From contig NZ_CP084098.1 in assembly GCF_036345015.1 (NCBI RefSeq), positions 3,671,326 to 3,735,325 on the forward strand: DNA of 64,000 nt, read 5' to 3'. Below the pieces are notes generated by a model. It saw only the letters and a program-made list of their open reading frames with translations. It did no database searches and was not told the DNA's origin. A program made the translations under genes and the position numbers. Numbering within the stretch: the first letter of the stretch is position 1; the number at the start of each line of letters is the position of its first letter. This document shows positions 1 through 64,000 of the stretch, piece by piece. Source of the DNA: Cyanobacterium sp. Dongsha4. Its GTDB lineage: Bacteria; Cyanobacteriota; Cyanobacteriia; Cyanobacteriales; Cyanobacteriaceae.

Positions 1-697
1 GTTTTATTTCTGGATCTTCTGTGGCTTGTAATTCTTGCAATCTTTGTACAACTTCTTGAATATCGGCTTGGGCTACCAAATATTGATTGGCTAGTTGATC
101 AAATTGGTCTTGACTAATTGCACCTTCTTTTAATAGATTTTCGTTTCTTTTGAGTTGGGTTTCCGCTAGTCTTAATCGTGATTCGGCTTCTTTAAGTTGC
201 GATCGCACCTGATCTATTTGTTTAGGTATTCTTTGTTTTGATTCTTCCAGTCTTGCGACTGCTTGGACTAATTGAGCAGATAATGTTTGTATCTCGCCTT
301 GTATTCGTATATCTGTTTCTTGCAAAGTGGATTGAGCTTCCTTCAGTCTGGCTTCTGCCTGAATTCCCTGAACGTATAGTTCCTCATTTTCCATGACCGC
401 TATTGGTTGACCTTTTTTGACAATCACCCCTTGATCAACTAATAATTTTACAATGCGCCCGGGATTTTTGGGACTGATATTCACGCTCTGAATCGGTTCT
501 ACCGTACCACTAGCTTGAATTTCTAAATTAACGTTTTCTCTTTGAACAGTAACAGTATATTCATCAGCAATATTTGACGTTTTGGGACGATTTATCGAAG
601 AATAAGCAATTCCCACTATTAATAAAATACCACCAACCATAATTCCAAAAATCCAAGGAAGAGGATTTTTTTGTTTTTCTGAGTTACTCACGGTCAT
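1..697 (-). CDS. HlyD-type membrane fusion protein (periplasmic adaptor), C-terminus outside window
   Basis: This is the N-terminal 232 residues of a periplasmic adaptor subunit that would link an inner-membrane ABC or RND exporter to an outer-membrane channel. The start at 697 gives a short basic/polar N-terminus, one membrane segment (about residues 13-34), then a barrel-sandwich/lipoyl-like stretch (SGTVEPIQSVNISP, VKKGQPIAVME) and a long Gln/Glu/Lys-rich helical hairpin. This order is typical of the HlyD/DevB/MacA family. The frame stays open to the window edge, so the C-terminal beta-barrel and the partner transporter lie outside. The substrate cannot be told from this part. Confidence 0.85.
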   Translation of the reverse strand, partial: MTVSNSEKQKNPLPWIFGIMVGGILLIVGIAYSSINRPKTSNIADEYTVTVQRENVNLEIQASGTVEPIQSVNISPKNPGRIVKLLVDQGVIVKKGQPIAVMENEELYVQGIQAEARLKEAQSTLQETDIRIQGEIQTLSAQLVQAVARLEESKQRIPKQIDQVRSQLKEAESRLRLAETQLKRNENLLKEGAISQDQFDQLANQYLVAQADIQEVVQRLQELQATEDPEIK

Positions 698-808
698 AAA
701 TTGGGTTACACCGAAATCAATAGGTCATAATCTTTTTCTACAAAGTTAACAGATTTAAGTAAAGTTGTGATGTAGGGAATTAACTAAATACAATCAAGGG
801 TTTGTAGT

Positions 809-828
809 GTTGGGTTATTAAACCCAAC
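809..828. repeat. perfect hairpin, 8-bp stem and 4-nt loop
   Basis: GTTGGGTT and AACCCAAC flank ATTA. It lies just downstream of the petN transcription unit read on the minus strand and could end that transcript, but there is no following T-run, so a factor-independent terminator is only a possibility. It could equally be one of the GGGTT-type palindromes scattered in this genome. Confidence 0.5.
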
Positions 829-853
829 GGAATTTAATAAAAGGAGGGATTGA

Positions 854-991
854 TTATAGACGTTTATCTCGGTCACGACGGCGGCGATCGCGCCATTCAA
901 GGGTGGTAAGATATAAAATGCCACCACTAACAAAAACTAGCAAGGCTAGAGCAACGATAAATAAAACATTAAAAAAGGGACTAAATTCCAC
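854..991 (-). CDS. 45-residue single-pass membrane protein, possibly NdhP-like
   Basis: The frame starts with GTG three bases after the petN stop and encodes one hydrophobic helix (about residues 6-28, ending GGILYL) followed by a very basic tail (TLEWRDRRRRDRDKRL). The small size, single helix and WRDRRRR-type tail resemble the NDH-1 subunit NdhP as I remember it, but I cannot confirm this without alignment. The close spacing to petN suggests co-transcription, and both products would sit in the thylakoid membrane. An in-frame ATG is absent upstream, so GTG is the only reasonable start. Alternative: an unrelated small photosynthetic-complex subunit. Confidence 0.55.
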   Translation of the reverse strand: MEFSPFFNVLFIVALALLVFVSGGILYLTTLEWRDRRRRDRDKRL

Positions 992-994
992 GAT

Positions 995-1084
995 TTAAAA
1001 GCCTTTACGCCCCCATACTACCATTGCGACCGACCATGTGAAAAGAGACAAAATGCCAACCCATCCTAGTGTAAGAATATCCAT
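995..1084 (-). CDS. petN: cytochrome b6f complex subunit PetN
   Basis: This 29-residue peptide begins [15 protein letters not shown] and ends MVVWGRKGF, matching the known length and pattern of PetN (subunit VIII), a single-helix subunit of the cytochrome b6f complex in the thylakoid membrane. PetN is needed for assembly or stability of the complex, which passes electrons from plastoquinol to plastocyanin or cytochrome c6. The ATG is the first in frame. A second tiny membrane gene follows three bases downstream. Identification rests on near-complete recognition of the short sequence. Confidence 0.95.
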
Positions 1085-1287
1085 ATTGTTAATTTTTTTA
1101 TACTTAATTTAGAGCTTTAACGGTCATATATCATATCATTTCCTTGTCTGATACATCAACTATCATGATTTGAGTTGAAGGTTCAAAGTTGAGAGCTAGA
1201 AGTGAAAATTAGGAAAGATTTATTAATGAAAAATTATTACAAATTTCTTTATATTAACCACTGACTCTGCATAGTGTTCTTATCTAC

Positions 1288-2559
1288 TTACAATTTTGAT
1301 AACATTTTATTAACTCTTAATCGTAGATAGGGGTTGCTCATCCAAAGATTATAAAAATAGACAAATAAAATGACTAAAAAACAAATAAAGCCTAAAGTAT
1401 TATAAGTATTAATAATCTGTTCAATACCCCAATCATGTTGATTTCTTAAAATGTTTAAATCTCCGCCAGAATCGCCTCTGCCACTCCAGAAAGTTCCCCA
1501 AGGGATTTGACTTTTTCCTGCTTTTATTTTTTGCCATCTTGTCCAACTTCCCCAAAAAGTAATCATTCCCCAAACAAGGAAAATATATCTCCAAAATTCC
1601 CAATAAAAACGTTTAGGTAAGTTCCAATAAAAACCGACAATAAAAAGAGTGCTTAAATAAAATTCTCCTCCAATACCAGCAAAAGCTAATAACATTCCAT
1701 AGGTGGAGCGGGATATAGTCCAAGTTAAAATAAACTGTAAAAAGATTAAAAATACAAGAAAAATTATGACATATTTTTTGTTTTCTTTCCAAGTACTATA
1801 AATAGTTAAAAGTAACAAAAATAAAATACCAAAATAAACAAATAAAGAATGCTCAAAAGAAACTATAGTTGCCGCAAATGTTACCATCGCTCTATAACCT
1901 GAAAACCATGCTAGGGTTGCGTGTCCTAATTCGTGAATCCAGACACTAATAAACCATACTAAAGGATCGATAAAATTAATAGCAAAAGCAATTAAAAATG
2001 CGATGGGTAAAGCATAGGTATTAGTTTTTATTTCTGCTTCTGCAAGGAAAACATCTTGATTATAATTAGCAATTTTATCAGGACTAATATTGGGTAATAC
2101 TTTAAATTCTGTTTGCCAAATAATTTGATGATTTTTATGACTAAAGTTTATTACAACTATTCTGGTATCTTCTTTGATTAACTTGGTTAAATAATCATAA
2201 ATTAATTTAACTATTTGGGATTTTTTTATTTTAGTTAAATTCCTGAGTTTTAAGAGAATATGATCAGGATATGATTCAACTTTTATTTTAACTCCTAAAT
2301 ACTGTAAATTTTTATTTAAAGTTTTAGTTAAGTCAATATCAAATTGTTTAGTTTGAGTTTTTTCTTTATTTTTCTGCTCTTTCTGCTTATATTCTGTTAA
2401 TTGTAGGTATGCCTGACGAATATTTACTAATTCTTCCTTTTCCCCAGACTTTAACTTTTCCGCTACTAATGAATAATAATGTTTATCTATCTCAGGAAGA
2501 GTAGCATCATTATTGATGTTTAATATTTTATAGCATTGCTCAATGCTCAAATTATCCAT
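1288..2559 (-). CDS. membrane protein with degenerate J domain and HELGH metalloprotease-like motif
   Basis: A 423-residue protein. Residues about 5-60 resemble a DnaJ domain (CYKILNINNDATLPEIDKHYYSL, shortened here: YKILNI...DATLPEI) but the HPD tripeptide that stimulates Hsp70 is missing. A charged linker and a mixed region (75-175) follow. The C-terminal half has six or so hydrophobic segments, with HELGH at 209-213 inside the first of them, as in the M50/site-2-protease class of intramembrane zinc proteases. The second M50 motif (an Asp in a later helix) is not obvious, so activity is uncertain. It may be an M50B-like protease or a non-catalytic relative. It stands alone, with its own upstream gap. 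Confidence 0.6.
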   Translation of the reverse strand: MDNLSIEQCYKILNINNDATLPEIDKHYYSLVAEKLKSGEKEELVNIRQAYLQLTEYKQKEQKNKEKTQTKQFDIDLTKTLNKNLQYLGVKIKVESYPDHILLKLRNLTKIKKSQIVKLIYDYLTKLIKEDTRIVVINFSHKNHQIIWQTEFKVLPNISPDKIANYNQDVFLAEAEIKTNTYALPIAFLIAFAINFIDPLVWFISVWIHELGHATLAWFSGYRAMVTFAATIVSFEHSLFVYFGILFLLLLTIYSTWKENKKYVIIFLVFLIFLQFILTWTISRSTYGMLLAFAGIGGEFYLSTLFIVGFYWNLPKRFYWEFWRYIFLVWGMITFWGSWTRWQKIKAGKSQIPWGTFWSGRGDSGGDLNILRNQHDWGIEQIINTYNTLGFICFLVILFVYFYNLWMSNPYLRLRVNKMLSKL

Positions 2560-2643
2560 ATCAAGTTAAAGTTGAAGATAAATAGTGAGTTAATTGACCC
2601 ATAAATTTATCTCCCTTATATTTTTAGTTTAAATGTGTGTTGA

Positions 2644-3000
2644 TTAGGTACATAGTTTTTCTTTTTTGACAGCCTCATTTGCTCGAAAACCAACTAATAC
2701 AGCCTGATTATCTTTCACAAATAAAGGTCTTTTCAATAGCATAGCATCTTTGGCAAATGCCTTAATCCAATCTGCTTCTGTCCAAGAGTTTTTTTCTTCG
2801 CCTAATGCCCGATAAGACATCCCCGAAGTGTTACGCATGGATTTTACACCCAAAGCATTTACCCATTCTTGAATCATTTTTTCTTGAGGAGGATTTTCTT
2901 TAGTATTAATAAACTGATAAGTAACATTGTTTTCCTCTAGCCACTGTATGGCTTTTTTACACGTTCCACAATTGGGAATACCATATACATAAAGGGTCAT
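2644..3000 (-). CDS. Spx/MgsR/ArsC-family thioredoxin-fold protein
   Basis: 118 residues with the ArsC-like fold signature: beta strand, then CGTC (Cys11 and Cys14) and KKAIQWLEENN, and further on the conserved segment around KRPLFV. Members are either glutaredoxin-dependent arsenate reductases or Spx-type redox regulators that bind RNA polymerase. The CXXC pair at the N-terminus is the Spx/MgsR arrangement, and the length fits. Firmicute-type Spx regulation is not proven for cyanobacteria, so a redox role is inference. It is a single gene, read from its own start at 3000, about 80 bp downstream of the gene ending the next unit. Confidence 0.75.
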   Translation of the reverse strand: MTLYVYGIPNCGTCKKAIQWLEENNVTYQFINTKENPPQEKMIQEWVNALGVKSMRNTSGMSYRALGEEKNSWTEADWIKAFAKDAMLLKRPLFVKDNQAVLVGFRANEAVKKEKLCT

Positions 3001-3198
3001 ATTTATTGCTGAAAACTGTTGTTAATTGATAAACAATAGATATTTTACCTTTAATTTTCATTAGTAGTTTAAGATTTAGTTTCTGCATTTCAAATATTCT
3101 TTTACTGCTTATAAGTCAATTAAATTAATGCTATATTGATAGTATATTAATACTTTAATTAAGTTATATTTAGTTTATTAAATAATTACTATTAATCA

Positions 3199-4188
3199 GT
3201 GAATAAAGTCGATTATCTTCGTATTAGTCTCATCGATAGGTGTAACTTTCGTTGTCAGTATTGTATGCCTGAAGGAGAAGAATTAAATTATCTTTTATCT
3301 TCAGAGATTCTTTCATGTTCGGAATTATTAATCTTGTTAAAAGAGGTATTTATTCCCTTGGGTTTCACCAAATTTCGTTTGACTGGAGGAGAACCTTTAT
3401 TACGTCCAGATTTACGAGAAATAATCGAAGAAATTAATCTTTTACCTGAGACACAGGATATTGCTTTAACTACTAATGGTTATTTATTAGCAGAACAAGC
3501 ACAGATTTTGTATAATGTTGGTTTAAGGAGAATAAATATTAGTTTGGACTCTCTTAATCCGAAAACTTTTGATACTATTATTGGGAGGAAAAATCGTAAT
3601 TTTTGGCACAAAACATGGTTAGGAATACAAAAGGCTTATGAAGTAGGATTTAATCCATTAAAGTTAAATGTGGTAATTATTCCTAATATTAATGATCATG
3701 AAATTTTAGATTTAGCTCAATTAACTATCGACAAAAATTGGCACGTTAGATTTATTGAATTTATGCCCATTGGCAATGAAAAATTATTCACTGAAAAAGC
3801 GTGGATTCCTTCAGAGGAAATTAGAGAAATTATTAAGAAAAAATGGGGTTTAGAAGAGGCAAATATTTTGGGGCATGGTCCGGCAGATGTATTTAAGATA
3901 CCTAATAGCAAGGGAACTTTGGGATTTATTTCACAAATGTCAGAGTGTTTCTGCGATCGCTGTAATAGAATTAGGCTTTCTGCGGATGGTTGGTTAAGAC
4001 CTTGTTTATTGAATGAAACTGGACAAATTAACTTAAAAAATGATTTGAGAAAAGGAATTACAACAGAAGAAATAAGAAAAAAAGTAGCTGATTTATTATT
4101 AATAAAGCCTGAAATAAATTTTAAAGAAAGAAATTCTGGTACTGATAATGGTATTTATAAACGTACGATGTCTCAAATAGGAGGTTAG
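3199..4188 (+). CDS. moaA: GTP 3',8-cyclase MoaA (molybdenum cofactor biosynthesis)
   Basis: A radical-SAM enzyme that converts GTP to 3',8-cyclo-GTP, the first step to molybdopterin. The N-terminal cluster motif is CNFRCQYC (Cys15, 19, 22), followed by [13 protein letters not shown]. The C-terminal second cluster is carried by [10 protein letters not shown] and PCLL, and the protein ends in GG, which MoaA needs for catalysis. Length 329 is typical. The start is GTG at 3199: an in-frame stop lies just upstream and no ATG fits the family start. No other mo genes adjoin; a moaB-like gene lies at 32.7-33.2 kb. Confidence 0.95.
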
Positions 4189-4325
4189 TTTTATTTTGTC
4201 GAATAAGTGCGATCGAAGAAAAACAATAGAATGAGCGATTAATGAATAATGGTTTGTTTTTAAGATTAATAAATTTTTAAGAACCTTAATTAATAGCTAG
4301 TTAAAACTATTATCTATAATTTTTT

Positions 4326-4436
4326 CTATTGAGATAAAAAGCCAGTGAGTAGTAAGGGGATTAAAATTAACAGAAATATAATGAAAAAAGCATTTTCTGG
4401 AGCTAGGGGAATTTCATTTTTTTCTCTTTTCACCAT
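4326..4436 (-). CDS. 36-residue single-pass membrane protein, unknown
   Basis: A very small frame with ATG at 4436 and an AGAGG ribosome site eight bases upstream on the minus strand, which supports translation. It encodes a polar, charged N-terminus (MVKREKNEIPLAPEN) and one strongly hydrophobic helix (about residues 17-34). The layout is that of the tiny subunits of photosynthetic complexes, but I do not recognise it. It lies between moaA and purB, pointing away from the first and the same way as the second. The function is unknown; the ribosome site and helix argue against chance. Confidence 0.5.
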   Translation of the reverse strand: MVKREKNEIPLAPENAFFIIFLLILIPLLLTGFLSQ

Positions 4437-4678
4437 AATAAAACCTCTTGATATTTTTGTTTAACATAAATTTCTAGCAGTAAAATAAAATTGTAATGAT
4501 AAGAAAAAATTAATTATTCGTATTTTTTATTAACTTTTAACTTTTAATAAATTAAATGATACTGCTAGTGATGTTTTGATTATATCAATTACAAACTTTT
4601 ATTTAGTGATTTGTAAAAAAACTCATCAAAGCCCGATGATTGCTGATAGCTGACAATGAGAAAATAATATTTGGATAA

Positions 4679-5974
4679 TTAAATTCCTAATCTTTCATAA
4701 ATAACATCAAGATTTGCTAAATGTTGATTGGGGTCAAAGCAAGTATTAATATCTTCTTGTGATAATAATTCTGTGACTTCATTGTTATTCTCAATTAGTT
4801 TGCGGAAATTGCCGTTTTCCGTATTCCATGCTTGATGAGCGCATCCTTGAACTACTCGATAAGCGTCTTCTCTACTCATGCCTTTGCTTACCAATGCCAA
4901 GAGGACTTTTTGCGAAAAAATAACCCCACCATAAACATTCATGTTTCTTGCCATATTCTCAGGATAAACTAAGAGATTTTGCACAAGATTAGTGGTTTCT
5001 TTGAGCATAAAATGAGTCAAAATACAAGTATCAGGAAGAATAACTCTTTCTACTGAACTATGAGAAATATCTCTTTCATGCCATAAAGCAACGTTTTCTA
5101 AAGCCGCAACCGCATTTCCTCTGATAATTCTTGCCATCCCTGTAATTCTTTCACTACGAATGGGATTACGTTTGTGGGGCATTGCCGATGAACCTTTTTG
5201 CCCTTTGGAAAAATATTCTTCTACTTCTAAAACATCAGTACGTTGTAGGTTACGAATTTCTACGGCAAAACGTTCTAAGGAAGCCGCTAATAGTGCTAAT
5301 TGCTGTACAAATTCCCCATGGCGATCGCGCGATATAACTTGAGTGGAAGCGGTGTCAGGTTGTAATCCTAGTTTAGAACAGGCGATCGCTTCTATTTGAG
5401 GATCTATGTTTGCATAAGTTCCCACTGCTCCTGAAATTTGTCCTACAGCAACATCCTGACGTAATTTTACGAGGCGATCGCGGTGACGACGCATTTCCGC
5501 TAACCAACCAGCTAATTTAAAGCCAAATGTAATAGGTTCAGCATGAATACCATGAGAACGCCCCACCATGATAGTATAACGATGTTTTTGAGCTTGATAA
5601 CGAATAGCTTGGATAGTTTCTTCCACACACTCCAAAATCAAGTTTAAACTTGCCACCATCTGTAATGCCAAAGCAGTATCTAGCATATCAGAACTGGTCA
5701 TACCCAAATGAATATATCTTCCTGCATCTCCTACATATTCATTTACATTCGTCAAAAAAGCGATTACATCGTGGCGAACTTCCGCTTCAATTTCCAATAC
5801 TCGCTTTACATCAAAGTTAGCTTTTGCTTTAATTTCTTCCACCGCCTCCGCAGGAATTTTACCTAATTCTGCTTGAGCTTCGCACACGGCAATCTCTACT
5901 TGTAACCAAGTTTTCAATCGATACTCGTCTGTCCAGATAGCCCCCATTTCGGGCAAAGTATAGCGTTCAATCAC
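4679..5974 (-). CDS. purB: adenylosuccinate lyase
   Basis: PurB removes fumarate from SAICAR and from adenylosuccinate in purine synthesis. The fumarase/aspartase-superfamily signature GSSAMPHKRNP lies at about residues 261-271 and contains the catalytic serine; GRSHGIHAEP (about 138-147) holds the catalytic histidine, and MTSSDMLDTA is the third conserved region. I place the start at the GTG at 5974, giving VIERYTLPEMG at the N-terminus and 431 residues, the usual family length. An ATG further upstream at 6049 would add 25 residues that the family does not have. It is a single gene, divergent from the ABC ATPase. Confidence 0.95.
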   Translation of the reverse strand: MIERYTLPEMGAIWTDEYRLKTWLQVEIAVCEAQAELGKIPAEAVEEIKAKANFDVKRVLEIEAEVRHDVIAFLTNVNEYVGDAGRYIHLGMTSSDMLDTALALQMVASLNLILECVEETIQAIRYQAQKHRYTIMVGRSHGIHAEPITFGFKLAGWLAEMRRHRDRLVKLRQDVAVGQISGAVGTYANIDPQIEAIACSKLGLQPDTASTQVISRDRHGEFVQQLALLAASLERFAVEIRNLQRTDVLEVEEYFSKGQKGSSAMPHKRNPIRSERITGMARIIRGNAVAALENVALWHERDISHSSVERVILPDTCILTHFMLKETTNLVQNLLVYPENMARNMNVYGGVIFSQKVLLALVSKGMSREDAYRVVQGCAHQAWNTENGNFRKLIENNNEVTELLSQEDINTCFDPNQHLANLDVIYERLGI

Positions 5975-6191
5975 TGCAATAATTTCGCTTTTCTTGCAAA
6001 TACAACTGTTATATTCTACCGAAAAAAGGACAAGGGGCAAAGATTTCAACTATTCGGTTTTTAAGTTTCATGGTGTATGTGGCAATCTTATTTAGGTTGT
6101 GAACATTAAATTATCTAATAACTTCATTGACAAAAAATCTCTGTATAATAATTTAACCGCTAAATCTAAAATTCTTGACAGTAGGATAAAG

Positions 6192-7988
6192 ATGACCATT
6201 CTTGATGTTCGTGATCTACAAATAGCTTTTATAGACGATGAAAAGCAATCTCATATTGCCGTAGATAAAATTAATTTTAGCCTCAGAAAAGGTGAAATTT
6301 TGGGCATAGTGGGAGAATCGGGTTCTGGAAAATCCGTGACATCATTAGGAATTATGGGCTTGTTACCTCCAACGGGAAAAATTAGCGGAGGAGAAATATT
6401 GTTTTCTGATAGCCAGTCATCCACCGTAGTAGATTTAGTTACGTTATCTTCAAAACAAAAAAGAGACTATCGAGGCGGCAAAATTGGTATGATCTTTCAA
6501 GAGCCGATGAGTTCCCTTAATCCAGTCTATAATATTGGTTTTCAAATTATTGAGGCTATTCGTCTTCATCAAGATGTTTCTGAAGCTCAAGCAAGAAGAA
6601 AAGCTATTAGTTTACTTCAAGAAGTTAAATTATTACCTACAGATAAAGAATTAGAAATAGAATATAGGGAAAATAATCCTTTAAAGGAAGCCACAGACAA
6701 GGAAATTCAACAATATATTAATAAGCGGAAACAGGCGATTATTCGAAAATTTCCCCACGAAATGAGTGGCGGACAACTACAAAGGGTAATGATTGCGATC
6801 GCAATTTCTTGTCAACCAAGTATTTTAATTGCAGATGAACCCACCACTGCCCTAGATGTTACAGTACAAGCAACAATACTAGAATTGTTGAAAGAATTAT
6901 GCCGTAGTCGGGAAATGGCATTAATTTTTATTACCCATGACTTAGCCGTTGTCGCCAATATAGCTGATAGTTTAGCGGTAATGTATCAAGGCAAAATAGT
7001 TGAATATGGCACAGTAACAGATATTCTTTTAAATCCTCAACAACCTTATACCAAAGGGTTATTAGCCTGTCGCCCTCGCTTAGACGAAACTAGAAGTTAC
7101 TTACCCACCGTCACCGATTTCTTAGAAAATCAATTAGAAACTCAAGAAGAGAAATTCCCCGTTAAACTAAAAAAAATTCTTCTCACTCAACCTTTGCTTA
7201 CCGTAACAAATCTCAAAGTTGGTTTTCGGAAAAAGACCACATTTCCTTGGCAAAAAGATTATTTTTGGGCGGTTAATGATGTTAGCTTTCAACTTTTTCC
7301 TGGTGAAACATTAGGCTTAGTGGGAGAATCAGGCTGTGGTAAATCCACCCTCGCTCGTACTATCTTAAGGCTAATTCCTAATCATGAAGGAAATATCGAG
7401 TTTTTAGGGCAAAATTTGACTCAATTACCTTTAAAAAGTAAAAGTTTAAGACTTTTAAGACGAGAAATGCAGATTGTCTTTCAAAATCCCTATAACTCCC
7501 TTAATCCTCGCCGAAATATTGGTCAAACTATCCTCGAACCAATGATAATTCATCGCACTGGGGGCAATCAACAAAAACGAAGGGAAAGGGTGAGATATTT
7601 ATTAGAAAGAGTTGGTTTGAATCCTGATTGGTTTAATCGTTATCCTCATGAGTTATCTGGAGGGCAACGTCAGAGAGTTTGTATTGCAAGGGCATTAGCC
7701 TTAAATCCTCAGTTAATCATCTGTGATGAGTCTGTTTCGGCCTTAGATGTTTCTATTCAAGCACAGGTGCTAAATTTACTCAAAGAATTACAGGCAGAAT
7801 TTGGCTTAACCTACATTTTCATCTCCCATGACTTAAGCGTAGTTAAATTTATTAGCGATCGCATCATCGTCATGAATCGGGGTAAAATAGAAGAAATGTC
7901 CACCACAGATCAAATTATTAATAATCCTCAACGGGAATATACCCGTCAACTTATAGCTTCTATTCCTAAATTCCCTACGGTGGCTTAA
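6192..7988 (+). CDS. peptide-type ABC transporter, two fused ATPase domains
   Basis: About 598 residues with two complete ABC nucleotide-binding domains in tandem, as in GsiA, YejF or fused DppD-DppF. Each has a Walker A (GESGSGKS, GESGCGKS), a signature (MSGGQLQR, LSGGQRQR) and Walker B (ILIADEPTT, LIICDESVS), so both look active. The oligopeptide-specific C-terminal segment QQPYTKGLL follows domain one. The ATG at 6192 has AGGA five bases upstream and gives the usual MTILDVRDLQI start; a GTG 93 bases upstream adds an unlikely Asn/Lys-rich extension. No permease or binding-protein gene adjoins, so the partners are encoded elsewhere. The substrate (di/oligopeptides, glutathione or nickel) is not determined. 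Confidence 0.9.
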   Translation: MTILDVRDLQIAFIDDEKQSHIAVDKINFSLRKGEILGIVGESGSGKSVTSLGIMGLLPPTGKISGGEILFSDSQSSTVVDLVTLSSKQKRDYRGGKIGMIFQEPMSSLNPVYNIGFQIIEAIRLHQDVSEAQARRKAISLLQEVKLLPTDKELEIEYRENNPLKEATDKEIQQYINKRKQAIIRKFPHEMSGGQLQRVMIAIAISCQPSILIADEPTTALDVTVQATILELLKELCRSREMALIFITHDLAVVANIADSLAVMYQGKIVEYGTVTDILLNPQQPYTKGLLACRPRLDETRSYLPTVTDFLENQLETQEEKFPVKLKKILLTQPLLTVTNLKVGFRKKTTFPWQKDYFWAVNDVSFQLFPGETLGLVGESGCGKSTLARTILRLIPNHEGNIEFLGQNLTQLPLKSKSLRLLRREMQIVFQNPYNSLNPRRNIGQTILEPMIIHRTGGNQQKRRERVRYLLERVGLNPDWFNRYPHELSGGQRQRVCIARALALNPQLIICDESVSALDVSIQAQVLNLLKELQAEFGLTYIFISHDLSVVKFISDRIIVMNRGKIEEMSTTDQIINNPQREYTRQLIASIPKFPTVA

Positions 7989-8088
7989 ATTTTTCACAGA
8001 TTTAATGATTTCGCACCAGTGGAAAAAGTCAACCTAAAACCAGAAACCTCTTTAAACCAAACATTCTGGGTTCAAAATGAAGTTGAAA

Positions 8089-9909
8089 TTATTTTTTCTG
8101 AGCAAAATAAGCAGTTAAAACTTTCTGCACAATGGGGCCTGCTGTTGAACCGCCCCCGCCTCCTGAATGCTCAACAAAAGCAACCACAACTATTTCAGGG
8201 TTATCATAAGGTGCAAATGCCCCAAACCAAGCATGAGATTTTCCCGGAGGTGCTTCGGCTGTACCACTTTTTCCAGCTACTGCCACCCCATCTACTGCCG
8301 CTTTACCCCCTGTACCACTCGTAACAACGGCTCTTAAACCTTCTCTGACTGTTTTTAAGGTTTCAGGTTTTAAATCTAGGGATTTGCGTCTTTCAAGGTA
8401 AGAAGGATCTCGATGCAGATGAGGTACTACAACATTGCCCCCATTAGCAGGAACAGCAAACATAACCGCCACTTGTAAGGGTGTTGCGAGGGTAAAACCT
8501 TGCCCAATAGACATATTAACGGTGTCGCCTACAGTCCACTCCCAATTAAATCTTTCCTTTTTCCATTCGTTATCTGCAATCAAACCGGGGGTATCTTCTT
8601 CTAATTCAATACCTGTTTTACTGCCAAAGCCGTATTTTCTTGCCCACTCAATTAGGGTTTCCCCTCCCACTCCGTTACCAATTTGTCCGAAAAAAGTATT
8701 ACTACTCCAAGCCATTGCTCGAACAAAACCCATGGGGCCAAATCCTGCTCGATTCCATTCCCCAAAAGCTGTGCCGCCAACTCTTAAATAAGCATAGGTA
8801 GGAAGAATTGTACTGGGTTTATATTTGCCTGATTCTAATCCCGCAGTGGCAGTTACAATTTTAAAAGTAGAAGCTGGGGGAAATCCTCGTAAACTACGAT
8901 TAATAAAAGGATTACCTTTTCCTTGTACTTCTTTCCATAATTGAGGAGTAATTTTTCCAGAGAAAATATTGGGGTCAAAACCGGGATAGCTAACCATAGC
9001 TAAAACACCGCCATCACGGGGATCAAGGGCAACAACTGCACCTTTGCGATCGCCTAATGCTTGTTCTGCCACTTTTTGTAAATCTAAATCAAGAGTTAAA
9101 GTAACATCATTTCCTGCTTTTGCTTCTTTTATCCCCAATTTACCTAAAACTTTTCCTGTTCCATCTCTTTCTAAAAGTATTCCTCCCCATTCTCCCCTTA
9201 AATCAGACTCAAAGGCTGACTCTGCTCCCATTTTACCGATGACATCTCCTAAACGATAACCCTGCTGTTTTCTCTCGGCTAGTTCTTCTGCATTAATTTC
9301 TCTGGTATATCCTAATACATGAGAACCATTTTTTCCATGAGGATAATATCTGATGGTATCGGTATCTACTTCTACTTCTGAGAGTAAATTACGGTTTTCT
9401 TCAATAGCTGTAATTTGTTGAGGAGTGAGATTACGGGCGATACGAACCAAGGTGGGAGAGTCGTAGTTTTCTTGTTCGAGGGTTTTTTGCAACTCTGTTT
9501 CAGAAATATTGAGGATTTGTGCTAATACAGAGCGAATTTCCGCCCAATTTTCTTGTTTTTGCACAATAGGCCATAAATAAGCAGAGTGGGATAAACGGGT
9601 TGCCCCTAATATTCTGCCTTTACGGTCATATAAATTACCTCTGACGGGAGGTTTAGGAATGATTTTAGTACGATTGTTTTCCGCTTTTTCTTGATATGTA
9701 TTCCCTTCTACTAATTGTAAATATGCTAACCGAGATGCGATCGCGCCAAAAAAGAAAAGGCTAATAAGCAACATGATAAATATGGGTTGATCCTTTTGCC
9801 CTACATTCAACCAAATTTTTTGCCGTTGATTACGAGTATCAGAGAAAGTAACTTTGCGACTTTTCAAGGAAGATTTTTTCGATTTTTTGATAATTTGGGT
9901 TAATTGCAT
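8089..9909 (-). CDS. mrdA: penicillin-binding protein 2 (elongasome transpeptidase)
   Basis: A class B PBP that cross-links peptidoglycan during cell elongation. A basic cytoplasmic N-terminus is followed by one membrane anchor (about 42-65), the dimerisation domain with PPVRGNLYDRKGRIL, and the transpeptidase domain. All three active-site motifs are present: STFK at 347-350, SSN at 402-404 and KSGT at 547-550. At 606 residues it has the normal length. It ends about 100 bp from the convergent ABC ATPase. In other bacteria the partner RodA is often next door; it is not here. Confidence 0.93.
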   Translation of the reverse strand: MQLTQIIKKSKKSSLKSRKVTFSDTRNQRQKIWLNVGQKDQPIFIMLLISLFFFGAIASRLAYLQLVEGNTYQEKAENNRTKIIPKPPVRGNLYDRKGRILGATRLSHSAYLWPIVQKQENWAEIRSVLAQILNISETELQKTLEQENYDSPTLVRIARNLTPQQITAIEENRNLLSEVEVDTDTIRYYPHGKNGSHVLGYTREINAEELAERKQQGYRLGDVIGKMGAESAFESDLRGEWGGILLERDGTGKVLGKLGIKEAKAGNDVTLTLDLDLQKVAEQALGDRKGAVVALDPRDGGVLAMVSYPGFDPNIFSGKITPQLWKEVQGKGNPFINRSLRGFPPASTFKIVTATAGLESGKYKPSTILPTYAYLRVGGTAFGEWNRAGFGPMGFVRAMAWSSNTFFGQIGNGVGGETLIEWARKYGFGSKTGIELEEDTPGLIADNEWKKERFNWEWTVGDTVNMSIGQGFTLATPLQVAVMFAVPANGGNVVVPHLHRDPSYLERRKSLDLKPETLKTVREGLRAVVTSGTGGKAAVDGVAVAGKSGTAEAPPGKSHAWFGAFAPYDNPEIVVVAFVEHSGGGGGSTAGPIVQKVLTAYFAQKK

Positions 9910-10122
9910 ATTATTTGAAATGGGGAAAAGTATTTAAAAGTTGCTGAAAAATTGGTGTCGTTGCGTTCTAGTTTATTCGGCGTTGGTGAATTAAGCTATG
10001 ATTTTCAGTTTAGATCGGGAATGGGGAATAGACAATGATAATAGTATTTTGATTGTTAGATATTTGTAGCAATTTAACAATATTTCATGTCATCATTAAG
10101 CCACCCCGTTTATTCTTCATTT

Positions 10123-10848
10123 TCAGTTTTCTTCGTCTTCCCATAAGCAAGAATTTTGTCGGATACTTCGATAATCTCCATTACCGATAATAAGATGATC
10201 CAAAATGGGAATACCAATTATATTTGCCGATTCCAATAATCGCTTAGTTAAGTTCAAATCCTCGATGGAAGGCTCTAAATTTCCCGAAGGATGATTATGA
10301 GCGATAATCATATTGGTGGCAGACTGTCGAATTGCTTCCCTGAATAGCTCACGAGGGTGAATTAAAGTTTCTGTTGCAATACCAATAGTAATAACCTGAG
10401 TGCTAATTAAACTATTTTTTGTGTCTAATAATAACACAGCAAAACGCTCTTGAGATTGCCACATTAATTCATGACTAAAAGCCGCCGCCGCCGCATTTGG
10501 ACTGTCGATAATAGCCCTAGCACAGGGGCGAAATTGAAATGCTCTTTTTCCTAATTCTACACCAGCAAGAATAGTTGTGGCTTTAGCAGGACCTATACCC
10601 TGAATCTCCATTAATTCTGTGGGAGAAATAGTACGTAACACATCCAAAGGATCTTGTTTATTTTGGCTAAGTTGATTCAAAATATATTGAGCCAATCCTA
10701 CCGCCGATAATTTGCCCTTTCCCTGCCCTGTGCCTAATAAAATAGCGATTAACTCCGCCGAGCTTAAATTCCTTGCTCCTAATTCTAATAATCGTTCTCT
10801 AGGGCGTTCACTTAGAGGTAAATCTGCGATTCTCAGATTATAAACCAT
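10123..10848 (-). CDS. radC: RadC-family JAB-domain protein
   Basis: 241 residues. The N-terminal helix-hairpin-helix region contains [10 protein letters not shown] (about 81-90), and the C-terminal JAB/MPN domain carries the metal site HNHPSG (184-189) with a downstream Asp (EDLNL). The family was named for a presumed role in DNA repair, but this was not confirmed in E. coli; its function remains uncertain and many copies sit on mobile elements. Here it lies among housekeeping genes as an apparent single-gene unit and has full length, so it is the ordinary chromosomal type. Confidence 0.9.
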
Positions 10849-10969
10849 GTTATTGTTACAAAATGAAATCTTGATCTTTATTGTAACCTCGTTTGTCGAT
10901 TTAAGATCTGGTTTCAGAGTTTTTAATTATTCACTATTCACCTCAACACCTTTGCCCTTTAATGACTTG

Positions 10970-12199
10970 TTAATTGCCACTGAATGCCTCTAAAGCTGAC
11001 TTAAGTGCGATCGCAGTGTGAGTCCAATGAGTTCCGCCCTGACAAAAAACAATATAAGGTTCACGTAAAGGACCATCAGCAGAAAATTCAGAAGTACTAC
11101 CATCTATAAAAGTACCTCCTGCCATAACCAAATTTGTATCATATCCTGGCATAGGTGCAGGTACAGGGTCTAAATATGAACCGATGGGGGAATTTTTTTG
11201 AATAGCACGGCAAAAAGCCACTAATTTATCAGGGCTACCGAGTTTAACTGCTTGAATAATATCTCGACGGGGAGTAAAAGGTAAAGGATTTACTTCATAG
11301 CCTAATTCAGAGAAAACATAGGCAATAAGGTGACTACTTTTCACTGCTTCGGCTACCATCTGAGGTGCGAGAAAAAACCCTTGAAATAAAAGGCGATTTT
11401 GCTCAAATGTTGCTCCTCCACTGCTACCAATACCGGGGGCTGTTAAACGACAACAGGCTTTTTCTACTAAGTCTTCTTTTCCTGCTACATATCCTCCTGC
11501 TGTAACGATTGTACCACCTGGATTTTTAATTAATGACCCTGCCATCAAATCAACTCCTACGGCGGTGGGTTCACTTTTTTCGATAAATTCTCCATAGCAA
11601 TTATCTACAAAGCAGACAGTATCGGGATTTTGTTTTTTTACTAACTCCACAATTCTGGCAATATCGGCAATAGAAAGACTTTGTCGCCAAGAATAACCAC
11701 AAGAGCGTTGAATTAAGACTAACTTGGTTTCTGGTTTGACGGCGGTGGCTAAACTTTCCCAATCAATGCCTCCCTCATCGCTTAAGGCTAATTCTCGATA
11801 TTTTACCCCCCATTCTTGTAGTGTACCTTGTCCCTCGCCCCGTACTCCAATAACCTCCTCTAAGGTATCGTAAGGATGTCCTGCTACTGCTAACATTTCG
11901 TCATTAGAACGTAATACCCCATAGAGACAAGATGCGATCGCATGAGTTCCCGAAACAATTTGTACTCTAACGGCGGCTTTTTCAGCTTCAAAAACTTGAG
12001 CAAAAATTTGGTCTAATACATCTCTACCTAAATCATCGTGACCATAACCGGTTACACTGGAAAAATGATGTACTCCCACTCGGTGATCTCGAAATGCTGT
12101 TAATATTTTGTTTAAATGATGTTTTACCTGTTGATCAATTTCTGCAAAGGTAGGTAATAGTTTTTCTTGGGCTGAATCAATCAATAAATCAATATTCAT
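10970..12199 (-). CDS. PLP-dependent lyase, methionine gamma-lyase/aluminium-resistance family
   Basis: 409 residues of a cysteine/methionine-metabolism type PLP protein of the family annotated as aluminium-resistance or methionine gamma-lyase-like (PF06838). Recognisable parts are the N-terminal GVGVHHFSSVTGYGHDD-like segment (shortened: HHFSSVTGYGHDD), the cofactor region VCFVDNCYGEF and the Schiff-base lysine in SLIKNPGG. The family is common in cyanobacteria and Firmicutes; its physiological substrate is not settled. It is transcribed away from nadA from a shared gap of about 130 bp. Confidence 0.85.
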   Translation of the reverse strand: MNIDLLIDSAQEKLLPTFAEIDQQVKHHLNKILTAFRDHRVGVHHFSSVTGYGHDDLGRDVLDQIFAQVFEAEKAAVRVQIVSGTHAIASCLYGVLRSNDEMLAVAGHPYDTLEEVIGVRGEGQGTLQEWGVKYRELALSDEGGIDWESLATAVKPETKLVLIQRSCGYSWRQSLSIADIARIVELVKKQNPDTVCFVDNCYGEFIEKSEPTAVGVDLMAGSLIKNPGGTIVTAGGYVAGKEDLVEKACCRLTAPGIGSSGGATFEQNRLLFQGFFLAPQMVAEAVKSSHLIAYVFSELGYEVNPLPFTPRRDIIQAVKLGSPDKLVAFCRAIQKNSPIGSYLDPVPAPMPGYDTNLVMAGGTFIDGSTSEFSADGPLREPYIVFCQGGTHWTHTAIALKSALEAFSGN

Positions 12200-12270
12200 A
12201 CTGGATGTAAATGTTGTTTAATATTTGTCGTAGAATTCACGAATGGAAGCGTACCGCACCGATTGCACCT

Positions 12271-12276
12271 TATAAT
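12271..12276 (+). promoter_or_regulatory. candidate -10 element of nadA
   Basis: TATAAT lies 52 bases before the nadA start. I see no good -35 hexamer 16-18 bases upstream, so the promoter may need an activator or the match may be chance. Confidence 0.3.
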
Positions 12277-12327
12277 GAAGATAACTAAATATCTATAATT
12301 TATCAATTTAAGGGATAGGGATTCATC

Positions 12328-13284
12328 GTGTTTACAGCTACCACTTTACCGAACTCAAACTTGCCTCAAGACTTGTTTGGTGCGATCGCATCTTTGAAAA
12401 AAGAATTAAACGCCGTTATCCTTGCTCACTATTACCAAGAAGGAGATATTCAAGATATAGCGGACTACATAGGAGACTCTTTGGGGCTATCTCAACAAGC
12501 CGCCTCAACTTCTGCTGATGTTATTTTATTTGCAGGAGTCCACTTCATGGCAGAGACGGCAAAAATTCTTAACCCCGATAAATTAGTACTTTTACCAGAC
12601 TTAGAAGCCGGTTGTTCTTTAGCTGACAGTTGCCCCCCCGATAAATTTGCTCAATTCAAAGCACAACATCCAGACCATATCGTTATATCTTATATAAACT
12701 GTACCGCCGAAATTAAAGCCTTAAGTGATATTATTTGCACCAGTTCCAATGCCGTTAAAATTGTACAACAAATCCCCCCAGAACAACCAATAATCTTTGC
12801 ACCCGATCGCAATTTGGGTCGTTATGTGATGGAACAAACAGGGAGAGAAATGGTATTGTGGGATGGTAGTTGTATTGTTCATGAAACCTTTTCCGAGAAA
12901 AAAATTGTTCAACTAAAAATAGAACATCCCCAAGCAGAAATTCTTGCTCACCCTGAATGTGAAACTCCTGTTTTACGCCATGCAGACTATATAGGTTCAA
13001 CAACGGCATTATTAAAATATGCCATGGAAAGTAATTCCTCCGAATTCATTATAGCCACCGAACCCGGAATTATTCATCAAATGCAAAAAGATGCACCCCA
13101 TAAATCTTTTATTCCCGCCCCTCCAGAAAATAACTGTAATTGCAACGAATGCCCTTACATGAGATTAAATACCTTAGAAAAAGTTTATTTAGCTCTAAAA
13201 AATCGTACTCCTAGTATTGAAATTCCCCCTAGCATTCAGCAAAAAGCCTTACAACCTATTCAGAGAATGTTGGCTATGTCTTAA
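12328..13284 (+). CDS. nadA: quinolinate synthase
   Basis: NadA condenses iminoaspartate with dihydroxyacetone phosphate to quinolinate in de novo NAD synthesis, using a [4Fe-4S] cluster. Family landmarks are [20 protein letters not shown] at the N-terminus, the cluster cysteines in [10 protein letters not shown] (Cys96 region), WDGSCIVHE (Cys182) and NECPYM (Cys275), and the HPEC motif (208-211). The length of 318 fits. A 3' truncated copy of the same gene lies 1.2 kb downstream. Divergent from the PLP lyase. Confidence 0.96.
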
Positions 13285-13535
13285 TATTAAGTACTAAAGC
13301 AAAATAGATTGTATATTTTAAAATTAATGAAAATAACCCATAATCTTTGTTGCCTCTTGTATTTCATGAAGTAAATACATAATTAATTTTGCCTACCTAC
13401 TTAAGAGTGCGATCGAGCTTCTATATGAATGTTGAATTGCAACTCGTAGTATAGAGGCGAAGAAATACATTTTATGTAGTTACGTATTTATACTGGGAAT
13501 AAAAATTCGATTCTCTTTTCCCTAATTACTGCAAG

Positions 13536-14429
13536 ATGTCTATTGTTAAATTTGTTATAATCCAAGGAAATTTTTGGTTTACTTATAAAATAATGATATA
13601 TTCAGAAATACTAAAACAAAAATTATTAATCACTTTTTTAGGTGAAAAACTATTAAAAATAAGAAATTTTTACGAATTGTGGGAATGTTCTTGGAAAAAC
13701 CCAGAAAATTTACCAACATTAGTTAATGATCAAATATCATCCAAAATTCTTACTAAACTTTGTGAAAAAGATAAAGTTTTTATCGATGTAGGTGCTCATA
13801 TTGGTTCAATTATTTCCGCAGTTAAATCTTACAATTCTCAAATAGAAATAATAGGCATTGAAGCAATTCCCGAAAAAGTAATAAAATTAAGAAAAGCATT
13901 TCCCTCTGTGGAAATTTATGAATGTGCAGTAGGAGATCGTGAGGGAGAAGTTTGTTTTTATATTAATACCCTAAAATCTGGTTATAGTTCTTTAGGAAGA
14001 AAAAAAGATCCCAGAAATCAAGAAGAAATAAAAGAAATAAAAGTTCAGTTAAAAACTTTAGATAATTTAATTCCTTCAGATAAAAAAGTTGGAGTCATAA
14101 AAATAGATACTGAAGGAGCTGAATTGGGGGTGTTGAGGGGGGCGGTAAACTTAATATCAAGGAATAAACCTTTGATCATGTTTGAAAGTGGTCCCAATAA
14201 AAATGACCTTGGCTACACAAAAGAAGATATGTGGCTATTTTTTGAGAATATTAACTATCAGTTAATCATTCCTAATCGATTAGCTCATAATGGAGATTCT
14301 CTAACTTTAGAAGGATTTATTGAATCCCATTTATATCCTAGAAGAACTACTAACTATTTTGCCATACCCAGTGAAAAACGTGAGTTAGTTAAGAAATTAG
14401 CAAGAAATATTATGAATGTAAAAATTTAG
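13536..14429 (+). CDS. FkbM-family SAM-dependent methyltransferase
   Basis: 297 residues. The SAM-binding glycine loop is FIDVGAHIGS (about 82-91), with an acidic residue in IIGIEAIPE ending strand two, then VGDREGEV and KTLDNLI...VIKIDTEGAELGVLRG, which is the characteristic FkbM core. Such enzymes methylate sugars or polyketide/cell-surface components; the substrate is unknown. Start at ATG 13536; an internal ATG at 13593 is possible. The gene is AT-rich and sits between intact nadA and a nadA fragment, so it was probably acquired or moved there with the duplication (see findings). Confidence 0.85.
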   Translation: MSIVKFVIIQGNFWFTYKIMIYSEILKQKLLITFLGEKLLKIRNFYELWECSWKNPENLPTLVNDQISSKILTKLCEKDKVFIDVGAHIGSIISAVKSYNSQIEIIGIEAIPEKVIKLRKAFPSVEIYECAVGDREGEVCFYINTLKSGYSSLGRKKDPRNQEEIKEIKVQLKTLDNLIPSDKKVGVIKIDTEGAELGVLRGAVNLISRNKPLIMFESGPNKNDLGYTKEDMWLFFENINYQLIIPNRLAHNGDSLTLEGFIESHLYPRRTTNYFAIPSEKRELVKKLARNIMNVKI

Positions 14430-14498
14430 TCACCTCAGTTCGATATGAAATTTTATCGTTTTGTTAAGTCAAACATCCTATAAAAATGGATTTACCCC

Positions 14499-14893
14499 CA
14501 AGACTTGTTTGGTGCGACGCATCTTTGAAAAAAGAATTAAACGCCGTTATCCTTGCTCACCCTGAATGTGAAACTCCTGTTTTACGCCATGCAGACTATA
14601 TAGGTTCAACAACGGCATTATTAAAATATGCCATGGAAAGTAATTCCTCCGAATTTATTATAGCCACCGAACCCGGAATTATTCATCAAATGCAAAAAGA
14701 TGCACCCCATAAATCTTTTATTCCCGCCCCTCCAGAAAATAACTGTAATTGCAACGAATGCCCTTACATGAGATTAAATACCTTAGAAAAAGTTTATTTA
14801 GCTCTAAAAAATCGTACTCCTAGTATTGAAATTCCCCCTAGCATTCAGCAAAAAGCCTTACAACCTATTCAGAAAATGTTGGAAATGTCATAA
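14499..14893 (+). pseudogene. nadA: truncated duplicate of nadA
   Basis: This block is nearly identical to parts of the upstream nadA. It holds the bases encoding residues about 15-34 and then jumps to residue 209, continuing to the stop. The jump removes 522 bp (174 codons, in frame) between two copies of the 9-mer CTTGCTCAC found at 12421-12429 and 12943-12951 in the intact gene. In addition one T is lost inside the GCGATCGC site near the start, shifting the frame. A frame from ATG 14486 stays open (135 codons), but it lacks two of the three cluster cysteines and the substrate site, so it cannot be a working NadA. Only about five base differences from the parent, four in the last 20 bases, show a recent origin or ongoing gene conversion. 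Confidence 0.9.
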
Positions 14894-15051
14894 AAGAGAA
14901 TGTTATTTGAATTAGTAATTAACAATGAAGAAAAGGGCAAAAGGCAAGAGACAGTAGGCAAAGGCAATTAATAAAAGAATATACTCCTTGTCATTCTTTA
15001 CAAAACTTAATAGAATGGAAGTCATATCACTAAGTATAAATTCTTATTGTC

Positions 15052-16629
15052 ATGTTTAGTGCAGAATTTCCTTGGCTAACAGCCATCATTGCCTTACCTC
15101 TTATTGGTGCTTTTGCAATTCCCTTCATTCCCGATAAGTATGGAAAAAATATTAGAAATTATAGTTTGACTATTGCCTTAACAAATTTTTGTTTAATCAT
15201 TTACGGTTTTTGGCAAAATTATTCTATCTACGACACAAATTTTCAACTACAAGAATCCTATAGTTGGTTTCCGCAAATTGGTTTAACTTGGAGTTTAGGG
15301 GTTGATGGTTTATCCATGCCCCTAATTGTTTTATCTGGTTTAATCTCTACCCTTGCGATTCTGGCTTCTTGGCAAGTGGAAAAAAAATCGAAATTATATT
15401 TCTTCTTATTATTAGTTTTATATAGTGCGCAAATCGGTGTTTTTGCCGCTCAAGATTTATTATTATTCTTTATTATGTGGGAATTAGAGTTAGTTCCCGT
15501 TTATATTTTAATTTCTATATGGGGTGGGAAAAAACGTCTTTACGCCGCTACGAAATTCATTCTCTACACTGCCTTAGCTTCTATTTTTATCCTTGTGGCT
15601 GGTTTAGGAATGGCATTTTATGGAGATAATTTCACTCTCAATATGGCGGAATTGGGTATGAAAAATTATCCCATTACCTTAGAAGTATTAGCTTATGTGG
15701 GCTTTTTAATCGCCTTTGGTGTGAAGTTACCTATTTTTCCTTTTCATACATGGCTACCCGATGCGCATAGCGAAGCATCTGCTCCTGTTTCGATGATTTT
15801 GGCAGGGGTATTATTAAAAATGGGTGGTTATGGTTTAATTCGTTTCAATTTAGAAATGTTACCCGATGCCCATATCAAATTCGCTCCTTTATTAGTGATT
15901 TTAGGGGTAATTAACATTGTTTATGGTGCTTTTACCGCTTTTGCTCAAACTAATTTAAAACGTCGTCTTGCTTCTTCTTCTATCTCTCACATGGGTTTTG
16001 TGTTAGTAGGAATTGCCGCTTTTACCGATTTAGGCATGAATGGGGCGATGTTGCAAATGTTATCTCATGGTTTGATTGCGGCGGCGTTATTTTTCCTCTC
16101 TGGGGTGACTTATGAGCGCACTCACACTTTAATGATGGATGAAATGGGCGGTATGGCAAAATCCATGCCTAAGACTTTTGCTTTATTCACGGCCGCTTCT
16201 ATGGCTTCTTTAGCTTTGCCCGGGATGAGTGGTTTTGTTAGTGAATTGAGTGTGTTTTTGGGTTTTGCCCAAAGTGATGCTTATAGCTCAATATTTAAAG
16301 TTGTGGTAACGATATTAGCAGGGGTTGGTTTAATTTTAACTCCTATTTATCTACTGTCCATGTTAAGGGTTGTTTTCTACGGCAAAAATGATACTGGTTT
16401 AAAGTTAGATGGTTTTCAACTTGATGCTAAACCCCGTGAAATTTTTATTACCGTTTGTTTAATTGTACCCATAATTGCGATCGGACTTTATCCTAAATTA
16501 GCAACAGAAAGTTATGATTTAAAAACCGTACAAGTAGCGAGTAAAACTAGAGCTTCTTTAGAGGTAATTGTCAATCATTCTGTTGAGAATATTCCTGCTA
16601 ATTTTACCATTGCAGAGATTAATAATTAA
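15052..16629 (+). CDS. ndhD: NAD(P)H-quinone oxidoreductase subunit NdhD
   Basis: A 525-residue antiporter-like proton-channel subunit of cyanobacterial NDH-1, with about 14 membrane helices. Hallmarks are [18 protein letters not shown] with the conserved Glu in helix five, [21 protein letters not shown] with the key Lys and His, and [12 protein letters not shown]. The sequence and length fit the NdhD1-type used in respiration and cyclic electron flow rather than the CO2-uptake NdhD3/D4 types, but that assignment needs a tree. No ndhF adjoins; the gene stands alone with an AT-rich leader. Confidence 0.95.
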
Positions 16630-16755
16630 TTCAATAGACGATAATTTTTTAGTCTCTTAGTTTTCATAGGAATTAGGAATTTATGATTATTTTCTTGTAT
16701 ATACTGTCAAGGAGATATTTATTAGACAACTAAATAGTAAGTTGATTAAGTTAAT

Positions 16756-18237
16756 TTACTGGCGAAATTTTTTGATAATTTTAATAACTATTTCTTCTAT
16801 CCATAGAATTAGTTGATCTAGTTTTTCTAAAATTACTTCTAAAAAGTGTTTTTCATATTTAATTTCGATAACTTTTGCTTCAATTTCTACATTATTTTCT
16901 ATATCGAGATTTGTTTGATAATTTGAACTGTTTTGATTAATTAAGTTACTTGTTTTTCCTTGGCTTGTGGCTGGTATTTTATCAACATCACTATCACTAA
17001 TGTTAGTTAAAGATAGAAATTTGTCAGAATCTTTTTTGGCACTATCTTCTATTTTATTTTGTTGGTTTATCTCGAAAGATTCATGTTGATCAGGGATAAA
17101 TTGTAAGTTATTTTCTATATATAAACTGTCATTATCTCCATACAAATCTTCCCAAGATAACCAAGGTTGAGACATTTCTTCTCTGATTATAATTACATCT
17201 GATCCAGCTAGAATGTTTAAGTTGTCATTTTTGTTATCACTGCTAATCCTCGGATTTGATATTTGTTTATCTTTAGAAAAGAAATATTCGATCGCAGCTA
17301 AGATAATTAATTTTATCTGAAATGGATCATTGTTTCTACTTGAATTAATATTGATACTATTACTAATACTTGTTAATTGATTAATTATAAGATTAATAAT
17401 TTTGTTACTAATATCCTTAGCTTGAGGAATAATATTTATACTGGCTAAAGGAGCTTTTTTTTCTCCATTTAAAGATAGTAAGTTTGTGTCTTTTTTCCCC
17501 TTTAAAGATGATAAAGGTTTTTCTTGGTCATTAAGTGGAATTTGACTAACTTCAGCTTCAGTATTTCCATTTAAACTATTGTGAGCATTATTGTTTCCAA
17601 AAAAATAGTCTATTGCTGATTTAATAATATTAATTAGAGAAAGATTTTCTTGTTGATTCGTTATTTCTTCAGAAATATTATTTAATGTATTTTTATCCTC
17701 CTCATCTTGTTTTCTGACAATAACACTCTCAACTTGAGCAATGAATTTATCAATCCATATAATTAAAGTATTAGAATATTTTTTAAGCTCGTATTCTTGT
17801 ACAATAATCTTAATCAAAGAAACTATTTCTTCTTGTTTTTGAATGGGAATAATATCGTTTGATTTATTATTCCCCACAATAGCAACTATTTTTCTGTTGT
17901 TGATTTGACTGGCTAAACCTTGAAATTCATGAGTTAGTAATAGAGGAAAGTCTTTTTCTACAGTCATTTTTTCCGTCACGGTGACAATTAACTCATCACA
18001 ACGACTATAAGGTAAACTGGCGTTTGATTTTTTTTCTCCCGTAAAAACTTGGTTAATATTTGTTTTCCGCCACAACCAGACAAAAGGAAGTAAGATGTCT
18101 TGTAATCCCCCTTTTATGACATAACCCCATTCTCGAAATTTTGTATTAATTTGACTGTTAATCTTGATATAATTACGATTAACAAAGTTCAACAAACGGC
18201 TTTTATAGGGCTTAGGAGAAGTCGGGGGAAAAGACAT
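16756..18237 (-). CDS. large low-complexity protein with amphipathic helix repeats, unknown
   Basis: 493 residues, not recognised. The N-terminal 60 residues are basic and aromatic (KPYKSRLLNFVNRNY, WGYVIKGGLQDILLPFVWLW), suggesting membrane or surface association. The rest is rich in Asn, Ser, Asp, Ile and Lys and contains two similar helices, IIKSAIDYFFGNN and LIILAAIEYFFSKD, plus two others, LIIWIDKFIAQVE and LILWIEEIVIKII (the C-terminus). These look like repeated amphipathic segments joined by variable linkers. The base composition of the linkers is strongly AT-rich. It is flanked by unrelated genes; cyanobacterial lineage-restricted protein is my best description. Confidence 0.55.
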   Translation of the reverse strand: MSFPPTSPKPYKSRLLNFVNRNYIKINSQINTKFREWGYVIKGGLQDILLPFVWLWRKTNINQVFTGEKKSNASLPYSRCDELIVTVTEKMTVEKDFPLLLTHEFQGLASQINNRKIVAIVGNNKSNDIIPIQKQEEIVSLIKIIVQEYELKKYSNTLIIWIDKFIAQVESVIVRKQDEEDKNTLNNISEEITNQQENLSLINIIKSAIDYFFGNNNAHNSLNGNTEAEVSQIPLNDQEKPLSSLKGKKDTNLLSLNGEKKAPLASINIIPQAKDISNKIINLIINQLTSISNSININSSRNNDPFQIKLIILAAIEYFFSKDKQISNPRISSDNKNDNLNILAGSDVIIIREEMSQPWLSWEDLYGDNDSLYIENNLQFIPDQHESFEINQQNKIEDSAKKDSDKFLSLTNISDSDVDKIPATSQGKTSNLINQNSSNYQTNLDIENNVEIEAKVIEIKYEKHFLEVILEKLDQLILWIEEIVIKIIKKFRQ

Positions 18238-18437
18238 ATTTATATTTATTTGTCAAGAAAAATGTGAGTGAGATTTTCAATAGTTGAATGAAACTATCAA
18301 ATAATAATTATTGTTAATGCTCAATTGTTAATTGTCAATTTTTACCTTAATGTCTAATTAGTCAAAGTGATAGGAAAAAGGATAAGTGCTTCTACAATAA
18401 CTTAATGTGTTGAAAAATTTTTTATAAATATCTCATC

Positions 18438-19208
18438 ATGAGTGACATCGATAATTTAAAAATAGAATTAAACAAAACAAAAATAGCTTATCAAGAAGCT
18501 CTACAAAATAGTCGTTTAAAAGCAGGATTTATGGGAAGAATTGCCCATGAGATTCGATCGCCTCTTAGTAGTTTAATGGGATTACACCAGTTAATTATTA
18601 ATGATTTGTGTGAAAGTAGAGAAGAAGAAAGAGAATTTATAGTTGAAGCCTATCAATATGCAAAAAAATTAATGGCTATAATTGATCAATTTGTTGAAGT
18701 TTCAAAACTAGAAATAGGAAGAATAAATCCAGAAATAGAAATAGTTAATTTATCGGAATTGTTATCAGATATTCACTCTCTAATTTACTTAGAAGCGGCG
18801 AACAAAAATTTAAAAATAAAATTAGAAATGACGGAAAATAGTCAAGATTTAATTGTGAAAACGGATAGAGGAAAATTAATTAATATTATCTTTTTGCTAT
18901 TAGAAATTATCATTGATTACAGCGAAATGGGAGAAATTTTACTAAGCGCTTCTAAAAATAATGAGGGTGTAAATATTAATATTAACTTCCCTTGTAAATC
19001 TTTTAACATGAGTGAGAATATTGATTTATTAAAATCCCCCATAGAAGAATTAAAACAACTTAATAAGTTACCTCAACTATCCAATGGCATGAAATTGATG
19101 TTAACAGAAAACGTTTTAAACATTCTTGGAGGATATTCAACCCTTAAACAAATTCAGGAAACAGAAACTACACAATGGCAGTTATTTCTTCCGACTGAGA
19201 TTGTTTAA
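18438..19208 (+). CDS. degenerate sensor histidine kinase
   Basis: 256 residues. A short N-terminal helix leads into a good HisKA dimerisation/phosphoacceptor motif, GRIAHEIRSPLSSLMG with His37, followed by a second helix. The following ATPase-like domain is shrunken: where the N box should carry a catalytic Asn the sequence reads LLLEIIIDYSEMGE, no D-x-G-x-G box is present, and the G2 region is reduced to SNGMKLMLTENVLNILGG. It may therefore not bind ATP and may act as a phosphotransfer or regulatory partner. No sensor domain or transmembrane helix is seen. Its 3' end overlaps the convergent acetyltransferase gene by 41 bases. Confidence 0.65.
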   Translation: MSDIDNLKIELNKTKIAYQEALQNSRLKAGFMGRIAHEIRSPLSSLMGLHQLIINDLCESREEEREFIVEAYQYAKKLMAIIDQFVEVSKLEIGRINPEIEIVNLSELLSDIHSLIYLEAANKNLKIKLEMTENSQDLIVKTDRGKLINIIFLLLEIIIDYSEMGEILLSASKNNEGVNININFPCKSFNMSENIDLLKSPIEELKQLNKLPQLSNGMKLMLTENVLNILGGYSTLKQIQETETTQWQLFLPTEIV

Positions 19209-19641
19209 CTAATTCATTAGGAGTTGGATAGCGATTATATAAAACCATTGTTGTTGTGGAATTCTCCTGAAAACCTATTTTTTGATAGAATTTCTGCTGG
19301 TGAGTAGTGGTTAAATAAACTCTTTCAACTCGGTTTAATAAAGGATGACTAATAATTGTTTCCACTAACTTTCTGCCTAAACCTAACCCTTGATAGTCAG
19401 GATGAATCACCACATCCCAAATCGTAGCGCGATAAATACCGTCAGAAGTCGCTCTTGCACTACCTATTAATCGTTGCCTATCCCAAACAGAAACCACTGG
19501 ATTACTATGAGTAATTGCAATTTCAATGTCGCTAAGAGAGCGATTTTTTGCCCAAAATGCCGTCACCTTATATAAATCTTGTAATTGCACTAAATCTATT
19601 TTTGTTTTATCTGTACAAAATTCAATATGGCTACAATTCAT
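19168..19641 (-). CDS. GNAT-family N-acetyltransferase
   Basis: 157 residues of the GNAT fold. Motif A, which binds acetyl-CoA, is VIHPDYQGLGLGRKLVE (about residues 80-96), preceded by a beta strand and followed by VYLTTTHQQKFYQKIGF, which is motif B. The acceptor substrate is unknown. The C-terminal tail runs 41 bases into the end of the convergent kinase gene. Start at ATG 19641; an ATTCATTC-type leader shows no clear ribosome site. Confidence 0.85.
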   Translation of the reverse strand: MNCSHIEFCTDKTKIDLVQLQDLYKVTAFWAKNRSLSDIEIAITHSNPVVSVWDRQRLIGSARATSDGIYRATIWDVVIHPDYQGLGLGRKLVETIISHPLLNRVERVYLTTTHQQKFYQKIGFQENSTTTMVLYNRYPTPNELVKQSQSEEITAIV

Positions 19642-20197
19642 TCAAATATACTCCTTTGTTTCAGTTTCGGGGATAAGACTTCTTTTGTGTATGGCAAATA
19701 AATATCTGAGTAATTAATCAATGTTAAACTATTCTTGATAACTATTTTCTTCTTCAGCATTAATTTTTAAATAAGAAACAAGAAATCCGAGACATATTTC
19801 ATTAGCGAAATCAAATTTTTCTCGAAACTATTTTTAGTCAACAAAAACTATGATAAATTTCAAACAATCAGTAAAATATGATTCTGATTATTTAGTATTT
19901 AAGGATAATAATTATCGTGTTTCCAAGAATTAAATAAATAATAATTATTCAAAAGTATTCAGGTTAAAAAAACTGTAAGTTAATTTTGTATCAATGATAG
20001 CAAAAAATATTTTTTCATAGGTACGGAAACAATTAAAATATCTGGATAACTTGACACTATCATCAAATTTAGGACAGAGGTATCAAGAATTAAAAATGAG
20101 GGGTTAATTATTCTTCGTTTTTCCTCTGCCCCTTGCCTTTTGTCTTTTACACCTCGCCTATCTTTGATTTGATTGACAACTAATTAATGCTTTAACT
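19642..20197. other. 556-bp AT-rich gap, no gene recognised
   Basis: The gap lies downstream of rpaA (minus strand) and upstream of the acetyltransferase. I see no conserved gene, tRNA or strong hairpin. One 27-codon frame at 19850-19933 is too short and featureless to call. The right end has low-complexity stretches typical of the intergenic mosaic here (CCTCTGCCCCTTGCCTTTTG). Confidence 0.6.
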
Positions 20198-20905
20198 TCA
20201 ATTATCTGTATTCAATTCTAAGCAATAACCAGCACCATAAACAGTTTTAATATAACGAGGCTTACGAGGATCTGGTTCTAGTTTAGTGCGTAAATGACGA
20301 ACGTGTACTCTGATAGTTTCTATATCGTCATCTGGATCGTAACCCCATACCTCTTTAAGAATATCACTGGGGGGAACTGTTTGCCCATGACGTTGTAGTA
20401 AGCAGTGTAATAACTCAAACTCTAAATGAGTTAGTTTAATTGTCTTCTCGAACCAAATAGCCTCAAATCTTTCTGGAACTAAGGTTAAAGGACCATAACT
20501 CAGAATTTCTGAGTGTTTAGCGACAGGAGAGGTTCTTTCACTTCTTCTCAGTAAGGCTTTTACCCGTGCCAACATTTCTTCTACTTCAAAAGGTTTCGTA
20601 AGGTAATCATCTGCACCAGCGTTAAAACCATCCACTTTATCTTGAGTTTGCCCTAAAGCAGTTAACATTAAAACAGGTATATTTGCTGTTCTTTCGTCTC
20701 GTCTTAATCTTTGACAGACTGTTAAACCGTCCACTTTTGGTAACATGAGGTCTAACATAATTAAATCTGGTTGCATTTGTAAGGCGAGAGCTTGTCCTTT
20801 TATGCCATCTTCAGCTTGGGCGGTTGTATAACCTGCCATTTCTAAGTTTATGGAGACTAATTCAGTGATCGCTGGATCATCGTCAATTACGAGTATTCGA
20901 GACAT
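20198..20905 (-). CDS. rpaA: response regulator RpaA
   Basis: An OmpR-class regulator of 235 residues: receiver domain with the acidic pocket DDD (8-10), phosphoacceptor Asp52 in [11 protein letters not shown] and Lys in DDYLTKPFE, then a winged-helix DNA-binding domain ([38 protein letters not shown]). The whole protein matches my memory of RpaA, the master circadian output regulator phosphorylated by SasA and a factor in phycobilisome-photosystem association. RpaB is a close relative but has a different N-terminus. Start at ATG 20905. LdpA, also linked to the clock, is 38 kb away; linkage is coincidental. Confidence 0.9.
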
Positions 20906-21268
20906 TATTCAGTTGCCTATGATGGTTTATTAATGGTTTGTTAAAAAAATTGCAGTTTTAAATAGGATTATTAAAATTTACTTACTGATTATAAGCAATA
21001 TTATTAATTATGAATAATTTTTATTTACCTTTTGTAACTTAGAACTCTTTTGGGCATTGAGGATTAGTCTTTTTATAATTGGTGTTGAATTGTGGAGTAA
21101 ATTTTGGTGGAGAGTTACTATTTCTGGATTAGAAGTTAAAGCTCTTATTATTTGAAGTTGGTGGTTTTTTCTTTTTCTTATAATGGTTTTACTCTTCAAT
21201 TTTGCCCTTTGAGATAGTATCTTTATGGGAGAATACATCAAATTAAAAATAGTTAGATTATTAGATTT

Positions 21269-22012
21269 ATGAGTGCTAGTGTTAAAATTGGCGATTTAGT
21301 AATTAATTCAGAGAATATTTTTCATCTATTGGCTGAGAAGCAGATGATTGCACCTTTAGCCAGAGAAATTATTATTGATAGCGCGATCGCATCTATTCCT
21401 TGTAGTGAAGAAGAAATCAAGGTTGCCGAGCAACAATTTTTTTGGCAAATGCAGATGAATCCTCAAGATACAGAAAAACTAAATATATGGTTAGAGAGAA
21501 ATTATCTTACTAGAGAGCAATTGCAACAACGTATTTTAAGACCTATTAGACTGGAAAAATATAAAGAACAAACATGGGGAGAACAGTTAGAATCATATTA
21601 TCTCAAAAGAAAGAATCAATTAGATAAAGTTCTTTATTCTTTGATTAGAACCAAAAATCCGGGAGAAGCTCAAGAATTGTATTTTCGTCTTTGTGAGGGA
21701 GAAAGCGATTTTGCCCAGTTAGCCAAACAATATTCCCAAGGCACAGAGTCACAAACAGGAGGTTTAGTGGGGCCAGTAGAATTAAACGTCCCCCATCCTG
21801 AAATAGCCCAGAAATTACTAACAGCACAACCAGGGCAAGTTTTACCCCCCACCAGAATAGGGGAATGGATAGTAATTTTGCGTTTAGAGAAATATATTAG
21901 TGCCCAATTAGATCAAAATTTACGCCGTCGATTATTAGATGAATTATTTGGGCAATGGATTAATGAGCAAATTAGAGATACTGTAAAAGTGGATTTAGAA
22001 TTAGTCACTTAA
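21269..22012 (+). CDS. PpiC-type peptidylprolyl isomerase
   Basis: 247 residues. A helical N-terminal chaperone-like segment precedes a parvulin domain (YSLIRTKNPGEAQELYFRL, FAQLAKQYSQG, TGGLVGPVEL, VLPPTRIGEWIVILRLE), then a short C-terminal helix. No signal peptide is visible, so it may act in the cytoplasm or on a substrate during export. In cyanobacteria such proteins sometimes accompany peptide export genes; the partial HlyD gene at the window's left end is 20 kb away and no link is shown. Start at ATG 21269. Confidence 0.85.
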   Translation: MSASVKIGDLVINSENIFHLLAEKQMIAPLAREIIIDSAIASIPCSEEEIKVAEQQFFWQMQMNPQDTEKLNIWLERNYLTREQLQQRILRPIRLEKYKEQTWGEQLESYYLKRKNQLDKVLYSLIRTKNPGEAQELYFRLCEGESDFAQLAKQYSQGTESQTGGLVGPVELNVPHPEIAQKLLTAQPGQVLPPTRIGEWIVILRLEKYISAQLDQNLRRRLLDELFGQWINEQIRDTVKVDLELVT

Positions 22013-22114
22013 GTTAATTAACCTCTATTCGAAGCCGAAATATCTGACTTAGACAGGTATCAGGTTTCAGGTAGTAGGTTTATAATTATTCTAGTAATTT
22101 CTACCCGTTACACT

Positions 22115-24691
22115 ATGACAAAAAATAACTATTACTTTGATGCTGAGGAAAAAAAAAGTTTTGAGTTACCCGGCGCCAAACCCCATTATAATCCTGATCG
22201 TTATGGTCAAGTTCAACATATCTGCCTTGATTTGGATTTAGATATACCTAATCAAAGTTTTTCGGGAGTTTGTACCATTACTTTAACTCCTATCCGCAAA
22301 AATATCACCCAATTAACCCTTGATGCAGTGGATTTAACCATTGAGTCTGTCTTAATCGATAACATCAGTCAACCCTTTGACTACGATGGCGAAGTTTTAA
22401 CCATCAACTGCTTACGTCAAACTACAGATGAAGATATAAAAGTAGAAATTTCATATAGTAAAGAAAAACCGCAACGAGGTTTATATTTTATCTCTCCTAA
22501 TGAACATTATCCTAACAAACCCTCTCAAGTCTGGACTCAAGGAGAAGATGAAGATTCGAGATACTGGTTTCCTTGTTTCGACTATCCGGGGCAATTGGCA
22601 ACTTCTGAAATAATTGTTAAAGTACCATCAGACTATATTGCTATATCCAACGGTGAGTTAGTTAAAACAGAAGAAAAAGACGATAAAAAAATCTATCATT
22701 GGTTACAACCTCAAGTTCACCCTACCTATTTAATGACTCTTGCAGTGGGTAAATTTGCGGAAATAGAAGATAAATGGCAAGACATCCCCGTTAATTATTA
22801 TGTGGAAAAAGGGCAAGAAACCGAGGGAAAAATTAGCATGGGGAAAACTCCTCAAATGATTGAATTTTTCAGTCAAAAATATGGCTATCCTTACCCATAC
22901 TCTAAATATGCCCAAGTGTGTGTGGATGATTTTATCTTCGGAGGGATGGAGAACACATCTACTACTTTGTTAACAGATCGTTGTTTATTAGACGAAAAAG
23001 CCTCTTTAGATAACCGCAATACCGAGAGTTTGGTTGCCCATGAATTGGCACATCAATGGTTTGGGGATTTAGTCGTAATCAAGCATTGGAGTCACGCTTG
23101 GATTAAAGAGGGGGCGGCTTCCTATGCAGAAGTATTATGGACTGAACACGAATATGGCAAGGAGGAGGGGAGTTATTACCTCTTAGGGGAAGCAAGAAAC
23201 TATTTACAGGAAGATTCCTCCCGTTATCGCCGTCCTATTGTTACCAATGTTTACAGAGAAGCGATTGAATTGTACGATCGCCACTTATACGAAAAAGGTG
23301 CTTGTGTTTATCACATGATTAGGGGGATTTTAGGAGAAGAATTATTCGATAAATTTATCCATACTTTTGTCAATGATAATGCCCATAAAACCGTTGAAAC
23401 TGTAGATTTATTGAGGGCGATTGAGAAAGCGACTGGTTATAATTTAAGCCCATTGTTTGATCAATATGTTTTTCGAGGAGGACATCCTGATTTTAAAATA
23501 AATTATAGTTGGGATAGTGATGCTAATTTAGCCTGTATAACCATTAAGCAAACTCAAGCTAAAGAAGAAGATGGTAAATTTAAAGACTTATTTACCTTAA
23601 AAATTCCTCTTGCTTTTGGTTATATTAAAGAAGGAGAAACACCAGAAATAGTTAACTTTTCTCTTAAACTCAATCAACCTGAACATAGCTTCTATTTTCC
23701 CTTAACAAAAAAACCAGATTTTATCACCTTTGATGTGGGTAACTATCACTTAAAAACCGTCAAATTAGACTATGGTTTCAGTGAATTAAAAGCCCAATTA
23801 AATCATGATCCTGATATTATATCCCGTATCTACGCTGCGATCGCCCTTGGGAAGAAAGGGAATTTAGAAGCAGTGAAAACCTTAAGGGAGGTGTTAGAAA
23901 AAGAAGTATTTTGGGGATTAAAGGTAGAAATTGCCAAACAATTAGGCAAAATCAAACTAAATCAAGCAGAATCCGCTTTAATTGCTAATCTTAACCAATC
24001 CCATCCCAAAGTCAGAAAAGCGATTATTGAGGCATTAACCCACCATAAAAGCGAAGCCAGTTATCAGGCGTTAAAAAATATCGTCATCAACGGCGATGAA
24101 AGCTACTATGTGGAATCTTCTGCCATTAGTGGCTTAAGCAAGTTAACCACTGGAAGCCTTGAGGAGAAACAGTCAGAAGTGATTAGTCTCCTTGAACAAA
24201 TTTTAACGGAAAAAAGCGGTTGGAATGAGATTATTCGCTCCTCGGCAATCACTGGCTTATCCCATCTCAAAACCAATGAAAAAGCCGCCGACATTATCGC
24301 TCAATATACCGCATTAGGCATTCCTCAACCCTTACGCTTAACTGCTATTCGTTGCTTAGGTGCGATCGCATCTGGGCAAAAACCTGATAAACTAACAAGT
24401 ATCTTTGAAAAATTCGAGGATTTAATGGCGGATACATTCTTTTTGACTCAAATATCATTAATCAGTGGTTTAGGGCAAATAGAAGACAGTAGAGCTATCA
24501 ATCTATTAACAATTTTGGCGGATACCAGCCCTGATGGAAGGGTTAAAATGAGGGCTGAAGAAACCATTAATCAGGTACGAAGCAAATTGAGCAAAGATAA
24601 AACTTTAAAAGATTTGCAGAGAGAAATGGACAAACTTAAGGAGGAAAATAAAGACTTACAAAGTCGTCTAGCTAAATTAGAAGCTAAATAA
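22115..24691 (+). CDS. M1-family aminopeptidase with C-terminal HEAT-like repeats
   Basis: 858 residues. The N-terminal half is a zinc aminopeptidase: the exopeptidase motif is FGGMENTST (about 275-283), the zinc site HELAHQW (309-315) and the third ligand Glu332 in IKEGAASYAE. It would cleave N-terminal residues from peptides in the cytoplasm. From about 560 onward the chain turns into helical repeats of HEAT type (SRIYAAIALGKKGNLEAVKTL, shortened; similar units follow), and it ends in a coiled coil (LKDLQREMDKLKEEN). This M1-HEAT fusion resembles the TAF2-like/cold-active aminopeptidase type. It follows the PpiC gene by 100 bp, perhaps co-transcribed. Confidence 0.9.
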   Translation: MTKNNYYFDAEEKKSFELPGAKPHYNPDRYGQVQHICLDLDLDIPNQSFSGVCTITLTPIRKNITQLTLDAVDLTIESVLIDNISQPFDYDGEVLTINCLRQTTDEDIKVEISYSKEKPQRGLYFISPNEHYPNKPSQVWTQGEDEDSRYWFPCFDYPGQLATSEIIVKVPSDYIAISNGELVKTEEKDDKKIYHWLQPQVHPTYLMTLAVGKFAEIEDKWQDIPVNYYVEKGQETEGKISMGKTPQMIEFFSQKYGYPYPYSKYAQVCVDDFIFGGMENTSTTLLTDRCLLDEKASLDNRNTESLVAHELAHQWFGDLVVIKHWSHAWIKEGAASYAEVLWTEHEYGKEEGSYYLLGEARNYLQEDSSRYRRPIVTNVYREAIELYDRHLYEKGACVYHMIRGILGEELFDKFIHTFVNDNAHKTVETVDLLRAIEKATGYNLSPLFDQYVFRGGHPDFKINYSWDSDANLACITIKQTQAKEEDGKFKDLFTLKIPLAFGYIKEGETPEIVNFSLKLNQPEHSFYFPLTKKPDFITFDVGNYHLKTVKLDYGFSELKAQLNHDPDIISRIYAAIALGKKGNLEAVKTLREVLEKEVFWGLKVEIAKQLGKIKLNQAESALIANLNQSHPKVRKAIIEALTHHKSEASYQALKNIVINGDESYYVESSAISGLSKLTTGSLEEKQSEVISLLEQILTEKSGWNEIIRSSAITGLSHLKTNEKAADIIAQYTALGIPQPLRLTAIRCLGAIASGQKPDKLTSIFEKFEDLMADTFFLTQISLISGLGQIEDSRAINLLTILADTSPDGRVKMRAEETINQVRSKLSKDKTLKDLQREMDKLKEENKDLQSRLAKLEAK

Positions 24692-24928
24692 TTAAATTAG
24701 GAATTAGGAATTAGGAATATTAAAATCTCTATAATCTTAATATTGATAACTTTTGAATGCCCCTCAAATCAGTACATTAATCATTATAAACAAGATTATT
24801 ACTTATCTCTACCTCCCCAATTACTTTCACTGGAATTAACACATGGAAGGTTGCATTCTCAGCAAAGCTAAGGCGCTGTGCGATCGCATCTGTTTGGCTT
24901 ATAATTCTCTTAATATGATGTAAATAGC

Positions 24929-25162
24929 CTAAGCGGAAAAAGCAAAAACATCCACTTGTATTGATCTAGTTGGTTGGCTATTACTATGAACAATTAGACG
25001 AATATTTTCAGCAATTTCACTACTAAAAATGACTTCACCACAACGTTGACAAACTTGAGCGGGAATCCCCTCTACTATAACCAATTTACCGTCAATTTCA
25101 AAAGTCTCTTTGACTAATTCTTCCTTAATTTCGTTAGAGCCACAGATATGACATTTATTCAT
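24929..25162 (-). CDS. YgiT-type zinc-finger antitoxin-like protein
   Basis: About 77 residues with two CXXC pairs, CHICGSNE and CQRCGEV, characteristic of the MqsA/YgiT-type N-terminal zinc domain. The helix-turn-helix domain of full MqsA is absent. The best start is the ATG at 25162: an AAAGGAG ribosome site lies just upstream and it begins with MNKCHICG. The stop of the upstream DUF4258 gene is two bases before this start, so the two form a tight pair. Confidence 0.8.
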   Translation of the reverse strand: MNKCHICGSNEIKEELVKETFEIDGKLVIVEGIPAQVCQRCGEVIFSSEIAENIRLIVHSNSQPTRSIQVDVFAFSA

Positions 25163-25164
25163 GA

Positions 25165-25473
25165 TTATCTCCTTTGAGAGTAATTGATCCAATCTTGAGG
25201 ATCTGGTTCATATAAAGTAATAATAGTAAGTATATCAGCATCTTTTCTCGATACTTGTAAATGTAAAAAACGTTGATTAATTGTTATACCTAAAACTAAA
25301 CAACTTGGAGAATATTTATCATCAGGATAATCTTCAATAATGATAGCATTTTCTCCTGTTTCTATTATCTCAGATCTACTGATATTTCTCTCTACTAACC
25401 TTCTCAAACCATGACGAGTAAACTGAAATTGACCGGCACGAAGTTGTAAGCGAATTTCGTCGATTGACTTCAT
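25165..25473 (-). CDS. DUF4258 protein, putative toxin of a YgiT pair
   Basis: 102 residues of the DUF4258 family, small RNase-like proteins that are regularly paired with a YgiT-type zinc-finger protein in cyanobacteria and other bacteria. Recognisable are the N-terminal FTRHGLRRLVERNISRSEI and the C-terminal LTIITLYEPDPQDW. By analogy with MqsR it may act as an mRNA interferase, but this is inference. Gene order toxin then antitoxin, two bases apart. Confidence 0.78.
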   Translation of the reverse strand: MKSIDEIRLQLRAGQFQFTRHGLRRLVERNISRSEIIETGENAIIIEDYPDDKYSPSCLVLGITINQRFLHLQVSRKDADILTIITLYEPDPQDWINYSQRR

Positions 25474-25511
25474 TAATTTTTCTCAATAATTAGAAATCAT
25501 CCTACAAATTA

Positions 25512-25727
25512 TTATCCTCCTCCAACAATGGTAACAACCTCAAGGCGATCGCCCTCTCGAATTATAGTATGATCCCAGTATTGACGATGGAGAATTTCCC
25601 CATTATACTCAAGAGCAATTAAACGTATATTAAAACCCAAAGATTGCAAGATACTGGGAATAGATTGATTTTCTAAGCAACGATGGGTATCACCATTAAC
25701 AACAATATTGATTTCAGATAAACTCAA
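25512..25727 (-). CDS. thiS: sulfur carrier protein ThiS
   Basis: 71 residues of ubiquitin-like fold with the ending VVTIVGGG, whose terminal Gly-Gly is adenylated and thiocarboxylated to deliver sulfur for the thiazole ring of thiamine. Length and the RLEVV-T-VGGG end match the family. In many cyanobacteria ThiS is fused to, or next to, ThiG or ThiE; neither adjoins here. Start at ATG 25727. Confidence 0.9.
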   Translation of the reverse strand: MSLSEINIVVNGDTHRCLENQSIPSILQSLGFNIRLIALEYNGEILHRQYWDHTIIREGDRLEVVTIVGGG

Positions 25728-25847
25728 AATTTCTACTCCTGCTCATAAAATTAGAGATGATTAACAGGACAAAAAGGAAAGGGAAATGGGCAATGGGATA
25801 TATTAAATTAAAAATCAACAAAATTAGCTGTTAATCCTATATTTTAT

Positions 25848-26189
25848 TTAATAGGTAGCACTATTTAAGTCTTCCCAAGAAATTTCCTGTTGCTCTCCCG
25901 CAAACTCATTATCAGGAGTAATAAATAACATACAATGACACTCTTTTCTCTCCCTCATTGGTACACAAGGACAATTCCAAAAAGTATCTTTTACCTCTGC
26001 TTCTTTATCTTCGTAGTGACGACAAGGACATAGGGGAGAACCTAATTCTTCTTTATGACGGGCTAAACCTTGTATTACTACCGCAGTTACAGATGGTTCT
26101 GCACAAAAATAAGTTCCTGTACGTTTAGCATATTGTTCGGCAAAATTTTTCATTGCCTCTAAGGTTTTTTGATTCTTCGCTTCTGTCAT
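25848..26189 (-). CDS. ftrC: ferredoxin-thioredoxin reductase catalytic chain
   Basis: FtrC passes electrons from photosynthetic ferredoxin through a [4Fe-4S] cluster to thioredoxin. The cysteine pattern is CPC (54-56), 16 residues, CPC (73-75), 8 residues, CHC (84-86), exactly the family arrangement, with an additional Cys29. The length is 113. The variable chain FtrV is not next to it. The gene is transcribed from the same strand as the CGLD27 and rsfS genes upstream but separated by about 225 bp. Confidence 0.96.
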   Translation of the reverse strand: MTEAKNQKTLEAMKNFAEQYAKRTGTYFCAEPSVTAVVIQGLARHKEELGSPLCPCRHYEDKEAEVKDTFWNCPCVPMRERKECHCMLFITPDNEFAGEQQEISWEDLNSATY

Positions 26190-26415
26190 TATTTTTTTAT
26201 CGGCTACTATTTCCCTTTCTATTTTACAAGTTTTTGGTCAGCTAATTGACAATTAGGAGTGAAAGACTTAAAGCAAAGTTATAGGGGCAACGATTTACAG
26301 GGCAAAGGGCAAAGGTAATTAATTAGTTTCCCTCTAACGTAAGGATTAAATATATTCAGCCCCTACCACCCCGATCACTAATCTCTCTGTCACCATCGCA
26401 ACTTTAGAACTTAGA

Positions 26416-26928
26416 TTAAGTGAAATTTTGAATTAAAAGTAAAGAAACAAAACTAATACTCATCAAAGATGCTAGGGTAACTCCTGTTTTTTGTAAACGC
26501 TTAATCATCGGTTCTACTTGATGTTTAAAGATTAACTGATCTCGATAGTAAAACTCTACGGGTTTTTCCCACACTTGCCCATCATACCAACTAGATTCTT
26601 CATAAACTATCTTTGTCTTTTTGAGGCGATCGCCAATATAAGCCCACCCTAAGTATAAACGAATTAAAGTAAAAGCAACGAATAAAGAAGACCCTAAACC
26701 ACTAGCAATTAAGAAAATAATAGTCATTTTTTGTGGGGGGAAACTAGCGGCGGCAATGGGTGCGCTAATCAATAAACACCAAAACCAAATCCAAAACAAC
26801 TTACGGGCAAACTCCCACTTCGATAAAGTTACCCAGCTAAAAAACCATGACTCTTTTAATTCTTGATATTCATTGATTGGTTGTTGTTCAACGGGTACGG
26901 GACAAAAATTAGTGGGAGACTGACTCAT
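26416..26928 (-). CDS. CGLD27/Ycf36-like membrane protein
   Basis: 170 residues with CPVPVEQQPINEYQ at the N-terminus, WFFSWV, three hydrophobic segments (about residues 46-62, 70-90, and near the C-terminus) and WYDGQVWEKP between them. This is the pattern of the DUF1230/Ycf36/CGLD27 family conserved in cyanobacteria and plastids; its biochemical role is still debated (iron-related phenotypes in plants). It lies 30 bp downstream of rsfS and is likely co-transcribed with it. Confidence 0.85.
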   Translation of the reverse strand: MSQSPTNFCPVPVEQQPINEYQELKESWFFSWVTLSKWEFARKLFWIWFWCLLISAPIAAASFPPQKMTIIFLIASGLGSSLFVAFTLIRLYLGWAYIGDRLKKTKIVYEESSWYDGQVWEKPVEFYYRDQLIFKHQVEPMIKRLQKTGVTLASLMSISFVSLLLIQNFT

Positions 26929-26958
26929 AATATAATCTGAATAGGATATATTCTGACT

Positions 26959-27402
26959 TTAGTTTTGATTCTGAGATTGATATTCAGAATTATAAATTAT
27001 TTTTTCTGCTCCTCCCCAAAAAGCCTCAAGATTATAAAATTCTCTTGCTTCAGGTAGGAAAATATGGGCAATCACATCGCCATAGTCGTGAAGTATCCAG
27101 TTTCCATCGGTTTTACCTTCAACTCTAACGGGAAGACGTTGGAATTTTTCCTCTATTTTATCTTCAATAGATGTAGAAATCGCCCTTAACTGTGGTTGAG
27201 AAAAACCTGTAACAATGACAAAATAGTCTGCTACATAGGATAATTTTTCTACGTTTAATAAAATGATGTTATCAGCTTTACGATCATCTGCCGCTTCAGC
27301 GATCATTAAAGCTAGTTGTTTACTGTCAACGGTTTGTAAATGTTCTAATGCTTCAGAATGCTGATTCGACCATTGTAAATTCTGTAAATTCAATTTAGTC
27401 AT
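26959..27402 (-). CDS. rsfS: ribosomal silencing factor RsfS
   Basis: 147 residues of the Iojap/RsfS family, which binds ribosomal protein uL14 and blocks subunit joining under starvation. Typical motifs are ADDRKADNIILLNVEKLSYVADYF (shortened: DRKADNIILL, VADYFVIVTG), VEGKTDGNWILHDYGDVIAHIF (shortened: WILHDYGDVIAHIF) and EAREFYNLEAFWG. The ending is lineage-variable. It precedes the CGLD27-like gene as the likely first gene of the pair. Confidence 0.93.
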   Translation of the reverse strand: MTKLNLQNLQWSNQHSEALEHLQTVDSKQLALMIAEAADDRKADNIILLNVEKLSYVADYFVIVTGFSQPQLRAISTSIEDKIEEKFQRLPVRVEGKTDGNWILHDYGDVIAHIFLPEAREFYNLEAFWGGAEKIIYNSEYQSQNQN

Positions 27403-27586
27403 TCAAACTCTTAATTTCTTTTTCACCATTATAATCTTAATTTTATAGTTAAGTTTATTTTGTCTAAGAGAAACCGTTTTACTTTTGTAATTGATTCCTA
27501 TGGTTATATTTTTCTAGGAAAGTCGAACATTCTCATAAATAATTTAATATTGCTATAGTTATTAATCTTGTTAAGAATCTACGGTA

Positions 27587-28930
27587 ATGTCTAACTTTGA
27601 GAATAAAAATTGGGAATTATCTTTTAATAGTGTTAGTGAAAAGTTATTTAATAATTTAAAAGAAGGGGAATATTTAATTATTCAGTTAACAGGAGAAAAA
27701 AGTCATTTTATTCGCTTTAATCATGCTAAAGTTAGGCAAACAGGCATGGTAATAGATGCGGAGATTTCACTTAAATTAATTAGTAGTCAAAAAACTGCCT
27801 ACGCTAATTTTCCCTTAACAGGAAATGAGGAAATAGATTTATCTTTAGCATTAGAAAACCTTGACTATTTACGTGCTGAAATTAAACTTTTACCTGAAGA
27901 TCCCTATATTGTTTTACCTCAATATCATACTTCTTCTCATGAGGTTTATCATGGTAATTTATTAAATCCTGAAATTGCTATAGAATCTATATTAAAGCCT
28001 GTTCAAGGGTTAGATTTTACTGGTTATTATGCGGGGGGATTAATGATTAGGGCAAATTATAATTCTCTTGGACAAAAGCACTGGTTTGCCACTGATTCTT
28101 TTTTTATTGACTATTCTTTAATTAATCATAATCACAAGGCTATTAAAGGTACTTTTTCTGCTAGGGATTGGGATTTAAACCAATATAAACATCAAATTAA
28201 TTGGAATAAACAACAGCTAGAAAAGTTAAATTTACCGATTCATGAAGTTAAACCAGGTAGTTACCGCACCTATCTAGCCCCAAGTGCGATCGCATCTTTG
28301 TTGGGAATGTTTTCATGGGGTGCTATTAGCGAGGCATCTTTACAACAAGGGGGAAGTGCTTTGGCAAAAATGAGACAAGAAGAAAATTTATCTCCCTTAT
28401 TTAGCTTAAAAGAAAATTTTGAGAGCGGTAATGTACCTCGTTTTAATGATTTAGGAGAAGTTTCTCCCAATGAATTATCGTTGATTGAATCAGGAAAACT
28501 CTTAAATACCTTAATTAGTAGTCGTACTGCTTTAGAATATAATTTAACGGCTAATGGAGCTAATAGTAGTGAAAGTTTGCGTTCTCCCGAAATCAAAGCA
28601 GGTAGCCTGAAAGAAGAGGAAATTCTTAAGAATTTGGACACAGGATTATATCTTTCTAATTTACATTATCTCAATTGGAGCGATCGCCCTTCTGGCAGAA
28701 TTACTGGAATGACCCGTTATGGCTGTTTTTGGGTAGAAAAAGGGGAAATAGTAGCAACTATTAAAGACTTACGCTTTGATGATTCTCTTTACTCTTTCTT
28801 TGGTCATAATTTAATAGCTTTAACTGGTTTTCGGGAATTTATCCCTGAAGTTAGTACGTATGAATCACGTTCATTAGGGGGTTGTTTAGTGCCGGGGGCG
28901 TTAGTTAATCAGTTTACTTTCACTCTTTAA
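27587..28930 (+). CDS. TldE/PmbA-family protein (TldD partner)
   Basis: 447 residues of the TldD/PmbA superfamily without the zinc HExxxH site, so probably the non-catalytic TldE/PmbA-like half of the TldD/TldE protease that degrades unfolded small proteins. Support comes from the overall layout, from VKPGSYRTYLAPSAIASLL and from the conserved end (SLGGCLVPGALVNQFTFTL; first part FEGRSLGG-like). The catalytic partner TldD, with its HESVGHPLEID motif, is at 39595-41025. The split of the two genes by about 10 kb is normal. Start at ATG 27587. Confidence 0.8.
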   Translation: MSNFENKNWELSFNSVSEKLFNNLKEGEYLIIQLTGEKSHFIRFNHAKVRQTGMVIDAEISLKLISSQKTAYANFPLTGNEEIDLSLALENLDYLRAEIKLLPEDPYIVLPQYHTSSHEVYHGNLLNPEIAIESILKPVQGLDFTGYYAGGLMIRANYNSLGQKHWFATDSFFIDYSLINHNHKAIKGTFSARDWDLNQYKHQINWNKQQLEKLNLPIHEVKPGSYRTYLAPSAIASLLGMFSWGAISEASLQQGGSALAKMRQEENLSPLFSLKENFESGNVPRFNDLGEVSPNELSLIESGKLLNTLISSRTALEYNLTANGANSSESLRSPEIKAGSLKEEEILKNLDTGLYLSNLHYLNWSDRPSGRITGMTRYGCFWVEKGEIVATIKDLRFDDSLYSFFGHNLIALTGFREFIPEVSTYESRSLGGCLVPGALVNQFTFTL

Positions 28931-29086
28931 GACTATTTCACCTCAGTTCCATATAAAATTGTAAGTTAAGGTAGGTAAGAGGCAATCATTTAAGCTAGGA
29001 ATTAGGAGTTAGGATAAAAAAGAAATTTTCCGTAAGGGTTGAATATATTAAATCCCTACCACCCCAATACCTGAAACCTGCCTAAA

Positions 29087-30475
29087 TCACTCATTAACTT
29101 TATCGCCTTTATAACAGACAGGAGTTGTACCGCCGGGGCGACTATAAGCGGATTTACTACCACATTCTCTCCCCATGGTGTCAATATCATAAGGACATTC
29201 GCACACACCAATTAAAGGCTTTCTTGCTGGTTGAAGAATGGGAGATTGTCTTCCCCCAAAAGTGTTGAAAATTAATAATCCTAACATCAAAAATGTGATC
29301 GCGCCTCCTGCCCATAGTAACATCGGACTAAAAATCATCTTCCACAGGCTTTTAAGAGAGAAATTAGGAACTTTGGAGGTATAACTGGTCAAATCAGACC
29401 AAAGAGGAGGATTAACTGCTAAATTTTGACAAATAACGGGCAACCAAGAAGAGCCGGGGGCTTTTTGTTCAAGATGATATAATTCCTGAATTTTCGCCTT
29501 TGCCTCTTTCACTGCTTGATACAAAGTTTCACCATTAGCATAGGCTTGAAGGAAAAATTTAAGAAATTCTTGGGCTACCTCATCGGGTACAGGTTCACGC
29601 ATAATGATAGTTTGAGGTAGTTGTAAATCTGCAAGATTAAAGCCCAATCCTAAACCATCACAAGAGTTAAAAATTGCTAACTCCAAGCCATTATAAACAG
29701 CTTTAGCAAGGGTATTTTTCAACTTCTGAATATCGATAGTTTCATAGGGATTAATTTGTAACAAACCCGATTGGGTATTATTGTTACTACTACTATGACC
29801 TGCAAAAAAGAGAATTTGCCAAGATTGTTCCCATAAGGGGGTTAATTCCGCTAAATTGGGTTGATCTAAAAAAACTACTTCCGCATTCGGTAAACTATTT
29901 AAAATCCGTCTATCTCTATCTACATCTATACCACGGCGATCGCCCAAAATTGCTAAAATTCTAACCTTACCTTTAGTGTTTATATCACTACGGCGACTAG
30001 GTTTTTGACAATTAGGCTTACTCAAAGCAAATTCAGTATGAGGATAACGTTGCCACACATCCCACAGATACCAAGGTAATTGCCATAAACGTACATCTGC
30101 GGTTTGAATTACAAAACGAATTAAATCTTGTTGATCAAGATGAGGAAATAAATCAAATAATACCGACTGCACCAAAGAATCTTGTAACCATTGATTCAAA
30201 TTAATTTCTAAGGCATTAATATAGCCCAAACATTCATCTATCGCCACATTTGTCACTTGAGCTTGATTTGCTCCTAAACGCAAACAATTAGCTAAATTAC
30301 GATAACTACATTGCCAGTCAATATAACTTTTGTATAAATTAGGGGCAGGGGGTAATTTTCCCTCCGTTTCTACTAATAACTCTCTGGTTTCGTCATGGCT
30401 AAGTCTGAGACTAAAGGGAAATCCGATGTCAAAACTTCCCTCACCTATTTTGAAGATAATTACTTTTTTAGCCAT
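29087..30475 (-). CDS. CHAT-domain caspase-like protein with C-terminal membrane anchor
   Basis: 462 residues. Residues about 170-350 form a CHAT (caspase-HetF) domain: the catalytic dyad is His227 in LFFAGHSSS and Cys272 in IFNSCDGLGL. A hydrophobic helix (about 386-405) follows, then a C-terminal Cys motif (CECPYDI, REC, SAYSRPGGTTPVCY) seen in various cyanobacterial secreted proteins. The N-terminal 160 residues are not recognised. CHAT proteases act in signalling and programmed cell-death-like pathways; the substrate is unknown. No neighbouring effector or sensor gene is apparent. Confidence 0.8.
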   Translation of the reverse strand: MAKKVIIFKIGEGSFDIGFPFSLRLSHDETRELLVETEGKLPPAPNLYKSYIDWQCSYRNLANCLRLGANQAQVTNVAIDECLGYINALEINLNQWLQDSLVQSVLFDLFPHLDQQDLIRFVIQTADVRLWQLPWYLWDVWQRYPHTEFALSKPNCQKPSRRSDINTKGKVRILAILGDRRGIDVDRDRRILNSLPNAEVVFLDQPNLAELTPLWEQSWQILFFAGHSSSNNNTQSGLLQINPYETIDIQKLKNTLAKAVYNGLELAIFNSCDGLGLGFNLADLQLPQTIIMREPVPDEVAQEFLKFFLQAYANGETLYQAVKEAKAKIQELYHLEQKAPGSSWLPVICQNLAVNPPLWSDLTSYTSKVPNFSLKSLWKMIFSPMLLWAGGAITFLMLGLLIFNTFGGRQSPILQPARKPLIGVCECPYDIDTMGRECGSKSAYSRPGGTTPVCYKGDKVNE

Positions 30476-30927
30476 GTAGATAATTAATCCGCCATTATTC
30501 TTCTCAATAATACTTTATCAGAAATTTTATATATTTACGCTAAGACACATCTAACTTTATATTCTTTAAGTACATGACAATGAAAAGATAAGCGTTTTAA
30601 TCATGTTTAAGAATTAATAAAAATGGCTCTATCAGTTTGAGTATGTAAATTATTAGTTAGGGTAGGCAACAGGCAACAGGCAAGAGGCAATAGGGGATTA
30701 TTAAATAATAATTTAGAAACTTTTAGTTTTTATTTTACTATAAACATTATTCAATAAAGGTTATAGAAGTCCTGTTTCTCTTAATTTATTATAACCACAC
30801 TGTAGAAGAACCATAAAAATTGAATAAATTGCTTCTTCATTCTTTTGCAGATAATCTGTTATGATTACTGAGAAAAATTTTATCTCAACTATTGTCTTTC
30901 TTGTTTACCCTAGGATAATTTCAGGTT
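30476..30927. other. 452-bp gap with short repeats
   Basis: No gene is visible. A run of direct repeats based on GGCAACA and GGCAAGA starts at about 30665. The rest is AT-rich leader sequence between divergent transcription units. Confidence 0.6.
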
Positions 30928-31698
30928 ATGCCTCAATCTAATGATTCGATTCTTCAAGCGATTAACCTTTCTAAAAGTTTTGGTGGTTTAAAAGCAGTTC
31001 ATCAAGCTAGTATAGATGTCAAAAATCATAGCATTACTGGTTTAATCGGTCCTAATGGTGCAGGAAAAAGTACTTTATTTAATCTTCTCTCCAATTTTTT
31101 AACTGCCGATGAAGGGCAAGTTTTATTTGAAGGAAATCCTGTACAAAATTTACCTCCTCATCAGATTGCAAGATTAGGCTTTTTGCGGACATTTCAGGTT
31201 GCAAGGGTGTTATCTCGTTTGACAGTTTTAGAGAATATGTTATTGGGTACACAAAATCAGATAGGAGAGCATTTATTTTCCGTATTGTTACAACCCCAAA
31301 AAATCAGGAAACAAGAAAGAGAAAGTAAAGAAAAAGCCATGAATATCTTGGAGTCGGTAGGGTTAGCAGAAAAAGCCTATGATTATGCTGGTGCGTTATC
31401 AGGCGGACAAAGAAAGTTATTAGAAATGGCTCGAACTTTAATGACTAATCCGAAGCTAATTTTACTGGATGAACCGGCGGCGGGGGTTAATCCCACTCTG
31501 ATAAATCAAATTTGTGAGCATATTCTTCGTTGGAATCAACAGGGCATTTCTTTTCTAATTATTGAACATAATATGGATGTGATTATGTCTTTGTGTAGTC
31601 ATGTTTGGGTGTTAGCAGAAGGTACTAATTTAGCAGATGGCACTCCAGAGGAAATACAAAATGATGAACAAGTTTTGTCAGCTTATTTGGGAGATTAA
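30928..31698 (+). CDS. branched-chain amino acid-type ABC transporter ATPase (LivG/NatA-like)
   Basis: 256 residues. Walker A is GPNGAGKS (41-48), the signature LSGGQRK (about 155-161) and Walker B LILLDEPAAGVNP with the AAGVNP extension typical of LivG. The C-terminal part IIEHNMDVIMSLC is also LivG-like. It would energise an amino-acid importer of the Nat type in the cytoplasmic membrane. The permease, binding-protein and LivF genes are elsewhere, as in Synechocystis natA. Followed by cobA, but 175 bp away. Confidence 0.9.
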   Translation: MPQSNDSILQAINLSKSFGGLKAVHQASIDVKNHSITGLIGPNGAGKSTLFNLLSNFLTADEGQVLFEGNPVQNLPPHQIARLGFLRTFQVARVLSRLTVLENMLLGTQNQIGEHLFSVLLQPQKIRKQERESKEKAMNILESVGLAEKAYDYAGALSGGQRKLLEMARTLMTNPKLILLDEPAAGVNPTLINQICEHILRWNQQGISFLIIEHNMDVIMSLCSHVWVLAEGTNLADGTPEEIQNDEQVLSAYLGD

Positions 31699-31824
31699 TT
31701 AAGCAATAATTTCTTTTCTACGCAATAATATGTAAATTCGGGGAGGTTTCAGGTAGCAGCTTTTAGGTTTTAGGTTTAATCGGTTATAATTTTAATAAAA
31801 TGTATTAATAAATACGAATTTTAA

Positions 31825-31851
31825 TTGACAAATAACTAAAAATAGTATAAG
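31825..31851 (+). promoter_or_regulatory. candidate promoter of cobA
   Basis: TTGACA (31825-31830) and TATAAG (31846-31851) are 15 bases apart, 23 bases before the ATG. The -35 is consensus; the spacer is shorter than ideal. Confidence 0.4.
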
Positions 31852-31873
31852 GAATCTCCTCAGTAAGTTAAGC

Positions 31874-32635
31874 ATGAATCAATCTCAGTGTATAGGGAAA
31901 GTATATTTAGTCGGTGCGGGTCCGGGAGATCCGGGGTTAATAACTGTTAAGGGCAAAGTGTTATTAGAAATGGCGGATGTAGTCGTTTATGATGCTCTTG
32001 TTAGCCCTGAAATTTTGGCAATGATTAATCCCCAAGCAGAAAAAATTGATGCAGGGAAGCGCAGAGGCAGACATTCTCTTTTACAATCTGATACCACTAA
32101 GTTACTGATTGAAAAGGCTTATCAACATCCTATCATTGTACGTTTAAAGGGAGGAGACCCTTTTGTGTTTGGTAGGGGAGGAGAAGAAATGGAAGATTTG
32201 GTAGCCGCAGGAGTTGCGGTGGAAGTTGTCCCTGGTATTACGTCTGGTATTGCCGCCCCTGCTTATGCTGGTATTCCTGTTACTCATCGTGATTATAGCT
32301 CTTCTGTTACTTTTATTACTGGTCATGAAGCCGCAGGAAAATATCGTCCTCAAGTTAATTGGGGCGCGATCGCACAAAGCTCTGAAACTATTGTGATTTA
32401 TATGGGCATACATAATTTAGGGCAAATTATCCCTCAATTAAAGGAGGGAGGCTTAACTGGTGATACGGATATTGCTTTAATTCGTTGGGGTACAACTCCT
32501 CAGCAGGAAGAATTATATGGTACTCTCGATGATATTTTACACAAGGTAGATGCTCACAATTTTGAAGCACCTGCGATCGCAATTATTGGTCGAGTAGTTC
32601 AATTTAAAAATCAATTAGGAAATGAGAAACAATAA
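31874..32635 (+). CDS. cobA: uroporphyrinogen-III C-methyltransferase
   Basis: 253 residues. The SUMT signature VYLVGAGPGDPGLITVKG is at residues 10-27, followed by VVYDALVSPEIL, RLKGGDPFVFGRGGEE and the substrate-binding VPGITSGIAAPAYAGIPVTHR. It adds two methyl groups to uroporphyrinogen III to give precorrin-2 for sirohaem and cobalamin. No CysG-type oxidase/chelatase domain is fused. It is convergent with moaB, about 30 bp between stops. A plausible promoter lies upstream. Confidence 0.95.
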   Translation: MNQSQCIGKVYLVGAGPGDPGLITVKGKVLLEMADVVVYDALVSPEILAMINPQAEKIDAGKRRGRHSLLQSDTTKLLIEKAYQHPIIVRLKGGDPFVFGRGGEEMEDLVAAGVAVEVVPGITSGIAAPAYAGIPVTHRDYSSSVTFITGHEAAGKYRPQVNWGAIAQSSETIVIYMGIHNLGQIIPQLKEGGLTGDTDIALIRWGTTPQQEELYGTLDDILHKVDAHNFEAPAIAIIGRVVQFKNQLGNEKQ

Positions 32636-32663
32636 GTAATAATTGGTTTTATTTTTAATTTAG

Positions 32664-33164
32664 TTAATTGTTAATTTGCGTCCATAAATGGTTTAATTCT
32701 GGCAAAATTAGCTTCTCTAAACCTAACTTTACTGCTCCGGTAGAACCGGGTAAAGAAAATACCAATTTCCCCTGATAAACTCCTGCTAATGCCCTAGATG
32801 CGATCGCTCTTGAGCCAATTTCTTGATAGCTTAAAAAACGGAATATTTCCCCAAAACCAGATAACGTTTTATCCAGTAAATTTGCCAATACATCATAGGT
32901 GTGATCCCGACTAGAAATACCCGTGCCACCATTAAAAATCAAACAGTTTACATCATTATTTTCAGCTATATTTTTTAAATTTATTTCTATTAACTCTTTG
33001 TCATCTTTGATAATTATATAATTAACAATATTATGTCCCGATTCTATCAATAATTTTTTTATTATTTGTCCACTTTTATCATTAACAATCGTACGACTAT
33101 CACTAACTGTTATAATAGCACAGTTGATGGAGATAAATTTCTTATCTGGATGGGGAATAGACAC
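32664..33164 (-). CDS. moaB: molybdenum cofactor protein of the MoaB/MogA family
   Basis: 166 residues. FNGGTGISSRDHTYDVL is the MoaB/MogA MPT-binding signature, and SLPGSTGAVKLGLEKLILPEL completes the fold. The protein would adenylate molybdopterin or play a related role in Mo-cofactor synthesis; the length is nearer MoaB than MogA. The start is GTG at 33164 (VSIPHPDKKF), as no earlier in-frame start fits. It stands apart from moaA at 3.2-4.2 kb. Confidence 0.9.
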   Translation of the reverse strand: MSIPHPDKKFISINCAIITVSDSRTIVNDKSGQIIKKLLIESGHNIVNYIIIKDDKELIEINLKNIAENNDVNCLIFNGGTGISSRDHTYDVLANLLDKTLSGFGEIFRFLSYQEIGSRAIASRALAGVYQGKLVFSLPGSTGAVKLGLEKLILPELNHLWTQINN

Positions 33165-33263
33165 AATTTGAATTAACTATTCTAAACTAAAAACTTGATC
33201 ACAAACAAAGTTATTGTACCATCAGAATTAACAAATGTTAGTGACATTTTATATTTAACTAAA

Positions 33264-34112
33264 TTACCCTAACTCAAAGCTAGTAACGCCAAAAATTTTA
33301 TCAACAGGTAAAGAAGGAATTTCTTTATTATACATTCTTGCTGTTTCAAAAACTAAATTCAAATCATATTTATCAACTAAAATATTAGCTTGATGATTAA
33401 CTTCTGGAATATCTAAATAATAGGTTTTTCCTTCAGGAATCTTAGATTGTAAACCAACAAAAATTGATTCCGCAAAAGAAATATTGTCTGCAAATAAAGG
33501 AGCAATTTTATATCCAGAATCACAAACTCTAACCATTCCATAACCTCTTAATTTATCACCCTCAATAATCCCTAAAACTTTACTTTCAGGTTGGTTAATC
33601 CATGCCTTAAGAAAATTAGTTCTGTCATCAGGAAAAAATTGTTTATCATAATAATTAATTATTTCAAAGGGTATAGAAGATAAATCAATAACTGTTTTGT
33701 TTTTTTCTATACTATGATTACTAATTCCTTGATAGCGAATATTTCTATAAGCAAACTTAAAACCAGATTTTCGGTAATTATCTTGTTGACTAACAACTCC
33801 ATCCAAACCAATATTTCTGCCCGATAAACTTCTTATTGCTTCCTGCCAAATTTTTAAACCATAACCCTGTTTTCGGTAGTCTGGTTTGACAATGTAAAAG
33901 CCAATAAAACCAAATTTTTCCCCATACTTCACAGCAGAAATAGTTGCAATTAGTTGATTATTGATAAACCCGCCTAAAAATCCCTCTGAATCAGCCTGAT
34001 AAAAACAATCTTTATCATATAATCCCGGATTCCAACCCTCTTCTTTTGCCCACTCTATAGGACAATATATTTCTTCGTAAGTTAGTTTTCTAATGTGATA
34101 ATCTTCATTCAT
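33264..34112 (-). CDS. GNAT acetyltransferase with C-terminal Acetyltransf_18-type domain
   Basis: 282 residues. The N-terminal GNAT domain contains FYIVKPDYRKQGYGLKIW, the acetyl-CoA motif A. The C-terminal region (about residues 150-282, LRGYGMVRVCDSGYKIAPLFAD and PEVNHQANILVDKYDLNLVFE) is of the type found in Acetyltransf_18 proteins (PF18014). The substrate is not known. The gene lies alone between moaB and a divergent membrane-protein gene. Confidence 0.82.
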   Translation of the reverse strand: MNEDYHIRKLTYEEIYCPIEWAKEEGWNPGLYDKDCFYQADSEGFLGGFINNQLIATISAVKYGEKFGFIGFYIVKPDYRKQGYGLKIWQEAIRSLSGRNIGLDGVVSQQDNYRKSGFKFAYRNIRYQGISNHSIEKNKTVIDLSSIPFEIINYYDKQFFPDDRTNFLKAWINQPESKVLGIIEGDKLRGYGMVRVCDSGYKIAPLFADNISFAESIFVGLQSKIPEGKTYYLDIPEVNHQANILVDKYDLNLVFETARMYNKEIPSLPVDKIFGVTSFELG

Positions 34113-34284
34113 ATTGTTAATGTTTTTAAATTATGAAACAATGTTTTTTCTAAGTATAAATTCCTACAGTATTTAACAGATTAATCTGCTTAATTAAACT
34201 TAATCATTAATTGTAAAAATACTTAATAGAGAAAAGCCTATAAATAAGTTAATTTAAAGATAATAGAGAAAAGAGGTCAGAAAG

Positions 34285-34800
34285 ATGTTTAACATAGCGT
34301 TTTCTCACGATCATAATAGACAAATAAATTGGTCTGCAATCATTTTATTTACTTTAGGATTTTGGCTTAGTGCTAGTTTTGTTTTGGATTTTGTCTTAAT
34401 ACCTGCCTTATCTGTAACAGGCATGATGACTGAAAGCGGATTTGCTAGTGCTGGTTTCGTTATTTTTGGTATTTTTAATCGGGTAGAATTAATTTGTGCT
34501 TCTCTGGTTTTAACCACTGCTTTGGTTTTTGGTTCACAACATTACTTTACTCAAAGAAAGCAAGTTTTATCAATTATTTTTTCTAGCTTATTATTACTTA
34601 TTGCTTTAGCTTATACTTATGTTTTTACCCCTCACTTAACAGCATGGGGATTATGTTTAAACCAGTTTAGCATTAATCAAACAATGCCCATAAATATGAT
34701 TTCATGGCATGAAGGTTACTGGTTTTTAGAGTTAGTTAAATACATCTTAGCTGGTACTTTATTGCGTTGGAGTTATCAGGGTTTATTAAGTCATAATTAA
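34285..34800 (+). CDS. four-helix membrane protein, unknown
   Basis: 171 residues with about four hydrophobic segments (roughly 17-37, 49-75, 88-113 and 146-165) and a polar N-terminus. The FGIFNRVELI and WHEGYWFLELVKY elements are reminiscent of DUF4149-type proteins but I cannot assign it. A GAGGT ribosome site lies nine bases before the ATG. A hairpin with a short T-run follows at 34849-34870. Standing alone, the protein is probably a lineage-restricted inner-membrane component. Confidence 0.6.
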   Translation: MFNIAFSHDHNRQINWSAIILFTLGFWLSASFVLDFVLIPALSVTGMMTESGFASAGFVIFGIFNRVELICASLVLTTALVFGSQHYFTQRKQVLSIIFSSLLLLIALAYTYVFTPHLTAWGLCLNQFSINQTMPINMISWHEGYWFLELVKYILAGTLLRWSYQGLLSHN

Positions 34801-34848
34801 AGATGATTATTTCCTGCAAAGAAGGTGAAGTTTATTAAAATTTATTAA

Positions 34849-34870
34849 GGTGGGTTTTAACTCACCATTT
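34849..34870 (+). terminator. candidate factor-independent terminator
   Basis: GGTGGGT and ACTCACC pair (one G-U wobble) around a TTTA-rich loop, followed by ATTTAATGTTTTA. It is placed 49 bases after the stop of the four-helix membrane-protein gene. Confidence 0.5.
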
Positions 34871-35028
34871 AATGTTTTATTGTGGCTTTGAATGGCGTAC
34901 CGTAACTGTAAATATTGACGTGAAAAGTTAATTATTAGATAACATAAGTATTTAACATATCATCTTTATTGGATTATACGATAAACACAATTAAAGTAAC
35001 TCAAATAAAAATGTAGTAGTTATTGCCT

Positions 35029-35307
35029 ATGATACCCTTCATAACTAATCTTTTAGAAAAATATAATCCCTATTTACAACCCTTTTATTTACTAATTGCA
35101 TGGGGGTTGTTTTTCGTTTTGATTTGGACTTTAATAACGGCCATTATCGATATTAATAAACGCTCTCAAAAAATGCACCAAATTCCCTGTACAAACTGTC
35201 AATATTTTACCAGTAATTTTTACTTAAAATGTCCAGTAAATCCTAGCACTGCCAATACAGAATTAGCTATAAATTGTCGTGATTTTCAGAAAAAACAAGA
35301 TTATTAA
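35029..35307 (+). CDS. small membrane protein with C-terminal cysteine cluster
   Basis: About 92 residues from the ATG at 35029 (a TTG two codons upstream is less likely). One hydrophobic helix (about residues 18-40) is followed by a soluble tail with PCTNCQYF, KCPVNP and NCRDF, four cysteines that could bind a metal or form disulfides. Not recognised. Its neighbours are also unassigned short proteins, so this may be part of a lineage-specific block. Confidence 0.55.
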   Translation: MIPFITNLLEKYNPYLQPFYLLIAWGLFFVLIWTLITAIIDINKRSQKMHQIPCTNCQYFTSNFYLKCPVNPSTANTELAINCRDFQKKQDY

Positions 35308-35635
35308 AGTGGCTCTTTAAAAGTAGTTATGACAAATTAAGATAAAACAATGTCTATTATCTTTAATCTATGACAATTAGTTATTTATGGAGATAATTAT
35401 CTTGTCATAATAGGGAAAGAAGGTATAACAAAAAAGCAATGAAGAATGAAAAATATTTCGTCCCTAATTTTTGACTCCTAATTTTTAATTGCTGACAGTT
35501 GATACTAAAAACCTGACATTGTTTTCAGCAACAGTTAGTTATACAAAAAATTAAGAAAGCTATCCAAGTTATTTTTAGGGCTAGATGAGATTATAATTGT
35601 GATTGAAAAATAATTTTATTTTTAATTTTTCTAAG
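35308..35635. other. 328-bp AT-rich gap
   Basis: Contains no gene. A short inverted repeat, AGATAATTATCT, lies within it at about 35391. Scraps of the low-complexity mosaic (TTGACTCCTAATTTTTAATTGC) also occur. Confidence 0.55.
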
Positions 35636-36085
35636 ATGAATAACTGTCAAAAACCATCACAAAGTAATTTATCTCTACATCAATCTCTTTTTTTCTTGAT
35701 ATTTTCATCAAGTCTTCTTCTTTCAACGGTAACAGCTAAGACTATTTCTGCTAGGCCATTATGTTATCTTATTGACGCCAATGGAAACCAAATCAATTTA
35801 TCAGATATTTGTGGTCAATCAAAAAAAACTGCGACTATTCAAGAAAAACAATCCTCCACTCTTCCTACTCCTTCTCAGAATAGCCCAAGCAATATAAATC
35901 CAAATCAAGCTAACACAATAACCCCAGAAAACTCTGCGAATACTGGAAACGCAACGCCAAATTCTCAAAATACAACGGATGCCCAAAAAGAAGAAGAAAT
36001 TGATACCACTGAATTTCCTCCTGCACAGAGAAAAATTCCTCTCTTACAAAATCAAAGAAAAGAACAAATTATCGATGAACAATAA
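35636..36085 (+). CDS. small secreted protein with disordered Asn/Gln/Thr-rich tail
   Basis: About 149 residues starting at ATG 35636 (a TTG at 35603 would extend it). A signal peptide is clear: LFFLIFSSSLLLSTVTAKTIS, about residues 19-39, then ARPLCYLIDANGNQINLSDICG with two cysteines. The C-terminal half is low-complexity, rich in Gln, Asn, Thr, Ser and Pro, ending in an acidic-basic stretch. It is probably exported to the periplasm or cell surface. No domain is recognised. Confidence 0.65.
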   Translation: MNNCQKPSQSNLSLHQSLFFLIFSSSLLLSTVTAKTISARPLCYLIDANGNQINLSDICGQSKKTATIQEKQSSTLPTPSQNSPSNINPNQANTITPENSANTGNATPNSQNTTDAQKEEEIDTTEFPPAQRKIPLLQNQRKEQIIDEQ

Positions 36086-36122
36086 AATAAATTATATTAG
36101 AATTACTTGATTGATAATTATA

Positions 36123-36686
36123 ATGATGAATAAATATTACTCTTTGGTGGTATTTGGCAATAATAAAAAAGTTAATTTGAAGAGGCTAAATAAGGAATTA
36201 GAATTGCAAAAAAAACAATGTTTAGAATTCTTTAAAAATCAGATAGAAATTAAGATTAATTTTTTCGATAATACAATTACTAGCTTTTCTGAAGTCAGTA
36301 AGGTATTAAGTGATTTTAAAGGAGATATATTTATCTTATTAAATAATAAATATTATCCAGAACATAATTGGTTGAAAAATATCATTCTTTCTTTTTATAA
36401 CAGTCATCACCATATATTGATAGGGAAAGTAACTGAAAATAATTTAACTGAAAATAATTTATTGTTTAATTGGTTTAAGCAAGAAAAAAACAATCAAGAA
36501 GATATATTCAGTGAGATTAGAAAATTTGTCGGTAATTGTGCGTTAAAAAAATCTTTTATTCAGCCAATTTCGTGCCTATTATCAGTAGATAATGAAGATA
36601 AAAAAAGTTGCTTTAAGCGCATTTTTAGAGAAATAGAAACAGAAATACTCTATTCAGAAAATGTACGAGTAGTAAAAAAATTATAG
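36123..36686 (+). CDS. degenerate GT-A-like small protein, unknown
   Basis: About 187 residues from ATG 36123 (or 36126). The layout KGDIFILLNNKYYPEHNWLKNII looks like the part of a family-2 glycosyltransferase around the DXD and the PDWL motif (DDDxxPxPDWL in active enzymes), but the acidic residues are replaced by NNK, so metal and sugar-nucleotide binding are doubtful. It is Lys/Asn-rich and short for a glycosyltransferase. Its last six bases overlap the convergent DUF2062 gene. A decayed or non-catalytic relative is the best guess. Confidence 0.5.
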   Translation: MMNKYYSLVVFGNNKKVNLKRLNKELELQKKQCLEFFKNQIEIKINFFDNTITSFSEVSKVLSDFKGDIFILLNNKYYPEHNWLKNIILSFYNSHHHILIGKVTENNLTENNLLFNWFKQEKNNQEDIFSEIRKFVGNCALKKSFIQPISCLLSVDNEDKKSCFKRIFREIETEILYSENVRVVKKL

Positions 36687-37241
36687 TTTATTTTTTTTCC
36701 AGTGATATAATAAGCGTAAAATAAAATGATAAGCAATAGTAGCAGAAATAATTCCGACAATAACAGAGCCAAATAATAAGGTTATAGTTATTTCCGTTCC
36801 CATTTGTGCAAATTCACGCCATGATTGCCAGTTAAATTGTAAGTCTTGATTACTAACAAAAAAACCTAAAATAATTTTACCTACATGGAAATTAAATATA
36901 AATAAAGGTACATAGGTAAAGGGATTACTAACCCAAGTTCCCATTAAGGCGGTAAATTTATTTCCTCTGACGATAAAAGCCAATAAAAGACTTATTAAAA
37001 ACTGTAAACCCATTAGGGGTAAACATCCAGAAAAAACTCCTACGGCGAATCCTCTGGCAATTTTATGGGGATGCTCTCTTAATCTTAACAGTTTCCATTT
37101 ATAATATTTACCATATCTTTTCCAAGAAGAATCCTTTTTTCTACATTGCTTTTTATTCAATCTTTTTTTTTCAGAAGAATAACTATTTTTTGTCAAATTT
37201 TGTTCTACATTAGAGGTTTTATTTTTATGAATAAAATTCAT
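36681..37241 (-). CDS. DUF2062-family membrane protein
   Basis: 186 residues. A Lys-rich N-terminal cytoplasmic segment precedes a DUF2062 domain: HPHKIARGFAVGVFSGCLPLMGLQF, shortened to RGFAVGVFSGCLPLMG, then TALMGTWVSNPFTYVPLF and at the end two membrane segments (about 75-95 and 145-170). The family is widespread and uncharacterised. It overlaps the previous gene by six bases, tail to tail. Confidence 0.8.
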   Translation of the reverse strand: MNFIHKNKTSNVEQNLTKNSYSSEKKRLNKKQCRKKDSSWKRYGKYYKWKLLRLREHPHKIARGFAVGVFSGCLPLMGLQFLISLLLAFIVRGNKFTALMGTWVSNPFTYVPLFIFNFHVGKIILGFFVSNQDLQFNWQSWREFAQMGTEITITLLFGSVIVGIISATIAYHFILRLLYHWKKNKL

Positions 37242-37680
37242 TTTTGATTTAATAAAAGTCTATATTTATGGTAAGATTAATGGTAAAATAATTGAAAGTT
37301 TCTATGATCAAAGCATAAAGAATATTATTAGTATAACAATTAGATCAGTACAAGACAAAAAACGAAATGAGTTACAATATCTAACACTACTAGGGATTTA
37401 TAGAATTGAACCATAATATTCCAATAAAACCACACATGAATCAGATTAACTTACTCTGTAACACTTTCAAATAAGATTTACCTTGGAATAGAACTCGTTG
37501 CCAAAACTGTTGTCTCATTAATAAACATATCTTAACCTTGGTTTTTTAGTATGTATAGAATACAGTAATATTTTAAATCTATTGGTTTTAATATTTTTTT
37601 TGCACATTATTCAGTTTACAAAGAATAAGAATAGAATTACCTTAGCTCCAACTGAAGTTAATATTAAAATTAAAAAAATT
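37242..37680. other. 439-bp AT-rich gap
   Basis: No convincing gene. A 25-codon minus-strand frame (about 37444-37521) begins with MRQQFWQRVLFQGKSY; I could not connect it to a known family, and it is too short to call. The right part is the leader of the synthetase gene; the frame extends upstream of its ATG by chance. Confidence 0.5.
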
Positions 37681-39180
37681 ATGAATATCCCCTTAGTTAA
37701 GGAAGCCGAAAAATATTTAGATAGAATCGCTATCATTGATCAAGAAAAGGAATTTACTTATGGCGATTTATTATTTACTTCCCATCAAATAGCTAGTTTA
37801 TTGTTAACGGAAAAACTGGATTTAAAAGAAGAGAGAATCGCTTATTTAATACCTTCTGAATTTAATCACGTGGCTATACAATGGGGAATTTGGAGAGCAG
37901 GAGGTATATCTGTTCCTTTATGTATTTCTCACCCTTTGCTAGAGTTGGAATATGTAATTCAAGATGCACAAGTTTCTATCATTATTGCTCATCCTAATTT
38001 TGAAGATATAGCAAAGTGTCTGGCAGAAAATAGTAATTGTCGTTTTATCTCTACAAAAGACATCACTTCTGTTGATACTCTGGTTACTTTACCCCAAATT
38101 GATATTAGCAGAAGGGCTTTAATTCTCTATACTAGCGGTACAACAGGAAAACCAAAAGGGGTGGTTATTACCCACAAAAATATACTTTCTCAAGTTCAAA
38201 GTCTTGTGGAGGCATGGAAATGGCGAGAATCTGATAGTATCTTACATACTTTACCATTACATCATATTCATGGAATTATTAATGTTTTAACTTGTGCTTT
38301 ATATAGTGGAGCTAAATGTCACTTATTGCCTAAATTTGACCCCGAAAGCGTCTGGAATAAAATTCTTGAGGGTAAATTAACCGTTTATATGGCAGTACCA
38401 ACCATTTATGTTAAATTAATTAATCATTGGCAACGATGCGATCGCATCTTACAAGAACAAATGTCCGCAAAATGTAGAAAGATGCGTTTAATGATTTCAG
38501 GCTCGGCGGCATTACCAGTTAAAGTATTACAAAAGTGGCAGGAACTAAGTGGTCATTTTTTACTAGAGCGCTATGGAATGACAGAAATAGGCATGGCTTT
38601 ATCAAATTCTTTAGAGGGAAAACGTTTAGCAGGTTATGTAGGAAAACCTTTACCCGGAGTAACTGTAAGGCTAGTGGATGAGCAAGGAAATGTCGTTAAA
38701 GAAAACACGGCAGGAGAAATCCAAATAAAGGGAAACAACGTTTTTCTGGAATATTGGCAAAAACCAGAAGCAACGGAAAAAGCATTTAAAGATGGTTGGT
38801 TTTGCACTGGTGATTTAGCCATTATGGAAAATGAAAACTATCGTATTTTAGGCAGGTTGTCGGTAGATATTATTAAAACAGGAGGATACAAAGTATCTGC
38901 TTTAGAAATAGAGGAAGTATTACGCACCCACCCACAAATAAAAGATTGTGCGGTAGTAGGGGTAAAAGATGAGCATTGGGGAGAAAGGGTTTGTGTCGCT
39001 ATTATTCCTATCCAAGAGGATAAGCTAACTTTAGACAATTTAAGACAATGGGCAAAAGAAAAATTGGCTGTATATAAGATTCCCTCTAAAATGTTGATGG
39101 TTGATAATTTTCCCCGTAATGCTATGGGCAAGGTAATGAAGCCTAAAGTCATAGATTTATTTCTTCAAGAGGAAAATTAA
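37681..39180 (+). CDS. AMP-forming acyl-CoA synthetase, malonyl-CoA synthetase-like
   Basis: About 499 residues starting at ATG 37681 (MNIPLVKEAEKYL), the usual start for this family; the frame opens 99 bp earlier without a supporting ribosome site. Adenylate-forming motifs are ILYTSGTTGKPKGVV (P-loop), RYGMTEIGM, WFCTGDLA and the hinge RLSVDIIKTGGYKVS. A C-terminal NAMGKVMK provides the catalytic lysine. The arrangement is closest to malonyl-CoA synthetase (MatB) and short/medium-chain types. No MatA or acyl-carrier gene adjoins. The gene is bracketed by 400-bp gaps. Confidence 0.85.
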   Translation: MNIPLVKEAEKYLDRIAIIDQEKEFTYGDLLFTSHQIASLLLTEKLDLKEERIAYLIPSEFNHVAIQWGIWRAGGISVPLCISHPLLELEYVIQDAQVSIIIAHPNFEDIAKCLAENSNCRFISTKDITSVDTLVTLPQIDISRRALILYTSGTTGKPKGVVITHKNILSQVQSLVEAWKWRESDSILHTLPLHHIHGIINVLTCALYSGAKCHLLPKFDPESVWNKILEGKLTVYMAVPTIYVKLINHWQRCDRILQEQMSAKCRKMRLMISGSAALPVKVLQKWQELSGHFLLERYGMTEIGMALSNSLEGKRLAGYVGKPLPGVTVRLVDEQGNVVKENTAGEIQIKGNNVFLEYWQKPEATEKAFKDGWFCTGDLAIMENENYRILGRLSVDIIKTGGYKVSALEIEEVLRTHPQIKDCAVVGVKDEHWGERVCVAIIPIQEDKLTLDNLRQWAKEKLAVYKIPSKMLMVDNFPRNAMGKVMKPKVIDLFLQEEN

Positions 39181-39594
39181 TTAGAAGTTTAAGAAATAGG
39201 GAAATAGGCAATATATAACCTCAGTTTGGTTTAAGAATATCGGGTAAGGATAGGTTTCAGGTGTTGGGGATTGGGGAGAAACGAGAAACGAGAGAGGAGT
39301 TAGGAGTTATTAATTCTTAATTCTTAAACCATTGCCTATTGCCTATTCCCTATTGCCTATTGCCTATTTACCTTTGCCTCTTGCTCTTTTCACCATCACT
39401 CATAGATGAAAATTTACCCTAACTCAGGTTCGCTTACTGAGTATCTCTGAACTGTGTTAACTTTTGGTTGACATTACTTGTTTTTACTTATAGATTGTCA
39501 ACTTTTTGTTGATATTCATACAGCATTTTATTTCTAACAAATCATTCCTGATTGCTATATATGATAGATAAAGTTTATTAATAATTGATTGTAA
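39181..39594. other. 414-bp gap with tandem heptamers
   Basis: No gene is visible. It is full of short repeats: TTGCCTA units at about 39330-39370 and GAGAAACGA-type units before them. See finding. Confidence 0.7.
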
Positions 39595-41025
39595 ATGTTA
39601 GATCTTGAAAAAACCCTTGAGAATCTCGATATTAATGCAGACTGGATCGGATTAAGACAAGTTTGCGAAACTACAACTCATCGTATTTTCCGTGATGGCA
39701 AACCCCAAAGTAATGGCAGAAAAATAAATCATGGAGTAATGGTGGAAGTAATGGTTAATGGGCAAATAGGCTATTGTGCTACTAATCATTTGAATCAATC
39801 TGCAATTCAACGGGCGGCGGAAATTGCTCAACAACAAGCCGAAAAAGCGAGTAAATGGAGTATTTTTAAATTTAATACGGATATTAGACCTTCCGCAAAG
39901 GGAAGTTATCAATCCCCTATTACCGAGTCTGCTAATTTAGTCCATCCCCAAGAGTTAAATGATTTATTAGTCCAAATTTGTCATCGTCTTCGGGTGTCGG
40001 ATAAGGTGGTTAAAGCTACAGCTATGGCTGGAATTAGTGATATTTCCTCTCATTTTGTTAGTAGTAATGGAGCGAATATTCAACAGCAATTTTCCCTTGT
40101 GGAAACTGATTATGCTGCGATCGCACAAGATGGTAATATTGTTCAAAAAAGAAGTGATAACGGAATGTTAGCTAGATGTTATCAAGCAGGAAAAGAAGTC
40201 TTTAACCCTGAAATTACCCTTAATCGTGTGCAACAAATAGGAGAAGAAGCGGTAGAGTTAGTTTTTGCCCAAGACTGTCCGAACATGACTACTACCCTTG
40301 TTTTAGCACCAGATCAAATGATGTTGCAAATTCATGAAAGTGTAGGTCATCCTTTGGAAATCGATCGCATCTTAGGAGACGAACGTAATTACGCAGGAAG
40401 TAGCTTTGTTAAATTATCAGATTTTGGTACACTTGCCTATGGTTCGCCCTTGATGAATATTACCTTTGATCCTACTGTTAAAGGGGAATTTGCCAGTTAT
40501 GGTTACGATGATGCAGGGCTAAAAGCAGAAAAACAATACTTAATTAAGGATGGTATCTTACTTAGGGGATTAGGTAGTCTTGAAAGTCAACAGAGGTCAA
40601 ATATTCAAGGAGTGGCCAATTTTCGCTCTTCCTCTTGGAATCGTCCTTCCATTGATCGCATGGCTAATTTAAACTTAGAATCAGGTAATAGTAGTTTCCA
40701 TGAGATTATTAGCGCGATCGAATTTGGAGTTTATATGAAATCTAACCGCTCATGGTCTATTGATGACTACCGCAACAAATTTCAATTCGGTTGTGAATAT
40801 GCCCAATTAATCGAAAACGGTAAAATTACTAAAACCCTGAGAAATCCTAACTATCGAGGAGTAACCCAACATTTCTGGCACAATCTCATTTATGTAGGCG
40901 ATGAATCCACCAGAGAATTTTATGGAACTCCCTACTGTGGTAAAGGAGAACCAAATCAAGCCATTAGAGTTGGCCATGCCTCTCCCGTGTGTGCCTTTAA
41001 AGATATTCAAGTATTTGGTTGCTAG
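39595..41025 (+). CDS. tldD: TldD-type metallopeptidase
   Basis: 476 residues. The zinc motif is HESVGHPLEID (about residues 245-255), the TldD signature, followed by RSSSWNRPSIDRM-like and the conserved FRDGKPQSNGR region at the N-terminus. The protein would be the catalytic half of the TldD/TldE protease. The TldE-like gene lies at 27.6 kb. Start at ATG 39595. Confidence 0.9.
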   Translation: MLDLEKTLENLDINADWIGLRQVCETTTHRIFRDGKPQSNGRKINHGVMVEVMVNGQIGYCATNHLNQSAIQRAAEIAQQQAEKASKWSIFKFNTDIRPSAKGSYQSPITESANLVHPQELNDLLVQICHRLRVSDKVVKATAMAGISDISSHFVSSNGANIQQQFSLVETDYAAIAQDGNIVQKRSDNGMLARCYQAGKEVFNPEITLNRVQQIGEEAVELVFAQDCPNMTTTLVLAPDQMMLQIHESVGHPLEIDRILGDERNYAGSSFVKLSDFGTLAYGSPLMNITFDPTVKGEFASYGYDDAGLKAEKQYLIKDGILLRGLGSLESQQRSNIQGVANFRSSSWNRPSIDRMANLNLESGNSSFHEIISAIEFGVYMKSNRSWSIDDYRNKFQFGCEYAQLIENGKITKTLRNPNYRGVTQHFWHNLIYVGDESTREFYGTPYCGKGEPNQAIRVGHASPVCAFKDIQVFGC

Positions 41026-41143
41026 GATTTCAGAAAGAGGTGTCAGGTTTCAGGTTTTAGGGGGGAATTTTTTTTAATCTTAACTCCTAACTCCTAACTC
41101 CTAACTCAAATGGATTGCCCTTTGCCCTTTGTTTGTAAAAGAA

Positions 41144-42223
41144 CTATAAAACCTTGAGTAAGGCTTCTCCCATACCTTGACAACCTACCGCCTGACAACC
41201 TTCAGACATAATATCTCCCGTGCGATAGCCTAAATCTAAAACTTTTAAGACAGCTTGTTCAATTTTATCCGCCGCCAATGGTTCATTTAAACCATAACGA
41301 AGCATCATAGCCGCACTTAAAACTTGTGCCAGAGGGTTAGCTTTATCTTGTCCTGCAATATCAGGGGCTGAACCGTGTACAGGCTCAAATAAACCGGGGC
41401 GATCGCTTCCTAAACTTGCTGATGGTAACATACCAATACTACCAGTTAACATGGCCGCCGCATCAGAGAGAATATCCCCAAATAAATTACCTGTAACAAT
41501 AGTGTCAAATTGCTTAGGATTGCGAACTAACTGCATGGCCGCATTATCCACATACATATGTGTTAGTTCCACATCAGGATATTGATTGGCCATAGCATTG
41601 AGGCGATCGCGCCATAATTGAGAAACATCTAGTACATTAGCTTTATCTACAGAACACAATTTTCCTGTTCGTTTTTGGGCAGTTTCAAAAGCTACTTTAG
41701 CGATGCGATCGATTTCTGATACAGTATAAGCCATAGTATTTACCCCTCTTTTTTCTCCTGTTTCCGAGGTAAAAATACCCTTGGGTTGACCAAAGTAAAT
41801 ACCACCTGTCAACTCACGCACTACCATAATGTCAACCCCTTCCACTACCTCTTTTTTCAAACTAGAAGCATCAATTAGTTGAGGTAAGATAGTCGCAGGA
41901 CGTAAATTAGCAAATAATCCTAAAGCCGCTCTGATACCTAAAAGTCCCGTTTCAGGACGCTTTTCCCTTGGTAAATTGTCCCATTTATAACCCCCAATAG
42001 CCGCTAATAAAACCGCATCACTCTGACGACATTTTTCAACAGTTTCAGCAGGTAAAGGAGTATCTGTTGCATCGATTGCCGCCCCACCAATTAAAGCCTC
42101 TTGAAATGAAAATTCTAAATCACATTGTTGAGCAATTACTTTTAAAACATCAACGGTGACTGCCATAATTTCAGGACCAATACCATCACCTGGTAATAGA
42201 GTAATAGAATATTTATTCGTCAT
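41144..42223 (-). CDS. leuB: 3-isopropylmalate dehydrogenase
   Basis: About 359 residues from the ATG at 42223 ([16 protein letters not shown]); an upstream ATG would add nine residues outside the family pattern. Characteristic sequences are [13 protein letters not shown], the Mg/substrate region [10 protein letters not shown] and the C-terminal [14 protein letters not shown]. It oxidises and decarboxylates 3-isopropylmalate in leucine synthesis using NAD. No leuA, leuC or leuD adjoins, as is common in cyanobacteria. Confidence 0.96.
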
Positions 42224-42423
42224 TATCAATAAAAGTTTAGTATAGACCAACTTTCTATCATACTCTTAAGCTGTTATTTTCTAAAGTCTGAATGTTGACT
42301 CAAAACTTTTTCATTCATAGATAGGGGCTTAATCTTATTAACCCCTTACCTGATGAGTCAAATGCTTCTCTTTTCCTCTTTCCTATCCAACGGGTGTAAA
42401 CTTTTTCAGAAAACTCCCTTAAT

Positions 42424-42702
42424 TTATACTTGATGATGTTCTGCTAATATCTTCTCTAATTTAGCTTCTTCTAATTTACTAATTATTCTCTGAGATTCAT
42501 GTATATCTCTTTGAGTTTTACTCAAACTAACTGTAGAACTAATAGAAAAAGCCAATCCCATACCTAAATAAGCCTTAATCCATAAATCCACTGGTAAAAA
42601 GAAAATTCCAAAGCCCATTCCTCCCACAGAAAGAAAAAAAGATAACCATGTTTGAGCAACCCAAGCATTGCTATGACTTTGATTTACATTATCTTTACTC
42701 AT
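42424..42702 (-). CDS. YiaA/YiaB-family two-helix membrane protein
   Basis: 92 residues. A polar N-terminus (NAWVAQTWLSFF) is followed by two hydrophobic helices (about 20-40, 42-62) joined by a turn, then the conserved FSISSTVSLSKTQRD and an amphipathic C-terminal helix. This matches the YiaAB two-helix domain (PF05360) found in many cyanobacteria. Function unknown. It is the last ordinary gene before the toxin-antitoxin island. Confidence 0.75.
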   Translation of the reverse strand: MSKDNVNQSHSNAWVAQTWLSFFLSVGGMGFGIFFLPVDLWIKAYLGMGLAFSISSTVSLSKTQRDIHESQRIISKLEEAKLEKILAEHHQV

Positions 42703-43032
42703 CGTTTTATCATCCTAATTAACAATTTATTTAGCACGATTATAAATAGAATAATTTGCTTTTTGTTGATAGTTTGTGACAGTTTTTATAGTGGCTATTT
42801 AATTTTTTTTAATAAATTATTGAAGATAAATTATTTGATTATAGTACCTAGAAATAATCTCTAATTTAATGTGTGCAAGTAAGCTATTATGCTAGAAATA
42901 TCAAAAATCTATCTAAACACTTAGATTTCTTGTCAACTCAAGTATAAATGCTTCAGAAAATTAAACCCAAAATCTGCCCTTACCTTAAACTGCCTGATAG
43001 CTGAAACCTCGCTAAATCGAATATTTTTGGGT
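42703..43032. other. 330-bp AT-rich gap at the left edge of the island
   Basis: No gene is visible. A remnant of the intergenic mosaic (CTGATAGCTGAAACC) lies near 42995. The region borders a proS fragment. Confidence 0.5.
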
Positions 43033-43131
43033 GATACAAAGGCTGAAAATATTATGTTTTTTCTGACGGATAGACAAAATCGTCAATTAGCTTTAGGGCT
43101 AACCCATGAAGAAGTAATAACAGCGATCGCG
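43033..43131 (+). pseudogene. proS: internal fragment of proS
   Basis: 33 codons encode a peptide closely similar to residues about 90-122 of the intact prolyl-tRNA synthetase at 45340 (shared [10 protein letters not shown] and [10 protein letters not shown]). The intact equivalent is 45610-45703. Many silent differences show the fragment is not a very recent copy or came from another strain. The homology ends exactly at a GCGATCGC octamer, where the first 38-bp repeat begins. Confidence 0.85.
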
Positions 43132-43184
43132 CAGCGCCACCGAAGGTGATCGCACCTCCCCCAACCCCAACAAGATGCGATCGC
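43123..43184 (+). repeat. HIP1-bounded repeat, copy R1 (longest)
   Basis: Begins GCGATCGCGCAGCGCCACCG and continues through AAGGTGATCGCACCTCCCC to a second GCGATCGC at 43177-43184. The first 38-40 bases recur exactly at 43582 and 44460. The unit contains AGGTG/CACCT around ATCG and sits three bases from the stop of the truncated toxin gene. Confidence 0.85.
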
Positions 43185-43186
43185 TG

Positions 43187-43315
43187 TTAAGGAAAAATTT
43201 GATAAATTTCTCTACGATGTGCAATCCTTTCACAGATAATAATTTTTTGTTTTTTATTAATTGTTAAGCCAATACGATAATCTCCAATTCTAATTTTATA
43301 TTCAACTTTCCACAT
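43187..43315 (-). pseudogene. N-terminally truncated RelE/ParE-type toxin
   Basis: 42 residues from an ATG at 43315 that overlaps the antitoxin stop by 14 bases, the usual coupling of such modules. It has the C-terminal half of the RelE/ParE fold: YKIRIGDYRIGLTI, IIICERIAHRREIYQIFP (the HRxxIYxxFP end). The first half (about 45 residues, with the start of the sheet and helices) is missing. It is therefore probably an inactive remnant, unless the short form has kept a regulatory role. Confidence 0.75.
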
Positions 43316-43511
43316 TATTTTTGATGACTTCTAAATATTTTAATGCTTCATCTTTTGATAGAGTTTGTTCATCTTCCACTTTTTCTATCAGTTTCCCTAG
43401 TCCATAATTTTCTAAAATTTCTTCTATTTGTTCAAATTCGGTAATTGGAATTTGCACGGCTATAGTTTTTTTGTCACTATCTAAAACATAGTTTTTATTA
43501 ATTTGCAACAT
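43302..43511 (-). CDS. antitoxin-like protein of the RelE-type module
   Basis: 69 residues; a short beta strand (TIAVQIPITEFEQIEEIL) and acidic helices (EKVEDEQTLSKDEALKYLEVI), common in antitoxins. Its 3' end overlaps the truncated toxin. Since the toxin lacks its first half, the antitoxin may now be free-standing or protect against related toxins elsewhere. DNA-binding was not seen as a clear motif. Confidence 0.7.
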   Translation of the reverse strand: MLQINKNYVLDSDKKTIAVQIPITEFEQIEEILENYGLGKLIEKVEDEQTLSKDEALKYLEVIKNNVES

Positions 43512-43864
43512 TGACGATATTCAAAATTACTAACTTTTTCGTTAAATTATAAACTATTGAATTTATAAATTTTATAACAAAAGCGATCGCGCAGCGCCAC
43601 CGAAGGTGATCGCACCTCCCCAACAACACCTGAGTTCGATATAAGAAAAATCGTAAAAGTAAGGTGCGGAGGCACGAGAAGCGTGGGCATCTCGACTACG
43701 CTCGATAACCAGCATGGGAAGAAAGAGTTTAAAAATGAGTAAAAACAACCATTAAAATTAGTAGATAAGGTCAAAAAATCAATTTTAAATAGTTTTAATT
43801 CAATATTTGCTAAGTTTAGCTCCGAACTCCGAACTCCGAACTCCGAACTCAGGTAAAAGTCGAT
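43512..43864. other. 353-bp gap with repeat R2, dispersed repeats and tandem heptamers
   Basis: It contains R2 (43582-43621), a CACCTGAGTTCGATAT element (about 43627), a GC-rich CTCGACTACGCTCGATAACC element (about 43690) and a run of CTCCGAA heptamers (about 43820-43848). No gene is visible. Confidence 0.75.
43582..43621 (+). repeat. HIP1-bounded repeat, copy R2
   Basis: Identical to R1 over 40 bases (AGCGATCGCGCAGCGCCACC onward to CTCCCC). It lies upstream of the first antitoxin gene and downstream of the YoeB-like toxin gene. Confidence 0.85.
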
Positions 43865-44128
43865 CTATTCTTGATAATGATACCTACAGGAGATAATGGT
43901 TAAATAATCGTCATCAATAACATAAACAAGACGATTTGTTTCATCGATACGACGAGACCAAAAACCTGACAAATTTTCTCTCAAAGGTTCGGGTTTACCT
44001 ATTCCCTCAAAGGGATGAGATAAAGTATCTTGGATAAGTTTGTTAATTCTTTTTAAGGTTTTCTTATCCTGAGATTGCCAATAAAGATAGTCTTTCCATG
44101 CTTTACTACCCCAAGCTAATTTACGCAT
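43865..44128 (-). CDS. Txe/YoeB-family mRNA interferase toxin
   Basis: 87 residues with the YoeB signature: W-x-x-YxYWQSQDKKT, RINKLIQDTLSHPFEGIGKPEPL, LSGFWSRRIDETNRLVYVI and IISCRYHY. His and Arg of the endonuclease site are at the end. Members cut mRNA at the ribosome. Overlaps the YefM-like antitoxin gene by eight bases, antitoxin first. Confidence 0.93.
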   Translation of the reverse strand: MRKLAWGSKAWKDYLYWQSQDKKTLKRINKLIQDTLSHPFEGIGKPEPLRENLSGFWSRRIDETNRLVYVIDDDYLTIISCRYHYQE

Positions 44129-44375
44129 CGATTAAATCGTGTTCTTCTGTTTTACCCTGTTTATATTCTGCGATCGCCTCTTCTAAATGTCTAGCATTAG
44201 CTGGAGATTTTAAAAGATAAAATGTTTCCATGAGACTGTCATAATAACTTTTAGACATTAAAACTGCATCCTCTGCATCTCTTCGCACAATTACAGTACA
44301 ATCTTGATCATTAGCAACAGTATCTAGTATTGATTTAAAGTTTTTTCTTGCTTCAGTAAAATTTACAATATTCAT
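44121..44375 (-). CDS. YefM-family (Phd) antitoxin
   Basis: 84 residues. N-terminal DNA-binding/dimerisation fold (NFTEARKNFKSILDTVANDQ, then CTVIVRRDAEDAVLMS) of the Phd/YefM family and a C-terminal acidic helix that wraps the toxin (AIAEYKQGKTEEHDL). It is paired with the overlapping YoeB gene. Confidence 0.93.
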   Translation of the reverse strand: MNIVNFTEARKNFKSILDTVANDQDCTVIVRRDAEDAVLMSKSYYDSLMETFYLLKSPANARHLEEAIAEYKQGKTEEHDLIDA

Positions 44376-44459
44376 TGTCTTAGTTGTACATTGTTAGGTA
44401 CATATCCTATTATAATCTGTTTTCTTGTTTGTGTGTGAGATTTTATATCCAATTAAGAA

Positions 44460-44497
44460 CGATCGCGCAGCGCCACCGAAGGTGATCGCACCTCCCC
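44460..44497 (+). repeat. HIP1-bounded repeat, copy R3
   Basis: 38 bases identical to R1 and R2 (CGATCGCGCAGCGCCACCGA onward to CTCCCC). It lies between the start of the YefM module and the third toxin-antitoxin module. Confidence 0.85.
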
Positions 44498-44602
44498 CAA
44501 TGCCAACAATTATTATTCAATCAAATATTCCGCTCTATTTTTTTATTTTGCTATTTTTGCTTTAGAATTATAAAATAAAGAGATTATAACAAATATAAAT
44601 CT

Positions 44603-44809
44603 ATGACTTTTAGTGAAGTAGTTGAATCTGTAAAAAAACTTTCTTTTCAAGAGAAAGAAGAATTAAAATCTCTGGTTGAAAAATATTTAGTTGAAGAAAA
44701 AAGAGAAGAAATTTATCAACATTACGTCATTAGTCAACAGAGACAAAAAGAAGGTAAATTAACCTTTTCCTCAGATATTGATGAATTAATGAGATCTTTA
44801 GAAAATTAA
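44603..44809 (+). CDS. antitoxin-like protein of the YafQ/RelE-type module
   Basis: 68 residues, mostly charged helices: TFSEVVESVKKLSFQEKEELKSLVEKYL and a C-terminal SSDIDELMRSLEN (both shortened in part). This is the pattern of small antitoxins paired with RelE-type toxins in cyanobacteria. The stop overlaps the toxin start by one base (TAATG), showing translational coupling. Confidence 0.8.
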   Translation: MTFSEVVESVKKLSFQEKEELKSLVEKYLVEEKREEIYQHYVISQQRQKEGKLTFSSDIDELMRSLEN

Positions 44810-45078
44810 TGTTAGAAATAAGTTTTGATGAATCTTTTAAACGAGCTTATAAAAAACAAATAAAAGGTAATATCAATTTAGAACAAAAATTTGAAAGTAA
44901 ATTAAAATTATTTAGAGATAATCCTTTTGATGTGAGATTAAAAACTCACAAATTATCGGGAAAACTCAAGGATTTATGGAGTTTTAGTATTGAATATTAT
45001 CAAAGGGTAATTTTGTATTTTGTAGATGAAAATAAAGCGGTTTTTATTGACATTGGTACTCACGATCAGGTTTATTAA
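44809..45078 (+). CDS. RelE/YafQ-type toxin
   Basis: 89 residues. FDESFKRAYKKQIKG, KLKLFRDNPFDVRLKTHKLSGKL, LWSFSIEYYQRVILYF and FIDIGTHDQVY follow the order of the YafQ/mRNA-interferase family (KLSGxLxxxWSxSIxxxxRxIY). It appears complete. It is followed by the R4 repeat and Calx-beta remnant and then proS. Confidence 0.88.
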   Translation: MLEISFDESFKRAYKKQIKGNINLEQKFESKLKLFRDNPFDVRLKTHKLSGKLKDLWSFSIEYYQRVILYFVDENKAVFIDIGTHDQVY

Positions 45079-45091
45079 AAATAGCTAAAAA

Positions 45092-45128
45092 GCGATCGCA
45101 CCCCACACACACCACAAGATGCGATCGC
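45092..45128 (+). repeat. related HIP1-bounded element, copy R4
   Basis: It runs from GCGATCGCACC to CACAAGATGCGATCGC and shares the outer parts of R1's right half (GATCGCACC and ACAAGATGCGATCGC) but not the middle. It lies directly after the third toxin gene. Confidence 0.6.
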
Positions 45129-45207
45129 CTTATCATCAGATTGAAAGAAAGTTCGGTTATGCTAGAGAGGTTAATTATTAAGGAATAAGATTAACTATCA
45201 GATAATA

Positions 45208-45288
45208 TTAAACTGCTACCTCAAACACAACACATTCCCCATCAGCAATACTAGCATTAGTTGGACTAGAAAGATTAACCTTAATTAA
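45208..45288 (-). pseudogene. probable remnant of a Calx-beta domain protein
   Basis: A 26-codon stretch in frame with a stop encodes KVNLSSPTNASIADGEC, which closely resembles the Calx-beta consensus (V-x-LSNPTNATIADGEG). Calx-beta domains occur in large cyanobacterial surface proteins. No further parts are seen, so it looks like a leftover end of a lost gene. It is only 52 bases before the proS start. Confidence 0.45.
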
Positions 45289-45300
45289 TCACATCTCCCG

Positions 45301-45306
45301 TATAAT
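45301..45306 (+). promoter_or_regulatory. candidate -10 element of proS
   Basis: TATAAT lies 34 bases before the ATG. The best -35-like hexamer (TTAACC at 45275) is 20 bases upstream, longer than ideal. Confidence 0.3.
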
Positions 45307-45339
45307 AAGAGCTTGTTTATAAGCTAAATTATTATAGTT

Positions 45340-47142
45340 ATGCGTTTATCTTCCATGTTATTTGCCACTCTGCGTGAAGATCCTGCGGAGGCGGAAATTA
45401 AAAGTCATAAGTTATTATTGAGAGCAGGTTATATTCGTCGTATTGGTAGCGGTGTTTATAGTTATTTACCTTTGATGTGGCGAGTTTTGCAAAAGGTGAG
45501 TCAAATTGTGCGGGAAGAAATGAACGCTACAGGGGCACAAGAATGTTTATTACCCCAGATGCAACCTGCGGATTTATGGCAAGAATCAGGGCGTTGGGAT
45601 ACTTATACAAAAGCGGAAGGCATTATGTTTTCCCTTACAGATAGACAAAATCGTCAATTAGCTTTAGGACCTACCCACGAAGAAGTTATAACTGCGATCG
45701 CTCGTGATATGGTAAAATCCTATCGGCAATTACCTGTTCATTTATATCAAATTCAGACGAAATTTAGAGACGAAATTCGCCCCCGTTTCGGGTTGATGCG
45801 CGGTAGAGAGTTTATTATGAAAGATGGCTATTCTTTCCATACTTCCCCAGAATGCTTGAAAAAGACTTATAATGACATGGATCAAGCCTATAAAAACATC
45901 TTTACTCGTTGTGGCTTGAGTTTTCGCCCCGTAGAAGCGGATTCAGGTGCGATCGGCGGTTCTGGTTCTCAGGAATTCATGGTATTAGCCGAAGCTGGAG
46001 AGGATGAAATTCTCTACACCGAAGATGGTTTATACTCTGCCAACGTAGAAAAAGCCGTTTCTTTACCTGCGGATAAGGTAACATCCCCCTTTACTAGCTA
46101 TGAGAAAAAAGCTACTCCTAATACTGAAACTATCGAAAAAGTTTGTAAATTGTTAGAATGTTCTGCAACGAATATTGTTAAAAATGTTCTCTATCAAGCC
46201 GTCTATGATTCAGGAAAAACGGTCTTAATTTTAGTCAATATTAGGGGAGATCAAGATGTCAATGAAGTTAAATTAACCAATGAATTAGTAAAATTAGCCC
46301 CTAATTATACTGCTAATACTGTACTTAGTTTAACCGTTCCCGATGAGAATGCTCAACAAAAATGGGCAGAAAAACCTTTACCTTTAGGCTATATCGCCCC
46401 AGATTTAAGTGATGATTATATTGCTCAAAATAAAGACGTTGCAGGGGAATTTTTACGATTAGCAGATCAAACGGTAGTGGATTTAGAAAACTTTGTTACT
46501 GGTGCTAATGAAACAGGGTATCACGTTGTGGGAGCTAATTGGGGGCAACAATTCACCCTACCTAAGTTAACCGTTGACATTCGTAAAGCAAAAGTGGGCG
46601 ATCGCGCTTTACATAATCCCGAACAAACCTTACAAACCGCTAGAGGTATCGAAGTAGGGCATATTTTCCAACTAGGTACTAAATATTCTGAGGCAATGGG
46701 GGCAACCTACACCGCCGAAGACGGCACAGAAAAGCCTTTTGTCATGGGTTGTTATGGTATTGGGGTATCTCGTCTGGCACAGTCTGCCGTGGAACAATCC
46801 CACGATAAAGATGGTATAATCTGGCCAGTTGCGATCGCACCTTATCACGCTATAGTCGTTATTCCCAATATCACCGATGAACAACAGGTAAAAATTGCCG
46901 AGGAAATCTATCATAATCTGAATCAAGCAGGAGTAGAAACCCTCTTAGACGACAGAGACGAACGAGCAGGGGTAAAATTCAAAGATGCGGATTTGATTGG
47001 TATTCCCTATCGTATCGTAACAGGAAGATCTCTCAAAGATGGAAAAGTCGAGTTAGTGGAAAGAAGCACAAAAAACTCTCAAGATGTTCTTGTTGAGGAA
47101 ATCGTCAAAATAATATCAGAAATGATCAAGAATAACTCATAA
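45340..47142 (+). CDS. proS: prolyl-tRNA synthetase
   Basis: 600 residues of the bacterial class II ProRS with an editing insertion. Class II motif 2 is [18 protein letters not shown] and motif 3 [10 protein letters not shown]; the insertion (about residues 230-400) matches the bacterial type that hydrolyses Ala-tRNA(Pro). The anticodon-binding domain is C-terminal ([21 protein letters not shown], shortened). TATAAT lies 34 bases before the start. A decayed fragment of the same gene lies 2.3 kb upstream. Confidence 0.96.
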
Positions 47143-47147
47143 TAAAA

Positions 47148-47170
47148 AAGGGGAAAAACCAAATCCCCTT
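47148..47170 (+). terminator. candidate terminator after proS
   Basis: AAGGGGA and TCCCCTT pair around a nine-base A-rich loop, directly after the stop of proS. There is only a weak T-run downstream, so termination may be partial. Confidence 0.45.
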
Positions 47171-47213
47171 CTCTATCCGTGTCAAATACTATTTGTCCTC
47201 AATCAGAAAAATC

Positions 47214-47717
47214 ATGGTATCTGAACCGCAAACTTATAAAAACGTGATGGAAGCCTTTGTGCAAGAAGAGATTGAATTTCAACTGCAAAATAATAAGGCT
47301 TTGAGTAGAAGTGCAGACTATATCAATTTATTAGAGGTTGCTACTTTTGCCCTTAATCGACTCCCTTGCTATTATGCTTCATCCATAGAGGGGATAGAGA
47401 GACAAAGAAGAAGAATTAAAGAAAAAAGAGAGTTAAAACAGAAAATATCTTTTGTGGTATCTCAAGCCTTTGCGGCCGTAGAAAGAGACCCTCTTAGACG
47501 CTCGACTCCTATAGTTGAAGCAGATAAGAAGGATATTTTTGATGAAGCTAGAAGTGTCGTTTCTCAAGCCCAAGACACTCTCCCTGAAACTGAGTTATGT
47601 TGGATTATTTCTTTTATGGAGGCTTTTCTGACGAACGTTACTTATAACAGTGTATCAGCCGAAGAGGTCGTAAAACTTTATTATTTACTATATTATTACT
47701 GGCAGGAAAATCAATAA
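47214..47717 (+). CDS. ComFB-family protein
   Basis: About 167 residues from ATG 47214 (a TTG 21 bases upstream is less likely). MEAFVQEEIEFQL, SADYINLLEVATFALNRLPCYYASS and the helical remainder match the late competence protein ComFB family, which has been shown to bind cyclic di-AMP or cyclic di-GMP in cyanobacteria as far as I recall. It may act in signal-controlled competence or piliation, but the family contains several roles. Single gene. Confidence 0.8.
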   Translation: MVSEPQTYKNVMEAFVQEEIEFQLQNNKALSRSADYINLLEVATFALNRLPCYYASSIEGIERQRRRIKEKRELKQKISFVVSQAFAAVERDPLRRSTPIVEADKKDIFDEARSVVSQAQDTLPETELCWIISFMEAFLTNVTYNSVSAEEVVKLYYLLYYYWQENQ

Positions 47718-47961
47718 TTTTCCATTATAAAAAGGCAAAAGGCAAACCCCCCTTTATCCTCCCTATTTAGGAGGGAAGGCAAGAGGCACTCATTAGTTTA
47801 ATGAACTTTAACCCTAACATCCCAACACCCCAATCCCTCAACACCGCAAAACCTGAAATCTGACACTTCTTTCCGAACTCCGAACCCCTATCATCATGCT
47901 AATATGATAAAATCAAGTTTGCTTAATTTATCCTAGTTGATCAATATCTTTACCAATACTT

Positions 47962-48729
47962 ATGACCACTCAGCAATTAGAAAATTCGGTTCAGGATAAA
48001 AATTCTCCTGAATATTGGGATGAAGTTCCTAATCCTGCGGAAATGTCTTTTTTTGATCATCTCGAAGAATTAAGACAAAGGATTTTTGTTAGTTTAATTG
48101 CTGTACTATTAAGTGCGATCGCCTGTTTTGCTTTTGTTAAAACTATCGTAGCTTGGTTAGAAGTTCCAGCCCAAGGAGTTAAATTTCTACAGTTAGCGCC
48201 GGGAGAGTTTTTCTTTGTATCTATTCAAGTAGCAGGTTATACAGGAATTATTCTCGCCGCCCCCATAATTCTCTATCAAATAGTTCAATTTGTTTTACCC
48301 GGATTAACTAGAAAAGAAAGAAGATTTTTAGCTCCAGTGGTATTCGGTTCAAGTATTCTCTTTTTTGCTGGTTTAGCCTTTGCTTATTATGTTTTAATTC
48401 CCGCCGCTCTGAAATTTTTTATTGGCTACGGTGGTGATGTGGTAGAACAATTATGGTCAATTGATAAGTATTTTAAGTTTATTTTACTGTTAATGTTTTC
48501 CACTGGTTTAGCTTTTCAAATACCAGTCATACAACTACTTTTGGGTATGCTAGGCATAGTATCCTCTCAACAAATGCTATCAGGTTGGAGAATTGTGATT
48601 TTAGCTTCGTTGATTTTGGGAGCAGTTATCACTCCCTCCACAGACCCTTTAACTCAATCTCTCCTTGGCGGTGCAGTTTTAATGTTATATTTTGGTGGTA
48701 TTGGGATGGTTAAGTTGATTGGGAAATAA
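47962..48729 (+). CDS. tatC: Sec-independent translocase TatC
   Basis: 255 residues with six membrane helices. The N-terminal [15 protein letters not shown] carries the signal-peptide-binding Glu; [11 protein letters not shown]-like ([15 protein letters not shown]) follows, and [14 protein letters not shown] precedes the last helix. It exports folded proteins across the thylakoid or cytoplasmic membrane. TatA is not adjacent. Start at ATG 47962. Confidence 0.95.
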
Positions 48730-48901
48730 TAAATAGGGGTTGAGGACAAGGTGATGTCATCAGGGTAGGGAACAGGGAATAGGCAACAGGCAACGGTGTT
48801 TAGTTAACTTTCCCCCCTCATCTCCTTTTCTTTCGAATCCCCGAATACCCCAAACACCCTAAACCATAAAAATCAGAACCCTCATGTCTCCAAATTATTT
48901 G

Positions 48902-49570
48902 TTATTCATTTTCGCTAGGTTTAGAAGGGGTTTCCACGGGAATTACTTGTTGATTTGTTTCTCTAGCAGGTTGAGGTTCTTGATTGGGGTCTTTTATATT
49001 ATTAGGATTAGGAATGAAGAAAAGTGCGATCGCGGCTAAGGTAAAACCAACAAAGCCAAGGGTAGCGGGGGTAGATTGTTCCACAAAGGAAACCTCCGCC
49101 TGACGATGACGACGAGATAAGGGCTTTATTTCATTTTTTAACTGGGGTAAAGTTAAAGGGTCTTGATACAGTTGATCTAAAGCATCTAATAAATCGAAAA
49201 GCTGTACTGTGGTTAATTCCCATTCTAATTGTTCTTCTGCCTGATCTTTTTCTTTTTGCCAGACCAATAAATGACGCTTTTTGTCTTCAAGATTGGTTAA
49301 ATAAATATAGTCGTTTTTATCTTTAGACTCAACGGGATGATTTAAACCACTTAATAAATCGTGAGTGTAACTACTAACTGCATGGAGTAAATGTTCTACA
49401 AAAGTTAATCCTCCTTGTAAAGTGGTTGAATTTCCTATAATTTGACATTTTGCCAGAGTTAGCACCGACATTACTGATATTGCTTCTTGATTATCACTCT
49501 CCTCACTAAAACCTTGTAAAGATAGAACACAATTAGGAGACATATATTGACGCTCGATCGAACTACTCAT
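48902..49570 (-). CDS. DUF4335-type protein with a membrane segment
   Basis: 222 residues. N-terminal MSPNCVLSLQGFS and GGLTFVEHLLHAVSSYTHDLLSG resemble DUF4335, a family seen in cyanobacteria. A hydrophobic helix (about residues 169-185, ATLGFVGFTLAAIALFFIP) leads into a Pro/Glu/Asn-rich C-terminal tail. The function is unknown. The upstream gene (49583-50161) is 12 bp away on the same strand, so they are co-transcribed. Confidence 0.75.
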   Translation of the reverse strand: MSSSIERQYMSPNCVLSLQGFSEESDNQEAISVMSVLTLAKCQIIGNSTTLQGGLTFVEHLLHAVSSYTHDLLSGLNHPVESKDKNDYIYLTNLEDKKRHLLVWQKEKDQAEEQLEWELTTVQLFDLLDALDQLYQDPLTLPQLKNEIKPLSRRHRQAEVSFVEQSTPATLGFVGFTLAAIALFFIPNPNNIKDPNQEPQPARETNQQVIPVETPSKPSENE

Positions 49571-49582
49571 AATCTATTAATT

Positions 49583-50161
49583 TTAATGTTGACAATCTCT
49601 TAACCATAAATTCACAGCCTGTCCAATTATACCGTTAGTCGTATCACGGGGAGGAGAAACGGAAAAATCTCCTTCGGGTTGAGGGTAGCCAAATCTTGTC
49701 ATTGCCTTAACTAATTGCCATCCTTGAGGGGTAAATGTAAAAATTAGCCAATGGAAATTTTGAGCTTCAATAATGCGATTATCACTAGAATATTGTCTTT
49801 CCAAAGTGGTAAAAAATAATTGTTTTGTCTCCTGATTTTCTGATATGTAAAAATCCTCACTAGCAAAATTATTTAAAGGTAAAGATTGAGTATCAGGAAT
49901 ACTAGCAGTCACAATATAGGTGGGCAAAAAATTATCTAAATTAGGATAAATTCTTGAGCTTTGAATAACCCTATTACCATAATCTGCAATATCTTTTGTT
50001 AAAGATTGTGTTAAATTTTCCCAATTACTATTACATTTTTCCAATATATTATGAGATTTTATTTCTTTATTTTCTAGGGCGAATATCTGGGGAGCATAAA
50101 ACCATATTTCACCAATGAATATAAAGATGAATGGAAGAAGAAAATTATGTTTGAATTTCAT
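49583..50161 (-). CDS. secreted or periplasmic protein, unknown
   Basis: 192 residues. A signal peptide or membrane anchor at residues 5-25 (NFLLPFIFIFIGEIWFYAPQI) is followed by a mixed globular chain with ENLTQSLTKDIADYGNRVIQ and a C-terminal LRDCQH. It is first in a two-gene unit with the DUF4335 protein, suggesting a shared envelope role. No domain is recognised. Confidence 0.65.
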   Translation of the reverse strand: MKFKHNFLLPFIFIFIGEIWFYAPQIFALENKEIKSHNILEKCNSNWENLTQSLTKDIADYGNRVIQSSRIYPNLDNFLPTYIVTASIPDTQSLPLNNFASEDFYISENQETKQLFFTTLERQYSSDNRIIEAQNFHWLIFTFTPQGWQLVKAMTRFGYPQPEGDFSVSPPRDTTNGIIGQAVNLWLRDCQH

Positions 50162-50330
50162 TTATTTTATCAAGTCCTATCTTTCCTCAAAGTATAGTTT
50201 TTGGAGATTTGCTCACCTAATTATAAACATTAAATTTACTCATACATAACTCTTAAATAATATTTTTCTCCGAATAACGATTCATCTTTAATTAGTTAGC
50301 ATTAATTCCTTGTCACGACTAATCTTTTAA

Positions 50331-50359
50331 TTTACAAAGTTACGAAGTTCTGATATAAC
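50331..50359 (+). promoter_or_regulatory. sigma-70 promoter of glgA
   Basis: TTTACA (50331-50336) and TATAAC (50354-50359) are separated by 17 bases. TGA just before the -10 gives an extended -10 (TGnTATAAC). It ends 42 bases before the glgA ATG. Confidence 0.6.
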
Positions 50360-50401
50360 AAGAATCAATCTAAAGACAACGAAGAAGGGTAACAGCTTTC
50401 T

Positions 50402-51901
50402 ATGTATATTGTTCAAATTGCTTCAGAATGCGCACCTGTAATTAAAGCAGGAGGGCTTGGTGATGTCGTTTATGGCTTGAGTCGAGATATTGAAAGGCGT
50501 AATCATACATTAGAGATTATTTTACCTATGTATGACTGCATGAAATATGATAAGATTTGGAATTTACACATTGCCTATGAACATTTGAATGTACCTTGGT
50601 ATGGTGGTACTATCCATACTTCTGTTTATTGTGGCTGGGTTGATGGGTTGCAGTGTTTCTTTATTCAACCTCACTCTAATGACAATTTTTTCAATCGAGG
50701 TTGTTATTATGGCAATAATGATGATTATATGCGCTTTACCTTCTTCTCAAAAGCGGCTTTAGAGTTTTTGTTAGCCACTGGTAAACGTCCAGACATCATT
50801 CACTGTCACGATTGGCAAACGGGTTTAGTACCTGTAATGCTATTTGAACAATATAGCTGGTTAGGAATGGGCGATATAAGGATTTGCTTCACTATTCATA
50901 ATTTCAAACATCAAGGGGTTGCAGGAAAGGATATTTTATGGGCAACTCGCCTTAATAATGAACCTCATTTCTTTAGTTACGATCGCCTCCGTGATAATTT
51001 TAACCCTTTTGGACTCAATTTGATGAAAGGGGGAATAGTTTATTCTAATCACGTCAATACGGTTTCTCCTCACCATGCTTGGGAAGCTAGATATACTGAT
51101 GTAAGTTATGGTTTAGGTCATACATTAGATGTTCATCAGAGTAAATTTAATGGCATCCTTAACGGCATTGACTATAAAACATGGAATCCAGAAGAAGACA
51201 CCCATATCCCCCATCATTTCAATGTTGATGACCTCAGTGGCAAGTTAAAAAATAAAAAAGCACTGCGCGATCGCCTCTTACTCAGAGATGAGAAAAAGCC
51301 TATAGTTGCCTTTATCGGGAGATTAGACCAACAAAAAGGAGTAGAATTAGTTCATCATTCCATTTACTACTGCTTACGTAATAATGCTCAGTTTGTTCTT
51401 CTTGGTTCACCTACTGGGCGAGAAATCAACGAACATTTTTGGCGAGAAAAACATAATCTTAATGATAGCCCTGACTGTCACCTAGAATTAGGTTTTGATG
51501 AAGATTTAGCCCATTTAATCTATGCTGGTGCTGATATGATTGTTGTTCCTAGTAGTTTTGAGCCTTGTGGCTTAACTCAAATGATTGGGCTAAGATATGG
51601 TACTGTGCCTGTGGTGCGTGGAGTGGGTGGTTTAGTAGATACTGTTTTTGATAAAGACTATGATCAATTTCATGAAGAAGAAGAAAGAAACGGTTATGTA
51701 TTTTATCAAAATGATCCTCCTGCCTTAGAATCTGCCCTAGAAAGAGCGATCGGTTTGTGGCATCATTATCCCTTAGATTTCCAAAAACTGCAAAAGCAAG
51801 GGATGCAGTATGATTACTCTTGGAAACGCTCTGGCCAAGAATATATCGACCTCTATGACAAAATTCGCCATAAAGAAGAAATTGTGGAGGATGAAGATTA
51901 G
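50402..51901 (+). CDS. glgA: glycogen synthase
   Basis: 499 residues. A GT5-family enzyme transferring glucose from ADP-glucose to a glucan. KAGGLGDVV at 15-23 is the ADP-glucose motif, and the C-terminal FEPCGLTQMIGLRYGTVPVVRGVGGL is the second active-site region (shortened). Cyanobacteria often have two glgA paralogs, GlgA1 and GlgA2; this one is one of them, unresolved here. It has its own strong promoter and is flanked by a gap of repeats downstream. Confidence 0.95.
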   Translation: MYIVQIASECAPVIKAGGLGDVVYGLSRDIERRNHTLEIILPMYDCMKYDKIWNLHIAYEHLNVPWYGGTIHTSVYCGWVDGLQCFFIQPHSNDNFFNRGCYYGNNDDYMRFTFFSKAALEFLLATGKRPDIIHCHDWQTGLVPVMLFEQYSWLGMGDIRICFTIHNFKHQGVAGKDILWATRLNNEPHFFSYDRLRDNFNPFGLNLMKGGIVYSNHVNTVSPHHAWEARYTDVSYGLGHTLDVHQSKFNGILNGIDYKTWNPEEDTHIPHHFNVDDLSGKLKNKKALRDRLLLRDEKKPIVAFIGRLDQQKGVELVHHSIYYCLRNNAQFVLLGSPTGREINEHFWREKHNLNDSPDCHLELGFDEDLAHLIYAGADMIVVPSSFEPCGLTQMIGLRYGTVPVVRGVGGLVDTVFDKDYDQFHEEEERNGYVFYQNDPPALESALERAIGLWHHYPLDFQKLQKQGMQYDYSWKRSGQEYIDLYDKIRHKEEIVEDED

Positions 51902-52049
51902 TTAGAGGTTTGGGGTATTGGGGAGAAACGAGTTAGGAGTTAGGAGTTAGGAGTTCAGGGTTTTTAATTCTTAATTCTTAATTTTCAACTATTTACCTTT
52001 ATTCCTTGCCCTTTGCCTTGTTTTTATTACTGATCACTTATTTTATTTC

Positions 52050-52880
52050 ATGATGAATCAAGAAAATTTAATTCCTGTAGTCGTAAATGGTGCGGCAGGA
52101 AAAATGGGAAAAGAAGTTATCAAAGCCGTGAAGGATGCTCCTGATATGATGTTAGTAGGTGCAATCGATCGCAATCCTGCTGTTATTGGGGAAGATGTGG
52201 GAGAGGTAGCTGGTTGTGGTGCATTAGAAGTTCCTATCGTTGATGACTTGGAAAGTGTTTTAGTTTTAGCTACTCAACACAAAATTCAAGGAGTAATGGT
52301 GGATTTTACTCACCCCGATTGTATTTATGACAACATTAGAAGTGCGATCGCATATGGCATACGTCCTGTAGTGGGTACTACGGGCTTATCTCCTAAGCAA
52401 ATTAAAGACTTAGCAGAATTTGCCGAAAAAGCATCCACAGGAGTTTTAGTCATTCCTAATTTTTCCATTGGTATCGTGTTGATGCAACAAGCCGCCATCC
52501 AAGCCGCCCAATATTTTGACCATGTAGAAATTATAGAACTGCATCATAACCAAAAAGCAGATGCTCCCAGTGGCACAGCCATAAAAACCGCAGAAATGTT
52601 ATCTGATTTAGGTAAAACCTATAATCCTCAGTTAGTGGAAGAAACAGAAAACCTAAAAGGGGCTAGAGGTAGTATTTGCGGTGATAATATTCGCATCCAT
52701 AGTGTGCGCCTACCCGGTTTAATTGCCCATCAAGAAATTATCTTTGGTGCTCAAGGACAAATTTATACTTTACGCCATGATACAAGCGATCGCTCCTGTT
52801 ATATGCCGGGGGTTTTACTATCCATTCGCAAAATCACTGAGTTAAAAACCCTTGTTTATGGTTTAGAAAAAATCCTCTAA
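52050..52880 (+). CDS. dapB: 4-hydroxy-tetrahydrodipicolinate reductase
   Basis: 276 residues. N-terminal nucleotide-binding [14 protein letters not shown], substrate-binding [15 protein letters not shown] and the C-terminal [18 protein letters not shown]. It reduces HTPA with NAD(P)H in lysine and diaminopimelate synthesis. Two successive ATGs at the start (52050, 52053). The stop is about 60 bp from the convergent pyrB. Confidence 0.96.
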
Positions 52881-52938
52881 AATTTTTAGCAAATTAGGGT
52901 GTTAGGGTGAGTGTTAATTAAATACTTTTGCCCTTTCC

Positions 52939-53922
52939 CTAATTGCCAATCAAATATAACAAAGCCATTCTCACCGCTACCCCATTTGTCACCTGTTCCC
53001 CAATTAAACTATACTTAACATCATCCATTAATTCTGAACTTAATTCCACACCTCTGTTAACAGGTCCTGGGTGTAACACTTTCACCTCTGGATTACACCA
53101 TTGTAAACGTTCATGGGTAATGCCAAATAATTGATGATATTCCCTTAAACTTGGCAATAAATAGTCCGTCATCCGCTCTTTTTGTAATCTTAAAGTCATA
53201 ACAAAATCAGCATTTTCTAAAGCCGGTTTTAATTGCCAATGAACAAATAATCGCTCTTTTTGACTATTATTTATTGTCTCTAAAAACAAAGTAGGTAATA
53301 AAGTTGGAGGGGCGGCCAAATGAACTTCACATCCTCCTGCTAATAAACTATTAATATTAGAACGAGCTACCCGAGAATGAAGTATATCTCCCACTATTGC
53401 CACTTTTTTACCTTTTAATAAAGATAACTGAGGATTTTTTTCATCTAATAACGAACAAATAGTAAATAAATCTAATAACGCCTGAGAAGGATGTTGGTGT
53501 AACCCATCTCCCCCATTAAAAATGCTTACTCCAGAATTTAAGCGATCCATTTCCATTGCAACATTCAAGGGGACACCAGAGTTACTGTGACGAATAACCA
53601 TAATATTAGCACCCATCGCCCAATAAGTTTTTGCAGTATCTAAAATTGTTTCCCCTTTAGTTAGAGAAGAAGTGCCGGGGGCAAAATTGAGAATATCCGC
53701 CGAAAGCCTTTTTGCGGCTAACTCGAAACTGCTACGAGTACGAGTAGAAGGCTCAAAAAACATATTTGCTACTACCTGCCCCTGTAATGCGGGTACTTTT
53801 TTGGTACGACTTTTGAGAACAGATTTGAAACTAGATGCTGTAGTTAAAACTGCATCATATTCATCTATCGTAAAATCTTCCAGAGAAATAATGTGTTTTC
53901 TAGTCCAAGGTGTAGCAGTCAT
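52939..53922 (-). CDS. pyrB: aspartate carbamoyltransferase catalytic subunit
   Basis: 327 residues. Carbamoyl-phosphate site [13 protein letters not shown] and the C-terminal [11 protein letters not shown], with [12 protein letters not shown] between. It makes carbamoyl aspartate in pyrimidine synthesis. Length is normal. The regulatory subunit PyrI is not adjacent, as usual in cyanobacteria. Confidence 0.97.
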
Positions 53923-54054
53923 TTTTATAATAATTAACCAAAAAAATTAGAGTTTTTTACGTTCAGAATAAAACTTAATAACTCTTGCCTTAAATATCAT
54001 AACCTGAAATGATATATTAATTAACAAGGGTGACAATATCTAAATAAACTTTAT

Positions 54055-55056
54055 ATGATAGATTGGCATAACTTTTTTTTGGGGATTCTACTTTGGTTAG
54101 GGGGTAGCGGTTTTTTACTAACTTTAATGAGAGATAAATCTTCCTCAGAAATGTCATCAACGGAATCTTTATTAATCTCTCGCAATGAAAGAATTTTAGA
54201 GCTAGAAAAACAGCTTTTAGAAGCAAAAGAGGAGTTAAATTCCGCTAACCAGAGAATAGATACTCTTTGTGCTGAGTTAGAAAGAAATAGTCAAGAGCAA
54301 AATCAATTAATACAAGAATTAGAATTAGAAAAGCAAGAGTTACAATCACAGCTTAGGAGTCTTGAGAATCAGATAACAGAAAAAACCAGTGAATTAGATA
54401 ATGCCTATGCAGAAATAGAATTATGGCATCAACAAGTAGAAAAAATAAACACTGATTTTCACCATAGAGAAGATGACAGTCAAACACAAATAGAAATATT
54501 AGAGAAACAATTAAAAGAACAATTAAATAACTTAGATGAAAGTAGAAATAATATTAAAGAAATTGAACAAGAATTAGCACAAACTAATGATGAATTAGAA
54601 CAAACTCAAGACGAATTAACTCTTTCTCAAAGGGAATCTAAAGAATTAAAAAACAAAATTCAAGAATTAAATTCAAAATGTGAGCAATTAAATCAAAAAC
54701 TGGAAAAACTCCCCTTAGAATTAGAAGCAAATTGGCAAGAACAATTATTTAATTCCTTACAATATCTTTTTGTAAATTATCCTATTGCCAAAATGATAGC
54801 AAAATTAAAACCAAATACCAACATAAAAAATTTTATTACCCTGCTCAAACCCATTGATGATTTGTTAAAACAATGGCAAATTGAACCCATTGGCAAACCA
54901 TGGGAAAAAGTATCTTTTAATCCTGAAATTCACTACAATGAAGAAGAAAAATTAGTTACAGGAGAAGAAGTTTATATTCGTTTAGTGGGCTATAAACAAG
55001 GGGGAAAAGTTCTCACCAAAGCTAAAGTCAGTTGTCAATTGCCGGGGCAAAATTAG
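54055..55056 (+). CDS. membrane-anchored coiled-coil protein, unknown
   Basis: 333 residues. One N-terminal membrane helix (about residues 6-24) is followed by a long coiled coil with heptad leucines (about 40-215: ILELEKQLLEAKEELNSANQ and many EQ/EL repeats), and a globular C-terminal domain (225-333, NSLQYLFVNYPIAKMIAKLKP). The gene starts on the opposite strand to pyrB, 132 bp away. It may organise a membrane complex, but nothing shows which. Confidence 0.65.
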   Translation: MIDWHNFFLGILLWLGGSGFLLTLMRDKSSSEMSSTESLLISRNERILELEKQLLEAKEELNSANQRIDTLCAELERNSQEQNQLIQELELEKQELQSQLRSLENQITEKTSELDNAYAEIELWHQQVEKINTDFHHREDDSQTQIEILEKQLKEQLNNLDESRNNIKEIEQELAQTNDELEQTQDELTLSQRESKELKNKIQELNSKCEQLNQKLEKLPLELEANWQEQLFNSLQYLFVNYPIAKMIAKLKPNTNIKNFITLLKPIDDLLKQWQIEPIGKPWEKVSFNPEIHYNEEEKLVTGEEVYIRLVGYKQGGKVLTKAKVSCQLPGQN

Positions 55057-55121
55057 AATAAAAGTTTAAACATAACTAAGATTCTGTTTACCCCTAATAA
55101 ATTTATTTGTTTGAGAAAACT

Positions 55122-55496
55122 TTAACCTTCAATTTGTTTGAGATGGATATTTTTTCTGCCGAGGATAACTTCAAACTCATCTCCCGGTTTTAACCCCATT
55201 TTTTCAGTGTAGGCTTTTCCGATGGAAAGATTACCATTTGATTGAACATTTATACGATAATTAGCACTTCTTCCTCTTTTTTTGCTTTCTGTGGGCAATT
55301 CATTATCAAGACTGATGCCTTCTGCTTCAATTAAAGCATTGAGAAACTTAACCATACTAACTCTTTTTTGTCCATTATCTGTGAGGGTATAGTAACCACA
55401 TTCAATGGCTTTTTCTTCACGAGAAACGTTACCTAATTTTTTAACTTTTTTTAGTAAGTCTTTTCCTGTTAATGGTTGTACTTTTTTATTTCGCAT
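55122..55496 (-). CDS. cyAbrB-type transcription regulator
   Basis: 124 residues. The conserved cyanobacterial AbrB pattern is present: LTGKDLLKKVKKLG, KAIECGYYTL, FLNALIEAEGISL and, at the C-terminus, SIGKAYTEKMGLKPGDEFEV, the AbrB DNA-binding swapped-hairpin. The family controls nitrogen and carbon metabolism genes. It is one of the two usual paralogs (cyAbrB1/2); which one is not settled. It is convergent with the coiled-coil gene and has a long upstream gap. Confidence 0.9.
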   Translation of the reverse strand: MRNKKVQPLTGKDLLKKVKKLGNVSREEKAIECGYYTLTDNGQKRVSMVKFLNALIEAEGISLDNELPTESKKRGRSANYRINVQSNGNLSIGKAYTEKMGLKPGDEFEVILGRKNIHLKQIEG

Positions 55497-56064
55497 TTAC
55501 TTTTATTCTACTAAATTTTTAAACAGTCTATTTTGAGCAGATATACAAAACAGTTTATCAGTTTTTGTTCATCAACTATAATATACTAAAATAGCGAAAT
55601 TTTATTTTTTTATAAAGATAATCTAAAAAAACTAGACAAAAAACAAATCATAAAAAGTCTCAGGAAATAGATTGTATTTTATATTTATGTTAAGAGAAAT
55701 ATTTTTGACCTAATAAGAATCATTATGCCCCTCTCTTTTGTCTTTTCGCTTCTGAGTTTTAATGATGAATAGTGGATGGATTTTCATTAGGAATTAACTA
55801 TTTGGATAAGGGGAAAGTAAAAAGGGCAAAGGCGAAGAATGAATAATTGATAAAACGATAAAACAAGGAGGCAACAAAGGGTTTAAGCCCCTTACTTAAT
55901 CAAAACTTATGACTTTTGACTCTCAGGAATGACTCATTGATTCTTTTCCTCACTACTTATTAAACTAAGGTTAATTTGAGGTGATAATCAATCTTTAAAT
56001 AACTTATGGGCAAACTTTATGATAATGTATAGAAATATAAAGCCATCTGCTTAAATTATTCTCC
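55497..56064. other. 568-bp AT-rich gap upstream of cyAbrB and ribF
   Basis: No gene is visible. It contains the divergent leaders and a GGG-type hairpin (AAGGG and CCCTT around TTTAAGC, 55877-55893) plus scraps of the intergenic mosaic (GGGCAAAGGCGAAGAATG). Confidence 0.6.
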
Positions 56065-57012
56065 GTGTTAAAGATTATCACTTATAATAGTCCTGTTGCT
56101 ATAGAACAAAATTCTCTACAAAACATTCATCGGGCTATTGCCCTTGGTAACTTTGATGGTGTGCATCTGGGACATCAGGAAGTAATTAAGCCTATACTGA
56201 AAGGTAATATAGCAAAAAATCTTGTTCCTGCTCTGGTCACATTTATCCCCCATCCCCAAGAGTTTTTTAGCGGACAAACCAAAAAATTACTGACTCCCAT
56301 CAAGGAAAAAGCCCAAATTTTAGATAAATTGGGTATTCAAGAGTTAATTTTACTGCCTTTCGATCGCGAATTAGCTAATTTAACTCCCTTGGAGTTTGTC
56401 AAAGAAGTTTTACTAGAAAAAATCAAGGCTAATTTTGTCAGTGTGGGAGAGGATTTCTGTTTTGGATATAAAAGACAGGGAAAAGCGAAAGATTTACAAT
56501 CCCTTGCTAATCAATATCAAATTGAAGTTAATATTACTCCAGAACAACATTTTCTTGTCAATCAACAAAATATACGTATTAGTAGCTCTTATATTCGTCA
56601 ATCCCTCAGTGAAGGAAAAGTCGAATTAGCTAAAGATATGTTAGGCAGAAATTATCAAATACAAGGAAAAGTAGTGGAGGGGCAAAAACTTGGTAGAGAG
56701 TTAGGTTTTCCTACGGCTAATTTAAAAATTCCTCCTGAAAAATATTTACCTAAGCAGGGAGTTTATGGTGTGAAAGTAGATATACCTCAACAACAGAAAT
56801 ATGATTTATCCGCCGTTATGAATGTGGGTAAACGCCCCACTGTAGGGGGAGAAAGTATAATTGTAGAGGTGCATTTATTAAATTGGCAAGGAGATTTATA
56901 TGGGCAGGATTTAGTGATTAAATTAGTTAATTTTATTCGCCCAGAAAAAAAGTTTACCTCTTTAGATGAGTTGAAGAATCAAATAACTCTCGATTGTCAA
57001 TTATGTCTTTAA
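56065..57012 (+). CDS. ribF: bifunctional riboflavin kinase/FMN adenylyltransferase
   Basis: 315 residues. The N-terminal FAD synthetase domain has GNFDGVHLGHQEVI and SSSYIRQSLSEG; the C-terminal kinase domain has GRELGFPTANLKIPPEK and VYGVKV. It makes FMN and FAD from riboflavin. The start is GTG at 56065, with LKIITYNSP following; no ATG fits better. The next gene starts 51 bp downstream. Confidence 0.95.
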   Translation: MLKIITYNSPVAIEQNSLQNIHRAIALGNFDGVHLGHQEVIKPILKGNIAKNLVPALVTFIPHPQEFFSGQTKKLLTPIKEKAQILDKLGIQELILLPFDRELANLTPLEFVKEVLLEKIKANFVSVGEDFCFGYKRQGKAKDLQSLANQYQIEVNITPEQHFLVNQQNIRISSSYIRQSLSEGKVELAKDMLGRNYQIQGKVVEGQKLGRELGFPTANLKIPPEKYLPKQGVYGVKVDIPQQQKYDLSAVMNVGKRPTVGGESIIVEVHLLNWQGDLYGQDLVIKLVNFIRPEKKFTSLDELKNQITLDCQLCL

Positions 57013-57063
57013 GTTTATTTTCTTGGTAATCTAAATAACTATCAACTATACACTATTTCTGTA

Positions 57064-58620
57064 ATGTCTATATTTTTCAAAAAGAAAAAATTTTGGTCTT
57101 TAAGAAGTGCGGAAGTGACAACTAATGCTTTAATTTCAACTTTCTCGGTAATTATAATATTAGTATTAGTTAATTTTTTAGGCATTAAATATTCTTGGAA
57201 ATTCGACTTTACAGAGAACAAATTATATACTCTTTCTCCTCAAACTCAAGAAGTAATAAAAAATCTTCAAGAGCCTTTACAAGTCTATGTTTTTGATTCT
57301 CCACCAAATAATTTTGATCGCCAATTATTAAATAATTATGCTCGTTATAATGACCTATTTTCTTTTCAATTTGTCGATCCTCAAGTCAATCTTAATCTAA
57401 CACAAAAATTCCAAGTTGATCGCATCGGTGATGTTTATTTAGAATGGCGCGATCGCACTCAATTAGTACAAACTGTCTCTCCTGAAAGTAGATTAACAGA
57501 AGAAAAATTAACCAAAGCCATAGTTAAAATACAAAAACAAACTCAGGCAGTAGTGTATATAATACAAGGTCACGGAGAAGCAAATATTGAAAATCAAGGA
57601 CAAAGTAGCTTTTCTCAAGCAGTGAAGAATCTTCAGGATATGGGCTATATTGTCAATCCCCTTAACTTGGGAGAATCTCCTCTCATTCCCCCCGATGCCG
57701 ATGTATTAATTGTTAGTAGTAGTGATAGAGAATTATTATCAGGAGAAATAAACACGATTAAACAATATTTAGAGCGGGGAGGTAACTTGATGGTAATGTA
57801 TAATGCTCTAAGCCCTACCAGTTTAGAGAGTATATTGGAAGAATGGGGTATAAATTTTAATGATACTCTAGTGGTTGACTCATCAGGCACAGGAGAAATT
57901 CTAGGCTTAGGCCCCTCCATCACTATCATCACTGATTATGGGCAACATCCCATAACCCAAGATTTTAACAATGGTTTGACGATTTTTCCTTGGGCAAGAC
58001 CCATTATTACAGAAAACAAAGATAATATTGAAACAATCCCCCTATTAATTACTAATAGTCAATCTTGGGGAGAAAGTAATTTAGAAGGAGAAACAGTGGA
58101 GTTTGATCCCACAAAAGACATACAAGGGCCTTTAAATATAGGTGTTGCCTTAAGCAAAAAAAATGATGTTATTGCCGATAACCCTAACAACATAACAGAA
58201 AATCTCACTCCCTCTCAAGAATCTGGCTTAAATCCAGAGGAAGAATTACCTAGGGTAGAAGGAGAAACAGATTTACCGATGCCACCTACCATGAAAACTC
58301 CCTCTCCTATTACCAATAATAATGATGCAAACCGCATAAATAAAACATCTGCCGAGACGAGACTATTAGTTATTGGCAATTCAAATTTTGCAACGGATGG
58401 TTGGATTTCTCAGCAACTTAACAGTGATTTCTTTCTTAATAGTGTTGCTTGGTTAGCTAATGAAGATGAAACTAATTTATCTATTCGCCCGAAAGAATCT
58501 GTTAATCGTCGTTTTAATCTTACCCCTTTACAAGCCAATTTGATTTCATGGTTAGCCATTTTTATTATACCTGCTCTCGGTTTCATAGCTGCGATCGCAC
58601 AAAGGCAACTTCGTCAGTGA
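57064..58620 (+). CDS. GldG-like ABC-associated membrane protein
   Basis: 518 residues. N-terminal membrane helix (about 22-45), then the motif FDFTENKLYTLSPQTQ and a periplasmic/extracytoplasmic body (VYIIQGHGE, GGNLMVMYNALSP), a variable Asn/Pro-rich stretch, and a C-terminal helix (SWLAIFIIPALGFIAAIA). This is the GldG/Gldg_ABC family, often beside an ABC permease (GldF-like) and ATPase. Those partners are not adjacent. The role in cyanobacteria is unknown. Confidence 0.85.
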   Translation: MSIFFKKKKFWSLRSAEVTTNALISTFSVIIILVLVNFLGIKYSWKFDFTENKLYTLSPQTQEVIKNLQEPLQVYVFDSPPNNFDRQLLNNYARYNDLFSFQFVDPQVNLNLTQKFQVDRIGDVYLEWRDRTQLVQTVSPESRLTEEKLTKAIVKIQKQTQAVVYIIQGHGEANIENQGQSSFSQAVKNLQDMGYIVNPLNLGESPLIPPDADVLIVSSSDRELLSGEINTIKQYLERGGNLMVMYNALSPTSLESILEEWGINFNDTLVVDSSGTGEILGLGPSITIITDYGQHPITQDFNNGLTIFPWARPIITENKDNIETIPLLITNSQSWGESNLEGETVEFDPTKDIQGPLNIGVALSKKNDVIADNPNNITENLTPSQESGLNPEEELPRVEGETDLPMPPTMKTPSPITNNNDANRINKTSAETRLLVIGNSNFATDGWISQQLNSDFFLNSVAWLANEDETNLSIRPKESVNRRFNLTPLQANLISWLAIFIIPALGFIAAIAQRQLRQ

Positions 58621-58660
58621 TTGCAACTTGGTGGTTGAGAAATAAATAGGATTTTTAGAA

Positions 58661-58954
58661 CTACATTCCCCTTAAGGCTAAAGTAATAATACCTTGTTGA
58701 CCTAGTAAAATTTCTCGTAACAGAGTTATAATCCCCAACCAAATAACAGGGCTGATGTCAATACCTCCCAAAGGAGGCACTATTTTTCTGGTAAAAGCTA
58801 AAAAAGGCTCAGTAGGTATATAAGCTAAACTGTAAGGAAATTGAGTTAGATCAATGTTAGGATACCAAGTGAGAATTATACGGAAAATAAACAACACCGT
58901 CATAATTAGTAAAAGAATACCGAGAATCACACTGGCAATGATAGCAATATTCAT
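58661..58954 (-). CDS. YggT-family (Ycf19-like) membrane protein
   Basis: 97 residues with two hydrophobic segments (about 6-28 and 66-90) and FRIILTWYPNIDLTQFP and EPFLAFTRKIVPPLGGIDISPV, the standard YggT/Ycf19 pattern. Plant homologues (CCB3/YlmG) act in cytochrome and nucleoid organisation; the bacterial role is uncertain. Start at ATG 58954. Confidence 0.9.
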   Translation of the reverse strand: MNIAIIASVILGILLLIMTVLFIFRIILTWYPNIDLTQFPYSLAYIPTEPFLAFTRKIVPPLGGIDISPVIWLGIITLLREILLGQQGIITLALRGM

Positions 58955-59021
58955 CAGCTTTTATTGTCGATAGGTTCACTGTTTTAGCCTTTCCATCCTA
59001 GCATACTTGTGAACTCCAAAC

Positions 59022-60068
59022 TTAACTTACAGAAGCTAATTTCAAGGGTGACACCAAACTACTAGCTATTTCAACCCCCTTCCACAGTAAATCGGGGTAA
59101 TTTTCTATTTGATTAGTAGTAGAAATATTTTCCAGCTCTTGTAACACATCAGCAATAATTTTTCTTCCCTTACTGCCAAAAGCAATTCCCGCCACCCTAG
59201 AAGTTAAATTTAATTCAGACAATTTTTTGATAGTATATTCGTTTGTCCCTCCTGCTAACTGTATAAATCCTTTCAGATTGCTATTCATTAATTTCTGAGC
59301 ATATTTAATGGTTAAATGGGTTGTGCCTTCTCCTATATCGCCACTCATAGGGCGCCCATCCGTCTGCCAAATTAAGGGAATTTTCAAAGGAGTAATAAAA
59401 TCAGAAATCTTTTGTAAATAATCCATTATATTGGGTGTATAAGGACAACTAATGGCAATTACTTTTAATTTAGATAAATGGGGCTGTAATTTTTTCCAAA
59501 CAGATACAAATTGAGAGAAATGTCCTTCCTGAGTATGAATTTCGATCGCATCTATAGGTAAAATATCTAACCATTCCACAATAGTATCAATAGTAATAAA
59601 AATAGATTCAGTTTGGATTAAATCAAGAGGGCAAATCGGTAAACAACGACCACAACCATAACATAAATCCGACTTTACCCCCCGATAAATAGAAGAAAAT
59701 GTAATAGCATCCGCCGGGCAAATTGACTCACAAGGGCGAGGACAATCTGTAGGACAAAGGTTAGGATTAAAGTAGGCTTTGCGAAAATGAGGGTCTTCAC
59801 CATCATTAATACTGACCATTATAAAGGGGGAAAAATGAGAATCATAGCCTTTTTTTCTTGCCTTTAAAAATAAATCTTGTGCTTTTTTTATTCCTTCCAA
59901 TGCACTATGAATTACAGCCTTATCCGCCGCCATATCAATACAATCTGCTCCTGCAAGAGTATAAATTAGTGCTAAATTACGAATAGAAGGCAAATGTTGA
60001 TAACTTGCACCACAAATCAACTTGAACCAATTACCTTCTTGTAAAGAATAAAACGGAGAATAAGACAT
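59022..60068 (-). CDS. ldpA: light-dependent period protein LdpA
   Basis: 348 residues. Two [4Fe-4S] ferredoxin motifs are at Cys105/109/113/117 (CPTDCPRPCESICP) and Cys136/139/142/146 (CYGCGRCLPICP). The remainder matches LdpA, which senses redox state and modulates the circadian period through light input, with a conserved N-terminal EGNWFKLICGASYQHLPSIR (shortened). Start at ATG 60068. Its neighbours are not clock genes. Confidence 0.93.
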   Translation of the reverse strand: MSYSPFYSLQEGNWFKLICGASYQHLPSIRNLALIYTLAGADCIDMAADKAVIHSALEGIKKAQDLFLKARKKGYDSHFSPFIMVSINDGEDPHFRKAYFNPNLCPTDCPRPCESICPADAITFSSIYRGVKSDLCYGCGRCLPICPLDLIQTESIFITIDTIVEWLDILPIDAIEIHTQEGHFSQFVSVWKKLQPHLSKLKVIAISCPYTPNIMDYLQKISDFITPLKIPLIWQTDGRPMSGDIGEGTTHLTIKYAQKLMNSNLKGFIQLAGGTNEYTIKKLSELNLTSRVAGIAFGSKGRKIIADVLQELENISTTNQIENYPDLLWKGVEIASSLVSPLKLASVS

Positions 60069-60314
60069 TAATTATACTCGGTAGGAAAATATTAAAGATA
60101 TATAGTCAGGGTAAGAAAACAAGAAAAATTTTTTAAAACACTCAAATTATGATCTAAAATTTTCTTTCAGTTATCATATTTTTTTCATAATCTGCAAAGA
60201 TAAATTGAATCAAAATATAGGTATATTTAATAAACAAGACAACCAACTTATTTTCTATTTATATTTAATTTGAATAATCAAGAATTAATAGTATAAAAAA
60301 CCTTCAAATATAAC

Positions 60315-60890
60315 CTAATTATTCACCTCTGCCATTTCAATGACTCGATTATCCCAATCTTTTACTAAAAAATTAAGGGGTTTTTCACTACGAATTTTAT
60401 ATTTCAAACGACGGGCTTGTACTCTTAATAACAATGCTTCTAAACATTCACCATCGAAACATACATGACGCTGACAATTTTTATAACCTAAACTAGCACC
60501 GCCAATAATATGTAATTGACTATTTTTTTTCAATTGATACCATAAACCATCTTTAGGCTTAACCATCGTATCATTAAAACCAGAACCCATATAAATAGGA
60601 TCAAAAGCACTTGCTCCTAAACTTTGCTCATAGTTATAGTAATAGTGTAAAGGAACATCTGCAACGGGTAAACCTAATAGATTTTCATAAAATTCCTGAG
60701 CAATCACCAAATCAGACACCATTACAGTATAAACTTTTGGAGCGCTAGTCAAAAACATCCACATCGCACCGCCATAAGCGATTAACAGCATTACCATAAT
60801 GCCCTGAGTGGAGAAAAGAGTATCTGTTAATTCTGGGAAAAATGCCGCTAAAGAAATATTGGTTAAGGTCAAACTCCCCTCTATAATCAT
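60315..60890 (-). CDS. glyoxalase-fold (VOC) protein with N-terminal membrane helix
   Basis: 191 residues. A hydrophobic helix (about 30-48) precedes a VOC-like domain: VYTVMVSDLVIAQEFYENLLGLP, a typical beta-alpha start, and RLKYKIRSEKPLNFLVKDWDNRVIEMAE at the end (shortened). The metal-binding pattern of a true glyoxalase I is not obvious. Function unknown; the family occurs in many cyanobacteria. Confidence 0.7.
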   Translation of the reverse strand: MIIEGSLTLTNISLAAFFPELTDTLFSTQGIMVMLLIAYGGAMWMFLTSAPKVYTVMVSDLVIAQEFYENLLGLPVADVPLHYYYNYEQSLGASAFDPIYMGSGFNDTMVKPKDGLWYQLKKNSQLHIIGGASLGYKNCQRHVCFDGECLEALLLRVQARRLKYKIRSEKPLNFLVKDWDNRVIEMAEVNN

Positions 60891-61163
60891 ATCAGTCTAA
60901 TTTTTTAGGTTTTTCTACCATTATAAAAGGCCTAAGTATTAACTACAAGCAAGATAGATAAAGAGTAATTATTATAATTCCTAGGAAAATAATGTTATAA
61001 AAATTAAAAATGTTGTATTTTAAATCATCAATGTATCATATCTTGTGCTTTTTATTTTAAAAATATTTCATATAATAAACTTAATTTAATACTAAAATAT
61101 ATAGCTATTTAAAAATATTTTTTATATCACAATAAATAAATATAATTGCATTTTGACACTATT

Positions 61164-61781
61164 ATGAATAGTAATAATATCTTTTTTTCAGACCTCAATC
61201 ATGAATTGTTAATTCCCTTACATAAAGAATCAGATATATTTTTGTGGGAAAAATGGCAAAGTAATCCTAGTAAAGCTAGATATTTAGTAGAAATTTTTAT
61301 TCGTTATCATAAGCTAATTAATGACTGCCAAGAAAATTATATTGATAAAGTTAGCTTAGATAAATATTATAAACAAATATGGTTTTATATTATTGATAAT
61401 TTACTCGAATATCCTATTAGTGAAGAGACAATTCTCAGAGATGTTATTTTTACTTTAAGCAAAAATTTTTTTCAGGAACATAATGTCATTTATAACTCTT
61501 TTTATATTAATCCTATTGATTATGATTTATTAAAAAAATATATTCCTCTGATTTATTTCTTAAATAAGAGCTTAAACAAATTAAATTCGCTGGAAAGATT
61601 AACCATAGTTGCCATAGACAAATTTGGGTGGCAGGAAGAAAAACTGATAGAATATTTGAGACAACACCAACAAAATTTAACCATTGCTGAATTAAAAAGT
61701 TATTACACAAAAGGTTATAGTAATTTAATTAATAATCTTCCTACAGACATAATTGCTATTTATCTTCAAAATGATGACTAA
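61164..61781 (+). CDS. helical protein of unknown function, upstream of ndhL
   Basis: About 205 residues from ATG 61164 (a TTG 18 bases earlier is less likely). It is mostly helical and rich in Ile, Asn, Tyr and Lys. The end, ERLTIVAIDKFGWQEEKLIEYL and then LTIAELKSYYTKGYSNLI, resembles the layout of sigma-70 region 4 (a helix, FGW-like loop, recognition-like helix), but this is a weak impression. Very AT-rich, with a poor leader. It may be lineage-specific. Confidence 0.5.
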   Translation: MNSNNIFFSDLNHELLIPLHKESDIFLWEKWQSNPSKARYLVEIFIRYHKLINDCQENYIDKVSLDKYYKQIWFYIIDNLLEYPISEETILRDVIFTLSKNFFQEHNVIYNSFYINPIDYDLLKKYIPLIYFLNKSLNKLNSLERLTIVAIDKFGWQEEKLIEYLRQHQQNLTIAELKSYYTKGYSNLINNLPTDIIAIYLQNDD

Positions 61782-61870
61782 AGTTCACCCCATTTAAAAA
61801 AGTAGATGGTTTGAAAATATAGTAATCTAATAAGATAGAACAAAACCTTAACGATAAAACTATATAGATA

Positions 61871-62122
61871 ATGGAAAACTTATTAAACTTAGAAAATATC
61901 GGCTTAGAAACCATCATTACCGCATCACTATACCTAACTTTAAGCGGCTTATATTTATTGATCATACCTGCAGGAGTTTACTTTTATCTTAATCAAAGAT
62001 GGTATGTTGCTAGTTCTTTTGAAAGAGCTTTTATGTATTTTATGGTGTTCTTTTCTTTCCCCGGAATGCTTTTATTAAGTCCTTTTCTGAATTTCCGTCC
62101 TCGTCGTCGTGAATTAAGCTAA
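61871..62122 (+). CDS. ndhL: NAD(P)H-quinone oxidoreductase subunit NdhL
   Basis: 83 residues, two membrane helices (about 17-38 and 53-72). [40 protein letters not shown] and [20 protein letters not shown] match NdhL (InaA/Ssr1386-type), a small NDH-1 subunit of the thylakoid membrane needed for CO2 uptake. The DUF3007 gene follows 18 bp later and trpA further on, a widely conserved neighbourhood. Confidence 0.95.
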
Positions 62123-62140
62123 CACAAAAATAATTAATTT

Positions 62141-62434
62141 ATGAGAAGAATAGATGCTATTTTAATTGCCTTTGCCGTGTTTGTTGCGGGGGGCATTATT
62201 TATGTAATATTTCAATATCTTGGTTTTGATGCCTATGATGCGGGTATTTGGAGTCAAGTTTTATTAGTTTTAGGTTTGCTTGGCTGGGTAGTTACTTATT
62301 TATTTCGGGTTTTCACAAATAACATGACCTATCATAAGCAGGTTAAAGATTATGATGATGCTTTTTTTGCTAAACAGTTAGAAAAAATGTCTCCCGAAGA
62401 AATTGAAAAATTAATGGCGGAAAAAGATAGTTAA
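62141..62434 (+). CDS. DUF3007-family membrane protein
   Basis: 97 residues. Two membrane helices (about 6-26 and 38-58) followed by MTYHKQVKDYDDAFFAKQLEKMSPEEIEKLM. This is the DUF3007 protein usually between ndhL and trpA. It is plausibly linked to NDH-1 or photosynthesis because of its constant position. Start at ATG 62141, 18 bp after ndhL. Confidence 0.92.
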   Translation: MRRIDAILIAFAVFVAGGIIYVIFQYLGFDAYDAGIWSQVLLVLGLLGWVVTYLFRVFTNNMTYHKQVKDYDDAFFAKQLEKMSPEEIEKLMAEKDS

Positions 62435-62515
62435 ACACTGAAAATTAATGGTTTTTTTCCTGTAAGGGGCGATAGGCAAAGACAATAAAAAATTAGTTTC
62501 TCTCTGATACCATAA

Positions 62516-62535
62516 GGGTTGAATATATTCAACCC
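62516..62535. repeat. perfect 20-bp palindrome GGGTTGAATATATTCAACCC
   Basis: Located between the DUF3007 gene and trpA. Imperfect relatives occur at about 29034 and 26341 in similar flanks (CCCTACCACCCC and CTTAGTTTC-type). A hairpin or binding site is possible. Confidence 0.8.
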
Positions 62536-62634
62536 CAATATCCCAACACCCTAAGCCTCTACTTCCCCTCCGTCACCCCTTCTCCTCATCTTTTACTTAT
62601 TACTTTTAGCTATATAAATTAAATATTTTTAACT

Positions 62635-63429
62635 ATGTCTTCTATTTCTCAACGTTTTGCTGAACTAAAAAAACAAGATAAATGTGCTTTAATTCCTTTT
62701 ATTACTGCAGGTGATCCAAATTTAGCAACCACCGAAAAAGCTATTCAGATTTTGGTAGAAAAAGGGGCAGATTTTATCGAATTGGGTGTTCCTTATTCTG
62801 ATCCTTTGGCTGATGGTCCTGTAATTCAAGCGGCGGCTACTAGGGCTTTGAAAAAGGGTGTTTGTTTGGAAGATGTTTTAAATATTGTGAGAAATTTAAA
62901 GGGAAAAATTGAAATTCCTATTATTCTTTTTACTTACTATAACCCCATTTTTTATCGAGGAGCAGAAAATTTTTTGGGAATGATTGCAGAGGCTGGTGTT
63001 AAAGGTTTAGTTGTACCTGATTTGCCTTTGGAGGAAGCGGAAGGTTTTTTAAATACTGCACAGAAAAAAGGCATTGAGGTTATCCTTTTAGTTGCCCCTA
63101 CAAGTCCGATGGAACGCATCAAACATATTGCTGAGAAATCTCAAGGGTTTATCTATTTAGTAAGTGTGACTGGGGTAACGGGAGTACGTTCTGAAGTACA
63201 GAGTAGAGTGAAGGATTTAATTGCTCAATTAAAAACAGTAACAGATAAACCTATTGGAGTTGGTTTTGGTATTTCTGAGCCTTCTCAGGCAACTCAAATT
63301 AAGGATTGGGGGGCAGATGGAGTTATTGTTGGTAGTGCTTTCGTGAAAAAGTTGAATAATGATAATGAGGAAGAAGGCTTGGGTGCGATCGCATCTTTAT
63401 GTTCTGATTTGAAACAAGCCATCATTTAA
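62635..63429 (+). CDS. trpA: tryptophan synthase alpha chain
   Basis: 264 residues. [32 protein letters not shown] with the catalytic Glu and Asp, VTGVTGVRS and the phosphate-binding GFGISEPSQ. It splits indole-glycerol phosphate to indole and glyceraldehyde-3-phosphate. The beta chain is elsewhere, as usual here. Third member of the ndhL-DUF3007-trpA block. Confidence 0.96.
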
Positions 63430-63551
63430 GAATAGGTTTTAGGTGTTAGGCTCTGGGTTTTAGTGTACGACTATTAATTTATAATTAATTAACCTGCTTT
63501 TTGTGAAATAATTGAAGATGAAGAATTCATAACAAAATTAAACCAATAACC

Positions 63552-64000
63552 ATGAAACTTAATTGGTGGAAACGTTTATTAAAAAATGCGATCACGAAGT
63601 TGCACCGCGCGATCGCTACACTTTTAATTGTGATAATTACTATTATTAATCCAGTGGGATTACATCCTGCCCAAGCAATTTTAGCTCAAGGAGATGCCAT
63701 CACCGATCCAGAGGCAATACTTCGTTATGCTTTACCCATAGATAATGATATTATCAGACAAATTCAAGGAGACATTGAAAAAATATCCCGAAATTTGAGA
63801 GCAAAACGTTGGGCACCAGTAGAAAAAGAAGTTCGTAATGCGGCTTTCTTACTTAAACTTCATCAAGATGATTTAGTACAAGGTGTACCCGAAGAACTAC
63901 AGCCCAAAGCCAGAGAATTAGTTACTGCTATCACTGAAGATGTGGCAAAACTACAAGAATTAGTAGAAAAACAAGATAAAGAGCAAGTATATCTGACCAG
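63552..64000 (+). CDS. CYP38/TLP40-like peptidylprolyl isomerase, N-terminal part
   Basis: 149 residues to the window edge. A signal peptide (about 1-43, hydrophobic ATLLIVIITIINPVGL, then ALA-like) is followed by a helical domain with DPEAILRYALPIDNDIIRQIQ and KRWAPVEKEVRNAAFLL, typical of the lumenal cyclophilin CYP38/TLP40 and its cyanobacterial homologue. The cyclophilin domain is beyond the edge. It is thought to help photosystem II assembly. A HIP1-bounded repeat lies in the codons for residues 13-22 of the signal peptide. Confidence 0.85.
   Translation, partial: MKLNWWKRLLKNAITKLHRAIATLLIVIITIINPVGLHPAQAILAQGDAITDPEAILRYALPIDNDIIRQIQGDIEKISRNLRAKRWAPVEKEVRNAAFLLKLHQDDLVQGVPEELQPKARELVTAITEDVAKLQELVEKQDKEQVYLT
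63588..63616 (+). repeat. HIP1-bounded repeat inside coding sequence
   Basis: It begins GCGATCACGAAG and ends CGCGCGATCGC; the outer parts match the reverse complement of R1-R3 (GCGATCAC...GCGCGATCGC). It is in frame and encodes A-I-T-K-L-H-R-A-I-A in the signal peptide. Confidence 0.6.

Follow-up and report, generated by a model that had tools for sequence, protein, structure and literature searches.

An FkbM-family methyltransferase gene between nadA and a nadA remnant in Cyanobacterium sp. Dongsha4: a candidate insertion with long target duplication

In the genome of Cyanobacterium sp. Dongsha4 the quinolinate synthase gene nadA is followed by a foreign stretch carrying an FkbM-family methyltransferase gene, a nadA remnant, native DNA and ndhD (Table 1); the whole stretch of DNA analysed, 64 kb in length, is referred to as the window, and its coordinates are used throughout. 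On the 5' side of nadA the native order is kept, with a divergent neighbour gene at 10970-12199. Intact nadA, the FkbM gene and the remnant had already been named in a first-pass annotation of this DNA, and their presence is borne out by the ORFs and by matches to PF02445, PF05050 and TIGR01444. The nadA repeat within the window consists of 345 bp at 98.3% identity and 66 bp at 97%, and with E=1.1e-170 for the longer piece it is far beyond chance.

Table 1. Features of the nadA/FkbM locus (window coordinates)
Feature	Coordinates	Strand	Evidence or remark
Intact nadA (quinolinate synthase), 318 aa	12328-13284	+	PF02445, E=1.2e-125
Inferred 921-bp target duplication, left copy (from codon 13 of nadA through its stop)	12364-13284	+	Limits from both remnant ends
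Inserted stretch (X), about 1.2 kb, G+C 28.4%	13285-14495	+	
116-bp dispersed element with terminal inverted repeats (TAAGTA-n5-GCAAAAT ...)	13288-13403	+	
FkbM-family methyltransferase ORF	13536-14429	+	PF05050, E=3.5e-21; TIGR01444, E=3.5e-25; phrog_8156
FkbM gene with likelier start	13593-14429	+	Alignment with relatives fits 13593 better than 13536
nadA-like ORF over the remnant, 135 aa	14486-14893	+	PF02445, profile positions 181-295
Remnant 5' piece (nadA 12364-12429 minus base 12386)	14496-14560	+	
Remnant 3' piece (nadA 12943-13284, 5 substitutions)	14552-14893	+	
Native downstream flank up to ndhD (15052-16629)	14894-15051	+	Window 14890-16629 against congener G014, 93%

The remnant is composed of two nadA pieces that are fused within a 9-bp direct repeat, CTTGCTCAC, which occurs twice in intact nadA (12421-12429 and 12943-12951) and once at the remnant joint (14552-14560). 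Between these repeats the right copy has lost 522 bp (174 codons), in frame, and a second deletion has removed a single base, the counterpart of nadA base 12386, within a GCGATCGC site. With both deletions undone the right copy would span 921 bp of nadA; today it is reduced to 398 bp. Both losses, the larger of them of the slippage type, came later than the duplication. The first-pass annotation had described a remnant of nearly the same sequence as nadA but had missed the two-piece structure and the 522-bp deletion. Its estimate of about five differences over about 390 bases is right for the 3' piece (5 in 342 bp); the 5' piece has a further substitution besides the 1-bp deletion. The annotation also overlooked the 116-bp inverted-repeat element that sits exactly at the left boundary of the insert. 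Its central reading, the gain of an accessory gene between a core gene and a partial copy with the core gene kept, agrees with the intact nadA beside the remnant. Homology upstream of the remnant start (14496) was considered and rejected: a hand alignment seemed transition-rich, but anchored extension did no better than shuffles (114-141 of 300 reach the score).

Between nadA and the remnant ORF the FkbM gene is the sole ORF of at least 80 aa. No integrase gene was found among ORFs of this size within or beside the insert, and neither ORFs nor profile matches point to a restriction-modification gene in it. Site-specific integration at a gene 3' end was accordingly set aside, as the insert has no integrase and the repeat is far too long for an attachment site. 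The inserted stretch (query 13285-14485) matches its own genome and the congener G014 elsewhere solely via the repeat element in its first 119 bases; a plasmid collection held no DNA match to 13285-14500, and protein searches of plasmids and phages gave matches that were all below 60% identity, none spanning 80% of the query. It contains no GCGATCGC site, with fewer than one expected at the density of the window (47 in 64 kb). An inverted copy of the downstream flank inside the insert (77% of 22 nt) was taken as chance.

The 116-bp element begins 3 bases past the nadA stop codon and is missing behind the remnant; it therefore came with the insert or later. Its repeat-end pattern, which was derived from the same genomic copies that it then counted, has 13 matches in the genome, 10 on one strand and 3 on the other, compared with 1 for a reversed control; both ends are present in three copies. 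The element showed no target-site duplication. A role as terminator was rejected: the hairpin has z=-1.90, 9 of 200 shuffles fold equally well and no terminator-like site was found.

The FkbM protein passes the family cut-offs of both PF05050 (76.5 bits, cut-off 22.7) and TIGR01444 (89.1 bits, cut-off 37.7), contains the SAM-binding-type motif FIDVGAHIG and gives a weak sequence match to the solved structure 2py6 (E=6.2e-5). Judging from its family, it is probably a methyltransferase acting on a sugar in a surface glycan or glycolipid. By the cut-offs and the motif it resembles the family (PF05050/TIGR01444/phrog_8156), but it belongs to a sparse orphan subfamily with a C-terminus of its own (…HLYPRRTTNYFAIP…). 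The G+C content of the gene is 28.9%, and 17.9% at third positions, against means of 34.9% and 25.2% for 46 window ORFs; these low values would agree with a foreign origin, though other window ORFs are equally AT-rich.

The gene is rare. Among 15 family genomes, two of which are 63-67% complete, it was found at E<=1e-15 in its own genome only, and at E<=1e-20 it is present in 5 of 386 phylum genomes including its own, the others showing 51% (G133), 48% (G143) and, in two cases, 31-32% identity. Scanning of the contig collection, with one genome per species, gave no match with the single FkbM protein as query and 40 loci with an alignment as query; 12 of these are near full-length at 43-53% identity and come from Cyanobacteria, Proteobacteria in the wide sense and Planctomycetes. 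Viral contigs hold 30 loci, 5 of them near full-length (47-50% identity) on four contigs (L138-L142, with L139 and L141 sharing one). At L139 the FkbM relative lies near integrase, spanin and endolysin genes and is a probable cargo gene of a temperate phage. A tree of 18 rows left the window gene unplaced and paired one Planctomycetes row with one cyanobacterial row with full support.

None of the 18 other loci tested (12 of the 40 genome loci, 5 of the 30 viral loci and L052) has flanking repeats, although in six of the 18 (L101, L104, L138, L140, L141 and L142) the sequence stops a short way from the gene at one end. The FkbM gene was accordingly rejected as the carrier of the flanking-repeat signature. 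A neighbour common to the orphan FkbM genes was rejected as well. An all-against-all comparison of the neighbours at 17 loci yielded one pair involving the window, namely the ORF at 16756-18237 and the gene beside the FkbM gene of G133 (L052 4696-5781; 27%, E=7e-15). This ORF, at a distance of 2.3 kb past the FkbM gene, has neither a Pfam nor an NCBIfam name, and the pair was set aside because the ORF is present in 14 of the 15 family genomes. The other matches joined two Moorena loci to each other, phage loci to each other and, weakly, L100-L102/L103 and L099-L108.

The congener comparison, made with the one genome G014, shows the empty site. Window 10951-13282 aligns with it gap-free at 95.2%; its nadA is followed by ndhD, the matching blocks lie 297 bp apart, and there is neither an FkbM gene nor a remnant. 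The first-pass annotation had proposed to look in relatives for the two together or separately, and in this one close relative they are absent together. nadA was found in 15 of 15 family genomes, with two matches solely in the Dongsha4 genome, and in the 13 others the sequence around nadA (3.3 to 11 kb) contains neither ndhD nor other window neighbours and gives no guidance on the order. Given the nadA-ndhD order of G014 without insert or duplication, and no sign of the FkbM gene in the other 14 genomes of the family, both the insert and the duplication are derived. No genome with the FkbM gene here but no remnant, or the reverse, was found among the 15 family and 386 phylum genomes. An origin of the two in one event is a putative one.

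The 297 bp of G014 are a repeat element (L025 6132-6428) that starts at the nadA stop codon and is unrelated to the window insert; it has 14 matches in G014 including itself and none in the Dongsha4 genome. The site at the nadA stop has taken insertions twice, once in each genome. The synteny block with G014 extends over window 8087-16629 and is rearranged outside both ends, the window from 16640 onward mapping 960 kb away in G014.

The relation of the two copies to G014 bears on the age of the duplication. Over the 342-bp 3' piece nadA differs from the remnant at 5 positions and from G014 at 18, and the remnant differs from G014 at 17. Of the differences that separate nadA from G014, 15 lie in the first 318 bp; 14 of these are common to the remnant and the other (13047) is private to the intact copy. 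On account of this sharing the duplication, or the last gene conversion, is much younger than the split from G014. Four-fold sites differing from G014 number 21 of 119 in nadA, 15 of 89 in radC, 26 of 182 in the gene at 10970-12199 and 51 of 214 in ndhD. The differences between the copies are unevenly spread: a single one falls within the first 318 bp and four within the final 24 bp (either-end permutation P=0.00035 for a feature picked after seeing the data). Such clustering points to a boundary of recombination or conversion at this edge more than to recency alone. The first-pass annotation had read the few differences as a sign of a recent event or conversion, which the shared interior differences uphold but the clustered 3' edge qualifies. 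By eye, the 3' end of intact nadA (…MLAMS) has an alanine codon that three relatives of genus g4 share, whereas glutamate stands here in G014 and others. A donor-derived end would agree with this, although only a few bases are involved.

The whole is best explained, in our judgement with middling confidence, by a one-event insertion with long target duplication, most likely via a circularised fragment and a single crossover. The incoming fragment would have consisted of a nadA 3' part, then the repeat element, then the FkbM gene, and its ends would have been joined into a circle with the joint at 14495/14496. This circle would have entered the chromosome by one homologous crossover within nadA, which would rebuild an intact left nadA, with the donor's last bases and the repeat element, and leave a 5'-truncated right copy with the native 3' end; the spare right copy would afterwards decay. 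Such a course is consistent with the outer boundaries, where the left flank with nadA and the remnant with the right flank each run into native DNA, with the empty nadA-ndhD order of G014 and with an insert that is rare and AT-rich. Counted in its support is also a putatively different origin of the left end of the insert and the last 24 bases of intact nadA, as indicated by the four of five copy differences that fall in these bases and by an element that directly adjoins the stop and does not recur behind the remnant. On the other hand, the FkbM gene itself does not bring the flanking-repeat signature, and unequal exchange between sister chromosomes would give the same anatomy, as would a tandem duplication into which the insert came later. 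The donor order nadA-element-FkbM was not found at the nadA loci of the 15 family genomes or among the FkbM matches of the 386 phylum genomes.

Single crossover of a circularised incoming fragment and unequal exchange between chromosome copies would be the likeliest routes, and the sequence alone fits both. The circle is slightly preferred, as no second homology is required for it and the duplicated length lies within the experimental range. Unequal exchange, possible but doubtful to our minds, would take place between two chromosome copies of a polyploid cell with the foreign DNA as a bridge, as in merodiploids made by transformation: one incoming end would pair with nadA and the other would join nadA codon 13 on another copy, with no circle. 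Streptococcus pneumoniae merodiploids are described as arising by such interchromatid integration (PMC3784515), polyploidy is reported to be common among cyanobacteria (PMC7690421), and a ComEC-type channel gene is present in the genome, but ComEC homologues score in 10 of 14 control genomes, Escherichia coli included, and thus lend weak support for competence. Moreover, the pneumococcal duplications are given as ~100-900 kb with repeats at both ends (PMC3784515), whereas the present locus has one joint without detectable homology.

Two steps, a tandem nadA duplication and the later arrival of the element and the FkbM gene between the copies with removal of the second copy's start, would be compatible with the sequence, and the nadA stop of G014, which also adjoins an insertion (the 297-bp element), indicates that the site takes insertions. 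This course is nevertheless unlikely: no trace is seen of the native downstream flank behind the left copy or of the region upstream of nadA ahead of the right copy, and the insert would need to fill the whole gap exactly. A similarly low rating is given to an old duplication whose copies were kept alike by gene conversion. The crowding of differences at the 3' edge is what would be seen where conversion tracts fade, but a junction of donor and native DNA at that edge gives the same pattern, and past the 5' edge of the remnant there is no significant homology of the kind that might linger at an old, decaying end.

As for the fate of the spare copy, it is very improbable that its 135-aa ORF is a working C-terminal NadA piece under selection. 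The frame is open across 135 codons and the 522-bp deletion keeps it, which would happen in one case out of three by chance; however, the first codons are in a shifted frame owing to the 1-bp deletion, about two thirds of the enzyme are missing, the ORF covering just the last 40% of the NadA profile, and its score of 140.8 bits is far under the NCBIfam NadA cut-off of 294 bits. Nor is there an excess of promoter-like sites at the remnant (7 against 9.4 expected). Taken together, the shifted start, the missing part, the score and the promoter count argue that the remnant is most likely a pseudogene without function. An assembly artefact is hardly credible. Near-identical repeats at a distance of 1.6 kb are a well-known source of assembly errors, but here each nadA copy has differences and a flank of its own, only one copy contains the deletion joint and the stretch lies inside a 4.25-Mb contig.

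Similar sites were sought in 864 kb of the genome (the window together with 40 sampled stretches of 20 kb, 800 kb in all) and, for comparison, in 400 kb of G014, as direct repeats of at least 55 bp, spaced by 150-8000 bp, of which one copy falls in an ORF of at least 120 aa; repeats within one gene, paralogue pairs and one repeat (L184; 80 bp, 76%), which on reading is a dispersed intergenic repeat, were set aside. Four loose candidates remained in the 864 kb, and the same search gave no site with gene, cassette and fragment in the 400 kb of G014. Besides nadA/FkbM, the first is proS, where YoeB/YefM-type and YafQ-type toxin-antitoxin genes lie between a proS fragment and intact proS (43034-43130 and 45605-45701). 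The first-pass annotation had drawn this parallel, and the fragment does exist; the likeness is loose, as the fragment is an internal one of 97 bp (codons 90-122) at 85%, lies 5' of the intact gene, ends in a GCGATCGC site, is much older and is not an end-to-end duplication. At L188 (main contig 2105700-2106720) an Eco57I-type restriction-modification gene is followed by a PemK-like toxin gene with its partner and a copy of the 3' end of the Eco57I-type gene (121-127 bp, 91%); no counterpart of L188 was found in G014, so that no empty state was seen there. The weak candidate L182 has a 66-bp piece of a histidine kinase gene (89%; L182 10892-10957 and 14971-15036, the second copy outside ORFs) at copies 4 kb apart, with a MerR-type regulator and other genes between. 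The order gene, cassette, 3'-end copy is found at nadA and L188 only among the four. That small transposase-free cassettes enter this genome repeatedly by one process, laying down partial copies of neighbouring genes, is a speculative proposal that we regard as rather improbable; if it were true, gene fragments beside cassettes would be scars by which uptake events could be counted.

At the nadA locus the gain of a gene without loss of another can still be read from the sequence, since the outer flanks, the ends of the duplicated unit and the element at the left edge can all be made out, as can the early stages in the decay of the spare copy. Should insertion with long target duplication prove common among polyploid cyanobacteria, such fragments could serve to count and date the uptake of cassettes that are small and without mobility genes of their own.

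The term insertion with long target duplication was introduced by Nobusato et al. 2000 for restriction-modification genes of Helicobacter pylori (PMC1643837, PMC3154945, PMC3031569). In the cases described, as here, genes are added without loss, direct copies of a long and variable target flank the insert, and the insert has no transposase or integrase. The insert of the present locus lies between direct target copies (an inferred unit of 921 bp, the right copy being 398 bp), and the empty site is represented by the single nadA of G014, one congener only, with another element at the same spot. The described cases concern restriction-modification genes in H. pylori and the present one a sugar-methyltransferase-type gene in a cyanobacterium, and unlike them its right copy is already short of 522 bp. 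We propose that it is the same kind of event, outside the restriction-modification set. A laboratory parallel is given by duplications that form alongside homology-facilitated illegitimate recombination in E. coli, where 56 of 60 clones selected for one-sided integration are reported to have had a partial target duplication instead, of 109-950 bp in 14 sequenced clones, which the authors attribute to a single crossover of a recircularised molecule (PMC3240628). Foreign DNA with a partial target duplication is common to both, and the inferred 921 bp fall within that range; the E. coli case is a laboratory construct on lacZ (PMC3240628) and the present one is natural. The S. pneumoniae merodiploids likewise combine a tandem duplication with incoming DNA and keep an intact target gene, but they are described as spanning ~100-900 kb between repeats (PMC3784515), in contrast to less than 1 kb and a joint without visible homology here. 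Set against these systems, the nadA/FkbM locus looks like a clean new example of a way of gaining genes that is known but poorly explained.
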